A stretch of DNA of 64,000 nucleotides, taken from Siphonodentalium dalli (lineage: Eukaryota; Mollusca; Scaphopoda; Gadilida; Siphonodentaliidae). Location: assembly GCA_032622095.1 (NCBI GenBank), contig CP136067.1, positions 79,510,705 through 79,574,704 on the forward strand, in the 5' to 3' direction. The position numbers and the translations under genes were made by a program. Under the pieces are notes generated by a model. The model made no database searches. It was given only the letters and a program-made list of their open reading frames with translations, and had not been told where the DNA came from. Below, one piece after another: positions 1-64,000 of this stretch. Positions within the stretch are counted from its first letter, which is position 1. Every line of letters starts with the position of its first letter.

Positions 1-470
1 ACTGCGAGATAAGACCACTCGAAGAAAGAAGGAAAGACCAGAGGCTGGAGCTCTTTCACAAGATGGATAAGGGGCAGGTGTCGGCTGTAAACACTCAGTG
101 CTTAATTAAACCAAAAAAGGTGGGCAGAAAAATCCGAGCCAAGAAATTTGCCGATTTCAGGGCCACAAATATAGTCTCAAAACAGGAATGTAATAATTCA
201 CTGTCCTACCGGTAAGAGCCACTGGTGACAAACTCTGCTGAATACTCAAATTCATTCTTCCCACGGACAATTATTCAGTGGAACACTCTAAACGAGATGG
301 ACGCATGCGAAATTCAAAATAGAACAGCAGCGGACAACTCAACAGTCCCGCAAAGAACATAATTCTCTCTCTCCCGGCGTTCTACACATCCGCGAGGATC
401 ATACGCCGTACACCATCCAGATCCAGATGCAGGGATTGTCTGTCAAAATCCGGTGGAGAACTTAGGATGT
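1..470 (+). pseudogene. Degraded C-terminal end of a non-LTR retrotransposon (LINE) polyprotein
   Basis: From position 249 a short frame reads NSFFPRTIIQWNTLNEMDA, matching the (N)SFFPRTI..WN.L motif found at the extreme C-terminus of many invertebrate LINE reverse-transcriptase proteins. Upstream, the sequence from position 1 reads RDKTTRRKKE-like residues, as expected before that motif, but several stops and frame changes intervene, so it is a dead remnant. It is cut by the window edge. The family link rests on motif recognition only; the LINE clade cannot be assigned. Confidence 0.6.
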
Positions 471-486
471 GTTCGACAAGTACTAA

Positions 487-760
487 CAAGAAAACCATAG
501 TCAGAAATGGTAACGCCACCAAGATCGTATTATTAGCCATAAATATAAATCATAATATAAAATATATTGGTTACATGAATGGACCGCCTCAGAATTCCGT
601 TAAGATAAGTAATTCTTCAAATTATTACAATGAACTACGGCTTATAAATTACTGCAGGTTTCTCATTCGCCACACCAGAATGCTTCTAAATGCGGATCAA
701 AGCTAAGAGTGCGTGGCACAGCCATTGTTCATAGACATTTTACAGATAGCGAGAATGATG
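487..760 (+). repeat. Dispersed repeat family, copy A
   Basis: This stretch is about 90% identical by eye to 12854-13125, both starting at AGAAAACCATAGTCAGAAAT. Downstream of the fold-back at 996-1705 the similarity resumes at 1708 (CGAAATGTGTTGTCTTGC, compare 13211), so copy A is interrupted. A third fragment is at 1810-1860. No coding capacity is seen; the short open frames here are by-products. Confidence 0.7.
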
Positions 761-995
761 CATGCTGGGAACGAAAGCATCCACAGCAAAGCCATGTGCT
801 TACGGAGGCATGCGTTTATTATAGGGGATTTATGGTGGGCCTATAAAACTAATTATAACTTTGTTATCTGTCATAGTTTATGCGTGAAATTTTAAACATA
901 TATACCATGGACATCTACCCCTTCCAGAATGTTGAAAAACATTTTCAGTTGCTCATCGTATTTTTATAGACGAAATAGTCCGAAATTCCAGAAAA

Positions 996-1705
996 TTGCG
1001 CTAACTGCTCAATGTTTTAATGTGTTACAAAACGTCTGATAAAAATAGTTCTATCGGGAATATTCACACCATTTTTTTTCAGAGAACATAGTGTAAATAT
1101 AGTCCTATCGGGATATCGTAAAGGAGATTAATTAAACCCCTCAGACTGCCGAAACTGACGACATTAAATTCGCTTTTTCGTGTCCCGCGGAAATGAAACT
1201 TGTCTGTCCATTGATGACGTTATTTATTTGACATAGTATTTTTTTCTTCTGTTGTATTTGAACACTTGTTGCACGCGCAGGCTGCACGATCATAATAACT
1301 TCAACCGATAAGCGCCGACTGATACCCGCGCAACAGTTTGTCTCAAATAAATTGTTATCAAAACGCAGGTTTATGGCCGCGGACATAAGCCGATTAAGTG
1401 TAATGTAATTTATCCATGAACTTGACTGAAAAATTGTGATTCTATCACCATTAGCCACGAAAATGGGACCTCTAAACAGGCAAGTTTGATTTTCGGCGGA
1501 CACGAACAAGCGAATTTATTGTCGGCAGTTTCGGCAGTCTGAGGGTTAATTAATCCCGAATTAAACGGAACTACTTTACGATAGTCCGATAGGACTATGT
1601 TTACTCTATGCATGTTCTCTGAAAAAATAGTGTGAATATTCCCGATAGAACTCTTTTTATCAGACGTTGTGTAACACCTTAAAACATTGAGCAGTTATAG
1701 CGCAA
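996..1705. mobile_element. 710-bp fold-back element with ~210-bp inverted arms
   Basis: The left arm (996 to about 1200) begins TTGCGCTAACTGCTCAATG and the right arm (about 1495 to 1705) is its reverse complement, with small indels. Inside the arms a second landmark, CCTCAGACTGCCGAAACTG (1139), is mirrored by CAGTTTCGGCAGTCTGAGG (1526-1544). The roughly 290-bp centre encodes nothing recognisable. It has the form of a long-TIR MITE or fold-back element. No clear target-site duplication was seen. Confidence 0.75.
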
Positions 1706-2060
1706 ACCGAAATGTGTTGTCTTGCAAGATATCCCACCGCTTTAGCTAAATTTACCTTCCTACAATATCCATAAAGAGGATCATATATTATATACCCACG
1801 GTTTTAATTATAGAATATAAAATATATTGGTTTCGCGAATGACCAACTCAGAATTCCGTTAAAATAACAATAACAACCAGCACCTATAACGAACCGTTTT
1901 ACTGGACTTGGCCTACTGGTCGCGTAGTTCCGACTTTTAAATAAACGGAATTTCCAACTCTATAAATAAAAGCCCCACAATGCATTCGCCCTGTCCACCA
2001 CGCAATATCAAAATCTCAGCAGCTAGATACACCACAGGTGGCGTAATAAATGCTCTTTAT
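1706..2060. repeat. Continuation of dispersed repeat copy A and related fragments
   Basis: 1708-1760 matches 13211-13285, and 1981-2045 (ATTCGCCCTGTCCACCACGC) matches 5692-5750. These belong to a repeat family seen again at 5.1-5.75 kb and in P450 intron 2. Nothing coding is seen. Confidence 0.5.
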
Positions 2061-2099
2061 TATTTCCATATCAGGAATACAGTAACAAACAAGACAGCA

Positions 2100-2400
2100 G
2101 TAAAATAAATGGGGACAAAAAGTTAGTGTAATCATGTATGAAATTTCCAACTGTTAAAATTCTTTATAACAGTTGTGACTCCCACCCCCTCAAAATACCT
2201 CCATCATTCGATCCCCGTCCCCATCATAATGGGGACAATAATTACTAGTTGGGATACCAGGCAATGGTAACCATGTATTTTAACCTTTATGTTGTAGTGT
2301 AATAATGTATGAAATTTCCAACTACATGTGCATTAACTTTTTTTTACAAAAGTTGTGAATCATACACACTCAAAATCTAACTTCCACCCCCACCCCACTA
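2100..2400 (+). repeat. Imperfect direct duplication
   Basis: A segment with TGTATGAAATTTCCAACT followed by AGTTGTGA and CTCAAAAT occurs at about 2130-2200 and again at about 2305-2375. No gene is visible around it. Confidence 0.5.
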
Positions 2401-5100
2401 CACTGTCCCTTCCACTTAAAAACATTCTGGAGATCAAGTTGGCCACAGAGCCGTAATTTCGCTAAAATCCGGATTGAGAATCCAAAGCCGATTACGGGGG
2501 GCGGAGCTAATTTCGGATTCTAGGTCAGATTTTGAAATCCACGTGGTCTCCGAAACTCTTCCCCAGCGTCAAACATGGCTCATGTATTTGACACAAGTAT
2601 CATTTGTATCTTATATTTATAAAGTGCATGTTTGTTGTGAAAGTCATGCTGTTCTTCTATGTGTGTATACACGGCACATAATTTGCTGCCAATCCGACTT
2701 AATCGCATCTTTTTTTCAAGTTAAAGTGTGTTTATTGATGATGGCAAGCATATCTAAACATGACAGCTCTAGGCCTCCTGAATCAAATTCCGAAGATGTT
2801 GTGAAGAACACACGGAACTTGTCAGTTGAACAGGGACGTGACGACAGGGGTTGATTGGGTGTCTCGACCCCCACCCCGAACTTTGGTACAATTTGCTAAG
2901 CTGTGCAGTCATTCATACGTGAGGAAAATCAGGATTATTTTGACTAACTGTTTCAAATAATGATACGTACAAGCCAACAAACGCAACAAACAAACCCGAT
3001 TTTAAATAAATACATATACAAACTTATGACTAACTCGAGAGAGGGGGTGTCCAGTGATCTGTATATATGTTCAACTTGTTTTGGTAGTCATGTTGCTTTG
3101 CCATTACTAATTATTTATTTTTTCAGTGTAATAACATATGGGAGAGGGGGGTACCCATAAGTGAGTCAGTACTTGTCCCCCAATTCCTTTGTATGTATAA
3201 ACAAATGTATGTGTTATATATCATGTGTTATCTAAATTTGACATATATTTGAAATAAATATATCTAAACTAAACTTTGGTACATTCCAGCAGTCGGAAAT
3301 TTCATGCATGACACAACATTAGTTGGACATTAATTTGACACCATATATAGGTTGGCATTGTTCTCATTGTTTGATTTTTTTCAACCAGTAAAAGTTGGTA
3401 ATTTTCCAATCTTAGTGTTTGTCAGATTGGATATTTCCAAGGAGAGCAAATTGAATTCTGCGAACCTGTGAGATTGATGTTTGGTTCAATGGGGGGGGGG
3501 GTGGGGGGGGGGGGGTGCAGTTGGCCGGAAATTTGAGGAAACTTCTAGCCACGTCCCTAGAACATGTGTCTGTTGTCTATACAGAGACTATTGCGCAAAA
3601 CGACTGCATTTAACGAAACAAAACATGTTAAAATTGCTATAACTTTAAGACTAGATGATAGTACATACGTGTATCTGATAATCCATCGATACCATATAAT
3701 CCTACTATTTCTTGAATAAGAAGAAACATTATAATAACGAACACAGCAGAAGACATATCCATGCAGGTTCATATGAATTCGGTCAATGGTGACGTATCCG
3801 CCGAATTCGAAATCGACATGCGTTCGGTCGGTATTTTAAGGATGGAATTATGAAATGGACATATGAAAGTGACAATCAACAATGATTTGCCATCAACCGA
3901 AGTGCTCCCCCAGCGTTACTATCAATAGCGTTATTATTTGGCTAATTTCAGTAATATTCTCCCAGTTTACATTCAATAAAACAAATTTGTCTCCGCATTT
4001 AAAATTCTTTGATATAGATCGTTTATATTCTGCAATAATTTGTACACAAGAGACGGATTCTTATGTTTTATTGTGTTTTTAAACTCTGAGGTGGCGGAAT
4101 CTCGGTTTGTTTACATTACGAACATTTGAGTCCGTAATCGGAATCCGAATCCAAATCGGATTACCACGAAATTAGGATTACGGTCTGTTCGTTTACTGAT
4201 TCTGCTAATTTGTGGTCTGTTCTTTTGCCGAACCAAGTCGTACGGGGACAAATCTGTAATCTGAATCCAGAATCCGAATTGGATTTTAGCGAAATAACGC
4301 CTCTGGTGTTCAGTTATTATACCCCACGTGTCTTGGACTGTTGCCAAATTCACAGTGCTCCATTAGAGGGCCTGCTTGGACTGTTGCCAAATTCACAATG
4401 TTAACTGCAGAGAGGTTGTATGTTATTGGAGACGTTCTAATATGACAATAGGCTGGCCTAATTAACGAACCATGCACAGCTAAATACACACAAGCAACTT
4501 TTAATCTTCAAATAGATACAATTGTCGGCCTCCAAAATTCAATATACTTTCTTATATACAAACAAACATTGAACTCATACCATTGTTTCACTTAACCAAA
4601 ATAGCGAATTTCCCCAAAAGAACGCATATAGACTGCGCATGCGCAATTATATTAAAATACCCACAATACACTTCACGAGGCTCACAATGGGTTATAATAT
4701 TTGTTTTCCAAATTTGTTTTATCTTCAACTAAAAACAAATAGTCTATCGAAATAACTTTCAAATTAATATTACACGTTTCTATAAATAAGCAAATTAGTA
4801 TATATAAACAAAGCGTATTTCATTAATATTTGACTACAAAAAATACTCGGAACACAACTGTAAATAAACTAACTTGAGACTCTCAGTCACTCACACCGTC
4901 ACAGTCTCAGTCTCACTATCGAGCTGACACTCAGAACAGCATCCGAAGCCGGAAATTTGGAAATTCGCCATTTTTCTTCAAACAATTTTATTCTTTACAA
5001 AATACAAATTATCGGGTTAACATAAAACCATTCAAAAATTGAAACAAACTTAAATAATAAATAAATTAAACCATAAACTCTTACCATAATTACAGAAAAT
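2401..5100. other. Non-coding, no recognised gene
   Basis: Only short frames without family motifs are present. A G-rich tract (about 3489-3516, two runs of ten or more G) is G-quadruplex-like. 4140-4300 contains short diverged repeats of AATCCGAAT type. 4300-5100 is AT-rich and featureless. Confidence 0.6.
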
Positions 5101-5149
5101 AAAAGATGGCCGTTACTACAAAAAAAACAGACATGCGCACTCCAATTAA

Positions 5150-5700
5150 AATTACCCATAATTCAGTTCACTACACCAGGGGCTCCCAACAGGTTATACA
5201 ATATTTTCAGGCTATCAGATTATTTATATTTTCGACTTTAAGTTTACAATTTGAGCCTGTCCTCACTCTATCGATACGATTTATCATAAACATATTATAC
5301 ACCAGTGGCGTTAACTTTACAACTTCGGCATCTACGTGATTATATCGGTACGATTCAGTAAGGTACAAACAATCTCCATAAAATACCCACAATTCAGTTC
5401 ACTACATGCAGGGGCTCCCAATAGGTTATTCCCATTTATTATGGGCTCCCAATAGGTTATACAATATTTTCAGGCTATCAGATTATTTATATTTTCAACA
5501 ACATATTATTACACCGGTGACTTTAAGTTTACAATTTGAGCCTGTCCTGACTCTATCGATAGGATTTATCATATTTTCATAAACGTATTATACACCGCTG
5601 GCGTTAACTTTACAATTTCGGCATCTACGTGATTATATCGGTACGATTGAGTAAGGTACAAACAATCTCCAAGAATACATTCGCCCTGTACTCCATGCGA
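5150..5700 (+). repeat. Tandem duplication, two copies of ~240-290 bp
   Basis: AATACCCACAATTCAGTTCAC begins similar units near 5150 and 5381. Both contain CTATCAGATTATTTATATTTTC, CTATCGATA(C/G)GATTTATCAT and GCATCTACGTGATTATATCG. The second unit has an extra short insertion. A related end (ATACACCGGTGGCGTTAA) recurs at 13503. Confidence 0.75.
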
Positions 5701-6300
5701 TATAAAAAAAACAAATGCTAGAAACACCACACTAGGTGGCATAACAACAGCAGTATGAATATGATTATGTCAACAATAACAACAACAACATCTCTAACAC
5801 CGTAAGATAATCGTTCGATCTACTGTGTAGTGCGTACTAGCACTGTGCATTGCGACGACTTCTTCTGAAAACAACCATTGAGTGGAACCACTTCAAACAG
5901 TCAGATGTTGATTCAGGCGATCCGTAATATTGAATGTCTGAAGGATTTATTAAATATGGATTCTATTTTCTAGACGTTTCATACGAGCGTCGTGGAATCG
6001 GATTCTGAACATTGCTGGAGTATTGATCAAGTAAACCTGACAGTGCGGAGAGCACTTCAGAACTCAATCATAAGCCAACTAGAACAGAGGTCATGTCAAC
6101 TTACAGGTTGCATTATACATGCATATATTGTGACCACATAAATGATATATACAACTGCAGTGACTTCTTCATTATTTCAGTATTTGATACCATAACCATG
6201 GTCGTTCCATAGTAATCCATACCATAATTTTTGGTTTTACATAACGGTAGGGTACCGGAATGTTTGGTTACTTTTTTTTATTTCGTACTTTGTAGAAAAT
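5701..6300. other. Non-coding, nothing recognised
   Basis: There are no open frames with family motifs and no strong repeats beyond the flanking fragments. Confidence 0.5.
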
Positions 6301-6335
6301 CATTTATTTGTTTCCATATGGTGTGACATACATGT

Positions 6336-6475
6336 AGTAACATGGTACGAAATGACCAATTGATTTCCTACATGGTACGAAACGACCAAACAATAAGGTA
6401 TGAAACTACCAAAAATATGGTACGAAACTACCAAAAATATGGTACGAAATGACTTAAGATGATACAAAACGTCCT
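6336..6475 (+). repeat. Short direct repeats of GGTACGAAATGACCAA type
   Basis: ATGGTACGAAA(T/C)(G/T)ACCAA-like units occur five times over about 140 bp. Inverted relatives (CATTTCATACCA) occur at 7177-7225 and another direct copy at 7930-7965, suggesting the ends of one larger repetitive element between about 6.3 and 8.0 kb. Confidence 0.5.
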
Positions 6476-7296
6476 GTACCCATGTATATCTCCTCGGCAA
6501 GGGGAACAACGAGACAGTGACCATGTAGACTAGCAGCGCCAACATCGTTGGTTTGATGTTAGGCCCTATATCACCCTGAGGTAACCTCATATCACAATCA
6601 GCCTGACGACGAAGGCTGATATGAGGCTACTGAGGACTGAAATCAGGCCTATAATATCAAACCAACCAAGTAATACCCTACATGTATCTATTAATTACGG
6701 TAGTTCGCCTCTTAGTAACAGTGTAATATTGACACCTTTTTCTAATGAGTGACATCACAAAAAATTGGTATCTATGCCTATTCTAATAGTGAAATAGAAT
6801 TACACCATGTCAAAGCCATACCGTGTATTACTCAGATCGTGATGTCATAAAATCATACATGTATTACTCTTAATTAGTGATGTCGTAAAATTATATTACT
6901 CGATTTAGGGCAAATTGAAGTGATATTCAGCTAAGTACAAATGGAGTTTGATAACAAGCCATATCGTGCAAAAATGTCATATCTAATTAATAATTTTCGA
7001 ACAAATTTTGGACCGATATACATTTACCCTGTAGCCATCTGTAGGAAACTTCCTTCCAAAGGGGTGCTGTCGGAACATACATGTATCAAGGTGGACCCCC
7101 TCCCCAATGGGAGACTCGTATCCATGCCCATTGGAAATAAATGATAATGTGCAATGGATGAATAGGTTGCTGGCATTTCATACCATGGAAGTTTTTTCGC
7201 ACCAGGGTTCTGGACATTTCATACCAGTTCCTGTATCATTTCGACAATTCGTACCTTTGAGTATACCGGTATTATTTTTAAAAAAAATGACATTAA

Positions 7297-7720
7297 AGGT
7301 ACTCAGTCCGATTCGATGGTTCCCATATCATCATATTTCAACAACAACACCAATTTTTTAAATGCCACTCCGTTTACCAGAATCGATTAATGCCCCAAAA
7401 ATAATGCTAACCAGTCAAATATAGTATACAATTGCCCAAAACCTGTTATTTATCAATATTTTGTTCAATGAAATTTTGCGGGTTTGTCAAATATCTGACA
7501 CAACAAAAGCCACTTGCGTTTTGAGTTATCCATCTTCATCCGTCCTCTTTCGACTTTTTATTGGGCCACTATAAATTATCGATGGTAAAAAATAATAGAT
7601 TTAAAAAATCAATATCTGATCATTCTCAGCTTTGATGGGTGGGTTCCTCAACTCAAATCACATATGTTTTACCCGAAGCCAAGGAAATAGTAATATTCAA
7701 GTGTTAATTCGGATTATGCA
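7297..7720. mobile_element. TTAA MITE, AGGTACTCA family, right end decayed
   Basis: TTAA (7293-7296) is followed by AGGTACTCAGTCCGATTCG. The interior shares the family landmarks 'CAGCTTTGATGGGTGGGTTCCTC' (split here at the 20-base limit: CAGCTTTGATGGG, then TGGGTTCCTC) and 'AAGCCAAGGAAATAGTAAT'. The right terminal GAGTACCT is lost. Five better copies are elsewhere in the window. Confidence 0.7.
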
Positions 7721-8289
7721 TCTTTACCTTTGTCGCGACAATTTCAATTGGTTCATTTTGTTTCGAAAAAAAGAAAAAGAAATATGTTAACATGTAAATG
7801 TTGGGCTGTCATCATCACGAACGTTAAATCATGATCATGTTCACTCTCATTAAGTTAACACGATTAATATAATTTTTCACATGTACGAATGACCATTCAT
7901 CATTTTTGGGAATCAATGAAACATACCAATATATGGTGTGAAATGACCAAAAACATGGTACGAAACAATTAAATGTGTCATTCAAATCAAGGGTACAAAC
8001 TGGCCATAGTAGGACAAGTCGTTTGAGCCATCCAACAGACCTGGGTGAATCGCTTGGGCGATCGGTTTTCCACAGTAAGGATGCATCTTGGAAGAGGGGA
8101 GTCAATCTAATTAACTGTTTAATATCTATAACCAATACTTAAAAACAATAACAATTTATTCTGATTTCTTTTGAAACACACAGAATAATTATTTACTGAG
8201 AATATTCAATATAAACATATACAAATTCTCAAACAAAGGGAATTTCAATGTTCAAGAAATTTCGAGTCCCCTCTTACTTATGGCCGGGA

Positions 8290-8475
8290 GGCCCTTTTCA
8301 CATTTATTATTTATTTGCGCTCAAGCACAAATATTAAGCTTAAACATAAATCATTTGGGCTTAAGCGAATGTCATTTGCGCTTGAGCACAAATATGTGTC
8401 TATTAATTTGTTTGCGCTTAAGTGAAAATCATATGCGCTTAAGTGTAAATGCTTTGCGCTTAAGCGCAAATACCT
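8290..8475 (+). repeat. Cluster of GCGCTTAAGCGCAAAT palindromic motifs, left
   Basis: At least seven variants of (T)TTGCGCTTAAGCGCAAAT, a self-complementary motif centred on CTTAAG, occur over about 180 bp. A second cluster is at 9394-9450, beyond a MITE. The motif may be a subterminal repeat of a larger element. Confidence 0.65.
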
Positions 8476-8570
8476 AGCACTCCTTTACTTCCCTCTGATT
8501 GTGAATGATGGAGTCCATCTCATAGTATATTATTATGGGCCCATAGTAGTAGCCCATACAGACTCGAAAG

Positions 8571-8960
8571 TTGAAAAGTCAAAAGCATCTCTGTCTCTGG
8601 TGTCCCAAAAATTGGTGCCTCATTCCCAAAGCTCTAGTATATTTTATTAAAGGGACATCTCCTGCACAAATATATACCATTTCCATGGTCATAGAAGGGG
8701 AATTAGGGGTTACTGGTGGCTTGCTTCCCTCATGGTGTACATGTACTTATTGAATAGAAATAGGGGAAAAACATATTTTCATATTATCAGCATCCCTGTC
8801 CCTAAGAATTTGTGCATCCATCCCAGAGATCTATTACATTTTTATAAAAGAGACATATCCTGTACAGATATATACCATTTCCATGGTCATAAAAGGTACT
8901 GGTATCTAGGGATCACTGGGGATTGCTTCCCTTGTATGATGGGCCTACAGGTATATAGAC
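8571..8960 (+). repeat. Imperfect direct duplication of ~230 bp
   Basis: ATATATACCATTTCCATGGTCATA occurs (as ATATATACCATTTCC plus ATGGTCATA) near 8667 and 8870, within units that share CATC(T/C)CTGTC(T/C)C at their start and GGCTTGCTTCCCT/GGATTGCTTCCCT at their end. No coding content is recognised. Confidence 0.6.
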
Positions 8961-8970
8961 TTGAGTGCAA

Positions 8971-9398
8971 GTCTGCAAATAGCGTGTCTGTCATTTGTAG
9001 AATGAGGTCCCCAGAGGGTGAATTTAGTGACGCTACACCGCATAGTGGGCTAGCATCACTAAATTTACCCTCTGGTGGCCTCATTCTGCTTAGGGCCCTC
9101 AACTGCTATGGCAGTCCTAGGATAAGATTGAAGTTCCCCAGTTGAAGTTAGTGATGTTCACCCATTTGGAGCCTCGATTATGGATTTTATCTTCTGCAAA
9201 TTAGGGGATATAGAAACTTCCCAGATGGGAAAACGTAACTAAAAACAATGTTAATTTGATACCATAGTTACTTCCCAGAAAATGAGGCCTAAGCAGAATG
9301 AGGTCCCCAGAGTGTGAATTTAGCTATGCAGGGTAGCATCACTAAATTCACCCTCTGTGGACCTCATTCTGCAAATGACAGACACGCTATTTGCAGGC
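8971..9398. mobile_element. MITE family 'GCCTGCAAATAG', copy 1
   Basis: Inverted ends: GTCTGCAAATAGCGTGTCTG at the left and its complement ending TTTGCAGGC at the right, followed inward by AGAATGAGGTCCCCAGAGGG on both sides. A second copy at 58367-58796 has the same ends and the same inner motif. Length is about 430 bp with no coding capacity. Confidence 0.8.
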
Positions 9399-9455
9399 TT
9401 AAGCGCAAATGATTTGTGATTAAACGTAAAATATTTGCACTTAAGCGCAAAAATT
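9394..9455 (+). repeat. CTTAAGCGCAAA motif cluster, right
   Basis: Two good copies (GGCTTAAGCGCAAAT, CACTTAAGCGCAAA) and one degenerate copy lie immediately outside the MITE, mirroring the cluster at 8290-8475. Confidence 0.55.
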
Positions 9456-10320
9456 CATAAGTAATTGTATGTCATAATTTGCAAAGTTCTGTCCAATTCT
9501 TGTTAAAATATGACTAGATTCATAACGGTGATATTTGGTTAAATTTCATACCGAGTTATGTATAATCGAATTATTGAGGGATCGCGGGAGGGACTTGGAT
9601 CATACGAATGACATATATTCATTGCTCCAATTATCTCTTAACATGAGCAATACACAATGAAGTCACATTTCCGAACCAGTTCCATACAGCAGAACCTGAT
9701 CTAGAAGATGTTAGCGAAAAAACGTCAAATTCCCTCTTTCAGCCGTCATTTTAACGACCATCTTGGGCGGGGAGTTCCAATTTTACCCTTAAAATGTGGC
9801 ATTATATCTCTCAGAGTCATACGAACTGAATATGCCTAATTTTAAATCGTATATTTCATGGTGAGATTAATTGCGACATTTATTAAATAATATAATCACG
9901 AAACGCTCTATAAATTTGGAAAAACCCCTTAAAAATAGGGGTTAAAGTGAAATTTCAGCGTGGCTCCATATCTAATATTAAAGAAGATGTACGTATGTGC
10001 AAAGTTTCATGCTTTAGTAACAATTTGAACAACTGCCTTGAAAATTTGACTTAATCTACTCCACTGTATGGCCTATATATTATAGTGAATATTTATCGTC
10101 GTTTGATTTGCACCGACTGAACTCATATTCCAAATCGTCACATCGACATGACATTGGGAACTCCCATGTTTATTTCTATATTTCTGACGTCACGGATTTT
10201 GCGAACAAAATTGGTGGCCAGCGCCCCTAGCGTTAATTTACGAATTGCTTATAGGTTTGTGTTTTAATCATTAATTTCAAATGAGCTCATTGGTTTGACC
10301 TGAAATAGTTGATTCTGCTA
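9456..10320. other. Non-coding, nothing recognised
   Basis: No family-like open frame, RNA gene or clear repeat was seen. Confidence 0.5.
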
Positions 10321-10328
10321 TTAGATAT

Positions 10329-10670
10329 TAGTTTGATAACGATAATCATTGATCGTGGGAAATAGTATATTGGTTTAAAATATGTCTATTGATTATTAGT
10401 TTTACAATAAGGTCTATTAATTTTACAATAAGTTACTAGTTTTACAATAAGTTAATGACGGTTTTAGATATAGGTTTTACTATAAGTTATTAGTTTTACA
10501 ATAAGGTCTATTAATTTTACAATAGGTTATTAGTTTTACAATAAGTTAATTACGGTTTTATTTATTAGTTTTACAATGAGTTATTAGTTTTACAATATTA
10601 AAAGGTCTATTAGTTTGATAACGATAATCACTGATCGTGAGAAATCGTCTATTGGTTTGAAATATGGCTA
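10329..10670 (+). repeat. TTAGTTTTACAATAAG repeat array between two direct repeats
   Basis: About ten variants of TTA(G/A)TTTTACAATAAG lie between 10395 and 10600. The array is bracketed by direct repeats of about 55 bp beginning TTAGTTTGATAACGATAATC (10329 and 10609). Confidence 0.7.
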
Positions 10671-11245
10671 TTGAAACGGAATGTACGTTTACTGAATATG
10701 AGCAAAGCTGTATTAATTGTTTGTTATTAGATATTAGTTGAACAATGAATACTATTAAATTAAAATAGAACATTAATTTTGCATCGGTCAACGTTGATTG
10801 TGAATCTATATCTGTTAACACGTAATTGTCTCTTATTGAATCAAAGAACGACCATTGGTTTGAAAATGGAGACTATTGTTTTGAAATAGATTGTAGTTGC
10901 TTTTACAAACCACCATTAACTTTTATTTCGTGTAATTTCCGACCGAATGGCTGCCCATAATGTATCCCATGCATGCGCCATATGAGATCCGGTTCAAGAT
11001 TGTGGTATGTACGTATATGCTGAAAACACAGCAAAGTTCAAGCTGAAAAAATAGTGTCAGATGTTGCATGCGTGGTTAATACAAGAAACGTCGATTAATG
11101 TTTTTGAGAACCCTGATTGGAATTATAGAGTCCATATAATTGATGCCAGAAACCTCCATACCGGTGTATATTTGATTGTCTAAACTTGCTCATCTGTCAT
11201 GTGTGTTGACGGTCCACATCGAGCCCATATCAGCTGCTTATATAA

Positions 11246-11637
11246 CCCTTTACCCAACAAACCGGCCAAAACCGGCCAAATAAAGCTTCAACAGCCTAAA
11301 ATATCTTCGGTCTGTCTCAATAGAACCATACAAATATGGATATCATTGGAACCGGCTCCTTGACCATATTGTGATAGTTACAGTTATGCCCTGTGCCAAT
11401 GCATTCTCTTATATATGCGAGTCGACCATAGGTCGCCTCGCATATATAAGAGAATGCATTGGCCTAAAAAAAATCTGTTTTTAACACTTTTTACCATTTT
11501 TTCTTACATTCTTTAACAATTTTATAATTTTTAATGTGTTAAGCCAATGCATTCTCTTATATATGCGAGGCGACCTATGGTCGACTCGCATATATAAGAG
11601 AATGCATTGGCACAGGGCCCTTCTGTTGGGTAAAGGG
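11246..11637. mobile_element. Palindrome-bearing piggyBac-like MITE, copy M1
   Basis: Terminal inverted repeats CCCTTTACCCAACA and TGTTGGGTAAAGGG bound 392 bp. The flanks are TTATATAA on the left and TTATATCA on the right. Inside are two 69-bp near-perfect palindromes (11395-11463 and 11543-11611) in opposite orientation, separated by about 80 bp of AT-rich DNA. The element lies about 210 bp beyond the P450 stop codon. Confidence 0.8.
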
Positions 11638-11846
11638 TTATATCAGTATATAGATTGATTCTATCGTTGCAGTTGTGTATCTCCAATGACGTTGGATGTA
11701 CTATAGTACAGAGCACCATCGTTGATATACCAGAGACGCCCATCATTCAGTCCTATTGTGGGTTTGTCGTGGATTTATCTAGACTGTCTGTGGTTCTGAT
11801 TGTCATAAGTTTTAGTTCTGTGTAAATGCTGACACAATCAATCTGT

Positions 11847-12031
11847 TCACCTTTTCCTGCGAACAGCTCTAACCTTGAACGGTAGTGGTGCGTGGGTCAT
11901 TCCCAATTTTCCTTTCAGAGATGGGAGTTTTCCTTCCTCTGCTGGCAAGAATTCTATATTTTGCATTAAGGCAGACCAGAAGAGGAAAAGTTCCATTCTT
12001 GCCAGTGATTCTCCTACGCACGCCCGTTTAC
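11847..12031 (-). CDS. P450 exon 4: heme cysteine and C-terminus
   Basis: 185 nt, acceptor TTTCAG|, stop TGA at 11849-11847. It reads GKRACVGESLARMELFLFW, supplying the Cys ligand of the FxxGxxxCxG motif, and ends FKVRAVRRKR. It is too fragmentary as an open frame to be noticed on its own and was found by splicing. No AATAAA was seen on the minus strand within about 200 bp downstream. Confidence 0.92.
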
Positions 12032-15000
12032 CTGAAACGACAATAGGTTGATGATATAGATGGCAAGATTACTAAATTCCAAGGGCCGGCCCATATTGGC
12101 TCAATCGTTACGCGGTCATATACGCCGTCCAGAAATGGCGAAGCTAGTTTTATTCTCGATGACCGTCAAGGGTTCACGTATGGACAAATTAAGTTTGTCA
12201 ATAATTTATTGATAAATATTTTACCGGGGTCGGTTGTTTCTTCGTTCATTGGAGTGATCTCCCAGTGGAATGGATTATAGTTACGGTATCATGGCTATAC
12301 GCACGTGCTCTTGGTTATTCTGCCTTGAAACATATTAAATTGTACCATCGATTCTATTATACACCTCCCCTTCCCTGAATGCACTTACCTGTTCCAAAAG
12401 GGATGAATTGTTCCAGGTTCGTCACATTGTTTCCATCAAGGAATCGTTTGTGGTTGAATGTGAACGGGTCAGACCAAACTGTTGGGTCCTTGAGTGACGT
12501 ATCTATGACCGGGAACACCACTGTGTCTTTTGGAATTCTGTAATTCCTTAATGTTGTTTCTTCTGTCACCAAATGAGGAATGGCAAACGGGGCGATATCG
12601 CCATGGCGCAGAATTTCCAAGACGGTTGCTTCCACATTTGGCATCTTAAGTTTATCTTCCATTCCAGGTAGCCTATCTGTTCCAACTGCACCAATGATTT
12701 CAGAATGAAGTGTCTCTTGGAGATTCGGATCGTTGACACTATAGACGATTCCCCAATACAAAGAAGTTGATGTGGTCTCGGTCCCCGCCAAAAATAGATC
12801 CAGTATAATTCTGCCAAGCTCGTGATCTGCGAAAATCAAGTACAGATTCAATAGAAGAAAACCATAGTCAGAAATGGTAACGCCACCAAGATCATATTAT
12901 TAGCCATAAATATAAATTAAAATATAAAATATATTGGTTACATGAATACACCGCCTCAGAATTTCGTTAAAACAACTAATCCTTCGAATTATTACAAAAA
13001 AACTACGGCTTATTACTGCAGGTTTCTCATTCACCACACCAGAAAGCTTCTAAATGCGGATCAAAAATCGGGGTATTGTGTTCCCACCAAGAGTGCATGG
13101 CCCAGCCATTGTTCATACATAAATGTCGAAAACAATTAACGCGGTCATAATGGTTACATATATACTGCAACTATATAAGACATCCAGCGAATACACACCC
13201 CACGAAAACCCGAAATGTGTTGTCCTGCGAGATATCCCATCGCTATAGCTCAATTTGACACGGCCAGATTAACATTTCTACAATATCCTAAAACAATAAA
13301 GCTTCTCAATCATCGGCATAGTCAATGGAACTTTCACGAACTTGGACATTCCAACTACAGCTTTTACCAAATCGGGGGTCGCAGTACAAGCTTTAATGCG
13401 TCCCAAAATAACCGCATCGGGATAGCACTACAGCTTTTAAAGCGACCCAATATATTTATAAAACCTACATAGGACCATGAGATTTTATAATTTGGCCCAC
13501 AATATACACCGGTGGCGTTAATGACTATACGTTGCCGGAAAGCAAAGGATCATCGACAACATTTGCACAATTGTTTTAGAATGCACATGGAGGATTTGGG
13601 GTGGGCCTGGTTAGTTAGGAAAAGACCGCCATATTTGGCGTCATTATATTTGGTGCCTATATTATAGACGTTCATATTATTTTCTCGTCAATAACCATTC
13701 ATGTTATGAAATATGCGATATTTTTACATGATATACAATGTATCTGTCATGAATAGTAGTATTCATTAAAATTTATAGCAACTTGATATAATAAACATTA
13801 AAATTGCTACAGAGGTTTTCATTTGAAAGTTTTTTATAAGCGTCATAAATTATGTGTACCTTTCTGTATCAAAGAGATAACAATATTAATGATATGTCAC
13901 ATTACGTGTTGTACTTATATTGAGTTGTGTTGCATATATAATGCATGCATTCCATGGTATTTTATGGTAAAAATGTTATGTTATGCAATCCTAACAAAAT
14001 CTATATAGGATACATCACATTATCACATGTGAGAAACAACATTATAGTTGGAAGAGAATTCAGTCATCGGGGATGCAGAATCGACTGGACTACCTACATA
14101 CATACTCAATATACATGGATACCTGGCATATTAATGTTTAAAGGTACTCAATCCGATAAAACTCCTCTCAATTACTATTTCAATGGCTTCGGGGGGTAAA
14201 CAATATTTGATTCGAGTCGAGGAAGTCACCCATCAAAGCTCAGATTTGTTAGATATCGATTTTAGAAATCTATTATTTTTCATTATCGGGAATACTATCT
14301 GGCCCAGAACTCAGTCAAAATTGCGTTAAAATTACCACTTGATTTTAGAGTTATCCATCCTTGTCTGTTTGAATAGATTTGGAGTACACATCCAGAGCAG
14401 ATTACGGCAGTTATTAGTACTCATCTCGAGAACATAACAAATTTCAAAAATCAATATCTAATAACTCTGAGCTTTGTTTGATGGGTTCCTCGACTCGAAT
14501 CAAATATTTTTTACCCCCAAAGCCAAAGAAATAGTAATATAGGACCCTCTGATCGGATTGTTGTTGTTGGAATCTGTTGAGATGGGGACCCTCTTTACGG
14601 ATTGAGTACCTTTAAATGTGACTATAGTTAAACATGTATACGACAAATGCCAATGCGGTCTTATCTGATATTGCAGCAAAAAAACATAGTTGCGTCTGTA
14701 TATAATTATATATTATATTTTTATTTGACCCCCCGGGGCCCCCCCCCCCCCCCAGTATTTGTTTGTTTTTCGTCAGTATAAATATACACGTATTACCACA
14801 GCAAATTTCTGAGATGTGCTTGACAGTTCGATTGAAACGAACCATCCGATTTGACAATATATATAAAACACAAATCGTGGGGTGAAGGAGAAGATCACTC
14901 GATCCATTTTCGACCATTCGGGCGCCCACCTACTCACTTTACCTTCTTTTACAAGCCCCTGGGATTCTCTGAACTGTGGTATTTATATGTGGTGTATAAC

Positions 15001-18000
15001 TTATAAGTCTGGGTACGTCTTACCTGGGACGTAGCCGTCGGGGAGATCGGTGGGTGTCTGTGTTTCTTTTATAAAAGCATCTATAAGACTTCTGATGTTT
15101 GATTCGTCAAAAGTGTCTCTGTGTTGTTTAACAATTATTTCGAAATGTTTATACATCGCCCCTAATGCGTCATAAATATTTTGGATTCTTGTATTAACAA
15201 ACGGTAGATATTTGATAAGTGGAATAGAGTCCATAACATTTGACAGGGCGGCATTTGACAAAATTTCCTGCGTATGTCCTAAGATTTCCTTGAAGTCAGA
15301 AGCATCATAGTCGTATCGTTTGCCGAAGACAACCGAACAAATTACATTTGATACAGATGTAGTTATAATATGTCTGATGTCGAACGGCTCGCCATTATGT
15401 TTGTCGATTTCTTGTAGTAGATGTTCTATTTCTTCTTGAATCTTCTGCTGCAGTTTATTTTTCCCCATGCCGAAATCTCGTAAAGTTTGTAGTGTGAATC
15501 GCCTGTTCTTCTTCCAAGTGGGGCCGGCGTCACTCCGAATTATACCTGCAATATAATATAATTCAATAAGTGATAAATGATCATCTTGAAAAATGATGGT
15601 GTCAAACTGTCAATGACACTCAATGACACGGCATTTCAACTTGGGGAGGAGTTAATTTTATGCTGAGAAGTCAACAGACTGATAAAGAATAAGGAAAGTA
15701 AAAAAGTTTCAGTGAAGGAATTGAATTGTGTAGATAAAATTTTTTTTATTTCAAACATTTCTAAAATGTTGGCTGCAGGGTGGCGGATTCAAATTTGAAA
15801 TCCAAGATAGCTGCTGCTATATATAGCCATGGATGTTTAACGAAATACGGATAATATCGATGGCTCCAATCAAGAGATCACCCCATAGATCCTTGTGAAG
15901 TTTTGTGACCATCGGATGAGGTATGTGGCCTGTAGAGGGTCTGCCGAAGTATTTAGACACAAAGAGCAAAATAAAATAATATGGCCAGTGAGGGCCATGT
16001 TTTTTAAAGAAATTCTGGGGAAAATAATGGCTCCAATATAGTGGTCACCCGACGATCCGTAAGTTAGGTGACAATCGGATGGGGGGGGGGGTCTGGCATG
16101 CATATAGGGTGTACCAAATGATGTAGTCATGTAAAGAGAATAAAATCCTATAGATGGCTGCCGGCGGCTGTGGTTTAACTGAAATTCGTTCATATTCGAT
16201 AGTTCCCATCAAAGGGTGACGCTAAACATACAGGCCTGTATATATTTCAAAACATTTCTTCCATAAATATATATAGGCCTACAGGCTACATGGTGTGTCG
16301 ACGGATTCAAATATGTAATCCAATATGGCGGCCATGTTTTAAAAATAATTTCGGTAAAAATCGATGGCTCACATCTATAGAGGTCACCCCGAATACCCAT
16401 ATGAAGTTTTGTGACGATCGGATGAGGGATGTCGCGTGTAGAGTGTGCCAAAGAACATTATTGACGGACGCACACACGACGGGCGCCAATAACCTACATG
16501 GAAATATCTAGTCAGAATAAGAATACCATGCATTGTGCCATTAACTATCTTCTATTATATATTTTGGAAGATCTGTCTGTCTGTGTGTGTGTGTGTGTTC
16601 GCGATGAACTCGAAAACGGCCGACTCGATTTCGATGAAACTTGGTATGTGGGGGTATTTTCGGCCGGGGGGTGGCATGGGCCTATTAATTTGTCCGTGCG
16701 ACGTGACATTGACCTTGAAATCGGGTAATTTCAAGGTCAAACGCCCGAATATCACGGGATTTCGATGAAACTTGGTATGTGGGGGTACATAAGGCCGTGG
16801 AGTGGCATAAACCTATTAATTTGCCCGTGCAATGTGACCTTGACCTTGAAATCGGGTCATTTCAAGGTCAAACGCCCGAATATCACGGGATTTCGATGAA
16901 ACTTGGTATGTGGGGATACTTTCGTATGGGGAGTCTCATAAGCTTATTCATTTGCCCGTGCGACTTGACCTTGAAATTGGGTCAATTCAAGGTCATATCG
17001 CCAATTTTGATGGGATTTCGACGAAATTTGATACGTGGGGTTACTTTTGTCCATTGAGTGTTTTGGACGGGTCGAGTCGTGACCCCGACCTGACCTTGAC
17101 CTTCAAAATGATCAATTCAAGGTCAAATCGGGTAAAAACGGGTGGATTTCGACGGGCATTTCGACGGGCACGTTTGTCGGGTACTTTTGTCCGGGCAGTG
17201 TTTTGGACCCCACTTGACCTTGACCTTCAAAATGGACAATTCAAGGTCAAAGCCCGGACGAAGTCGGGTCACCTTCTAGTATATATATATATAGTCAGAA
17301 TAAGAGTACTACATATACGTGCATTTATCTGCATTCAGAATTATAATACTTTACCTGTGCCTTTATAACTACATTCAGAATTGGAATATCATGTGCGCCT
17401 TTAACTACAGTCAGAATAAGAATACTATTTGTGTCTTTAAATATAGTCAGAATAAGATTAATATGTGTGCCTTTAACTATAACTATGTAGGTTATTCGTA
17501 CTTATCTACATCATTGTCTGCGCACGCGGGGATGGCATGCAGGTATATAGGCGGTGATTGAGACCATGTCATCTCCGCCGATACACATCTATACATGTAT
17601 TTATCATATATATTTCATTCTATATCGCTCAATACATAATCATATCACATATCATATATAGTCAGAATAAGAATACGATGGGTATATATAGTGCATGGGT
17701 GTCTTTAAAGGTACTAAATCCGAACAGAGGGTCCCCATCTCAACAGATTCCAACAACAACAATCCGACCAGAGGGTCCTATATTACCATTTCTTTGGCTT
17801 TGGGGGTAAAAAATATTTGATTCGAGTCGAGGAACCCATCAAACAAAGCTCAGAGTTATTAGATATTGATTTTTGAAATTTGTTATATTCTCGAGATGAG
17901 TACTAATAATTGCCGTCAATTTCGTATCCTGCTCGAGATGTGTACACCAAAACTCTATTCAAACAGACAAGGATGGATCTAAAATCAAGTGGTAAAAATA

Positions 18001-19053
18001 ACGCAATTTTGACTGCGTTCTGGGCCAGAAAGAATTCCCGATAATGAAAAATAATAGATTTCTAAAATCGATATCTAACAAATCTGAGCTTTGATGGGTG
18101 ACTTCCTCGACTCGAATCAAATATTTTTGACCCCCGAAGCCATTGAAATAGTAATTGGGAGGAGTTTTTATCGGATTGAGTACATTTAACTATACTAGTC
18201 AGAATAAGACTGCCAGATATATATGCCTTTATATAACCTGCAGTCAGAAAAATTCAGAATAAGAATAATATATCAAATTTATGGAGGCACGGGCTGAATG
18301 TTCATTGCTTCAAACGTGCTTTCTTCAGTAGCGTGAACAAATTCTCATTTCTTATATCGAAATGACTATGTAATGATCAGAATGGCTTAATGCGCGGTCT
18401 CTCAACTCATATCAAGCGCGAAAATTGGTCGAACCAGTGTCAATCTCGTCTAGCCAAGACCGCGATGAAGAATACTATGCGTGCCTTTAACTATAGTTAG
18501 AATAAGAATGATACGTGTTCATTTAACCATATGCAATATATGTATAAGCATACTATGTTTGCATTTGGCCATATAGCCAGAATACGAATGCTATGTGTGC
18601 CTTTAATTATAGTCAGAATAAGAAGGTTGTGTGTATATTGCATATAGTAAGAACATTATGTGTGACTTGATATAAATAATAAATTATATATGTACCGTCT
18701 GCCAGTATTTGTGGTATGCCTTTCCCTTCCTTGTTCGTATTTCTGTATCGTCCAGAGAAAACATCCGCTTGCTTTACAAGGGATTCGTGCAAGGCGTCGT
18801 ATCCGTTAATGACGACGGTGAGTCGATTCCCAAGATAGATAGAAAAGACATCTCCGTAGTCCGATCGCAATTTCCGGAAGTTCTCCAGTGGGTTGCCCAC
18901 AAGATGGAGAGCGTTTCCTATTACTGGCAGTGGTACTGGTCCCGGAGGTATTCCATCTGGGCGCCGCGTTTGCATTATCACCCATAGCAGCAGGAAAAAC
19001 GTACCCCCGATGGCTAAAGTCACAAAATTATTCAAGAAATATTCCACCAGCAT
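11847..19053 (-). CDS. CYP2-like cytochrome P450 gene, four coding exons
   Basis: Seen: coding exons 19053-18696, 15545-15024, 12826-12389 and 12031-11847 on the minus strand, each intron GT...AG and each junction in phase 1. They sum to 1503 nt, i.e. 500 residues plus TGA, the normal P450 size. The ATG at 19053 is chosen because it directly precedes a hydrophobic anchor (VTLAIGGTFFLLLWV) and a proline-rich hinge (GIPPGPVPLPVIGN). Later landmarks are WKKNRR (helix C), AGTETTS (helix I oxygen-binding site), EILR (ExxR), FNHKRF, and FIPFGTG/KRACVGES, with the heme-ligand cysteine in exon 4. Known: such proteins are ER-anchored monooxygenases using NADPH-P450 reductase. Inferred: CYP2 clan, substrate unknown. 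No inactivating change is seen. Introns of 3150, 2196 and 357 nt carry repeats. Confidence 0.93.
12389..12826 (-). CDS. P450 exon 3: helix I to heme-loop start
   Basis: 438 nt. It starts DHELGRIILDLFLAGTETTS, contains EILRHGD with the ExxR pair and DPFTFNHKRF, and ends FIPFGTG at donor CAG|GTAAGT. The acceptor (CGCAG) lies about 28 bp from a dispersed repeat whose TTTTCTTCT contributes to the pyrimidine tract. Confidence 0.92.
12854..13505. repeat. Dispersed repeat family, copy B (in P450 intron 2)
   Basis: 12854-13125 matches 487-760 and 13211-13285 matches 1708-1760, so this copy shows the uninterrupted order of the two halves. Its edge lies 28 bp from the exon 3 acceptor. Confidence 0.7.
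13506..14137. other. P450 intron 2, unannotated part
   Basis: AT-rich intron sequence with no recognisable gene or repeat. Confidence 0.5.
14142..14611. mobile_element. TTAA MITE, AGGTACTCA family (P450 intron 2)
   Basis: 470 bp from AGGTACTCAATCCGAT to ATTGAGTACCT, flanked on both sides by TTAA (14138-14141 and 14612-14615). Internal landmarks are TTTGATTCGAGTCGAGGAA and CTTGATTTTAGAGTTATCC. Non-coding. Confidence 0.88.
14725..14755 (+). repeat. C/G homopolymer-rich tract
   Basis: A CCCCCCGGGGCC block is followed by a run of about 15 C. The complementary strand is G-quadruplex-prone. It lies about 270 bp from P450 exon 2, in intron 2. Confidence 0.7.
15024..15545 (-). CDS. P450 exon 2: helix C to before helix I
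   Basis: 522 nt, from acceptor TTGCAG| to donor CCCAG|GTAAGA. It begins GIIRSDAGPTWKKNRRF and continues TLQTLRDFGMGK, the classic CYP2 exon-3-like segment. The WKxxRR arginines contact a heme propionate in known structures. Confidence 0.92.
15770..16480 (-). mobile_element. Pearl/Helentron-like tandem element, minus orientation (P450 intron 1)
   Basis: About three diverged units carry GAAGTTTTGTGAC-ATCGGATG and CATGGCC/CAAGAT-type blocks. These are reverse complements of blocks in the plus-oriented elements at 33.3-34.5 kb and 54.5-57.5 kb (ATCCGATCAT...AAACTTCATATGG and CATCTTGGATTT). Includes a run of 11 G at 16080. Confidence 0.65.
16605..17275 (+). repeat. Tandem array (~125-130 bp units) with paired TCAAGGTCA sites
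   Basis: Five diverged units share GGATTTCGATGAAACTTGGTA and end in a facing pair TGACCTTGA...TCAAGGTCA. The sense sites are at 16731, 16862, 16987, 17117 and 17241. TCAAGGTCA matches the extended half-site bound by ERR/NR5A-type nuclear receptors. The array is in P450 intron 1. Whether it regulates anything is unknown. Confidence 0.8.
17276..17700 (+). repeat. Scattered short 'AGTCAGAATAAGAATAC' repeats
   Basis: A(T/C)AGTCAGAATAAGA(A/G)TAC-like units recur at about 17293, 17407, 17446 and 17659, and again at 18200-18630 and 16510. They flank the MITE at 17709-18185, so the array was probably split by it. Confidence 0.65.
17709..18185. mobile_element. TTAA MITE, AGGTACT(A) family (P450 intron 1)
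   Basis: 477 bp flanked by TTAA (17705-17708 and 18186-18189). Ends are AGGTACTAAATCCGA and GATTGAGTACAT, one substitution each from consensus. The interior contains GAGGGTCCCCATCTCAACAG. Confidence 0.87.
18200..18640 (+). repeat. Continuation of AGTCAGAATAAG repeats
   Basis: Diverged copies at 18200, 18243, 18497, 18580 and 18612 continue the array seen before the MITE. Nothing coding between them. Confidence 0.55.
18696..19053 (-). CDS. P450 exon 1: signal anchor, hinge, start of substrate-recognition region
   Basis: 358 nt, ends in phase 1 at donor G|GTACAT. It encodes about 119 residues: MLVEYF, a single membrane helix, the PPGP hinge and residues up to QILADG. An upstream in-frame ATG at 19179 would add 42 residues ahead of the anchor, which is atypical for the family, so 19053 is preferred. 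Confidence 0.9.
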
Positions 19054-19199
19054 AATGATGAGTGTTTCTGCGCAGTGTGTGGCTTCACCTATCCGCTCCC
19101 AAATATAGTACCCAAACCAATGGCGAAGGTATGTATATTCGCGTGTATTTATGTTCCCGGCTATATATGAACGTCCCATATATTACCCATTCAATGTGA

Positions 19200-19208
19200 C
19201 TTTATATA
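19200..19208 (-). promoter_or_regulatory. Candidate TATA box of the P450 gene
   Basis: TATATAAAG on the minus strand, about 150 nt upstream of the chosen ATG at 19053, is a good TATA match at a plausible distance. No transcript evidence is available. Confidence 0.35.
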
Positions 19209-19354
19209 TTAACAAAACAACTTGTCAACTGAACGTGAAACCCAGCCCAATCATTCTGTCAGGCATTAATCGGTGCAGCGCGCACTACAGATCAAGTGGA
19301 ATGACAACGCACACATGTCAGTGTATGGGGCGCCGTTCTTCTATTTATTACATA

Positions 19355-19790
19355 TTTAGTGATATCACTAATTCATTTTATGATATCACTAATTCGATTA
19401 TGTGATATCATTATTTCATTTTGTGATATCACAAATTATTTTGTGATATCACTAATTATTTTGTGATATCACTAAATATTTTAAGATATCACAAATTCGA
19501 ATTCTTGATATCACAAATTGATATTATGATATCATAAAATCGAATAGGTGATATCACAAAATAGTAGCATCTAGTGATATCACTAATTCTATTTTGTGAT
19601 ATCAATAAATAGGAAATGGCATAGCTTGCCGCGCCATTCTACTATTTATGTAACATTTTGTGATATCATAAAATCGAATTATTGATATCACTAAATGCTT
19701 ACTATTTTGTGATATCACATATTCATTTTGTGATTTCACAAATTACCAACATTTTGTGATATCAATAATTCGAATTAGTGATTTCACAAA
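19355..19790. repeat. Left array of GTGATATCAC palindromes
   Basis: Sixteen GATATCA cores, mostly full 10-bp GTGATATCAC or one-base variants, plus two GTGATTTCAC variants. Centre-to-centre spacing is mainly 20-22 bp, with interrupted stretches. Spacers are AT-rich with AATTC or AAATCG. Confidence 0.9.
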
Positions 19791-20527
19791 ATGAGTTAAT
19801 TTTAGAACAACTTAATGATTTCTCCTATTCCACTCAAATATGGCGGAAAACAAGATATTTTATAGCACGCGTGAGGCAGACTATTTTAAATGGAAAGATG
19901 TGTCTAGAGTATGAGGATGCGAATAACAATCGAATTTTATTGGATCTGAGACAGGCAAAGCGATCATTAGTGACCATTCGCGATATAATGGAAGATACGA
20001 ACTGCAACGGGATAGAATCCACGCTGTCAACATTGGCGGACAAAATAGTAGAACAGAATACAGCAGCATCGAGCCCACATAACTCATTCGCTGCGGAGAG
20101 ATATCTTAGTATCTTAGACCATGACAATGATGTTCATAAATATGCACTACAAACAGTTTATTTGCCAGTTATTAATCAAAATTTGAAATCTTTCAAGGAA
20201 GCCTGGAATTCACACAAATTATCAACTGAACATCAACAAACACCCAAACAGTTGTGGCTAAATGGAGTTTTGGATCATATAAATTCCAGATCGATGCCAA
20301 AAACAAATATGTTTCAAACTTCATTTCCTGAGCATTTTATTGCTCAGATTAGACAATATGGTATAAATCCAGAGTCTTTTGAAGACCAGCAACAAGATGT
20401 CGGTCCAGTTGTCATCTCTTTACCACAAGAAACTGAGATGCTGTCTCGGGTCACCAATACAGACTACGCCACAGAAGAGAAGTTTGTCAAATGTTTGGAG
20501 TATCTTACAGAAATTGAAGTCATTTAA
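19778..20527 (+). CDS. Integrase/transposase C-terminal-like protein, catalytic core not seen
   Basis: A 249-codon open frame ends in TAA at 20525-20527. The first in-frame ATG is 19898 (209 residues); the codon at 19778 is GTG, so either the protein starts at 19898 or this is a 3' exon. Residues about 105-190 contain AERYLSILDHDN, then VHKYALQTVYLPVINQNLK, FKEAWNSHKLSTE and TPKQLWLNGV. This pattern resembles the region just after the catalytic domain in animal rve/DDE integrase-like proteins (compare 'FLPRIN..L..F...WN.H.L.TE....P.QLW'), a comparison made from memory. The DDE triad region itself is absent. Intact length amid decayed neighbours may indicate recent activity or constraint. Flanked on both sides by palindrome arrays. 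Confidence 0.6.
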   Translation: MISQNELILEQLNDFSYSTQIWRKTRYFIARVRQTILNGKMCLEYEDANNNRILLDLRQAKRSLVTIRDIMEDTNCNGIESTLSTLADKIVEQNTAASSPHNSFAAERYLSILDHDNDVHKYALQTVYLPVINQNLKSFKEAWNSHKLSTEHQQTPKQLWLNGVLDHINSRSMPKTNMFQTSFPEHFIAQIRQYGINPESFEDQQQDVGPVVISLPQETEMLSRVTNTDYATEEKFVKCLEYLTEIEVI

Positions 20528-20569
20528 TATAATTGTGTGAATTTTCTCCCCGATTTCAGAAAACCGTGG

Positions 20570-21035
20570 AATTTGTGATATCATAAAATCGAATATGTGA
20601 TATCATAAAATAGTTACTATTTTGTGATATCATAAAATCATTTTGTGATATCACTAATTCGAATTTGTGATATCACTAAATGATTTTATGATATCACAAA
20701 ATCGAATATGTGATATCACAAAATAGTAGCATTTAGTGATATCACAAAATCAAATTTGTGATATCATAAATTCATTTACACGATTTAGTGATATCACAAA
20801 ATATTTCATGATATCACAAAATAATATTAGTGATTTAACTAAATAGTCATGTTGTCAGAATTAGTGATATCACAAAATGAATATGTGATATCAGAAAATC
20901 GAATTTGTGATATCACTAATTCATTTTATGATATCACAAAATCGATTTTGTGATATCACAAAATAATAAGCATTTAGTGATATCACAAAATCGATTTTGT
21001 GATATCAGAAAATGAATTAGTGATATCACTAAATA
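20570..21035. repeat. Right array of GTGATATCAC palindromes
   Basis: Nineteen GATATCA cores, most at 20-23 bp spacing, with flanks alternating between AAAATCGAAT- and CTAATTC-type spacers. It mirrors the left array in inverted orientation at the outer end. Confidence 0.9.
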
Positions 21036-21300
21036 GGTAATAAATAGAAGAACGGTGCCCCATAGCATTGAAGACCATGAGATAACAAATTGAGACACCC
21101 CCCCCCCCCCCATTTTTGATAGAGCATAACACTCCGCATCTTTTAAAACTTGTTTGCTGATGAGAAATGTCGCTTTCGAATTTTATGACAATTTTGGTGG
21201 GGTATATCTATAAGGGTAAGTAATTATATACCCTAATACTGGGCATAGTTTTACACAGAACGTTATCATGGGTGTCATCATATATAGCGGATATGAAATG

Positions 21301-21422
21301 AGTGTTTCTCTCATATGATATTTATGAAACGAGTCTAAGAATTTTCAGTTTTCTCGAGCCTCCGGCGAGAGAAAACTGAACATTCGTGACGAGTTTCATA
21401 AATATCATATGAGAGAAACACG
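21301..21422. repeat. Long hairpin, ~120 bp
   Basis: GTGTTTCTCTCATATGATAT to GTTTTCTCGAG is mirrored by CTCGCCGGAG-side GAGAGAAAACTGAA to ATATCATATGAGAGAAACAC around a small loop at about 21360. Direct repeats of CGAATTACATATTCTATTTA follow at 21421 and 21659. Confidence 0.75.
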
Positions 21423-21889
21423 AATTACATATTCTATTTATCATATGACACCTATAAATTGATTATGATGTCCAAACGCACACAAATCACTAAATAGCTA
21501 TATGACATCGGCAGCAAAAGATTAATGTGACGTCACTTCATTGCACCGGAAGCCCAATTACACCTGGTGAACTAGCAGAAATAATATGCACGCGAAGATA
21601 TAGTGCGCTATTCTGTTCTCAGTTTGTGACATTATATCGTATGTTTATTAGATAAATACGAATTACATATTCTATTTATCGTATAACAATGTCCAAAACT
21701 ATATATTTCAAGATTATAATTGCGAGAATTTCGGCATCGCGTTGATTGACGCGCACGAATTTGACCTGCATTTAGTTAGAGATGCGGCTCGGCCCCGGTT
21801 GCCATTCAGCCAACCAGAACACACTTTTTGTCAACAAACCAATCAAATTATCGGAAGGTGATATGAACTAGTAATTGATATGAAATTGA

Positions 21890-22615
21890 TTTATGACATA
21901 CTTTCCAATGTAAATAATGATTGAGTCATATGATAAAATATAATTATCCATGTTTAATTTTGTTGTATATTACTATTATATACTATAAAGTTATTATACA
22001 ATGTTGTGTACAGTATGTGTTTTTCTTGTACGAGTCTAGGTTGTGGTGAAAAATCATATTGGACGAGACACGCAGTGTCGAGTCCAATATGACTTTTCAT
22101 GCACCACAACCTGGACGAGTACAAGAAAAACGCATACTGTACACAACATTGTATAATGACATTTTTATTATCCATCTGTATGTTTATTCAAATTTTGGGA
22201 ATAAAACTTTAGTGGTTACTTTTGGTATTTGTCGATACTTAATTCTCTATTAAAGCATGTATTGATCATCAGAAAGCATAATTTGGAACAGTAAACACGG
22301 AAATGAAAAACAAAACTCAACGCGGAAGTGAAACATCTGCTAATCCACCAGTGTTGCGCGCGAAACACAATTTCACCGATTCATTTCGCAAAAGTTAATT
22401 CGTGACGTCACAGAGTCCCGATAAAAAAGTCATATTGCACACTTGGGAGTCCAATATGACATTCGGGAGTCCAATATGACTTTTTCCAGGATTATCACGT
22501 GGCGGCTTTTGCCCAATCGGAAATGGTGTTAGTTAAGGGATGGATAATAATATTATATATACTATTTTATCATATGACTCAATCATTATTTACGTTGGAA
22601 AGTATGTCATAAAGC
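21890..22615. mobile_element. MITE with ~50-bp inverted ends and an inner hairpin
   Basis: ATGACATACTTTCCAATGTA (about 21894) at the left and its complement ending GTATGTCAT (about 22611) share about 50 bp including TGAGTCATATGATAAAATA. An inner inverted repeat (22000-22155, GTGTACAGTATG... CATACTGTACAC) frames ATATTGGAC/GTCCAATAT motifs, which recur at 22430-22490. Non-coding. Confidence 0.78.
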
Positions 22616-23157
22616 TATGTAGTAAGACGTGTCCCATCAGCCCTTGACCCAAAGGGGGCACAATCAGGACGGTGGCATGTTCAAAACATACAATCAGTCC
22701 ACTCGCTATTGCGAGACACTGCGTGGTAACACACTAAATATCGGTAGGGTGATCGATTACAAGAAGCCATGCGTCGATCAGTCAGAACAAGCTATACTGG
22801 AAAATTGAATCGTTATTCCCTGCATTTCCAAAGGCCAGACATTTGCATGGCAATATTTGGGCTCTATAGATCATACAGCGTATAGTATACCACTCAAAAA
22901 CAGCTGACAAATTAGAAAATTGAATTCTGTGTTTTTGATGCATGCATGTCCCTGATTCCACGCATATAATGGTGTACACCAGTATAAACACACGCCATTT
23001 ATGCGAAGATTGGATGGTCAGGAAAGGAAATTACAGAAACACTATGGATATAATGATCTCCTGAAGCCGCGGACCATTCACCAAATAAAAACGGTTTGCA
23101 AATAAGAAACATAATTGGTGTCTTATATTTGGGGATCGACTAGCATATCCGAAAACT

Positions 23158-23372
23158 GCGACCGCGACCAATGGTGTATGCATGCTGTCCCGGGATGTTG
23201 GTAACGTGCGACCGCGACCAATGGTGTATGCATGCTGTCCCGGGATGTTGGTAACGTGCGACCGCGACCAATGGTGTATGCATGCTGTCCCGGGATCGCG
23301 ACCAATGGTGTATGCATGCTGTCCCGGGATCGCGACCAATGGTGTATGCATGCTGTCCCGGGATGTTGGTAA
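23158..23372 (+). repeat. Minisatellite, GCGACCAATGGTGTATGCAT units
   Basis: Five copies of a 33-bp core (GCGACCAATGGTGTATGCAT + GCTGTCCCGGGAT). Three carry an extra GTTGGTAACGTG segment, giving mixed 51- and 33-bp periods. Near-identity implies recent expansion. Open frames on both strands are artefacts of the repeat. Confidence 0.9.
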
Positions 23373-24214
23373 CGTGACAAGAGGGCTATTTTATTGGGAC
23401 ATATAGTTGACATTGTGGATTGTCATACTGCATGCAGACAATATATTTGATCAGTACGATTTTCCCCATATTTGGATTGAAGATTGATTGAATTTTTTAT
23501 TCCTCCAATGAGTGAAGATATTATATACAACATATAGTAAATACGCTCGATTGTATGTATGTAGACCTACCGATTTCGGTCGCGCTAAGTAAAAAAGTTG
23601 TATATTTTCAGCAATATGATTAATGCCTGGAAAGGTACTCCACAGAACCTAAATATTGGTACTCCACGTACAGAACCTAAATATATATAGGTACTCCAGA
23701 GAACCTAAATATAGGTACTCCAGAATACCTAAATAATTGTTACCCCAGAGCACCTGGGCAGGTACTCTAGAGTACCAACACTCAATGCCAGCTAACTGGG
23801 ACCTTGGCTAACTGGGATCTTCGGCTAACTGGAACCTTGGCTAACTGGGACCTTGACCAACTGGGACCTTGGCTAACTGGGACCTTTGGCTAACTGGGAC
23901 CTTGGTTATATATATTATATGTATTAGTGGAATTTAGAACATTAAATTCATTTTTATTGTTTGCTTTGTTTTGTTATTGCTTTATCCTTCAAACTGTGTT
24001 AGATTTGTTTTAACCTGACTTAATAAAAAAAAATTAACAAAATTATTTTGTCAATCTTACCACTATAAATCTGAAGGTGACAGCTATTTTTATTTTTATC
24101 CACTGATATATTTCTATGAATATTTATTGTTTGATGATCTAGTCAATAAAGTCAATAAAGTTATGGCTATTCTTAAATTGGCATCCACAGTTAAGATATA
24201 CCGGTAATAATTAA

Positions 24215-24573
24215 AGGTACTCAGTCCGATTAGACGCTCCTAAATTACTATTTCTTTGGCTTTGGGGGTAGAAAATATTTGATTCGAGTCGAGGAACCCA
24301 CACATCAAAGCTCAGAGTGATTATTATTATTGTTGTTAACAGTATCCACTTGATTTTAGAGTTATCCTACTTACACCCGCAATTTGTCCGTTTTGAGCAC
24401 GTGGTTCTGCCAACTTGTGGCCCACATCTCCGAAAATTAACAGATTTCAAATATCGATATCTAATCACTCTGAGCTTTGATGGGTGGGTTCCGGCCTCGA
24501 CTCGAATAAAATATTTTTTACCCCAAAGCCAAAGAAATAGTAATTTAGGAGCGTCTAATCGGATTGAGTACCT
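24215..24573. mobile_element. TTAA MITE, AGGTACTCA family, short variant
   Basis: 359 bp flanked by TTAA (24211-24214 and 24574-24577), with ends AGGTACTCAGTCCGATTAG and CTAATCGGATTGAGTACCT. It is shorter internally than other copies. Confidence 0.87.
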
Positions 24574-24805
24574 TTAAAGTGATTGTTAATCAGGACATTC
24601 ACAGTGAAGGTACGTGTAAGTTTGTTTTGAAAGCGATTAGTGTGTGATAACTCTGTTGTTTTAATCAGTTGTTCCTTTTGATCTTGTGATCTAATCATTG
24701 GCAGCTTACTTGTGTTCACTTGTAACAACTGACCATCAGCAGTGAGTTTGTTTAAAAGTTTACCCAAAAGACAACATTTCATCTGTTTTAACTGTCATGA
24801 CTTAA

Positions 24806-25290
24806 AGGTACTCAATCCGAACAGAGGGTCCCCATCTCAACAGATTCCAACAACAACAATCCGATCAGAGGGTCCTATATTACTATTTCTTTGGCTTTGG
24901 GGGTAAACAATATTTGATTCGAGTCGAGGAATATACCCATCAAACAAAGCTCAGAGTTATTAGATATTGATTTTTGAAATTTGTTATTTACTCGAGATGA
25001 GTACTAATAATTGCCTTCAACTGCCGTAATCTGCTCGGGATGTGTACAACAAAATCTATTCAAACAGACAAGGATGGATAACTCTAAAATCAAGTGGTAA
25101 TAATAACTCAATTTTGACTGAGTTCTGGGCCAGAAAGTATTCCCGATAATGAAAAATAATAGATTTCTAAAATCGATATCTAACAAATCTGAGCTTTGAT
25201 GGGTGACTTCCTCGACTCGAATCAAATATTTTTGACCCCCGAAGCCATTGAAATAGTAATTGAGAGGAGTTTTTATCGGATTGAGTACCT
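24806..25290. mobile_element. TTAA MITE, AGGTACTCA family
   Basis: 485 bp flanked by TTAA (24802-24805 and 25291-25294). The right TTAA is shared with the next element, which starts at 25295. Confidence 0.88.
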
Positions 25291-25294
25291 TTAA

Positions 25295-25826
25295 AGATAC
25301 GGGCGGCGTTTGGCGGTGGGTATATATATATGCTGTTAAAATATTCACCTCCGTCAAAAACCTCCATAAACAGAAATAATAGTAAAATAAAGACAGAATT
25401 TGTACTTAAACCAATCAGAAATATGGCACAAACAGTAGGTTATTGTCAAATGTTTTTCCTTTGTTATGTAAACAAAAGCAAAAAACGGTACCGAACCTGG
25501 CTTTTGTTTAGGTCCGGATATGGTAAACATAAAGAGCGATATTGTTTACTGTTTCCTGATATGGAAGTAATAAAGAGCGCTTATATCATTTGTGTGTGAT
25601 TAACCAATAGAATTGCGCTGTGTTATGTAAACAGAAGCAAACTTATGTAACACGAACAGGCTCTTGTTTACGTACACCAACGTACATCTTGATGACAATA
25701 TACTATTTACGCGCTGATTATGTTTGGCATATGAACAAAACTATATAGGCCTACGTTTAATATTCCTTCTATTGATGGCGATTTGAACAAAATTGAATAT
25801 TTCTGCAACGAACATCGCCCGTGCCT
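25295..25826. mobile_element. TTAA MITE, AGATACGGG family, copy 1
   Basis: 532 bp from AGATACGGGCGGCGTTTG to CGAACATCGCCCGTGCCT, flanked by TTAA at 25291-25294 and 25827-25830. The 5' half (ACCTCCATAAACAGAAA, TTGTTATGTAAACA) matches the copy at 50539-51501. Confidence 0.8.
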
Positions 25827-26017
25827 TTAAAAAACTTGATTAAAAAAAAATTGTTAATAATAAATATGATGATCCCAGTTAGCCAAGGTCCCAGTTAGCC
25901 AAGGTCCCAGTTAGCTGGCTACCCCAACACTTAGGTACTCCACTGGGATAAAGCTCAGTACCTACGTAGGTAGTCCAGAGTACAGGTTCGTGTCTATTGT
26001 GTTAACTCGTTTAGGAC

Positions 26018-26085
26018 GGGAAACGGATATATCCGTTTCCCAAAAACATTACCTACAGGACGGGAAACGGATATATCCGTTTCCC
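26018..26085. repeat. Two identical 24-bp perfect palindromes
   Basis: GGGAAACGGATA followed by its exact complement occurs at 26018-26041 and 26062-26085, each preceded by AGGAC. The spacing of 44 bp is about four helical turns. Confidence 0.9.
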
Positions 26086-26380
26086 ACTTCATGCACTTGT
26101 TATCAGTGAATGAATCTTTTATAATTAAATGTTTTATGCATAGTATCATGTATTCAATATAGGCCGATCACTCAGTGAGGGGGCCATGAAGATCTAACCT
26201 ATTTTTGGCGTCACGTGGGGGTCGCGTGCCGTGATTCGTGACGTCATTGTTCCAAAATGGCGGCGCCCAGTAGCCTAAGCTGTAGACGCGTAGACAATTT
26301 TTTCGGTTGTCAATCACCATGGCAGGTGAATCTTGACCCCTTCAGCAGAAGGAACAAGAAGCGAGAGCAATTTAAGTATA

Positions 26381-27070
26381 TTCCTGGATCCAATTTTTTG
26401 GAAATTAATTACATTTGATTAAAAATGTCGCACGCAGACATCTCGTATAGCGAAATTACAGCCCCCAAACGCATAATTTTCCGAAAATCGGTTGCCATGT
26501 CAACCAGTCGCAATTTGGTGGTATCTACCCAAACAAAATTTCGGGAAGATTTATAGATCACGGATGATCACCCATATATTATCAGCTGTCACGTGGAGAA
26601 TTCTGTCATGGCAAATGGTCTGACCCAGCATTAAATTAACGCATACAGTGCTATAAAATGATATGAAAGTAAGCATTTTAACGTTAGAAAACGGGGGTTT
26701 GGCGGCCATTTTGAATGGCGCCCTCTGTCGGTGATGGGTGATTTTTGAGCAAGGCTAGTTCCAGATGTTGGCAAAATATTCCTGGATCATTTAACTTTGA
26801 AAATAATTTATATTTTATTCAAAATGTCGCAAAGGTATCGTCATATAGCGAAATTACAGACCCAAACGCATACATTTCCGAAAATATGTTGCTATGGTAA
26901 CCGGTCGCAATTTGGTGGTATCTACCCAAAATTTCAAGAAAATTTATAGACTACGGATGATCACTCATATTGTATGAGTTGTCACGCGGAGAATTCTGCC
27001 ATGGCAAATGGTCTGACCCAACATTAGATAAACGCATAAATTGCTATAAAATTATATAAAAGTGAGCATT
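26381..27070 (+). repeat. Direct duplication (~300 bp, period ~406)
   Basis: Both copies share TATAGCGAAATTACAG, CGCAATTTGGTGGTATCTAC and TCATGGCAAATGGTCTGACC (the last as CCATGGCAAATGGTCTGACC in copy 2). They are joined by about 100 bp including GGCGGCCATTTTGAATGG. Confidence 0.85.
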
Positions 27071-27393
27071 TCTGCAAACAATCTCGTCTGTGAGTAATGT
27101 TTTCTCAAAAGAATCAAGTCCCAAACGAGTTAAGAGTGTAGGATGACCGATGGTCGCACTTTTGGCCTATGTCGGTAGCAATCGGCAAACCTCGGTGATT
27201 TCCGTACGAACTATTTATGCAAGAACGTTTTCCGATTGTGTCGGTAGATGCTATATTAAAATGTGTACATACAATTGTATTTACTATTATGTTGTATATA
27301 ATATCTTCATTTATTTCGTTCATAATCAATCTTCAATCCAAATATGGGAAAAACCGTAGGCCTACTGATCAAATTTATATATAACATATATAT

Positions 27394-28329
27394 AGGGGAA
27401 ACTGGGGTGGAGTGGGACAGTGGGTACTGTGGGACAGTGGAGATAACTCCATAACATCGATGAGTTGCCTCATCTGTATGGATTCATTTGATGCTCATAA
27501 GATGTCCCATGCACATATGACATGAATCAAACGTGTCGCAAGCATATTCGTTTTTTTATGTGAAAAAAAAAGAGTTTTTATGGAATCTGAGCAATTTTTT
27601 TCCGAACACAACATTTTGAAATATTCAAAGTACATATGAGAGATATTTTCTTACCGACTCTGAGCTCTGAAACAACTGTGTTTAAGCTTCAAATTGCATA
27701 TCTGTTTCAATAGGTTAGCATAGGTACCGGTATGTTGCTAGAATATTGAATCAACCGATACATGACCATGTCGGGGTAGAGTGGGACATATGGCTTGGTG
27801 TACATTGGGAAGGTTAGTTACAGTAATGTAGAGTTGAGCATATCTTTGGAAAAATTCCATTCCTGGTTGCTTTTATCTTCTACATGTAGACGCCCAACAG
27901 AACGTTTTTTTTTATTATTTTGTCAGATTAGAATTGGGCCCTATGGATCGACACTGTGTCCCACTCCTCCCCGATTGAGTGGAAGTATCAAAAAAACCTT
28001 ATGTTTCAACTATATAAATGTGTGTTACCACATAACGAATTTCCCTCTTTGAATGAATAACTGTTTCGGTTGTTGTTATGGTGTATGTTATTGAATTCCA
28101 ATGGGTGACCCACTGTATCCCATGGCCCAGGGAGGTGTGGGACATTTGGGTACCCTTGTTTAAGTTGTCAGTATGGGAAATATATCAAGTTGGTAATGGT
28201 ATACACAGTCGTATTAGTTGCGGTAATCAATTATGTATAAATCTTACACAAAACAACACTTGGATATGAAGCACAAATTGAGTTCTGGGCCTTGGAAGAA
28301 AAAATGTCCCACTCCACCCCAGTTCCCCC
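27394..28329. mobile_element. MITE with GGGGAA(A)CTGGGGTGGAG ends
   Basis: About 936 bp with inverted ends GGGGAAACTGGGGTGGAGTG and (complement) GGGGAACTGGGGTGGAGTGG, flanked by TATATA on both sides. Further GTGGGACA motifs occur inside (27413, 27431, 27780, complement near 27955). No transposase frame. Confidence 0.8.
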
Positions 28330-28814
28330 TATATATGATATTGCCTGCAGCTTGACAATCCACTTGTTAGCCTACTGTTTAATACATTGTCATGTATAGC
28401 TCTTAAAAGGCGATAGGTCTACATGGAAAGAGATAATATGCTTTGTTTGTCCTGTAATATTCGTATCCAAAAAGAAACCACTCTTTTCTACTAACTGCAT
28501 TCAGAACAGATTGAAGTAGGAGCATTACTTCGTTTCTTATTATTTTGATTCCACAATACAGATTCAACCCAATTTTGTATTCACTTCCGGTTTTTGAAAT
28601 TTAAAATTTTCAGGTCTTTAGCGAATTCAACTTCCATCTAAACTAAAGACTAAACTTCGGGGAAAATAATGATATTTTCTCCAATAACTGATGGCCATAG
28701 TGGTAATTTTGTGTTTATATTATTTAATGCATGTCCATGATGAAGGATCATTATCAATAAAGAACGAAGACAGCGTGAAACCCACAGGGGTTTGTCAGAA
28801 TGATAGTAAATAAA
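28330..28814. other. Non-coding spacer between two elements
   Basis: No gene, RNA or strong repeat is visible in this stretch. Confidence 0.5.
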
Positions 28815-30021
28815 CAGGTCTGGCAAATGTGAGAATACAGCTACAATAGCTGTATTCAGTTAACCTAGCTGTATTCAGCTATATATTATACTCTCAAAGC
28901 GGCTGTTTTTCGATAATAAACTAGAAGCACTAATTTGCGCATCAAAATTAGGCTACCCTATTCTCTGAGACTCTGGTCACCCTCAACCAAATCAAAATCG
29001 TCGCTTGTGTTCTGACAAAGTGTTGCCTTTTGTCGGCACGACGATGGTGATTATGTGTGAAAACTTACTACGGCGGTCGATGTCGGTCATAACGGTTAAT
29101 AACTCTCTTATGCAATGCGGAATACCTTGAAAAATACATTAAATACAATATTTATCACCGAAGATGGAACATCTTAATCATTCCCGGAAGTATCAATATC
29201 AATATGATGCTGCTAAAACTCAGTTTGGTTGGTGCGTTAAAACAGGTAAAAAGGGGAACATCTCTAGCCAGAGTTTAACCGAGCGAGTTCCACTCACTGC
29301 TTGAGCTGATTCTCTCCAAAAATACGGAAACACATACATGTATGTCGAATCGCGAAAATACAAATACCAATGTTATGTTTAGTAAGTTTTCACACATTAT
29401 ATATTTTCCCGCCAAACAGATTGAATAGTTCTGACTCGCTAACGACCAGGACTTCATGTTTGAAATACTTCAGAAATTATATAAGTCGCATTTTCGTTTC
29501 AGTTGTCCCTATGTTGTGCCATACATTTGTAATATGCCGCACACTATCTGTATATACCGTTATGAATAGTTACCATGTATCGCTCACAAACCGCTAGTGG
29601 TATGTAATTCTAAATGCTCGATATAGGTACATCATTCTAACGCCCCCTACCGGTTTAGCATCGGGAAGAAGTAAACGAGTGTTTGGGATGAATTTGATCT
29701 TTATTTTATAAGTTAGTTAATGAATGCATTTGCAGAAAATAGTCCCCAGAATATTTACTGACATTGACCACCGTAGTAAGTTTTCACACAAAATCAGAAT
29801 TGCCGTGTCGACAAAAGGAAACACTTTGTCAGAACACAAGCGACTATTTTGATTTGGTTGAGGGTGACCGGAGAATATGGTAGCCTAATTTTGATGCGCA
29901 AATTAGCGCTTCTAGTTTATTATCGAAAAACAGCCGGTTTGAGAGTATAATTTATAGCTGAATACAGCTAGGTTAGCTGAATACAGCTATTGTAGCTGTA
30001 TTCTCACATTTGCCAGACCTG
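28815..30021. mobile_element. 1.2-kb long-TIR element (arms ~270 bp)
   Basis: The left arm 28815 to about 29090 begins CAGGTCTGGCAAATGTGAGA; the right arm about 29750-30021 is its complement. ATAAA flanks both ends (28810-28814 and 30022-30026), a likely 5-bp target duplication. The arms contain repeated AGCTGTATTCAGCTA motifs. The central ~650 bp has no family-like frame. Confidence 0.85.
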
Positions 30022-30091
30022 ATAAAAAATATAAGAGATATATAGATATATATAGATATATAAGTAATAAATAAAGAATAGGGGCGCAACT

Positions 30092-30796
30092 AGGGGATTA
30101 GCGATTGACGTCATTTTTTTTTATTTTTAGTATCACGAAAATTAGAAACATGAAAAAACGTTTCGCTCGTGGCGCTCTCCATATTCATTGCTATTATGTC
30201 AAATTTATGACTGTTATACATCAACGTGATCACTGTGATTTACATTTAGCATGGCATTGGCAATATCACCTTATGTTCTCTTTATATCACCGCAACGCCA
30301 GGTTTCATTTTCGAACCGTCTGCTGATTTCGTGGACACGCGACCATGTACATCCGTTGTAATTAGTTGGCGGTGTTGGGCAAAAATGTACACATGGGCCG
30401 AGGAATCTGTGCCGTTTGCATCATGCTGTCCGAATATTTCCGGGGCATGTTAATGTTAGTAACGATGTAACATTTAAAAGATTATGGTCGAAATATTCGG
30501 ACCACTGCTGCAAACAACTTCGTTCAAGAGTTGATCAAGTTTTACTGGACACCGTACCCAGCGGCGTGTCACAGAGGGCAGCCAACGCTTCGAAAATGAA
30601 ACTTGCCGTTGCGGTGATATAAAGGTGATGTAGTCAAAGCGAAGTTGAATTTCAGCCACATGCGGTCATATTGATGTATAGTAGTCATAATAGCAATCTG
30701 TCTGAAGATCGCTACAATCGATAACGTTTTGGCTTTCCTATTTTCGAGGCAAAAAATTTATAAATAAACATTTGTAGGTCAAATCACTAATCCCCT
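30092..30796. mobile_element. ~705-bp MITE with AGGGGATTAG ends
   Basis: Ends are AGGGGATTAGCGATTGAC and (complement) AGGGGATTAGTGATTTGACC. Inner inverted pairs include GGTGATATAAAG and CATTTTCGAA, and a hairpin CCGAATATTTCCG / CGAAATATTCGG at about 30428-30500. No coding frame. Confidence 0.7.
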
Positions 30797-31250
30797 TAAT
30801 TCATTCCTTGTTTTTTATTTGTATTTATTATTACTTATTTTGTATTATTATTATTTATTATCATTCTCACAAACTCCTGTGGTCAGGCACATCCTCATGA
30901 TCCTGAATTCCACAGTCCACTAAATTGCTAATGCACTATTAATATTATAGTGGTATATGATATCACTATATGACCATAACATATTTATGTTTCCTGTATT
31001 TGCGTCGGGAATAGAAGACGGCGCACAGCCAAATTTCACTCTTAACAATATCGCAGCGAAGGAACAGTCTTCCGACAAAATTTGTTGTGCAATCTCTTGC
31101 GCCAGCTTTATTAAATTATTATTCAATAATATTAGTAATATATATATTCCTTTCTAAATGACAATAACAGGATAACTCATTCGCTCCTTCATTAACAACA
31201 TTTAAACTAATTGAATGCTAATTGAGTTGCTTTTCGTGTACCATCAATTT
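30797..31250. other. Non-coding, AT-rich
   Basis: Low-complexity TTATTATTTATT-type DNA around 30810-30870; otherwise nothing recognised. Confidence 0.5.
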
Positions 31251-32864
31251 AGGGATGTTCAACGTCACGATGTAATTTTTAAGATTTGGGTTAAAAAAGA
31301 CAAAATTGAACTGTTTTTAATCAATCATATCTTCCTAAAAAAAAATCAAACGAGAAGGCAATCGACACACTAATGGAACGTGATATTACTATGTCGACGT
31401 TATAAATATTATCTGGGTCTTACGTTTATAAATATTTTATTCATGACGTCAAAGTTTCCGATTTTCGAGGTGTTTCGCACGTAAAAAATGTTTGTGACTT
31501 TTTATCATGTGTTTTTGTAGGTCAACATGACCGCTTTCGCAGATTGCTGCTTTCAGCGGTCAAGTCGCTCTGTATAGATTTACTGGGTGTTTGCAATTAG
31601 GGACATAGAGAATAGTTTCTCAACTTTAATAAGTGAATAACATTGTAAACAAGATAAATTCACCACAGTGAGTGATAACTTGTACACATTAGCTCATTGT
31701 ATTATTGTTCTGTAACAGAATAAAGTTAAGAGCTACCCAAGGAACACAGAAATTTCATTCTAGCGGTCGTATAATTTACGTTATTCGTTGTGCCAGGTGA
31801 CCGGGCGCAAACCCCCAGTACTTTATAACGACACTACACTGAACGTAGAAGGATACGCACTACGTTCATGACTGAACTAGTGTTTTTGAAGGACCTCCGA
31901 TTGGCGGATATTATATGCCATCAAATGCAGGTAGGTGCACTAGAATGATCATATTCAGACCTTTCTAAAACTGTGTGATAATCGTGCCACCGTCTACTAT
32001 AAATATTTTTTATTTTAATTAAAAGACATCAAAGTCGCTGTTTAGAAATCATTTTCGGATTTTCCACGATTATCACTCAGCAATAACATGGAATAAAACT
32101 ATTTCTGATTGGCTGTTATTGGCATCGGCCAGTCGGAGTAACCTCAAATACACCTATCAAAACGCGCCTCCCTCATTCGCTGCTTAAATTAATGCTGTTC
32201 CAGTAATATGCCTGCTACCCGACGCCGTTATTTAGATCACTGAGTACGCGACATCAAACTAAATGTCAGTTTGAGTGATTATGCGTCAATTTATACACAT
32301 TTCCCGGAGTCATAATTATTCATCTCAAATTATAAAAAGAAAAAGATTCCGAGGATTAAATATTTGTTTTGTCACTCAAGCAAGCAAATGACCGCGGTGA
32401 CCTTTGGCCGATTACTCTGGAGTGTTCCGACAGCGAATCGGCAGCTGGTCGAAGTAGCGGTCTCAAACTTCCAAATCAATTTTATGTTGATTTTGCCATA
32501 CAATTCGAAAGAATATCGTGCATCAACCAAGCTCTTTTAATTGAAATAAATAGTTATATCTGAGCAATAATGTGACACAGTCGCACAGTACGTGTTGGCT
32601 GTTGAACCGGCTGTTCCAAAATTATGTTGTATTTTAAAAAATAATTGACCCTAAAATCTGCTTATTAGCCAATTTAGGGAAAATGGTGAAAAAGGCGACT
32701 CTGAAAAATGAGCCATTTTTTAGGTACAAAAATGTCCATAACTCAAAAAATATCTGACGAATCTCAAAAAGATTTTCAGTTCTGTGATCAGCATGGTGAG
32801 ATCTACGAAGTAAGCACATAATTGGAAAGATTAGACCAATTTGAAATTTTCATGAACATCCCTA
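31250..32864. mobile_element. Possible 1.6-kb element with TAGGGATGTTCA ends
   Basis: TAGGGATGTTCA at the left and TGAACATCCCTA at the right are an exact 12-bp inverted pair about 1.6 kb apart. No transposase frame or clear target duplication was seen. The interior holds no recognised gene, so the call rests on the ends alone. Confidence 0.4.
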
Positions 32865-33039
32865 CCGTCATTCTCCTGGACCTGTACAAAATATATGTAT
32901 AATAGTAATACCGAATTAGTACATGTAATTTAGTACGACACTGATTTTCAATAATTTACGTGAAATATGATTTTGGATTATCCCTCTTATCAAATTCAGA
33001 AAACGGTAACTTCCTTTCTGCATATTTCACGCAGCCTTT

Positions 33040-33315
33040 GATCGTCGTTATAATTGAGTTAAACTGCGTTCAGAGAATCTACTGAACTGCACCAAATGCA
33101 CTGCTGAACAGGATTTTTAACTGCTGGACAGACATGGCGGTTGGTAAAATAGATTCCGCTCCCTGTATTTGGTTATAAATATCCCACGACAGCTAACCTG
33201 ATATCTTCGTTATAATCAAGTTAAACTGTTAGAGAGAATCTGCTGAACTGTAGCCGTTAGACTGCTGAACGGGATGTGGAGGTTGAGGTCAGTCAAATGT
33301 TCTTACCTCACTGTA
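33040..33315 (+). repeat. ~150-bp tandem units, interrupted downstream
   Basis: Units containing TTCGTTATAATCAAGTTAAACT or similar and GAATCTGCTGAACTG occur at about 33045, 33205 and, beyond the pearl-like element, at 34570 with a partial at 34760. Confidence 0.65.
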
Positions 33316-34550
33316 TTTTTAGCTCAACTTTACTTGTAAAGGTTTAGCTATTGCCATGGCTCATTATCTGTTGTCTGTGTGCATGCAGACATCCGTCAAC
33401 AATTTCCATTAGCACGGGCTACAGGTCGTACCTTTGGTCGGATCATTATGAAATTTGTCATGGCTGTTAATATTGACATGTAGATGGGAACACGTCATTT
33501 TGGCAAACAAACATGGCTGTCAGTGGCCATCTTGGATTTCAAAATTCCATCAATTAGCACGGGTTAATAAAAGCCATAAAAGTTTTCTGAATTTCGTTGG
33601 AAAACATGGCCGCCAGTGGCCATCTTGTATTTGACTCTTCATATGACTAAATTCTTCGGCACACCCTACAGGCCACCTCCCTCATCCGATCATCTCCAAA
33701 CTTCATATGGATCTTCGGGTGACTTCTAAATTGAAGCCCTCAATTTTTTCCAAAATTTGTAAAAAAAAAAAAAAACATGTTCACCAGCAGCCATCTTGGA
33801 TTTCAAATTTGAATTTATCGGCACACCATGCCGCCCACATTTATTGGAGAATTGTTTTTTAAATTTACAGGCATGTTTAGGATCGCCTCTAGATGGGAGA
33901 TATCAAAATGTACATTTTTTTTTATGAAAAACATGGCCACCGACAGCCAGCTGGATTTTACTCTCAGCATGACTAAATCCTTTGGCACATCCTACAGACC
34001 ACATCCCTGATACAATCATCACCAATCTTAATATGGATATATTGGGTGACCACTAGATGGGAGCCATAAAACTGTTCCAAATTTCGTTGGGGAAACATGG
34101 CCACCAGCGGCCATCTTGGATTTTACTCTTTGTATGACTAAATCATTTGGTACACACTACAGATGACAGCCCTTGTCCTATCATCAGTAAACTTCACATG
34201 GATCTTCGGGATGACCACAGGATGGGAGTAATCTAATTTTTTAGAATTTTAAACATGGCCACCTGTAGCCATTTTGGATTTGCAAGACTAAATCCTTTAG
34301 CACACCTACAGACCACATCCCTCATCTGATCGTCACCAAACTTCATATTGATCTTCAGGGTGACAACTGGATGGGAACTACATGTATCAAATGTTTTTTT
34401 ATATATCTCTTCATTTTGATATTTAGACTTGATTCTAGTATTACTTTAATAGACATTTCAACTTTCCGCATTCCTAATCGCTCCATTGACTATAGCACAT
34501 GAAATTATCCCCTCTTAAAGTTAAGCTATACACCATCAATTACAAGTCAT
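33316..34550 (+). mobile_element. Pearl/Helentron-like tandem-repeat element E1
   Basis: Begins with AGCTCAACTTTACTTGTAAA (imperfect hairpin with TTTAGCTATTGCCATGGC), contains about six diverged ~160-bp units (AACATGGCC...CAGC-GCCATCTTGGATTT) and ends near AAGTTAAGCTATACACCATC. It matches E3 (54.5-57.5 kb) in order of blocks. Non-coding. The link to bivalve pearl elements and Helentron-associated elements is from memory of the families. Confidence 0.7.
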
Positions 34551-34800
34551 TTTCCCAACATATAACCTAATATCTTCGTTATCATTGAGTTAAATTGTTT
34601 CAGGGAATCTGCTGAGCTGTAGCCGATGAACTGCTTAACATGATTTTGAATTTCTCAGGCTGAACGGACATGGTGGTTAATCAAATGGTGTTCCCTCCCT
34701 GTCTTGGGATATAATCCATAGACTTCCTGTCATTTACATAACCTACAAGTACAACTGACTCTTCATTATAAATGAGTTAAACTAAGTTCTCGAAATAACC
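34551..34800 (+). repeat. Third and fourth units of the ~150-bp tandem
   Basis: Units resume after the pearl-like element (ATCTTCGTTATCATTGAGTTAAA at 34570 as two blocks, then ATAAATGAGTTAAACT at 34763), showing that E1 inserted into this array. Confidence 0.6.
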
Positions 34801-35690
34801 TGATCAGCATTTTATAGTATGTAAACTGCCGATCAGTAGCTGCTTCAGCATTGCATGTACACCTACTAAGGTTCTGATTTGATGGCTTAATTATATATCG
34901 GAACCAATAGTTTCAAAGATATCTTGCTTTCCACTGTAGCGTAGGTTTCCCAATACTTGATATGATATCAAACTTAGGGCTGCCACGATTAATCGTATAA
35001 TCGACGAACCATTGATAAAGCCGAATATTGATTACCATTTCCACAGTCGATTAATCTTCGTTATTTATTTTGGAAAATGCGTGTTATTGTTGAATACCCT
35101 GATTGTTTTACACAGTTTAATCTACAACCGAGGGGTTAACAACCTTTGATCTTGTATCAAAGAGATTCCGACAACATGAGTTCTGCTAATATATGTTGCA
35201 AACAGTCAGCAGTTCATTTGATGATGCGACATGGTTACCCTTTGGATCGTTGTATATTCTTCAAATTGGCAATGCAGCTTTGAACATATGCCGACGTCGT
35301 TGTATATTTCTGCAAGAATGGCGGCACTATGTCTTTGAATTGGGCTGACTGTCAATGAATTCAATGCACTCGCCCTTGAATCTCATTGGACCAAAGGGGA
35401 GTTGATTGACATTCTCTCGAAACCAGGGAACCTACAGCATTTTAATCAGCGATATTCTCTGTGGTGTCATTTGCAGCAAGTATACTTTGTTTGTATAAGT
35501 ATACTTAGATGTTACTAGTACAGGCTATCGCTTATTGTGTGATGACTGCTGAATGAAATTGACTATTATCAAATACTTAACTTGTTCTGAGTCCTGAAAT
35601 TGCGGGTGGCGGCCCACCTTTGTGATTGTTATCCACGCTCTGGAAGTTTGCTGAAACTTATAGTTTCCGTAACATTAGATTCCTTTTTTA
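34801..35690. other. Non-coding; possible hAT end at 34977
   Basis: AGGGCTGCCACGATTAATCG at about 34977 looks like the terminal repeat of some hAT elements, but no matching complement was found downstream. Otherwise nothing recognised. Confidence 0.4.
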
Positions 35691-37130
35691 TGTTTACCCA
35701 TAAGGTAAACATAGTGTCGTTGTCCGGATTGACCACTCGTCGTTAGTCCATCCATCTGTCTGTCTGTAGACATTTTTACGCATGGTGCGATAACTGAAAT
35801 ATTTTCTATCTGATCGGAACCAAATTTTGTAAATGAATTTCTCAGCACAAAAGACAGATCGAGTTCGAATATGGGTTTGATCCGACTATTTTTAACTGAG
35901 TTATGGCCCTTTTTCAAAAAAATATTCACTCTGAAAAAGAAAAAAATTAGATTGAATTCCTTGCTCAATTTAACAAACAAAACAAAATTAAATAAATAAA
36001 ATAAATAAAAAATTATATATATATATTAGGCCAAAAAAAAAAAGTGTTTTGGTTCTCGGGCAATTTTTTTTCTCAAATCAATGAGGGAGGGAGGGTTTTA
36101 TTTTTATTTTTTATTTTTTTCTGCGCATAGTAAGCATGGACAAAGATACCTTCCTCTGTCTAGTAATAACCAGAAAGGTAGAGGGAACTGTTATGCATAT
36201 AAACTCATTTAGTCTTATATAAAAATGGCATTGTACTACCAGTGTATGACTGGGATTACCTAACAATATATAATGCCCCTGACATTAACTACTGTTATTG
36301 TTGTCTAAAAACTGATACCTCCCCATTCTAATACATGTATGTGATCCTGAATTTAGTCCTGTGCCTTTCAATTGTATAAAGTTACAATTAGTGTAAGTTG
36401 TTCACAATGACTAATTGTAAGAAGAGCATGAGGATCAGCTAATCATTTTCTGAATTGTAGTCATCTACTTCATGTTGTTAGCCTGCAAGTCACTTTTTAA
36501 CACATTACATGTTAGAGCTCAATGCACACTAATATTCAACACATATATATGGACATGTTGATAAAATCCCCAAAAAAAATAATTTTTTTTACTTTTTTTT
36601 TCTTCCGTTAAGTTTTTTTGTCGTAACATCAGGCATTGCAATAAAAAGGCCTAATGCGGCCCTTTTTATTCAATGCGGCGGGGCCTGAGAACCAAAATTT
36701 GTTTTTTTGCCTAAATAATTTTTTTTTTTTTTAAATAATTATTATTATTATTTTTTTTTTTAAATAATAAAAAAAAACAAAAAAAACACCATTATAACTC
36801 TGCCAAGGGTACCCCGGGTCACCACACCAAATTTGGTTTAAATCGGTCCAAAATCTTGTGATATATACTGGTAAATTTGTTTGGAGCGACATTAAACCCA
36901 ATTCACCAATTCCATCCCATACCTTTGGACTACTTAGCTATTGATAAGGCTACTGTATATTATTTTCTGATGTCTCTTATGCCCATGTGCAGATAAAGAA
37001 AGTAATGGTATCTAATTTTTTTTTAAAGTTTCAACAATACACATCACATGATATTAACAGTAGACTAGAACATCTGCTGCATTGCACAGCTGAGTATATC
37101 ACTCTACAGGTGGCCTGAGGTCCCGAGGCT
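35690..37130. repeat. Diverged pearl-like unit and AT-rich low complexity
   Basis: 35695-35910 starts with hairpin TTTACCCATAAGGTAAA and contains AACTGAGTTATGGCCC, typical of pearl-like units here. 36000-36130 and 36560-36790 are A/T-rich low-complexity stretches with a GCATTGCAATAAAAAGG inverted motif at about 36633-36675. Confidence 0.5.
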
Positions 37131-37320
37131 GTGGTGATGCAGCATTACAGATCCTGTACCAGTGCATTCTCTTATATAAATGCGAGTGACCCATGGGGGT
37201 ATGGGTCGGTAAAAAATTTGCAGGCACGTATGCTGATTTTTGACTTTCGACCCACCCACCCCCGCATCCAAGTTTTTTTCCGTTTTCGGCAGTTTTTTCC
37301 GACCATTGTTTGACACCCAC
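37128..37320 (+). repeat. Fragment of palindrome-bearing MITE joined to other repeat
   Basis: GATCCTGTACCAGTGCATTC (37149) followed by TCTTATATAAATGCGAGT is the left half of the 69-bp palindrome seen in the TTAA elements. The complementary half is missing. A C-rich segment with CCACCCACCCCCGC follows. Confidence 0.55.
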
Positions 37321-37394
37321 CCCCCTTTTAACACTAAAACAGAGATTTTCGGGGGAATTTCACTGTAAACAGTTGTATATGAATTTCTGTCCAT

Positions 37395-39755
37395 AATATT
37401 AGTCATTGACATGTAAATAGGAAAAAGTCATTTTGGGGTTGTTCGGTCAAAAAAAACATGGCTGCCAGCAGCCATCTTGGATTTCAAAATTCAATCCATT
37501 AGCATGGGCTACAGGCTATACTGTTTGTCTGATCATCATGAAATTTGTCATTTATGTTAATATTGACATATAGATGTGTTTTAAGCCAAACTCATTGCAA
37601 AAACAGTCAAAAAGACTTGAAAAATATTTTTGAGTTGCCGAAAAAATTGTTTGTTGGTCCTATCGACCACCCACCCACCCCGGCATAAGTGCCCGGAAAA
37701 AACTTTTTTCTATCCCCCTGCCGCCATCTTAGTTTAACTTAAATTTCTCAAATTCAGGTGAATTCTTCAGACGCATCGCACAGACCACCGGAATCCCCCA
37801 AAAAAAAACTTTATACAAAAATACACACGACAGCTAAAAATCGCGGTTTTGCTGCCAGACTGTTAGCACGAAAAAGCAAAATAGGAATTTACCTTTACTA
37901 GTTTGGTACCGCTATCACGTCTACAAAGAAACAATAAACTCAACGACACTACACAATTAACGATATTTTGATTAAGACCTGTTGGCGTATGTTAGCGTGT
38001 TTTGAGAAAATATCAGATTTTGTATTCACATCTCATATGTTTTTGAAGGTCAAGAACATTCATTTGATATTCCTACCTGATTGGATAAAGCGAACAACTT
38101 CACTCGGAAGCAACTGTTTGTGAGATGTCAGGCAATCAAGAGAAGGCAACGTATGGAAGAACGAGGGGTCACAATCTTGATATCAAGGGAAATGTGTGAT
38201 ATGGAACAGATGAAACAATCTATGCATGACTTTATCGCTGCTGATTAGTTGATGACTGCAATATCATAATATATAGTAAATTCAGTTTCAACACTATGTG
38301 AGGCACCTCACTGAAACGTGTGGTTTACGGTATCAGTTACATTCGTAGCCAGCTTTTTAAATCCATCGCAAACATAGCCAACTTTTCAGGCAATCACATT
38401 TGGTGCTTGCTTTTCATCATTTTATGACATCATGCAGGACTAAAATATCGATGTCATGCTCGTTATTTTCTTGAAAAAACATGGCTGTCAGTAGTGCTGA
38501 AACGGTTGACCTATTTTTGTAGCCGGTTAACCACGACGTGTAACCGGATCATAACCGGTTATCCGCTATTTTCAACCTATGACTTTACTCTGATTATTTA
38601 CACCATAATATGTACCAATATATTAGCATAATTTGATTTATTAACTGTATGGCAAACTCGCGTAATGTTTACACAGACAGAGCTTGTATTAAACGAATGT
38701 AAATCACCAAACACGAACGTCACAAAGCCACGTGTTGACAACTTGGCAGATAACACAGTGAACTAAAACTCGCAGTGTTTATAAATAGACGTGTCATCAT
38801 GTCTTGCTTGACCTGTTTGTACTGCAGTTGCGATTGCTACCTGACTTGTTATCGTTCTCGTTTTTGGGAAGAATATTGTGTGACCTATATACATATGTTC
38901 GTACATGCAAACATCGGCAGTTTTTTATTGCCATTATAGCGATTACGGGACTGGCCGATTATTAAGTCATGTGACTCAGGTATTCTAACTGCTGGGTGTT
39001 CTTTGGCGATTTGAGATAGATATGATGACTGACGACCGATAAACACAATTATGAAGTTTGTGGACTTTATGAAGTTAACAAATGAAAATTTAAAAAACAG
39101 CTGAAAACCTGTGTTTTCTGTTAGAAGACAATCAAATGCTGAGAATTAGTCATTAGGATGCAAATAAGTCCGACTGCACGGGAACACCACTTTGATTCGA
39201 GTTCATTTGAACTTCATCGACTGAGATTACTCAAACTCATTAATGTTAGTATAGACCGAGCGTATGTAGATAGGGTAGGTAGTTCAACCGGTTGCCGACG
39301 GTAGCCGGTTGTCAACCGGATATCCGTTTCAGCACCAGCTGTCAGTGGCCATCTTGTATTTAATATTTAAATCTATTGGTACACTCTGCAGCTCACATCT
39401 ATTGGAGAAATGTTTTGAAAATTTATAGGCATGTTTATGATCACCTCTAGATGCAACTGATGGGATCTATCAAATTTGAATGAGTTTCGATTAAAAATAT
39501 GGCTGCTGCCAGCCATCTTGGATTTTGCTCCTTGCATGACTAAATCCTTTGTCACACCCTATAATCATCATTTCCCATCCGGTTGAACTCAAACTTCATA
39601 TGGCTGGCCAGGTTGACCTCCAGTATTACTTAAATATTAAACTTTCCGCATTTCTTATCGCTCTATTGACTGTAATGTGTGTGCATACAGTGTGATATAA
39701 TTATCCCCTTTCCAAGTTGAGCTACTAGTACATTATCATTAACACTTTCATTGTA
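37395..39755 (+). mobile_element. Pearl/Helentron-like element E2, rearranged
   Basis: Pearl-type blocks lie at 37395-37600, 38461-38491 and 39338-39753; the middle is broken by foreign DNA (37610-38450) and by a hAT-type MITE. Right end AAGTTGAGCTA...AACACTTTCATTG at about 39711-39753. It ends about 80 bp before NUP35 exon 2. Confidence 0.55.
38492..39337. mobile_element. hAT-type MITE with 8-bp target duplication
   Basis: 846 bp with ends TAGTGCTGAAACGG and (complement) TGGTGCTGAAACGG, flanked by GCTGTCAG on both sides (38484-38491 and 39338-39345). Removing it restores CATGGCTGTCAG/TGGCC, the normal pearl-unit sequence, so insertion is well supported. Subterminal CCGGTT/AACCGG motifs repeat at both ends. 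No transposase frame. Confidence 0.92.
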
Positions 39756-39832
39756 TCTGTAAGAGATTTCTACAAGTGTGAAATAATTGGTCACCTCAGT
39801 ACCTTCTTAAATCAGAATATTTATCATTACAG

Positions 39833-39942
39833 CTGGAGAACCAATGATGATGGGGTCACCTGCCAGTCCAAATCCATCTGGTCATGTACAGTCCCCATTC
39901 CTACCACAGTATCTGTTGGGTGACACATCCTCTTCACACATG
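39833..39942 (+). CDS. NUP35: NUP35 exon 2
   Basis: 110 nt; acceptor ATTACAG|CT, donor ATG|GTATGT. Two leading bases complete a codon from an unseen exon 1, then 36 codons GEPMMMGSP to GDTSSSHM. The run of three ATGs could permit internal initiation, but conserved GEP upstream argues for a preceding exon. Confidence 0.88.
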
Positions 39943-42900
39943 GTATGTTTTAAATTGTGACATCATGGTACAAAGCAGGTATGATGTACATCGGTAGACC
40001 TAATTAACTAGTTTGTAATTCACTGCACTCATGGAGTTAAGCCTCATTTAATCCTCATCAGGATATCAATGAATGATCATCAAATAAACCTCAGTGTTCT
40101 TTTCTTTGCATTGGGTATTGAATCTAACATAACATGCAAATAATTTATAATTGTTTCTAATGATATTTTTAGTCGAGTTTTTTTCCAAAACTCGACTTAT
40201 AGTTTGATGAGGGACGGTGGGCGGCGGACGGACGGTTGGGCGGGCGACGTGTTTTGCTTATAACTCAACCGTTTATTGACTGATTAAAACAAATTTTGGT
40301 GTGTGAGTACATATCCATGCACGTAATTTGCAGACAAAAAATCGGGTTCGTCTGCACATTTATTACAGAGTTATGGCCGAAAACCGATAACTTCAACAAA
40401 CGTTATTCGATTTGATTGAAATTTGGTATACAGGTGTCTCCCAAGAATATCTCGGATGAGTTCGAAAACCGGCCTGGTCCGATAAAATTTGATAGAGTTA
40501 TGGCCCTTAATTAGTAATTTTTCACGAATTTTCAGCTCGTTAGCGCGATAATTTAACAAACATCATCCTATTTGATTGAAATTTTGATATATAGGTGTCT
40601 CCCAAGAATACCTCGGACGAGTTAGAAAACCGGCCCGGTCCGATAAAATTTGATAGAGTTATGGTCCTTAAGTAGTCATTTTGTACGAATTTTGAGCTCG
40701 TTAGCGCGATAACTTCAACAAACGTCATCCGATTCAACTAAAATTTGGTATATAAGTGTCCTCCAATAATATCCTGGACGAGTTCGAAAACCAGCCTGGC
40801 CCAATAAAATTATGGCCCTTAATTAGTAATTTTTCGTGAATTTTTAGCTCGTTAGAGCGATAACTTCAACAAACATCCTCCGATTTGTTTAAAATTTGGA
40901 ATAGACATACTTGCCAAGAATATTTCGGACGAGTTCGAAAACCAGCCTGGCCCGATAAAATTTGATGGAGTTATGGCCCTTAATTAGTCATTTTTCGATT
41001 TTACCTATTAATTAGTCTACCGATACTGATGCACACCAATTGGCGGTAGCCACCGGCGGTAAGCCACCGAAAACGAGACACAGCATCTCTGATGCCACCT
41101 CTTGTCATCAATATTATGTGTTAGTTGCAATGCATGTAAGAAAATTAAAAATATATTAAAAGTATATTTACATAAATAAATACACATAAAACATAATATA
41201 TTCCCAATAAGTTGGTGCACAACTTCATGATGAAACCTCACCATTAAATGTAAATGTAAAAAGTTTGTGTTTATTGCTTGCTTCTTTATATTGTTTCAGT
41301 CGTTTCTTGTTTCCATGTTATGTTGTGATGTTTTTATTCAATCAAATTTGATATTTTAATTTGATTCATTATTTATTCCTATGCGATCCAAATGGTTGGA
41401 AACTAACAAATGTAATAAGATGCAATCGAAAAGTAATTGATTATATAGATCTACTAAAGTAATTGTAATCATAATCGATTACAATGAAAAAAATGTAATC
41501 AGTAATCGTAATCATATAAATCAAAAGTAAGTGTAATTGTAATAAATTACATTGGCATGTAATCGCCCAAACCCTGTCAGGGACACTTTATTAGTGTTTC
41601 GACCTCTCCAATACTCTTGCTGGCACATTATGTGCTGAGTTATAAGTGTTATATACTGCTAGTTATCAGAGCTAATGAAGTTTGATCAGTTATGATCATG
41701 ACACTAACATGTGGTAAAATTAATTGGTGAGAATCAGTTAGACAATGGATAGAAATATGAAAATGTATGTATAATAGAATATTAATTACCTTTTGCAGGC
41801 GGTGATCAATTGATCCAGAGATTACAGACCTCTGTTCGATTAACTTTCGTTGGAGACCTTTTAGTTTGAAATGATTTATTCCTAAAGTGTCAGCAATTGA
41901 TTTATATTGAGTCGTGGATTTATCAAGACTGGATCGATAATGCCTTGTTGCACCAATGTTTTCATGATCTCAAGTGCTACCATATAGATAACTTTTAATA
42001 TATCTATCTTTATAGTGTCTTCTTTCCAGTGGTATATGCTATATGATAATATATTATCATAATAATGATGCTAATATATGGCTCTTATCCTCGTATAAGG
42101 GGCTCTAAGCTCTTCACATTATTACACCAGTTATTCAGTAATTGAAATTGATCAAGGATCAAGGGTCATATGACTGTTAGAGATATAACTGACATATATG
42201 TCTGTTGGTTTTTGGGAGACTAGGTAGGGAAATAGACAAGACATCGCCCTGGTCAGTTAGTTGTGAATTCCAGTAGGTTTATACAAGAGGGTGAATACAT
42301 GTTGATAACTTGATCTAATATTTATTTTCATTGAAAAGGCTAGTCCAAGAGTGTGGTCTGCACAGAGCCCTAAGCCTCAAGGTTCACTGTTGAAAAACAT
42401 GGGTACACCAAATCAAAACACAACACAAGTCTCCGCAAGGTGAGCTGTTTTTAACCCTTTCTTTTTCAGACCTATGGTTGTTTGTTGAATTTATTATCGG
42501 ACATGAACAAGTCAAAATGGGCTATTGTTCTGTATTGTTGGACTAATTTTGACTATTATTTTCTACTTGAAAGTTTGCCTAATTTAACCCTTTGAGTGCC
42601 AGGGGCCGATCTCATCAGCCCTAAACCTACACAATAAGTCTGTTAAAGAATATAATAAAATATATTAAAATTGTAAAAAATTGTGAAAAAAAAAATAAAA
42701 AAAAATTGTTAGGCCAATGCATTCTCTTATATATGCGAGGCGACCTATGGTCGACTCGCGAGGCGACCTATGATCGACTCGCATATATAAGAGAATGCAT
42801 TGGCACAGGGTATATGGGTTGATACAAAAATCAACCTGGCACTCAAAGGGTTAATAAGGTTTCCGTATAATAACTCTGGTGTAAATATTATAGGTGTGTT

Positions 42901-45900
42901 TGTTGACTCAAAATATGAGTCGCAGTCTGATGATTTTTGTCTGAGCTATCACCCTCTTTCATCTTATTTTGCAGTTTTTAGGTATCCAGAGGGTGGTTCG
43001 ATAAAAAATTTCATCACTGTCAGATAGAGCATACAGTAAAATATAAAATAATAATACAAAAAAAATTCTTCTTAACTGGTTATACTGAACTGAGTTCTTT
43101 GTTTCTTATTATATCCTTCTGGAAGAATTCTTTAATGCAATTTCCTTGCAATTCTTGCCAAGATTTAAGAAATAGGATCTAGATTTATTCCTAAACTTAA
43201 AAAGTGGATTTATTTTCTAGGAATGAACTTAGACGGCCTATAGAAAAGGGAAGTGCACCTCCTACAAAAAGTTTGTTTGATGATTCAGCAGATCCACGAC
43301 TTCAGACGTCCATTACTGGAACACCGGGGCGGTCACAGCTGCCAGCTAATGTATTGTCAACTCCAGGTAATGTTGCTCATAATTTGTCTGCTATTTAATG
43401 GCCCAATGTGCATATATTTGAATATATATATATATATATATATATTAGGGAGTGTGATGGCCGAGTGGTTAGCCTGTTCGACTACTGGCCAGAGGTTTCG
43501 CTTGGAACCCGAATCGATTCACCTCGATCCTCGACAAAACAAAAGTCAGGAGTTCTGAGCGTGCCTATATAAAGTACCGTGTATGCCTTGCTGAGGTGTC
43601 ATTAAGCGGTAATCCTCTCCCGCCCGGTGTCATGTACAGGGATGACACTGGTTTGGTCACACCGTCCCATCGGGTGGGGATGTTAATGGCTGTCCCGTGT
43701 ATAACCATGTGTGCACGTTAAAGAACCCTATTGTGGGCAACGATCCACAGGTTAATGGCAAAATTCCTGTATTCCTGTCTAAATTCCTCCCTTTGGGGCT
43801 TAAGTTGATAGACATTTCAGGTGATGGTGTAATAGAGTTATCTCTCTTCAATCTACCAATACTGTGTGTATATATAGTGCATTGTAGCATTCCATTGTGT
43901 GACACAGTAATGGGACGTTTCAGCAACGTCGGTGGGTACGCTTACATGTGCGGCAACACAGATCAAAGGCTCATCCAAGTTTGAGGTTCACTGTGCGCAG
44001 GTCAAAGGCTCATTTCAGGTCTACTGTGGCTTCGCATGTAGAGGGTGACGTTACGATATAAAAACATGTGTTTGTATATAGTACATTGTAGGATTCTACC
44101 CCATCTGATGGGGGGTGCGCCGACGAGTCAACAGCGGATTTTCATCATACCTTACCATACCATACCATACCATACCATATTCCATTAATTATTACACAAG
44201 GGTCAGGTGAAGCAACTGTAAAATGATTATATCATATGTGACCCGCCATATCAAATCCAGTCGTAAGTCAGGATTTTTTTACCCTGTGCCAATACATTCT
44301 CTTATATATGCGAGTCGACCATAGGTCGCCTCGCATATATAAGAGAATGCATTGGCCTAACAATATTTTACAATTTTAATAATTTTTTCTTGTATTCTTT
44401 AACAATTTTATAATTTCACCCATTCAGAGCCCCAGACAAACATGAGCAGACGACACTCTTCTATATGCTTCTATATATGTGTGGGGCTCCCTGCAGGGTA
44501 ATGGATGATTTTTATTTTATGTCCTAAAAATTGTAAGAAACATTTATTTAAAAAAAATTATAAAAAATTGTTAGGTCAATGCATTCTCTTATATATGCGA
44601 GGCGACCTATGGTCAACTCGCATATATAAGAGAATGCATTGGCACAGGGTAAAAAAATCCCGACTTACGACTGGATTTGATATGGCGGGTCACATATGTG
44701 TATATTTTGTTCTAGTTAGGGCTCTGCACATTGCAGATTTTTATTCAAATTGCATCATAGAAAAGTATTGAATCTCAGTGTGGCTATTAGCAAATAGGTC
44801 ATATATACTGCCAACATACTGCATTCTTTAATCCCTGCAAAGTCAGGCATGCACTGTCTGATATACTCATATGATAGTAAACTCTATAGATTCAGATATT
44901 ACAAGGAAAGGGACGTGCAATACAAGTCTGGAATGTTTCTGTAGCGTTGGTTCATACAGTAATGCCCTAATTAATCGAATCCATAACCACATTATAATTA
45001 TGGGTAACTTTTCAGGATTTTGTCGGAAATATGGCTTGTTGCCATTCATCGGAAAGCTCTCCCCGACTAAATCCTGAAAAGTTACCCATAATTCTGCTGT
45101 GGTTATGGAGTCGATTAATTGGGGCATTACACAATACAATCCCTTTACTGAAACTTTTGGCTTTCCTTCTTGATCATTCTATTGACTGCTCAGCATAAAA
45201 TTATTAACATCTCCCCATGTTGTGCAACAGTGTCATTGACACTTTCATTTGTGTTTCTGACTAATAACTCCAGTATGGGTTATTTGATCAGAACCATAGT
45301 TGTTATTTGTGTTTCTCAGCCTTAAATGCAGGTCAAATTCGAATATGGGTTGGGTCTAATGATTTATGCGTGAATTATAGCCCTTTATCGATATAGCAGT
45401 TACCTGATTTTACACAATTTTATAGGAAAACAAACATACATGTTTAGCCACATGCCAACATTGCTCTTATTTTCTTTTATTATTGCAACTGAAGATATGT
45501 TTGGGAATCGATAATTGCTATATTTGTATGACATTGCTTCATATATATTGTGAATGCTTTATTCACACTATATATGAAGCAATGTCATACAAAAATACAA
45601 AAAAGTATTTGGGATAATCTCACTCCGTGTTCTGGTTTTTTTTTCCAGGAATGGGGCAACAAAGTATAGGTACTATAGGTACTCCAGGACCTGATATGTC
45701 ATTCCAAGCTCAAGCATCGAGACTTCCACCATCTCCATCTCAAATAGATCCATTCTACACACAAGGGTATGAGTTTTTATGTATATCACAATCATAATGC
45801 TGTGTGACCATTGTTTCAATTAAGTTTTGGCTTTTGTTGGAAGCTTACAGATTCTAGCATGATTTTTGTTATTTATTAAATGGAAAATATTGCTGGTTTT

Positions 45901-48900
45901 TGTCTGTGTCTCTCTGTATATGGAATTTGTGTAACAATTTAAAAGTGTTTGAACAAAATTTAGCATTTCACAGAGGTCACTGACATTTGCTAAGATTATT
46001 TCCACAGGGGTAGACCCATCCCTATGTGGTGTTAACTGTCTAGCTGCTATTCAACTGTTTAGTTGCCACAGCGTTAATTGTTTTACCCTTCTTGGACAAC
46101 TGTCCTACATTTTTTGTGAGAATGATGATTTACACAATACATTGTGTTGACTGTAAGTGGGTGTCCGGGGATGTTGGTAGATAAAAATAAATAAATCAGT
46201 GGTGTGTAAAATATCTGGGAGGGAGTTGATGATAATCTAGCTATTTATTTGTTATGGCCTTACATATATCTTTATTTATCTTTCTCTTTCAGAGAAAGCC
46301 TTACATCTGATGATGTTCTAGATGACACCTGGGTAACTGTGTTTGGGTAAGTTTTTAGCTCAACCCTACCAGTTTGTAGCTTTTGCAATGAGTCGAGTGT
46401 GTACAAAGTTTCTCGGAAGTTTGCAAAGTGAAATTAAGACATTTCATGGCAAATTTCGGACCAGGGTTAGTTAGTTGTCTCTTGGTTAGTTATATGCAGA
46501 CGACTGTATTATTCTGTTTTGCGATAAATTTTTTCTTACTTTGGCCATTAAATTGATTTAAAGTCGGTACATGCAGTATGTTTTGTCTTTGTTGTATCAT
46601 GTGTTCTGTTTGTAACTGTAGGCATATCAGGTTTCTGGGACAATAAGGTCATAATAGCAAATGTGGGATAGAGTGTTATGATAGAACAAAAGATAAAGCT
46701 CACAATGGATATTTATTACAAAGTGCTCACACAAACCTCCTGACTGGAGTCAAATGCGATTTCACACCTGACAATTTTCATTGTTATAGAGTAACTTGTG
46801 TTTACGGTCTACCAATTTTACGATTAACTTATTCAATGCCAACTTTTGGGGTATTTATGACAGCCGTGTATAACGTTTCCTGGGCATCTTGTAACTTTTT
46901 AGGGGGGACCAATATGATTGTGTTCCCCTTAATTTCTTGAATATGCTTTATATTTATGCTTTGGGGTCTCGATAATAGGAGCTATGTTTCGAGTTCTTTG
47001 ACATTGCTGTCAGTCATTCGTGGCAGACTTTTGATTGCGTCGTCTGTCAGTAATAGTGATACCAAGTATTGAGGATGAATAGATAGCACCAAAATTATGC
47101 GAAAGAAAGTTGTATGCAAAGTGATTTGTTACGATATAGTAACAGCTTAGGGCCTTGAGGGGCTTTTAATATTTTATACAATATGTATATCCAATAAAGT
47201 TTGACGAGATACAAGGTTTATTTTGCAAGTATGATTCAGCTAATAAAGAACCGAGTCTTGTATCTCCTCAAACTATATGTGTTTTTTTTTTTTTATCAAT
47301 TGCCAACTATTTAAATGTTGTTAACATCTATAAAATTTGCTTTAATGAGGAATTACTTACTGATATAATCAATTGCAAGATTTTTGGTTGTAGTTCCAAA
47401 TACGTGCCTTTATTATGATAGTTGAAGTAGCTGTTCTTGCTAAAATAATGCTGGCCAAGATTTATTTTGCAGCCTTTTAATATCTATATAGTAGACGACA
47501 AATGTGATTGATAAATATTGTCTATCATATTATCATCAGAGAAGTTTATTAGGAAGTAAACAATGCCGAATGGAGTTATCTTTACTTTTATGTTTACTCT
47601 TCTGAACAGGTTCTCCCCGTCAGCAGCATCTTTCATACTGCAGCAGTTCTCTCAGTATGGCAACATCATAAAACATGTGGTGAGTATTTAACCCTTTCTA
47701 TACTAAATGAATTCTCCCACTCGGTTATAAAAGAATACATTGGAATGGTTTATTATTCATTTGGAGAGATGCTCAGGTAATAAAAGTAGACGACAGACAA
47801 AAGATAATACAAGTGCAGAAGGATTCATTTTCATTGATGGGAAATGTTCAGATAATAAGTTCCACAAATGGCTGTTTGCTGAAAATATTTGTCTGAACAT
47901 TTCCTAAGAAGGGAACTGCCATAAAATATGATTAATATACTATAATTAATCACCATTTGTAACATACGTGTCTCAGACGATGCCCATTGAGAAATAGAAA
48001 ACAGCTGAAGTCATAGAAAGATATCCCCCGTTTTGGCTCACAGAATGCAACAGAATTCAAACTAAGGGTGTATTTTCAATGGAAGGAGAATAACTCTATC
48101 TTTAAGAAATAGTGTTATTCCCCCTCCATTGAAATAATTCACTTTTTACTTCAATCAAGATGAAAATAACACATCGGTAACAAAATAAAAACAACATGTT
48201 CACAGTTTATTACACCAGATAAGTTGATAATACAATGTTTTGGAGCTTCCTCTTTCAAATGGTATATAATGTGGCATATATTTTATATATGTGATCTGGG
48301 GGTTCAAAAATTAAGGGGAATTTAAGGTTATAAAAGGCCAAAACTAATTTTTATTCAACCCTCTGATAAGTCGATACTTGTTGGTCGATGAAGAATATCG
48401 GAGATACACTTTGAGACTTGTTGTAGTAATTTAATCGCACAAGCTTTCGATCTTCCTGGTGGCCTCTATTGTCACAGTGCCTTGACATCACCGTCTTGGT
48501 TACACATTAAAAATCAAGTTCTGGTAATGTTTGAGGAACCTACGATCCTTGTTGGGGCCACTCCTCAATGTACTCAATTTACATATGTATTTCATTGGTG
48601 TACTCTTATGATTTTAGCTCAACTTTCATTGTATGTCGCAGACTCCTTCCAGAACTGTTATTTGTAGGATTTCGAGCTTGAATTAAAATGTGCCCAAACC
48701 GCGAGTTTCTAGATAACAAAAGCAGAACAATTAACACATGAAATGTCATAAAAGACACCAGATGAACCACAATTGAATCTTCAAATGTTATTGTCTCCCC
48801 CATCAGTTCAATCATAGGTCCATTATTTATGGACTTACATTTTTTGGTATTACACATAAATGTTCCTCTTAGTGCTAACTTGTTTCCGAACATACTCCTT

Positions 48901-51900
48901 AATAGTGTGTATGACATAAGAGGTGGTTCTTTGAACAAGTCACGTAAATCCGGGTCGCTTGTAAGTGTGCACTTCCATAGCTAAGATCTTAATCCTATTT
49001 AGTGTGGAATTATATGTTAACACCAGCAGTACTCTAGGCATTCTGGACTCATTATGCCTATACTCAGAGTTCAGTCCTATGCTATTTCTCCCAGTGACTT
49101 CGTTGATTTTCCTATTTATCATATCCCTGTTGATGGATAGTTACATGATTCACGTGTGTTTATTAATTTGTAGGCATGTTTAGATAATATGTTTAAAAAC
49201 AGCTTGAGGCTATTTGCAGGGCATGAAATTTGGGGAGAACGGAAAAGTTATGGTGACCTGTCAACTGGTTGCCTTAATATATATCCATGGTGATCCAATC
49301 AGAGAAGTGAGCGACCCAAAAGATGTAGCACCTTTGATTTAGAGACCATTTCTGTAGTTGTTTTCCAGTGATGATTTTCTAGAACTTGGAACTTCTCTAA
49401 AACGTGAAGTTTTTTTATCTGGAATTTGGTTTTCACTCATGATGGACAGTTATTTTGAAGATTAAGCCTGAACTCTGTTTAGTTTCCGTTCGCCCTACAT
49501 GTGATGGACAGTTATTTTGAAGGTTAAGCCTGAACTCTGTTTAGTTTCCGTTCGCCCTACATGTGATGGACAGTTATTTTGAAGGTTAAGTCTGAACTCT
49601 GTTTAGTTTCCGTTCGCCCTACATGTGATGGACAGTTATTTTGAAGGTTAAGCCTGAACTCTGTTTAGTTCCCTTTCGCCCTACATGTGATGGACAGTTA
49701 TTTTGAAGGTTAAGCCTGAACTCTGTTTAGTTTCCGTTCGCCCTACATGTGATGGACAGTTATTTTGAAGGTTAAGCCTGAACTCTGTTTAGTTTCCGTT
49801 CGCCCTACATGTGCTATGGTGATTGGAAATATGTCCTCCACATTTTGATTTGCGTGAACGAGAGGCAAACAGAAAATCTGATCGCCACAAATTTTGTGCC
49901 CTGTATAAAGTTTGTTGAACTTAATGTTTGAACATTTCTTTAAATTAATGAATGTGAAAGCTGACCTATTCCCCTTACTGATGTAGTATAAGCCAATGTC
50001 AAACATAGAAACACTCTAATAATCCAATAATTTATAGTGATATCTGAGAAAGATATTATAGAATTAAAAATTTGCAGTAGAAATTAATCCATTCAGTATT
50101 TTGATTTTAATTTATATATATATCACAAGTGGTTTATTGAAAACATTCAGCAATACTGTGCCAATTTTATCCCTTTCATGACGGGAGCTGAGCTGGTGCA
50201 GCATTGAAGATCCTGTACCAGTGCATTATCTTATATATGCCAGTCTCCATTAGGCAGCCTCGCATGTATAAGATAATGCACTGGCTTACAAGGTCAAGGT
50301 AAAGATTGTTAGGCCAAAGTATTCTCTTATATATGCAAGGCTCCCTGTGGGAGACTCGCATATATAATAGAATGCATTGGCACAGGGTTTTCGCAAAATT
50401 TCTTGAAGATCCAGTCATGGAAGGGTTAAAATTTGTTTTAAATAAATTGTTGCTTTAACTGGAGATCTGGAACCCCAAATGCAACTGTGAAACACAGAGG
50501 TAGGCTACTGTATTCTGTGCTTATTGGAAATTTCTTAAAGATATGGGTGGCCTTCCCGGTGGGTATAGCTATTAAAATAGTCACCTCTGCTAAAACCTCC
50601 ATAAACAGAAAGAATATTATATAATAGACAGATGTTGTTCTTATACCAATCATAAATATCGCATACATTGCATGTTATTGTCACATTTGTATGCTTTGTT
50701 ATGTAAACAAACATCAAAAACATTCCAAAACCATTTTTTAGACAAACACTTAGAACTACTGGATCATCAAAAATTTTCCATTGCACTGTTGGAGGCGAGG
50801 ATAAATCACATTCATATCACACCAAATTTTATTTTAATCGACCCATTCTACCCGCTGTCATTTCAAAATCCAGCTAATTCACATTACTTCATGATTGGGA
50901 AATTTTCAGACAGAAAACGTGTACATAATATAATTGTTCTTGCAAAGAGATGGATATTTTTCAATCCAGTTAGTATTTTCTCATAACCTATATATGGTAA
51001 TACTTACCAAATAAGGATTTTACTATATGATAGTATTGTGAGTTGTAAGTTGTAGATGCACCAAATTAGGGGTTTTATAACCGACGTATAATGCGCGCGA
51101 ATCTAAATAAGGAAATGGTGCAATATCGTGAATGCTTATAAACAGTTCACTGCGCTTTTTGCGATAAACTAAACAGCACTCAACCTTCATTTTCTCTGAC
51201 ACAAGCATGTTTTGTGAATAATATCACATTCATATCATCATTATGCTACCAGCGTATAATGCGCGCGAATCTAAATAAGTAAATGGCGCAATATCGTGAC
51301 TGCTTATAAACAGTTCACTGCGCTTAATTCGATAAACTAAACAACACTCGACCTTCATTTTCTCTGACACAAAGCCTGTTTTGTGAATAATATCACATTC
51401 ATATCATTATGGTATACTATTAGTATATTCTTGAGGAAATTATCATAATTTGATAACTGTTATTTGTAATTTATAACGTACAATGAAGGCTGCCCATCCC
51501 TTTAAATTGGACAAGAGCTCTCTGTTGTTATAGTTGCATGTAACATATGTTCAGATGATTTTACTGATTTTGTTCTGATCACAATCCTCTTGTTATTTGA
51601 CAGGTTGCCACAGAAGGTAACTGGATGCATCTACATTACCAGTCAAAGATACAAGCTAAAAAAGCCCTCAGTAAAAATGGCAAAATATTTGGTCAGAACA
51701 TTATGGTCGGAGTCACTCCATGCATAAACAAGGTAATATTAAATCTCTAGCTGAAAATATCAGTCAGGCCTAAAAAAAGATAGTGATGTTTCTGGTTACT
51801 GCTTATTGATCTACGATCATGGACAGTAATACAACTGTGCTGATCAGTCGCCGATCTGCATTATTAACACTGGAAGTCAGTGTTTTAAGATGGTTGCACC

Positions 51901-54900
51901 TTGCGTATACAGTTCAGTTCAACCAGCGGTTGATGTCGCGATAATTTTTTTATTATAAATACTACCAAGGCTTCCTTTTCCCTTCCAATATTCACAGTTA
52001 TGTATTTATTGAGTCTTGTTAAATATCATATGTTTTTACAGGGGCATATATTCAGATTGAATATATTCCATATATGGATGTTTAAAACAAAATTAAATTA
52101 AAAACAAAATTAAATTAATTTCCACTTTTTGTTCTATCTGTTACCCGAAACATCACTATTATTTTAGGCCTCATGGAAGGTATCTGACCTATTCATACCC
52201 TCTGGATATAGAGTCTAAAGTTTGAGAGATAGCTAAATTTTGAACCATCGCGGTGAAACAAAAAATATCTTTTCTCATTTCAGCAATTTTGCCAAATGAA
52301 ATCTTTTTTTCTTCAAAATTTACTTAGAAATAAAGGTGTTTATAGTAAATTTATGTTATATTGTCAGTTGAGTTATATAGCATTCTATGTCCCTTTTTTG
52401 TTTTTTGTGGGAAACTTGATTTGAAAATTTTACCACCCTGTTTTCATATAAATGTTCCTTATTATTGTCATGTGTTGTTTTTATTTGATCTGTGTATTGA
52501 AAAACTAATCAGTTGGAATGTTCTTGCATTAAATAAAGTATTCTGATTGCTATTTGCTAAAAAGTGTTTGGAGATACAACAATTTTCTGAATATGTTTAG
52601 GTTTTCCCATCAATGCTATAATGGTTTTTGAATTTCACAGTCATATAAGAGTACAAAAAATCCCACATCACACCATTTTCTGTGTTATTTTACCCCAAGC
52701 ATTCCCATAGAAATCAGATTTTCACATCGAGAGTAAGAAAGCACTCGTTCCAACCAGTCATTTCACTGGCACTCTGCCAATTTCAGTTTCCATGGCATAT
52801 CAGTGATCACACTGGCCCGAAAATTCTTTTGGCCAATTTTTTAGTCAATATCTGCATTGTTTTTATATGACTGTTTTGAAAAAAATGGAACGTATTATGT
52901 TATTGGTTCGTCCATCCGTTCGTCCATTTGTCCGTTCGCTTGTTTTCGTTTCCAATGATAACTTTAGTAATTCTGAACTGAATGGAATGAAATTTGGTAT
53001 GTGAGTTTATGAACCCAAAATACAGATGAAGGCTTAGGAAACTGTGTAAATTATCTGATATTCAATATGAAACTAAAGAGAATTTTGACTTTTTCCGAAC
53101 AAGCAAAATTACCTAATTTTAGAACAACCTTGACACTAATTATCTAAAACTTTGGATAATTATAATTTTAACTTTCTTCCAATTGAATTTTCAATTTCTG
53201 AATCATATATGAGATAATCTTGATAAATTATAAAATATTAAATCCATAACATAAATATTTTCCAAACATGTGCTTTCTCTGTGGAGAATCGATGAACATA
53301 ACGTCACATTACGCCCATTACAACTACTCGGGAGGAGGAGGAGTAGTGAGTGTAGCCCAGTATATCTATGCCTGATCATTCTATTCATTGCCCGAACATT
53401 CCATTTGTTGCACATTCCAATTTCACTGTCCATCATAATGAATTGCCTTTGGTAAGTTTGGTATGCTGATAGAGACGCTTTAAGAGATAGATATTTATCT
53501 ACATAGAGCTGGTCCCACCTTCTCATAATTGTCAGTGATATACCTCTCTATGGACCTAGAATATCAAATTTACTTTATAGAGTGTGATGTTTGGAGACAA
53601 AGAGAATAGTATGCAAAACAGTTTATGCAACACACCAGGGGGCCCAAGTCACCTTGACACATCAAGACTGAACACAACGAAGAATACACCTATTAGGCCG
53701 CTCACAGCAGCGTATAAGGCAGCTAGTAGTGAGAATGAGGTAAGTGATTGCATCAATATTTACAGGGTTTTGCATGGAATTAATTTGTTTAACCATTTCA
53801 ATACGAAATACTCATTTAGAAGTAGTTCCCTTAGGAAATGTTCAGATAATAAGTTCAACAAACGACCTATCATTTGTTGAACTTATTATCTTAATATTTC
53901 CCACCAATTGATGGTAATCCCTCTTCACTTGTATTATCTTTTTGTCTGTCTACTTTTATTACCTGAACATCCCTCCAAATGAATAATAGATTTTTCCAAT
54001 GTATACTTTTATAACTGAGTATATATCAGTATATGAAGGGTTAACCTTAAGGGGGCCTTGAATAGCCTTTATTTTGCTGCGATAGATGCATTTATAACTA
54101 TCTGAACACATAATTGAAGATTTTGTAAAATCTTGAAAACTCCCGAAAAATGGTCTTGTATTTCTTTAAGTCTGACCTGTAGGAATATGATTTTGCTCAG
54201 CTTGATGGCCAAACTGAGATATGCTAGGTATCGGTTTAGTGTACAATATATGGCATGTGGAGTGTGATATACAATATTCCTGTGGTGACATTCAGTGTCC
54301 CCCAAAATTTTTGGAGGAAATTTATAACCGGCTGCACCGTCCGTCTGCCTGTGCGTCGGGGCATGTGCGTGACGGTCCCATTCCTTGTACAGATATTAAC
54401 TCCAGTTCAAATATCCGATTGAAACGAAACTTGGTATGGGGAATAAACATCACATTAATAAAGTCGAGTTCGATTTTGTTCGCGGTCCAATGAATTTTGA
54501 CTGAGTTATGCCCCATTTTTAGCTCAACTTACTTTTGTAAGTTTGAGCTATTGCCATGGCTTGGCGTCCGTTGTCCGTGTGTGTGTGTGTGCGTGTGTCC
54601 GTCAACAATTTCCTTTGGCGCGGGCTACAGGTCGTACCTTTGGTCTGATCTTTATGAAATTTTGCATGAATGTTGACATTGACATGTAGATGGGAACGAG
54701 TCATTTTGGGATCATTCGGCCAAAAAACATGGCCGCTGGTGGCCATCTTGGATTTCAAAATTCAATCCATTGGCGCGGGCTACAGGTCGTACTGTTCGTT
54801 TGATCATCATGAAATTTGTCATGGATGTTAATATTGACATGTAGATGGGAACGAGTAATTTTGGGGTCGTTCGGCCAAAAAACATGGCCGTCAGCAGCCA

Positions 54901-57900
54901 TCTTGGATTTTACTCTTTGCATGACTAAATCATTTGGCGCGGGCTACAGGTCGTAGTTTTGATCGGAACTTCATGAAATTTGTCATGGATGTTAACAATG
55001 ACATGTAGATGGGAACGAGTGATTTTGGGGTTGTTCGGCCAAAAAACATGGCCCCCAGCAGCCATCTTGGATTTTACTCTTTGCATGACTAAATCCTTGG
55101 GCGCGGGCTACAGGTCGTACCTTTGGTCTGATCTTTATGAAATTTGTCATGAATGTTGACATTGACATGTAGATGGGAACGAGTCATTTTGGGGTCATTC
55201 GGCCAAAAAACATGGCCGCTGGTGGCCATTTTGGATTTCAAAATTCAATCCATTGGCGCGGGCTACAGGTCGTACTGTTCGTCTGATCATTATGAAATTT
55301 GTCATGGATGTTAATATTGACATGTAGATGGGAACGAGTCATTTTGGGGTCATACGGCCAAAAAACATGGCCGCTGGCAGCCATCTTGGATTTTACTCTT
55401 TGCATGACTAAATCCTTTGGCGCAGGCTACAGGTGGTAGTTTTGATCAGAACTTCATGAAATTTGTCATGGATGTTAACAATGACATGTAGATGGGAACG
55501 AGTGATTTTGGGGTTGTTCGGCCAAAAAACATGGCCGCTGGTGGCCATTTTCGATTTCAAAATTCAATCCATTGGCGCGGGCTACAGGTCGTGCTGTTCG
55601 TCTGATCATCATGAAATTTGTCATGGATGTTAACAATGACATGTAGATGGGAACGAGTGATTTTGGGGTCATTCTGCCAAAAAACATGGCCACCAGCAGC
55701 CATCTTGGATTTTACTCTTTGCATGACTAAATCCTTTGGCGTGGGTTACAGGTCGTACCTTTGGTCTGACCTTTATGAAATTTGTCATGAATATTGATAT
55801 TGACATGTATATGGGAACGAGTCATTTTGGGGTCATACGGCCAAAAAATATGGCCGCTGGTGGCCATTTTGGATTTCAAAATTCAATCCATTGGCGCGGG
55901 CTACAGGTCGTGCTGTTCGTCTGATCATCATGAAATTTGTCATGGATGTTAATATTGACATGTAGATGGGAACGAGTCATTTTGGGGTCGTTCAGCCAAA
56001 AAACATGGCCGCCAGCAGCCATCTTGGATTTTACTCTTTGCATGACTAAATTCTTTGGCGCGGGCTACAGGTTGTAGCTTTGGTCAGAACTTCATGAAAT
56101 TTGTCATGGATGTTAACAATGACATGTAGATGGGAACGAGTGATTTTGGGGTTTTTCGGCCAAAAAACATGGCCGCCAGCAGCCATCATGGATTTTACTC
56201 TTTGCATGACTAAATCCTTTGGCGCGGGCTACAGGTCGTACCTATGGTCTGATTTTTATGAATTTTGTCATGAATGTTGACATTGACATGTAGATGGGAA
56301 CGAGTCATTTTGGGGTCATTCGGCCAAAAAACATGGCTGCTGGTGGCCATTTTGGATTTCAAAATTCAATCCATTGGCGCGGGCTACAGGTCGTGCTGTT
56401 CGTCTGATCATCATGAAATTTGTCATGGATGTTAATATTGACATGTAGATGGGAACGAGTCATTTTGGGGTTGTTCAGCCAAAAAACATGGCCGCCAGCA
56501 GCCAAGTTGGATTTTACTCTTTGCATGACTAAATTCTTTGGCGCGGGCTACAGGTTGTAGCTTTGGTCAGAACTTCATGAAATTTGTCATGGATGTTAAC
56601 AATGACATGTAGATGGGAACGAGTGATTTTGGGGTCGTTCGGCCAAAAAACATGGCCGCCAGCAGCCATCTTGGATTTTACTCTTTCAATGACTAAATCC
56701 TTTGGCGCGGGTTACAGGTCGTACCTTTGGTCTGACCTTTATGAAATTTGTCATGAATATTGATATTGACATGTATATGGGAACGAGTCATTTTGGGGTC
56801 ATACGGCTAAAAAACATGGCCGCTGGCAGCCATCTTGGATTTGAAAATTCAATCCATTGGCACGGGCTACAGGTCGTACTGTTTGTCTGATCTTCATGAT
56901 ATTTATCATGGATGTTAATATTAACATGTAGATGGGAACGAGTCATTTTGGGGTCGTTTGGCTAAAAACATGTCCGCCAGCAGCCATATTGGATTTTACT
57001 CTTTGCATGAATAAATCATTTTGTGCGGGCTACAGGTCGTAGCTTTGGTCGGAACTTCAAGAAATTTGTCATGTATGTTAACAATGACATGTAGATGGGA
57101 AACGAGTCATTTTGGGGTCGTTCAGCCGAAAAAAATGGCCGCCAGCAGCCATCTTGGATTTTACTCTTTGCATGACTAAATCCATTGGCACAGGCTACAG
57201 GTCATACCTTTGATCAGATCATTATGAGATTTGTAAAGGCTGTAGATGGGAACAAGTCATTTTGGGATAATTCGAAAAAAAACATGGCTGCTGGTGGCCA
57301 TTTTAGAATTTACTCTTTGCATCAATAAATCCTTTGTCACACCATAATCACCACATCCCGGATCCGATCATTATGAAACCTGTTATGAATGTTGATATTG
57401 ACATGAACATCTAGTCTCACTTAGACATTTCAATTAGCACTTTTCCTATTCCTCCATTTACTGTCGACCATTAAATTATTCCCCTACCTAAGTTGAGCTA
57501 CAGTGTCATTGACACTTTCATTATTGTTATTGTCTATCCATCCTGGATCAGCCATTAAATTTCTACTGAATCAAACATGAATCAACATTGATTCTCGTTT
57601 TTGGCAGTTATTTCAAATTAATTAAAAGTCTAGTCATCCCTTTATAAGATATTCACAAGATTTAAACCTTGTCTATGAGAATCACAGTGGATTGTCATGT
57701 TCTGTCTTGAGAGGAGGCCATGATCAAATAATGGCTAGGTTTTCATCCCCACCGGCCCCGTGCTTTAACCCTTTCAGTACCAAGTCCGATTTTTGTATCA
57801 ACCCATATTTCCTTGATCATTTTTCAAATTTATTGATTATAATAATGTGATACATTGATGGAATGAGCTCTAAATATGGGTTCATACAAAAATCGGACTT

Positions 57901-59273
57901 GGCACTGGAAGGGTTAACCATTCCTTTACTAACAAATTAAATTTAATAGGAATCCCACTTCACTTGTGCTATCTTTGCGTATTTCTTTTGTCTGCTCATA
58001 TGTCCTGAACAGCCTTTCAGATGAAGAATAGACCATTCCAATGTATACTATAAATGAATGGGAGAATACATTTAGTAAAGAAATGCCCTCCTCGAAAATG
58101 TATTTACCCCAAATATTGTGGGCTATTATTTACATTGATTAATGTCAATATGGTTAGATTAAATCATGTGATGTATATGAAAATCGTACCTAAACTCCCA
58201 TCATATCAGTTGACATTGCCTTTCGAGGGAAGCCATTCATTCACAACTTATTGTTACCAGATTCTTTATTTGTAAAAACACATTACATTGTTTCTGCTAT
58301 ATTACACTTTGAATCTGCTAATACCCATATTATGTAATTTTGGTATGTGTGCAATGTTCGTTCTTAAACAAGCCTGCATATAGTGTGTCTTGTAATTTGT
58401 AGAATGAGGTCCCCAGAGGGTGAAATTAGTGATACTATCCACATAGCAGGCTAGCATCACCAAACCCTCTGAGGAACTCATTCTTCTTAGACCTCATCTT
58501 CTTGGAAGTATCTGTAGTCTCAAATTAACATTGTTGTATGGGAAATTTCTATATCCCCTAATTTGTAGAATATAAAAATACATAATCAAGGTGAATAATG
58601 GTTGAACATCAACAACTTCAACTGGGCAAATTCCATTTGATCCAAGGTCTCCCATAGAGTTGAGGCCTCAGCAGAATGAGGTTCTCAGGGGGGCAAATTT
58701 GGTGATGCTAGCCCACTCTGCGGGATAGCATCACTAAATTGACCCTCTGGGGACCTAATTCTGCAAATGATAGACACACTGTTTGCCTGCTTGTTCATAA
58801 ACCATAGTAGATGCAAGAGGTGAACACAATAACTTGCTTCTCATTATAAAATAAACTACTAGTTGACTTTCAGACTGACCCTTGCATTCAATATTATTAT
58901 ATTGATATAAAACAAAAATAAAAAATAAAATGTGCTCACCCCACGTTTGATAAAAAAAATAATAAAAAAAATAATATAAATATATATAATTGCAATTTCT
59001 TCCAAATCCAATGTCTTGATGTCATTGTTATAGTCTCTATTTCAATTTCTTTTCTCCTATATCATTATGTTCCAAATGTGGAGTGCAAAAACTATATATA
59101 ACTGGGAAAATAAAAAAACAACATCTTGCTCTCATGAAAGTCATTTGCTAAAATTAATAGTTTATGCATTGTATAGTTTTTTATTCTATTTTTAGGTCTC
59201 TGGGGCAAACAAAGTTCCACAGAAGACAACCGGAGTAGTTTCTAAAGCTATGGAGTATGTGTTCGGCTGGTGA
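39833..59273 (+). CDS. NUP35: Nucleoporin NUP35 (NUP53), nine of about ten coding exons
   Basis: Seen: exons 39833-39942, 42339-42441, 43221 (or 43244)-43366, 45649-45766, 46293-46346, 47610-47679, 51604-51732, 53581-53739 and 59196-59273. The protein runs [16 protein letters not shown], then low-complexity S/P/T-rich sequence, [10 protein letters not shown], the RRM-like MPPN domain ([14 protein letters not shown] to VGVTPCINK), [14 protein letters not shown], and a [10 protein letters not shown] end. This follows vertebrate NUP35 block for block, about 320 residues. Known: NUP35 dimerises through its MPPN domain, binds the NUP93 complex and membrane via its C-terminal amphipathic motif, and is needed for pore assembly. 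Odd: exon 1 is not found, and the strong exon 3 donor is out of phase with the strong exon 4 acceptor. Introns are packed with repeats. Confidence 0.93.
40172..41010 (+). mobile_element. Pearl-like element with four ~155-bp units (NUP35 intron)
   Basis: Starts with hairpin GTCGAGTTTTTTTCCAAAACTCGAC (arms GTCGAGTTTT/AAAACTCGAC), then an (ACGG)-rich stretch and units beginning GTTATGGCC...GCGATAACTTCAACAAACG at about 40372, 40500, 40659 and 40810. Each has CGAGTTCGAAAACC-type blocks. Non-coding. Confidence 0.7.
41390..41580. mobile_element. Probable hAT-related fragment
   Basis: Repeated GTAATC/GATTAC motifs end in TGTAATCGCCCAAACCCTG, like the end of several hAT MITEs. Only one end is convincing. 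Confidence 0.35.
41581..42330. other. NUP35 intron, nothing recognised
   Basis: AT-rich intron DNA with a short ATATTATCATAATAAT-type inverted run at about 42045-42070. No gene or element is supported. Confidence 0.5.
42339..42441 (+). CDS. NUP35: NUP35 exon 3
   Basis: 103 nt; acceptor GAAAAG|GCT, donor CAAG|GTGAGC. Encodes [14 protein letters not shown] to HKSPQ in phase 0 and ends in phase 1. A weaker donor at 42431 (CAA|GTCTCC) would end in phase 2 and fit the stronger exon 4 acceptor. Confidence 0.8.
42588..42850. mobile_element. Palindrome-bearing piggyBac-like MITE, copy M2
   Basis: 263 bp flanked by TTAA (42584-42587 and 42851-42854), ends CCCTTTGAGTGCCAGG and CCTGGCACTCAAAGGG exactly complementary. 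It carries one enlarged palindrome (42713-42804) in which the loop sequence GCGACCTATG(G/A)TCGACTCG is duplicated. Confidence 0.92.
43221..43366 (+). CDS. NUP35: NUP35 exon 4, start uncertain
   Basis: The best acceptor (TATTTTCTAG|G at 43220) gives [21 protein letters not shown] but needs a phase-2 upstream exon. An acceptor at 43243 (CTATAG|AAAAGG) is in phase with the strong exon 3 donor and gives [11 protein letters not shown]. Donor CCAG|GTAATG. It matches the vertebrate APPVRSIYDD region. Confidence 0.75.
43448..44178 (+). mobile_element. tRNA-derived SINE with long 3' body and (CATAC)n tail
   Basis: A polymerase III A box (TGGCCGAGTGG, 43458-43468, perfect to consensus) opens the element after an (AT)n run. 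A degenerate B-box region GAATCGATTC follows about 40 bp later. The body contains GTGCACGTTAAAGAACCC (43712-43729), a motif I recall from mollusc SINEs. The tail is a CATAC repeat at 44144-44178. The part between 43740 and 44140 may be a second repeat fused to it. Confidence 0.7.
44233..44698. mobile_element. Palindrome-bearing element M3 with ~65-bp TIRs
   Basis: Inverted ends CATATGTGACCCGCCATATC continue through CCAGTCGTAAGTC and into ACCCTGTGCCAAT, about 65 bp in all. Palindromes of 69 bp are at 44288-44356 and 44575-44643 in opposite orientation. The outer ends differ from the CCCTTT copies although the palindromes are shared. Confidence 0.88.
44959..45130. repeat. ~170-bp fold-back
   Basis: AATGCCCTAATTAATCGAAT and ACCCATAATT / ATTATGGGTAACTTTTCAGG arms pair almost completely around a ~50-bp loop at 45020-45070. 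Confidence 0.85.
45170..45390 (+). mobile_element. 3' end fragment of a pearl-like element
   Basis: CAGTGTCATTGACACTTTC (45228-45246) is identical to the 3' end of E3 at 57501. A diverged unit with TCGAATATGGGTTGGGTC follows. Confidence 0.6.
45522..45592. repeat. Hairpin in NUP35 intron 4
   Basis: TGTATGACATTGCTTCATAT is mirrored by ATATGAAGCAATGTCATACA around GTGAATGCTTTATTCAC, itself a small palindrome. Confidence 0.85.
45649..45766 (+). CDS. NUP35: NUP35 exon 5
   Basis: 118 nt after a strong acceptor (TTTTTTTTCCAG). Encodes [16 protein letters not shown] to [12 protein letters not shown]. Donor AAGG|GTATGA. Links the S/P-rich region to the folded domain. Confidence 0.9.
46293..46346 (+). 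CDS. NUP35: NUP35 exon 6: start of the MPPN domain
   Basis: 54 nt encoding [18 protein letters not shown] with donor TTTGG|GTAAGT. VTVFGF corresponds to the first RRM-like strand. Confidence 0.92.
46347..47609. other. NUP35 intron 6, nothing recognised
   Basis: No gene, RNA or repeat with clear structure was seen. Confidence 0.5.
47610..47679 (+). CDS. NUP35: NUP35 exon 7: MPPN domain, middle
   Basis: 70 nt; acceptor GAACAG|, donor GTG|GTGAGT. Encodes [19 protein letters not shown] and IKHV. Confidence 0.92.
47692..47945. mobile_element. TTAA MITE, CCCTTTCTATAC family (minus relative to 53793)
   Basis: About 254 bp between TTAA (47688-47691) and TTAA (47946-47949). Interior GGAAATGTTCAGATAATAAG and GTAGACGACAGACAAAAGAT are reverse-oriented relatives of the copy at 53793-54040. 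Confidence 0.75.
48072..48144. repeat. ~73-bp imperfect hairpin
   Basis: TTTCAATGGAAGGAGAATAA pairs with TTATTCCCCCTCCATTGAAA around CTATCTTTAAGAAATAG. Confidence 0.8.
49440..49811 (+). repeat. 62-bp minisatellite, six units (NUP35 intron 7)
   Basis: Units begin TGATGGACAGTTATTTTGAA and end TTCGCCCTACATG at a strict 62-bp period (49440, 49502, 49564, 49626, 49688, 49750). Only a handful of substitutions separate them. Confidence 0.95.
50171..50425. mobile_element. Palindrome-bearing piggyBac-like MITE, copy M4
   Basis: 255 bp with ends CCCTTTCATGAC and GTCATGGAAGGG; right flank TTAA (50426-50429), left flank mutated to TTAT. Two diverged palindromes, 50218-50284 and 50313-50381. Confidence 0.85.
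50539..51501. mobile_element. TTAA MITE, AGATATGGG family, copy 2
   Basis: 963 bp between TTAA (50535-50538) and TTAA (51502-51505). Ends AGATATGGGTGGCCTTC and GAAGGCTGCCCATCCCT. The right part contains a tandem duplication with 168-bp period (51086 and 51254) sharing GTATAATGCGCGCGAATCTA. Confidence 0.82.
51086..51412 (+). repeat. 168-bp tandem duplication
   Basis: Two copies start GTATAATGCGCGCGAATCTA and end in TTCACATTCATATCAT-like sequence (ATATCACATTCATATCAT). They differ by a few bases and lie inside the AGATATGGG element. Confidence 0.9.
51604..51732 (+). CDS. NUP35: NUP35 exon 8: MPPN domain, second half
   Basis: 129 nt, 43 codons, phase 0 at both ends. Encodes [20 protein letters not shown] to [14 protein letters not shown], the best conserved part of the protein. 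Confidence 0.95.
51733..53580. other. NUP35 intron 8; one diverged pearl-like fragment
   Basis: 52884-53110 has GTTCGTCCATCCGTTCGTCC and GAATGAAATTTGGTATGTGAG-like blocks typical of pearl-like units. The rest shows no gene or structured repeat. Confidence 0.5.
53581..53739 (+). CDS. NUP35: NUP35 exon 9
   Basis: 159 nt, phase 0; acceptor TTATAG|, donor GAG|GTAAGT. Encodes [14 protein letters not shown] through [18 protein letters not shown]. The PIRPL.AAYKA block matches vertebrate MRPLATAYKAS. Confidence 0.9.
53793..54040. mobile_element. TTAA MITE, CC(C/A)TTTC family, copy 2
   Basis: 248 bp between TTAA (53789-53792) and TTAA (54041-54044). It contains the inverted pair AGATAATAAGTTCAACAAA / TTTGTTGAACTTATTATCT, a strong hairpin at 53844-53891. 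Confidence 0.8.
54296..57527 (+). mobile_element. Pearl/Helentron-like tandem element E3, ~17 units
   Basis: A 5' segment (54296-54520) ends ACTGAGTTATGCCCC. Then hairpin AGCTCAACTTACTTTTGTAA/GTTTGAGCT, a (GT)n run, and about 17 units of roughly 160 bp (GGCGCGGGCTACAGGTCGTA... AAAACATGGCCGC... GCCATCTTGGATTT) between 54617 and 57350. It closes with AAGTTGAGCTACAGTGTCAT and TGACACTTTCATT at 57490-57522. Units of 'ATTTCAAAATTCAATCCATT' and 'TTTTACTCTTTGCATGACTA' type alternate in a higher-order pattern. Entirely non-coding; short frames are repeat artefacts. Confidence 0.85.
57769..57913. mobile_element. Minimal piggyBac-like MITE, copy M6 (145 bp)
   Basis: TTAA flanks both ends (57765-57768 and 57914-57917). 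The arms of about 42 bp (CCCTTTCAGTACCAAGTCCG and complement of CCCTTCCAGTGCCAAGTCCG) leave only about 60 bp of loop. No palindrome module. Confidence 0.92.
57918..58083. mobile_element. TTAA MITE, CC(A/C)TTTC family, copy 3
   Basis: Starts right after the TTAA shared with M6. Blocks ATCCCACTTCACTTGTGCTA and GACCATTCCAATGTATACT match 53.9-54.0 kb. The right flank TTAA is lost. Confidence 0.65.
58367..58796. mobile_element. MITE family 'GCCTGCAAATAG', copy 2
   Basis: About 430 bp with ends AACAAGCCTGCATATAGTGT and complement AACAAGCAGGCAAACAGTGT. Inner AGAATGAGGTCCCCAGAGGG and GGAAATTTCTATATCCCC are shared with 8971-9398. Confidence 0.82.
58797..59195. other. End of NUP35 intron 9, AT-rich
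   Basis: Low-complexity A/T-rich DNA around 58905-58995, then the exon 10 pyrimidine tract. Nothing else recognised. Confidence 0.5.
59196..59273 (+). CDS. NUP35: NUP35 exon 10 with stop
   Basis: 78 nt; acceptor TTTTTAG|. Encodes [20 protein letters not shown] then YVFGW and TGA. The terminal amphipathic segment is the membrane-binding end in known NUP53 proteins. Confidence 0.95.
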   Translation, partial: VSGANKVPQKTTGVVSKAMEYVFGW

Positions 59274-59541
59274 CAAGACTAAACCATCATATAAGATTCT
59301 ATACCAGCACCCAACATGTCTTTCAAACAAGTGTGAGCTCATCCATTGCAGGAACTGATATTTAGTTGCTCCATTAGGATGATTCATATTTTGGTATTCC
59401 GATGTGTGTGCTATGGTGCATGTTTGAGTTAACGAGGTGTTCAGCACCCTTCATAGTGACTGCCGAACTTCTTCAGGATTCTGCAATATTTTGATATAGA
59501 GATGTCTATGTTATGTATGTACATATAAATGGCTATAATGA

Positions 59542-59547
59542 AATAAA
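59542..59547 (+). terminator. Candidate NUP35 polyadenylation signal
   Basis: AATAAA about 270 nt after the stop codon; cleavage would fall near 59560-59570, giving a 3'UTR of about 290 nt. Confidence 0.6.
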
Positions 59548-59816
59548 ATCTTAACATTTTAGTATGAGTTCCAGATTTGTATCTCATAGGCACTGGGGTT
59601 CCGACTCTTTTGTGATCAAGACCCGACTCTGTTCCGATTTTTTTTTCCAAAAATTTTGAGAAGTTTTTTTTATGCCGAAAGACGTAAACATGGACGAAAG
59701 ATGAGTCTCTCCGATATTTTTGTCGATGAATATATAATCGCTAAAGATCCCAAAGTGGTGAGACCGCTGAACCCCAGTGATAGGGATAGATAGACAGCTC
59801 ACAAAACACATCTTAA

Positions 59817-60052
59817 CTCTTTGGTAACTGGAGCTTTCTGGATTTTTGTGAAAATCCTGTGCCAATGTATTCTCTTCGCCCATAGGATGCCTCGCATATA
59901 ATGCGTTGGCCTAACAATATTTACCTTCATCTTGTAAGCCAGTGCATTCTCTTATATATGCGAGGCTCTCTATGGGAGACTCGCATGTAAAAGAGAATGC
60001 ACTGGCACATGATCTGTAATGCTGCGCCAGCACAGCTCCCGTCATGAAAGGG
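59817..60052. mobile_element. Palindrome-bearing piggyBac-like MITE, copy M5
   Basis: Flanked by TTAA (59813-59816 and 60053-60056). The left end CTCTTTGGTAACTGG is diverged; the right end is CCGTCATGAAAGGG. The first palindrome (59862-59913) is internally deleted, the second (59938-60006) nearly complete. Confidence 0.78.
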
Positions 60053-60076
60053 TTAATCAAGAATATTTTAATGAAC

Positions 60077-60823
60077 GAGTTTCAGCTGTTATATGAGGAT
60101 ATGAAATGTGACTAGACGACATCCACAATGAGTTTCAGCTTTTATATGAGGATATGAAATGTGACTAGACGACATCCACAATGAGTTTCAGCTTGCATAT
60201 GAGGATATGAAATGTGACTAGACGACATCCACAGTGAGTTTAAAGGTACTCAATCCGATCAGAGGGTCCCCATCTCAACAGATTCCAACAACAACAATCC
60301 GATCAGAGGGTCCTATATTACTATTTCTTTGGCTTTTAGGGTAAAAAATATTTGATTCGAGTCGAGGAACCCATCAAACAAAGCTCAGAGTTATTAGATA
60401 TTGATTTTTGAAATTTGTTATTTTCTCGAGATGAGTACTAATAATTGCCTTCAACTTCGCAATCTGCTCGAGATGTGTACACCAAAATACTATTCAAACA
60501 GACAAGGATGGATAACTCTAAAATCAAGTGGTAATAATAACGCAATTTTGACTGTGTTCTGGGACAGAAAGTATTCCCGATAATGAAAAATAATAGATTT
60601 CTAAAATCGATATCTAAAAAATCTGAGCTTTGATGGGTGGCTTCCTCGACTCGAATCAAATATTTTTGACCCCCGAAGCCATTGAAATAGTAATTGAGAG
60701 GAGTTTTATCGGATTGAGTACCTTTAAGCTTTTATATGAGGATATGAAATGTGACTAGACGACATCCACAATGAGTTTCAGCTTTTAAATGAAGATATGA
60801 AATGTGACCAGACGACATCCACA
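60077..60823 (+). repeat. 53-bp minisatellite interrupted by a MITE
   Basis: GAGTTTCAGC-TTATATGAGG units start at 60077, 60130, 60183 and 60236. The fourth is cut at 60242 and resumes after the MITE at 60728, followed by one more unit (about 60773-60823). Confidence 0.92.
60243..60723. mobile_element. TTAA MITE, AGGTACTCA family, with empty-site evidence
   Basis: 481 bp between TTAA (60239-60242) and TTAA (60724-60727). Deleting the element and one TTAA leaves GAGTTTAAGCTTTTATATG, one base from the neighbouring minisatellite unit GAGTTTCAGCTTTTATATG. This fixes both the boundary and the TTAA target. Confidence 0.95.
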
Positions 60824-61229
60824 AGTTTGAGGGGGAAGGGGAGGGTCTTCCTAATCCAGCAGCAAGTACTCAGCAGATACATTCTAAGCTCCGCAGGATA
60901 GGTCTTCTCCATCTCTTTTTGCAATTCTCTACTTTATTTGCAGGATCTTCAATCCAAATCAAGACTATTTGTTTTGTTTGGGCCCACTGGTAGCTGGTCA
61001 ACATGTTGTATTAGTCTTGTGGTTTAGTTCAGTACATAGTCTTATGGTGATATTGTTTGTTATCAGGTCAATCCAGTTCTTTGATTGAGGTGCATAGGGG
61101 TTTTTATCTTTCCTCGTAGCCTCCACCTGCCAGAAAATTTTATATACCATAGTTCAGTGGACATGATATCTTTAATGGAGATACATTATTTTTCTAAATA
61201 AGTAAAATATATATCTCCTAGAAGTATCT
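60824..61229. other. Non-coding spacer before the LINE
   Basis: No gene or structured repeat recognised. Confidence 0.5.
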
Positions 61230-63790
61230 TTTGGAAAGACCTGGGACAATTCGTGACTAATACTCTTTAATTGTGGTTACAGCCAACTTGAACTCTCTAT
61301 AGCAAAGAAATGTGTTATAATAACATGTAACCCAAAACCAAATAAAGATAAAGCGCATTTGAAAAATTGGAGACCTATCTCACTTCTCAATATAGACATA
61401 TAAATTGCATCAGCAGTGATAGCTAATAGACTAAAAAAAATACCTCCCTAAATTAATTTCCAACTCCCAACTTGGTTTTATGTTTGGACGGTATATTGGA
61501 GAATCCTCTCGACTGACACTAGATTTGATTGACAAATGTGAAAAAAATGATATTTCAGGGATATTAGCAATCTTGGATTTTGAAAAAGCATTTGACTCAT
61601 TAGAGTGGTCTTACATAGAGAAGTGCTTGGACTTTTTCAAATTTGGAACTTCAATTAAAAGATGGGTGAAAACCTTCTACACAGATATCTATAGCTATGT
61701 AATCAATAATGGTAATCTTTCAAATAAAATACAAATTTGCAGAGGAGTAAGGCAAGGTGACCCTCTATCGCCATACCTTTTATTCTCGCTGTAGAAATCT
61801 TAAGTGCAAATCTAAAATTTAACCCGGACATAAAAGGTATTGAGTTAAATGGATCAGAATACTTACTCTCACAATACGCAGACGACCTCACGCTCTTCCT
61901 TCAGGATGATCAAAAATCTCTCAATGTTGCACTTAATACATTTGATAAATTTAGTGCCATATCAGGTTTAAAAGTTAACTTTGACAAAACAGAAGCAGTC
62001 TGGATTGGGGCAAAAAGGGGTTGTGGTGAAGAAAAGGTGACTGACCAAAAAATATCCTGGAATCACAAAAAATCATTCAAAATTCTTGGCATTGAAATAG
62101 ATTTGTACAGTGAAAATTACATACAAAATAACTACAAGAATAAACTAATGAAAATTGAAAAACTACTAAATGACTGGTCTTTTAGAAACCTCAGTCTCTA
62201 TGGTAAGACTACAGTGGTTAAAACATTGGCGTTGCCAATGCTAACTCACTGTCTTACAGTATTACCATCACCTTCGATTGAAATGCAAAACCAAATTCAA
62301 ACAGTATTTTTCAAATTTCTTTGGTCAGGTAAACCAGACAAAATTAAGAGAAATATTATTATTAATGAATTAGAAGCAGGTGGCCTTAAATTTCCTCATC
62401 TGGAATCTTTTAATAAAGCATTGAAACTGACATGGATAAAACAAATGTTGAACCCAAATATTGAAACTAGTTGGAAATCGATACTTATTGATGAATTAGA
62501 ACAACTTGGGGGGTAAAAAATTTGGAAATTAAACAAAGAAGGGCTGAACTTAATTGGTAAAAAATTGAATACTTTCTGGAAAGATGTACTTAAATCATGG
62601 TCTTGCTTGCAAACTACATCTATCACCACAGAAGATATCCAAAGTGAACCGCTCTTTTACAACAAGAATATCAGAATAAACCGAAAAATGGTCTTTTATA
62701 AGACTTGGGTAGAAAAGGGCATTTACTTTTTAAATGATTTAATCAATGATGAAACCTCTGGCATAATGAAATATGAGGAATTTTGTAGCAAGTATGATTT
62801 ACAAACTCCCTTCACCACCTATATAAGCCTGATTACAGCCTTACCAAAGGCATGGAAAGACTGTTTATCGACATCAATTCACCTTAACAGTGTGACATCT
62901 GACTATATAATTAAATTAAAAAGCTTGCAGAGTTTTACTCCATTTTCTTGAATGAAATTATCCTGTCACCCCAAACATCTCAGAAAAAATGGCAAGACCG
63001 CCTTGGGAAAATATTTTCAGCTGAGCAGTGGAAATCAATATACAATAACACGGCCAGAATAACAAATGACACTGGGCTTTTATCTTTCCAATTCAAAATG
63101 AATCATGATATCTTATACACAAATTCAAAGCTTTTTAAATGCAAATTATCAGAAACTGAGTTGTGCTGCTTCTGTCAAGAACAAAAGGAAACACTGCTTC
63201 ACTTTTTCTATGAATGCCCAGTTTCTAAATCAGTACTATTGTCATTACATGAAAAAATAGCGGAAAAATGTAATATAAACTTTGACATTTCACCAGAATG
63301 GGTAACCTTGGGTTGCAATATAATTGAGACTGAAATAGATAATATAATTAGTCTTTGTATTTTACTATATAAAAGGTATATATATTCCTGTAAATTCAGG
63401 AATAGTGAACCTTCAGTGAAGGGCTTAATAGAAACAATACAGCATTATAAAAACATAGATGAGGTACCATTGAAACGCTTCTCCACTAGGAAGGAAAAAA
63501 CTTTCTTTGAAAGATGGAAACTTTTAAATTCTCTATTCACAACAAGTCACACTGTTAGGGTGGTTAGCCGTAGTAGAGACTCTATACCTGTTTAGATGCT
63601 TCCCTAAATCAAACTTATATGAAGTTCTCATTTCTATTTTTTATATCATTGAAATGTGGAGAATAATTGAAACTGAATATCTAATTGTAATCCTCTTTAA
63701 TTTCTGCAATTTTTGCCAAATGTCTGTATTTTTTATATGACAAGTCTGAATGAGTATGTATTTTTGATCTCAATAAAAATTATTAAAAAA
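61230..63790 (+). pseudogene. 5'-truncated L1/Tx1-like LINE, reverse transcriptase to C-terminus, frameshifted
   Basis: Traces of NWRPISLLN (about 61360) precede GFMFGRYIGES, ILDFEKAFDSLEW, GVRQGDPLSPYL (about 61743-61778), then after a one-base frame change AVEIL and QYADDLTLFL with the catalytic Asp pair. A thumb-like segment (NWSFRNLSLYGK-like DWSFRNLSLYGKTTVVKTLA) follows. Near the end is a CCHC-type motif CCFCQEQKETLLHFFYEC. The 3' end is AATAAAAATTATTAAAAAAA at 63771. Frames are broken at about 61395, 61438, 61779, 62514 and 62945, and the endonuclease domain is missing, so it is inactive. Clade assignment is from general motif recall. Confidence 0.85.
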
Positions 63791-63822
63791 ACGAGAGGCC
63801 GATCACGATCGGCAGATGTTAA

Positions 63823-64000
63823 CCCATCCCTTGGCGATAAAAATTTAATATGATCGGATAAATGAGAGTTTTGGTGTTGAATTATAGAGTATACTGTTAT
63901 GTACTATTATAGACAAATGTACATAACACAAATTATTGGAATTTATGGGTCACTGGCATTTATATAAGAGAATGCACTGGTACAGGATCTGTAATGCTAA
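63823..64000. mobile_element. Partial TTAACCC MITE with half palindrome, cut by window end
   Basis: TTAA at 63819-63822 is followed by CCCATCCCTTGGCG. Near the edge, TATATAAGAGAATGCACTGG and TACAGGATCTGTAATGCT match the right half of the shared palindrome module. Confidence 0.6.

Follow-up and report, generated by a model that had tools for sequence, protein, structure and literature searches.

A repeatedly copied transposon with palindrome-array ends in Siphonodentalium dalli, assigned to IS3EU as a non-autonomous member

The window, a stretch of 64,000 nucleotides of the Siphonodentalium dalli genome, contains a disabled, repeatedly copied transposon of 1741 bp (19324..21064, forward strand), which by its ends, its target site duplication (TSD) and its protein tail we assign to IS3EU as a non-autonomous member. 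In our preferred reading, to which we give a probability of about two in three, this non-autonomous IS3EU element would be moved by a transposase supplied in trans, its two arrays of palindromes are predicted sites of a dimeric DNA-binding domain, and its open reading frame (ORF) would be a deletion product. Directly observed were the ends, the 6-bp TSDs, a family of copies, arrays retained where the coding part is absent, and a sister element that has nearly the same terminal repeat and is built on another palindrome. IS3EU itself is an already known, though little-studied, superfamily of cut-and-paste DNA transposons.

The termini of the element read TATGGGG..CCCCATA and are shared with copies that carry a 6-bp TSD. 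An earlier note on this DNA had described inverted ends of about 54 bp, and indeed 54 of the first 56 positions match, with about 92% identity over 90 bp. The parts of the terminal inverted repeats (TIRs) outside the arrays lie at 19324..19353 (forward strand), where the repeat runs on into the array, and at 21035..21064 (reverse strand). Among 1097 TAYGG/CCRTA pairs spaced 0.2-6 kb apart in the window, the pair 19324-21064 was the best, with an inverted match of 19/20. The note had also read the TA on both flanks as a target duplication. Since the inverted repeat starts at TA, both TAs are the element's own termini, and the duplication found outside them is 6 bp long. In the window copy, the forward-strand flanks TCAGTG (19318..19323) and GCATTG (21065..21070) agree at four of six positions and probably represent a decayed TSD, the length of which is taken from the family.

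We searched the host's own assembly (2.23 Gb, 9 contigs), in which the element family proved to be abundant. A 25-bp TIR pattern with at most one mismatch occurred 282 times in forward and 307 times in reverse orientation, as compared with 0 + 0 for the reversed control. We then examined 40 loci, comprising the window copy and 39 fetched copies, and at the threshold used 31 of them kept both ends. The 6-bp duplication was exact in 19 of the 31 two-ended copies, against 0.012 expected by chance, and agreed at five or more of the six positions in 23. The remaining eight, including the window copy (4/6), have one to four matching flank bases, and in some of them a one- or two-base shift brings the flanks into agreement, which would fit trimming at one end. 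The copies thus upheld a transposon family bounded by such ends and replaced the TA duplication of the earlier note by the 6-bp TSD. The family start string was absent from 21 of the 31 two-ended copies, the right arrays of which are 96.0-98.9% identical to that of the window over the aligned part, suggesting recent movement of the copies. Thirteen two-ended copies (L030, L032, L033, L034, L057, L059-L065 and L068) possess an additional terminal repeat in their interior, at 475-486 bp from one of the outer ends; they look as if a mini-element of about 476 bp had joined half an element and the two had since been mobile as a single unit. The examined copies and the long TIR pairs read included no autonomous element with these ends. 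Six such pairs, 3-21 kb apart, were present among the matches listed, and the two that we read both lacked a DDE match; one (L077) has mismatched flanks and a long minus-strand frame, and the other (L078) has an exact TSD.

IS3EU has been described by TA..TA termini and a 6-bp TSD (Kojima and Bao 2023, PMC10045372, in its accessible text), and its fungal members end in TAYGG..CCRTA (accessible part of PMC12730594). The window copy and other copies show TATGG..CCATA termini together with the 6-bp TSD and the TIRs of IS3EU/GingerRoot, and the protein carries a PF24764-type integrase-like tail. While the earlier note knew of no named superfamily with such an architecture, the termini and TSD place the element in IS3EU as characterized in the available portions of these two papers. 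Unlike the published elements, the present one has no catalytic core, and the accessible parts of the descriptions make no mention of dense palindrome arrays. Our literature search, which covered little of the subscription literature, found no report linking subterminal arrays with IS3EU, and on GATATCA and transposons nothing comparable was among the matches listed. No DDD/E transposase is encoded by the element, in which only the part of the protein following the catalytic Glu is present; the element is thus at most a non-autonomous IS3EU member. From the termini and the TSD, taken with the published features, PF24764 proteins would correspond to IS3EU transposases in the Repbase sense.

We analyzed the palindrome arrays of the window copy. 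The earlier count of 35 GATATCA sites, 16 on the left and 19 on the right, was reproduced, whereas 300 dinucleotide shuffles of the element gave a mean of 0.71 and a maximum of 3. Alignment of the 35 sites on their centres revealed a dyad of 20 bp that reads A W T T W G T G A T / A T C A C W A A W T; its 7-bp core is fixed by the site selection, whereas the outermost positions were left free and yet show A at -10 and T at +10 in all 35 window sites. The left array (19354..19792, forward strand) includes 18 sites of the dyad AWTTWGTGATATCACWAAWT scoring at least 17/20, 16 of them with exact GATATCA, and the right array (20570..21034, forward strand) includes 20, with 19 exact. The dyad scan thus detected 38 sites of at least 17/20 inside the element; outside it, none reached 18 and two scored 17. 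The linkers between the dyads are mostly 0, 1 or 2 bp, so that the 20-bp sites abut, sometimes 6 or 7 bp, and in a few cases longer. The centre spacing of 20-22 bp reported for most sites was likewise recovered, in 24 of 33 intervals. Five intervals measure 26-27 bp, or about 2.5 turns, by which the next site is rotated by half a helix turn. The vector strength at 10.5 bp was 0.44 in the left and 0.27 in the right array, and 92% and 99% of 500 simulated nulls equalled or exceeded the best value near this period. These results showed that the local two-turn packing of the sites is real, and that a single helical face along the whole array, as had been claimed, is not supported. The left array is interrupted by a 44-bp gap (19611..19654, forward strand) that contains an internal copy of the left end, with 17 of 19 aligned bases matching and a score reached by none of 2000 shuffles. 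A right-end/left-end junction inside the left array was rejected as a candidate, as only the left-end part was significant; the right-end part was reached by 237 and 435 of 2000 shuffles in two forms of the test.

The arrays persist in copies that no longer carry the family start string. Nineteen of the 21 two-ended copies of this type keep 33-42 array sites, and the other two, with 476 bp between the recognised ends, keep 18. Similarly, L050 retains both arrays, with 29 GATATCA and an exact TSD, and its coding region differs in sequence after the ninth codon. Furthermore, we found a sister element, L040, with an exact TSD (CCTATC), the TIR of which is identical to that of the present element at 23 of the first 24 bases. 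Its two arrays are built from the palindrome GAGATATCTC with 26 GATATC centres, which give 24 within-array intervals, 12 of them measuring 21-22 bp and five 41-43 bp; its N-terminal ORF is related, with 31 of 79 residues identical. The two elements therefore have a common end sequence and a different subterminal palindrome. This retention, together with the sister's own palindrome, makes the arrays look functional. The arrays might alternatively be a selfish minisatellite, grown inside the ends by slippage and by conversion at the palindromes, and without a role in transposition. Such growth would account for the near-identity of left- and right-array blocks (127 bp, 88%), for a higher-order unit of 43 bp visible in the arrays, and for the further dyad arrays elsewhere in the genome, yet it fits poorly with a 20-bp dyad that is preserved in spite of varying unit lengths (linkers of 0, 1, 2, 6 and 7 bp, besides a few longer ones). 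The substitution rates among copies are also in its favour: 224/6908 (3.24%) in the cores and 80/2245 (3.56%) in the linkers (p 0.46) are alike, so that recent constraint on the palindrome cores is not visible. The invariance of positions -10 and +10, the near-full arrays of the 19 start-string-less copies and L050, and the separate palindrome array of a sister with nearly the same TIR all argue against it, and we regard this explanation as rather unlikely.

We next consider the residual ORF. The 249-codon frame (19778..20527, forward strand), described as intact in the earlier note, is indeed open, although its first 25 or so codons are not those of the family protein, which starts in other copies at the ATG at 19840..19842 (forward strand); after this family start, the window copy is out of frame. 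In three of the 13 copies examined, L017, L018 and L021, no interruption occurs between the family ATG and the stop codon of the family, the frames encoding 231, 231 and 226 aa, respectively. The tail of the ORF matched PF24764 (integrase core) at 8e-20, with the post-catalytic segment at 20084..20293 (forward strand) aligning ORF residues 103-172 with positions 123-192 of the 194-position profile. The suggestion of an integrase-tail-like protein without a DDE core thus agrees with what was matched by Pfam and BLAST. When the ORF itself was the query, protein searches yielded no match, and a solved-structure search yielded weak unrelated matches only. An animal relative served as bait, and we take its catalytic D, D and E motifs to precede position 123 of the PF24764 profile. 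The bait matched 4438 database proteins; among the best 120 of these, 65 had all three catalytic motifs as written, and among the 40 with listed spacings these were 56 and 34 or 36. The ORF aligns with the C-terminal part of such longer HTH + DDE relatives. One of them, P0109 of Desmophyllum pertusum, is 33% identical to it, and an AlphaFold2 model of this relative (mean pLDDT 77) places a run of helices at 58-91 in the position of the HTH, and strands and helices at 177-263 in that of the DDE core. In the alignment to the full-length relatives, the ORF lacks both the HTH region and the catalytic core.

The N-terminal part was compared with IS3EU N-termini. For that of the window frame the result was negative: it ranked 74th of 502 by HMM, and 95 of 200 shuffles reached its score, while in this test all 60 shuffles stayed below the score for 20 of the 25 positive controls. 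The true family N-terminus was borderline (9th of 501; 16 of 300 shuffles), and 11 of 300 shuffles reached the score of the sister's. Since this similarity is no better than borderline, the joining of an IS3EU N-terminus to the tail is a putative one. When copies were compared with the family majority, 35.5 synonymous differences in 1891 sites and 101.5 non-synonymous differences in 7010 sites gave a pooled dN/dS of 0.77, not distinguishable from neutral (one-sided p 0.09); the dN/dS comparison among copies that the earlier note had suggested thus gave a value not clearly below neutrality. Older comparisons showed an excess at third codon positions: the N-terminus of the sister differed by 34/25/45 at the three codon positions over 79 codons, and the tail of the relative L073 by 7/5/13 over 26 codons and by 6/1/8 over 27. 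The simplest history suggested by these sequences would be that an old functional IS3EU gene suffered an internal deletion, which joined an N-terminal part to the tail, and that the copies then drifted largely neutrally. The residual ORF is most likely a deletion product that travels along.

A different role for the same ORF, with its N-terminal region and post-catalytic tail, would be that of a working regulator or accessory protein that binds the array or poisons transposase multimers. Precedents exist in KP, a repressor of the P element cited as dimerising and binding P DNA (accessible text of PMC7776569), and in TNPA, which acts on the subterminal repeats of CACTA elements (PMC2613891, likewise in part), and the three open frames among 13 copies, as well as the third-position excess in both ORF halves in the deep comparisons, are consistent with such a function. 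As in the case of KP, a small non-autonomous copy encodes a truncated transposase, but KP binds P DNA, as stated in the accessible text of PMC7776569, whereas the present ORF has no HTH region in the alignment. KP-like interference of the residual protein with the transposase might occur, and we rate it lower, as the HTH is missing. The dN/dS of 0.77, the lack of the HTH and DDE regions of the relatives, the loss of the family start string from 21 of the 31 two-ended copies, and the frame shift at the start of the window copy also speak against a regulator, which we consider unlikely.

A cytochrome P450 exon with the N-terminal part lies at 18613-19179 of the window on the minus strand, and the left end of the element is about 0.27 kb upstream of the probable P450 start codon, as counted from the reading frame, which puts the arrays near the P450 promoter. 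From this position the sites could act on the promoter, as would suit a palindrome bound by a host transcription or chromatin factor for expressing, silencing or placing the element; the palindrome differs, though, between two elements with nearly the same TIR, which an element-encoded partner fits better, and a host factor thus appears quite improbable. Finally, a new superfamily with TA target duplications, to which the TA adjoining both ends as first delimited had pointed, is ruled out by the exact 6-bp duplications outside the ends in 19 of the 31 copies, and the TA lies within the inverted repeat and not in a duplication as in Tc1/mariner or other TA-duplicating superfamilies.

Other IS3EU-like genes are present in the genome. 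Among the relatives found to retain the exon with the catalytic Glu (VHNQRIERLW), L073 is the closest; there, the exon is followed by a tail 50-56% identical to that of the family; L073 itself is decayed, and a dyad array of another sequence lies no more than 0.5 kb from its exon. Four further loci, L069-L072, contain IS3EU-like transposase genes with introns, about 96-99% identical over several kb between chromosomes, and this family was apparently active recently. We looked for the ends of the L069-L072 family and did not find them. No comparable array was seen beside these genes, an array of another palindrome being about 3.5 kb away in L072, and the arrays are thus not a general rule of IS3EU. 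Dyad arrays of three kinds were detected in the window and none in five shuffled windows, and eight genomic loci of 9.9 kb contained three. Since dyad arrays are not rare in the genome, an array near an IS3EU gene can be a coincidence and is no proof of an IS3EU function.

Several such stretches were noted within the window. A second element-like stretch (8279-9451) begins with the left end TATGGCCGGGAGG, and its 20-bp palindrome ATTTGCGCTTAAGCGCAAAT forms a left array at 8312-8472 and, at 9397-9451, a shorter right one; the ATTTGCGCTTAAGCGCAAAT array also occurs on another chromosome (L072, 8925-9047). At 23634-25990, dyads of the GGTACTCCAGAGAACC type are spaced about 24 bp apart on the left, with traces on the right, and inner 16-bp tandem repeats (GCTAACTGGGACCTTG) lie in inverted orientation on both sides. 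At 6740-6900, a sister family has possibly left a remnant in the form of three or four decayed sites (GTGACATCAC, GTGATGTCAT) akin to the GATATCA dyad. Outside the host, a genome-contig search yielded, from 56 pattern stretches, three contigs of sponge-symbiont MAGs that encode relatives. In one of them (L006), probably of sponge origin, a TGTATACA dyad recurs in three 21-bp repeats at 2214-2276, just upstream of the likely start codon of a PF24764-type gene; of the other two, L004 has no such repeats, and in L005 a simple TAGCTAGCTA repeat occurs in pairs only. Among the viral contigs searched, no relative was confirmed, and three contigs had one chance palindrome each.

Dense subterminal sites are known from other superfamilies. 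The two ends of the hAT element Hermes carry 17 and 14 short subterminal sites, and a quasi-palindromic pair is bound cooperatively by BED domains of the transposase, which provides a tested precedent for transposase DNA-binding domains at many such sites (PMC10368747, accessible text). The Hermes sites, unlike the present ones, are short motifs of the AAGT type, in an unrelated superfamily with another DNA-binding fold. In CACTA/En-Spm, as described in the available part of PMC2613891, the subterminal motif varies between families while the terminal repeats stay similar, and TNPA is a separate DNA-binding protein; the present element and its sister L040 likewise share the end sequence and differ in the subterminal repeat. 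CACTA/En-Spm differs in its CACTA termini and 3-bp duplication. It is not known to have an integrase relative.

In the preferred reading of a non-autonomous IS3EU element, a full-length transposase from an autonomous relative would act in trans and cut at the TATGG..CCATA ends, and the excised element would insert with a 6-bp stagger. A dimeric DNA-binding domain, either the HTH region of the transposase or a partner, would bind each 20-bp palindrome, and the subterminal arrays may thereby concentrate the transposase and pair both ends. What speaks against this reading is that the loci read yielded no autonomous copy, that palindrome cores and linkers have changed about equally often, that eight of the 31 two-ended copies show fewer than five matching flank bases, and that another IS3EU-like family has no comparable array beside its genes, dyad arrays of other sequences being present elsewhere in the genome. 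The cooperative binding of the array by an element-encoded protein, as the earlier note proposed, would be plausible; the present ORF lacks the HTH region of its full-length relatives. More tentatively, family-specific arrays of 20-bp operators might form a modular recognition system among the IS3EU elements of this genome, although we hold this to be somewhat doubtful. Here, nearly one TIR combined with different palindromes (GTGATATCAC vs GAGATATCTC) would mean that the array diverges in step with the DNA-binding domain that recognises it and that the two together determine which non-autonomous copies are moved, and truncated proteins would be possible dominant regulators. In hAT and CACTA elements, the importance of subterminal arrays is established, and the present element with about 38 near-identical dyads, together with a sister that has nearly the same TIR and another dyad, constitutes a natural pair for asking whether it is the array, the TIR or the two combined that determine the transposase by which a copy is moved.
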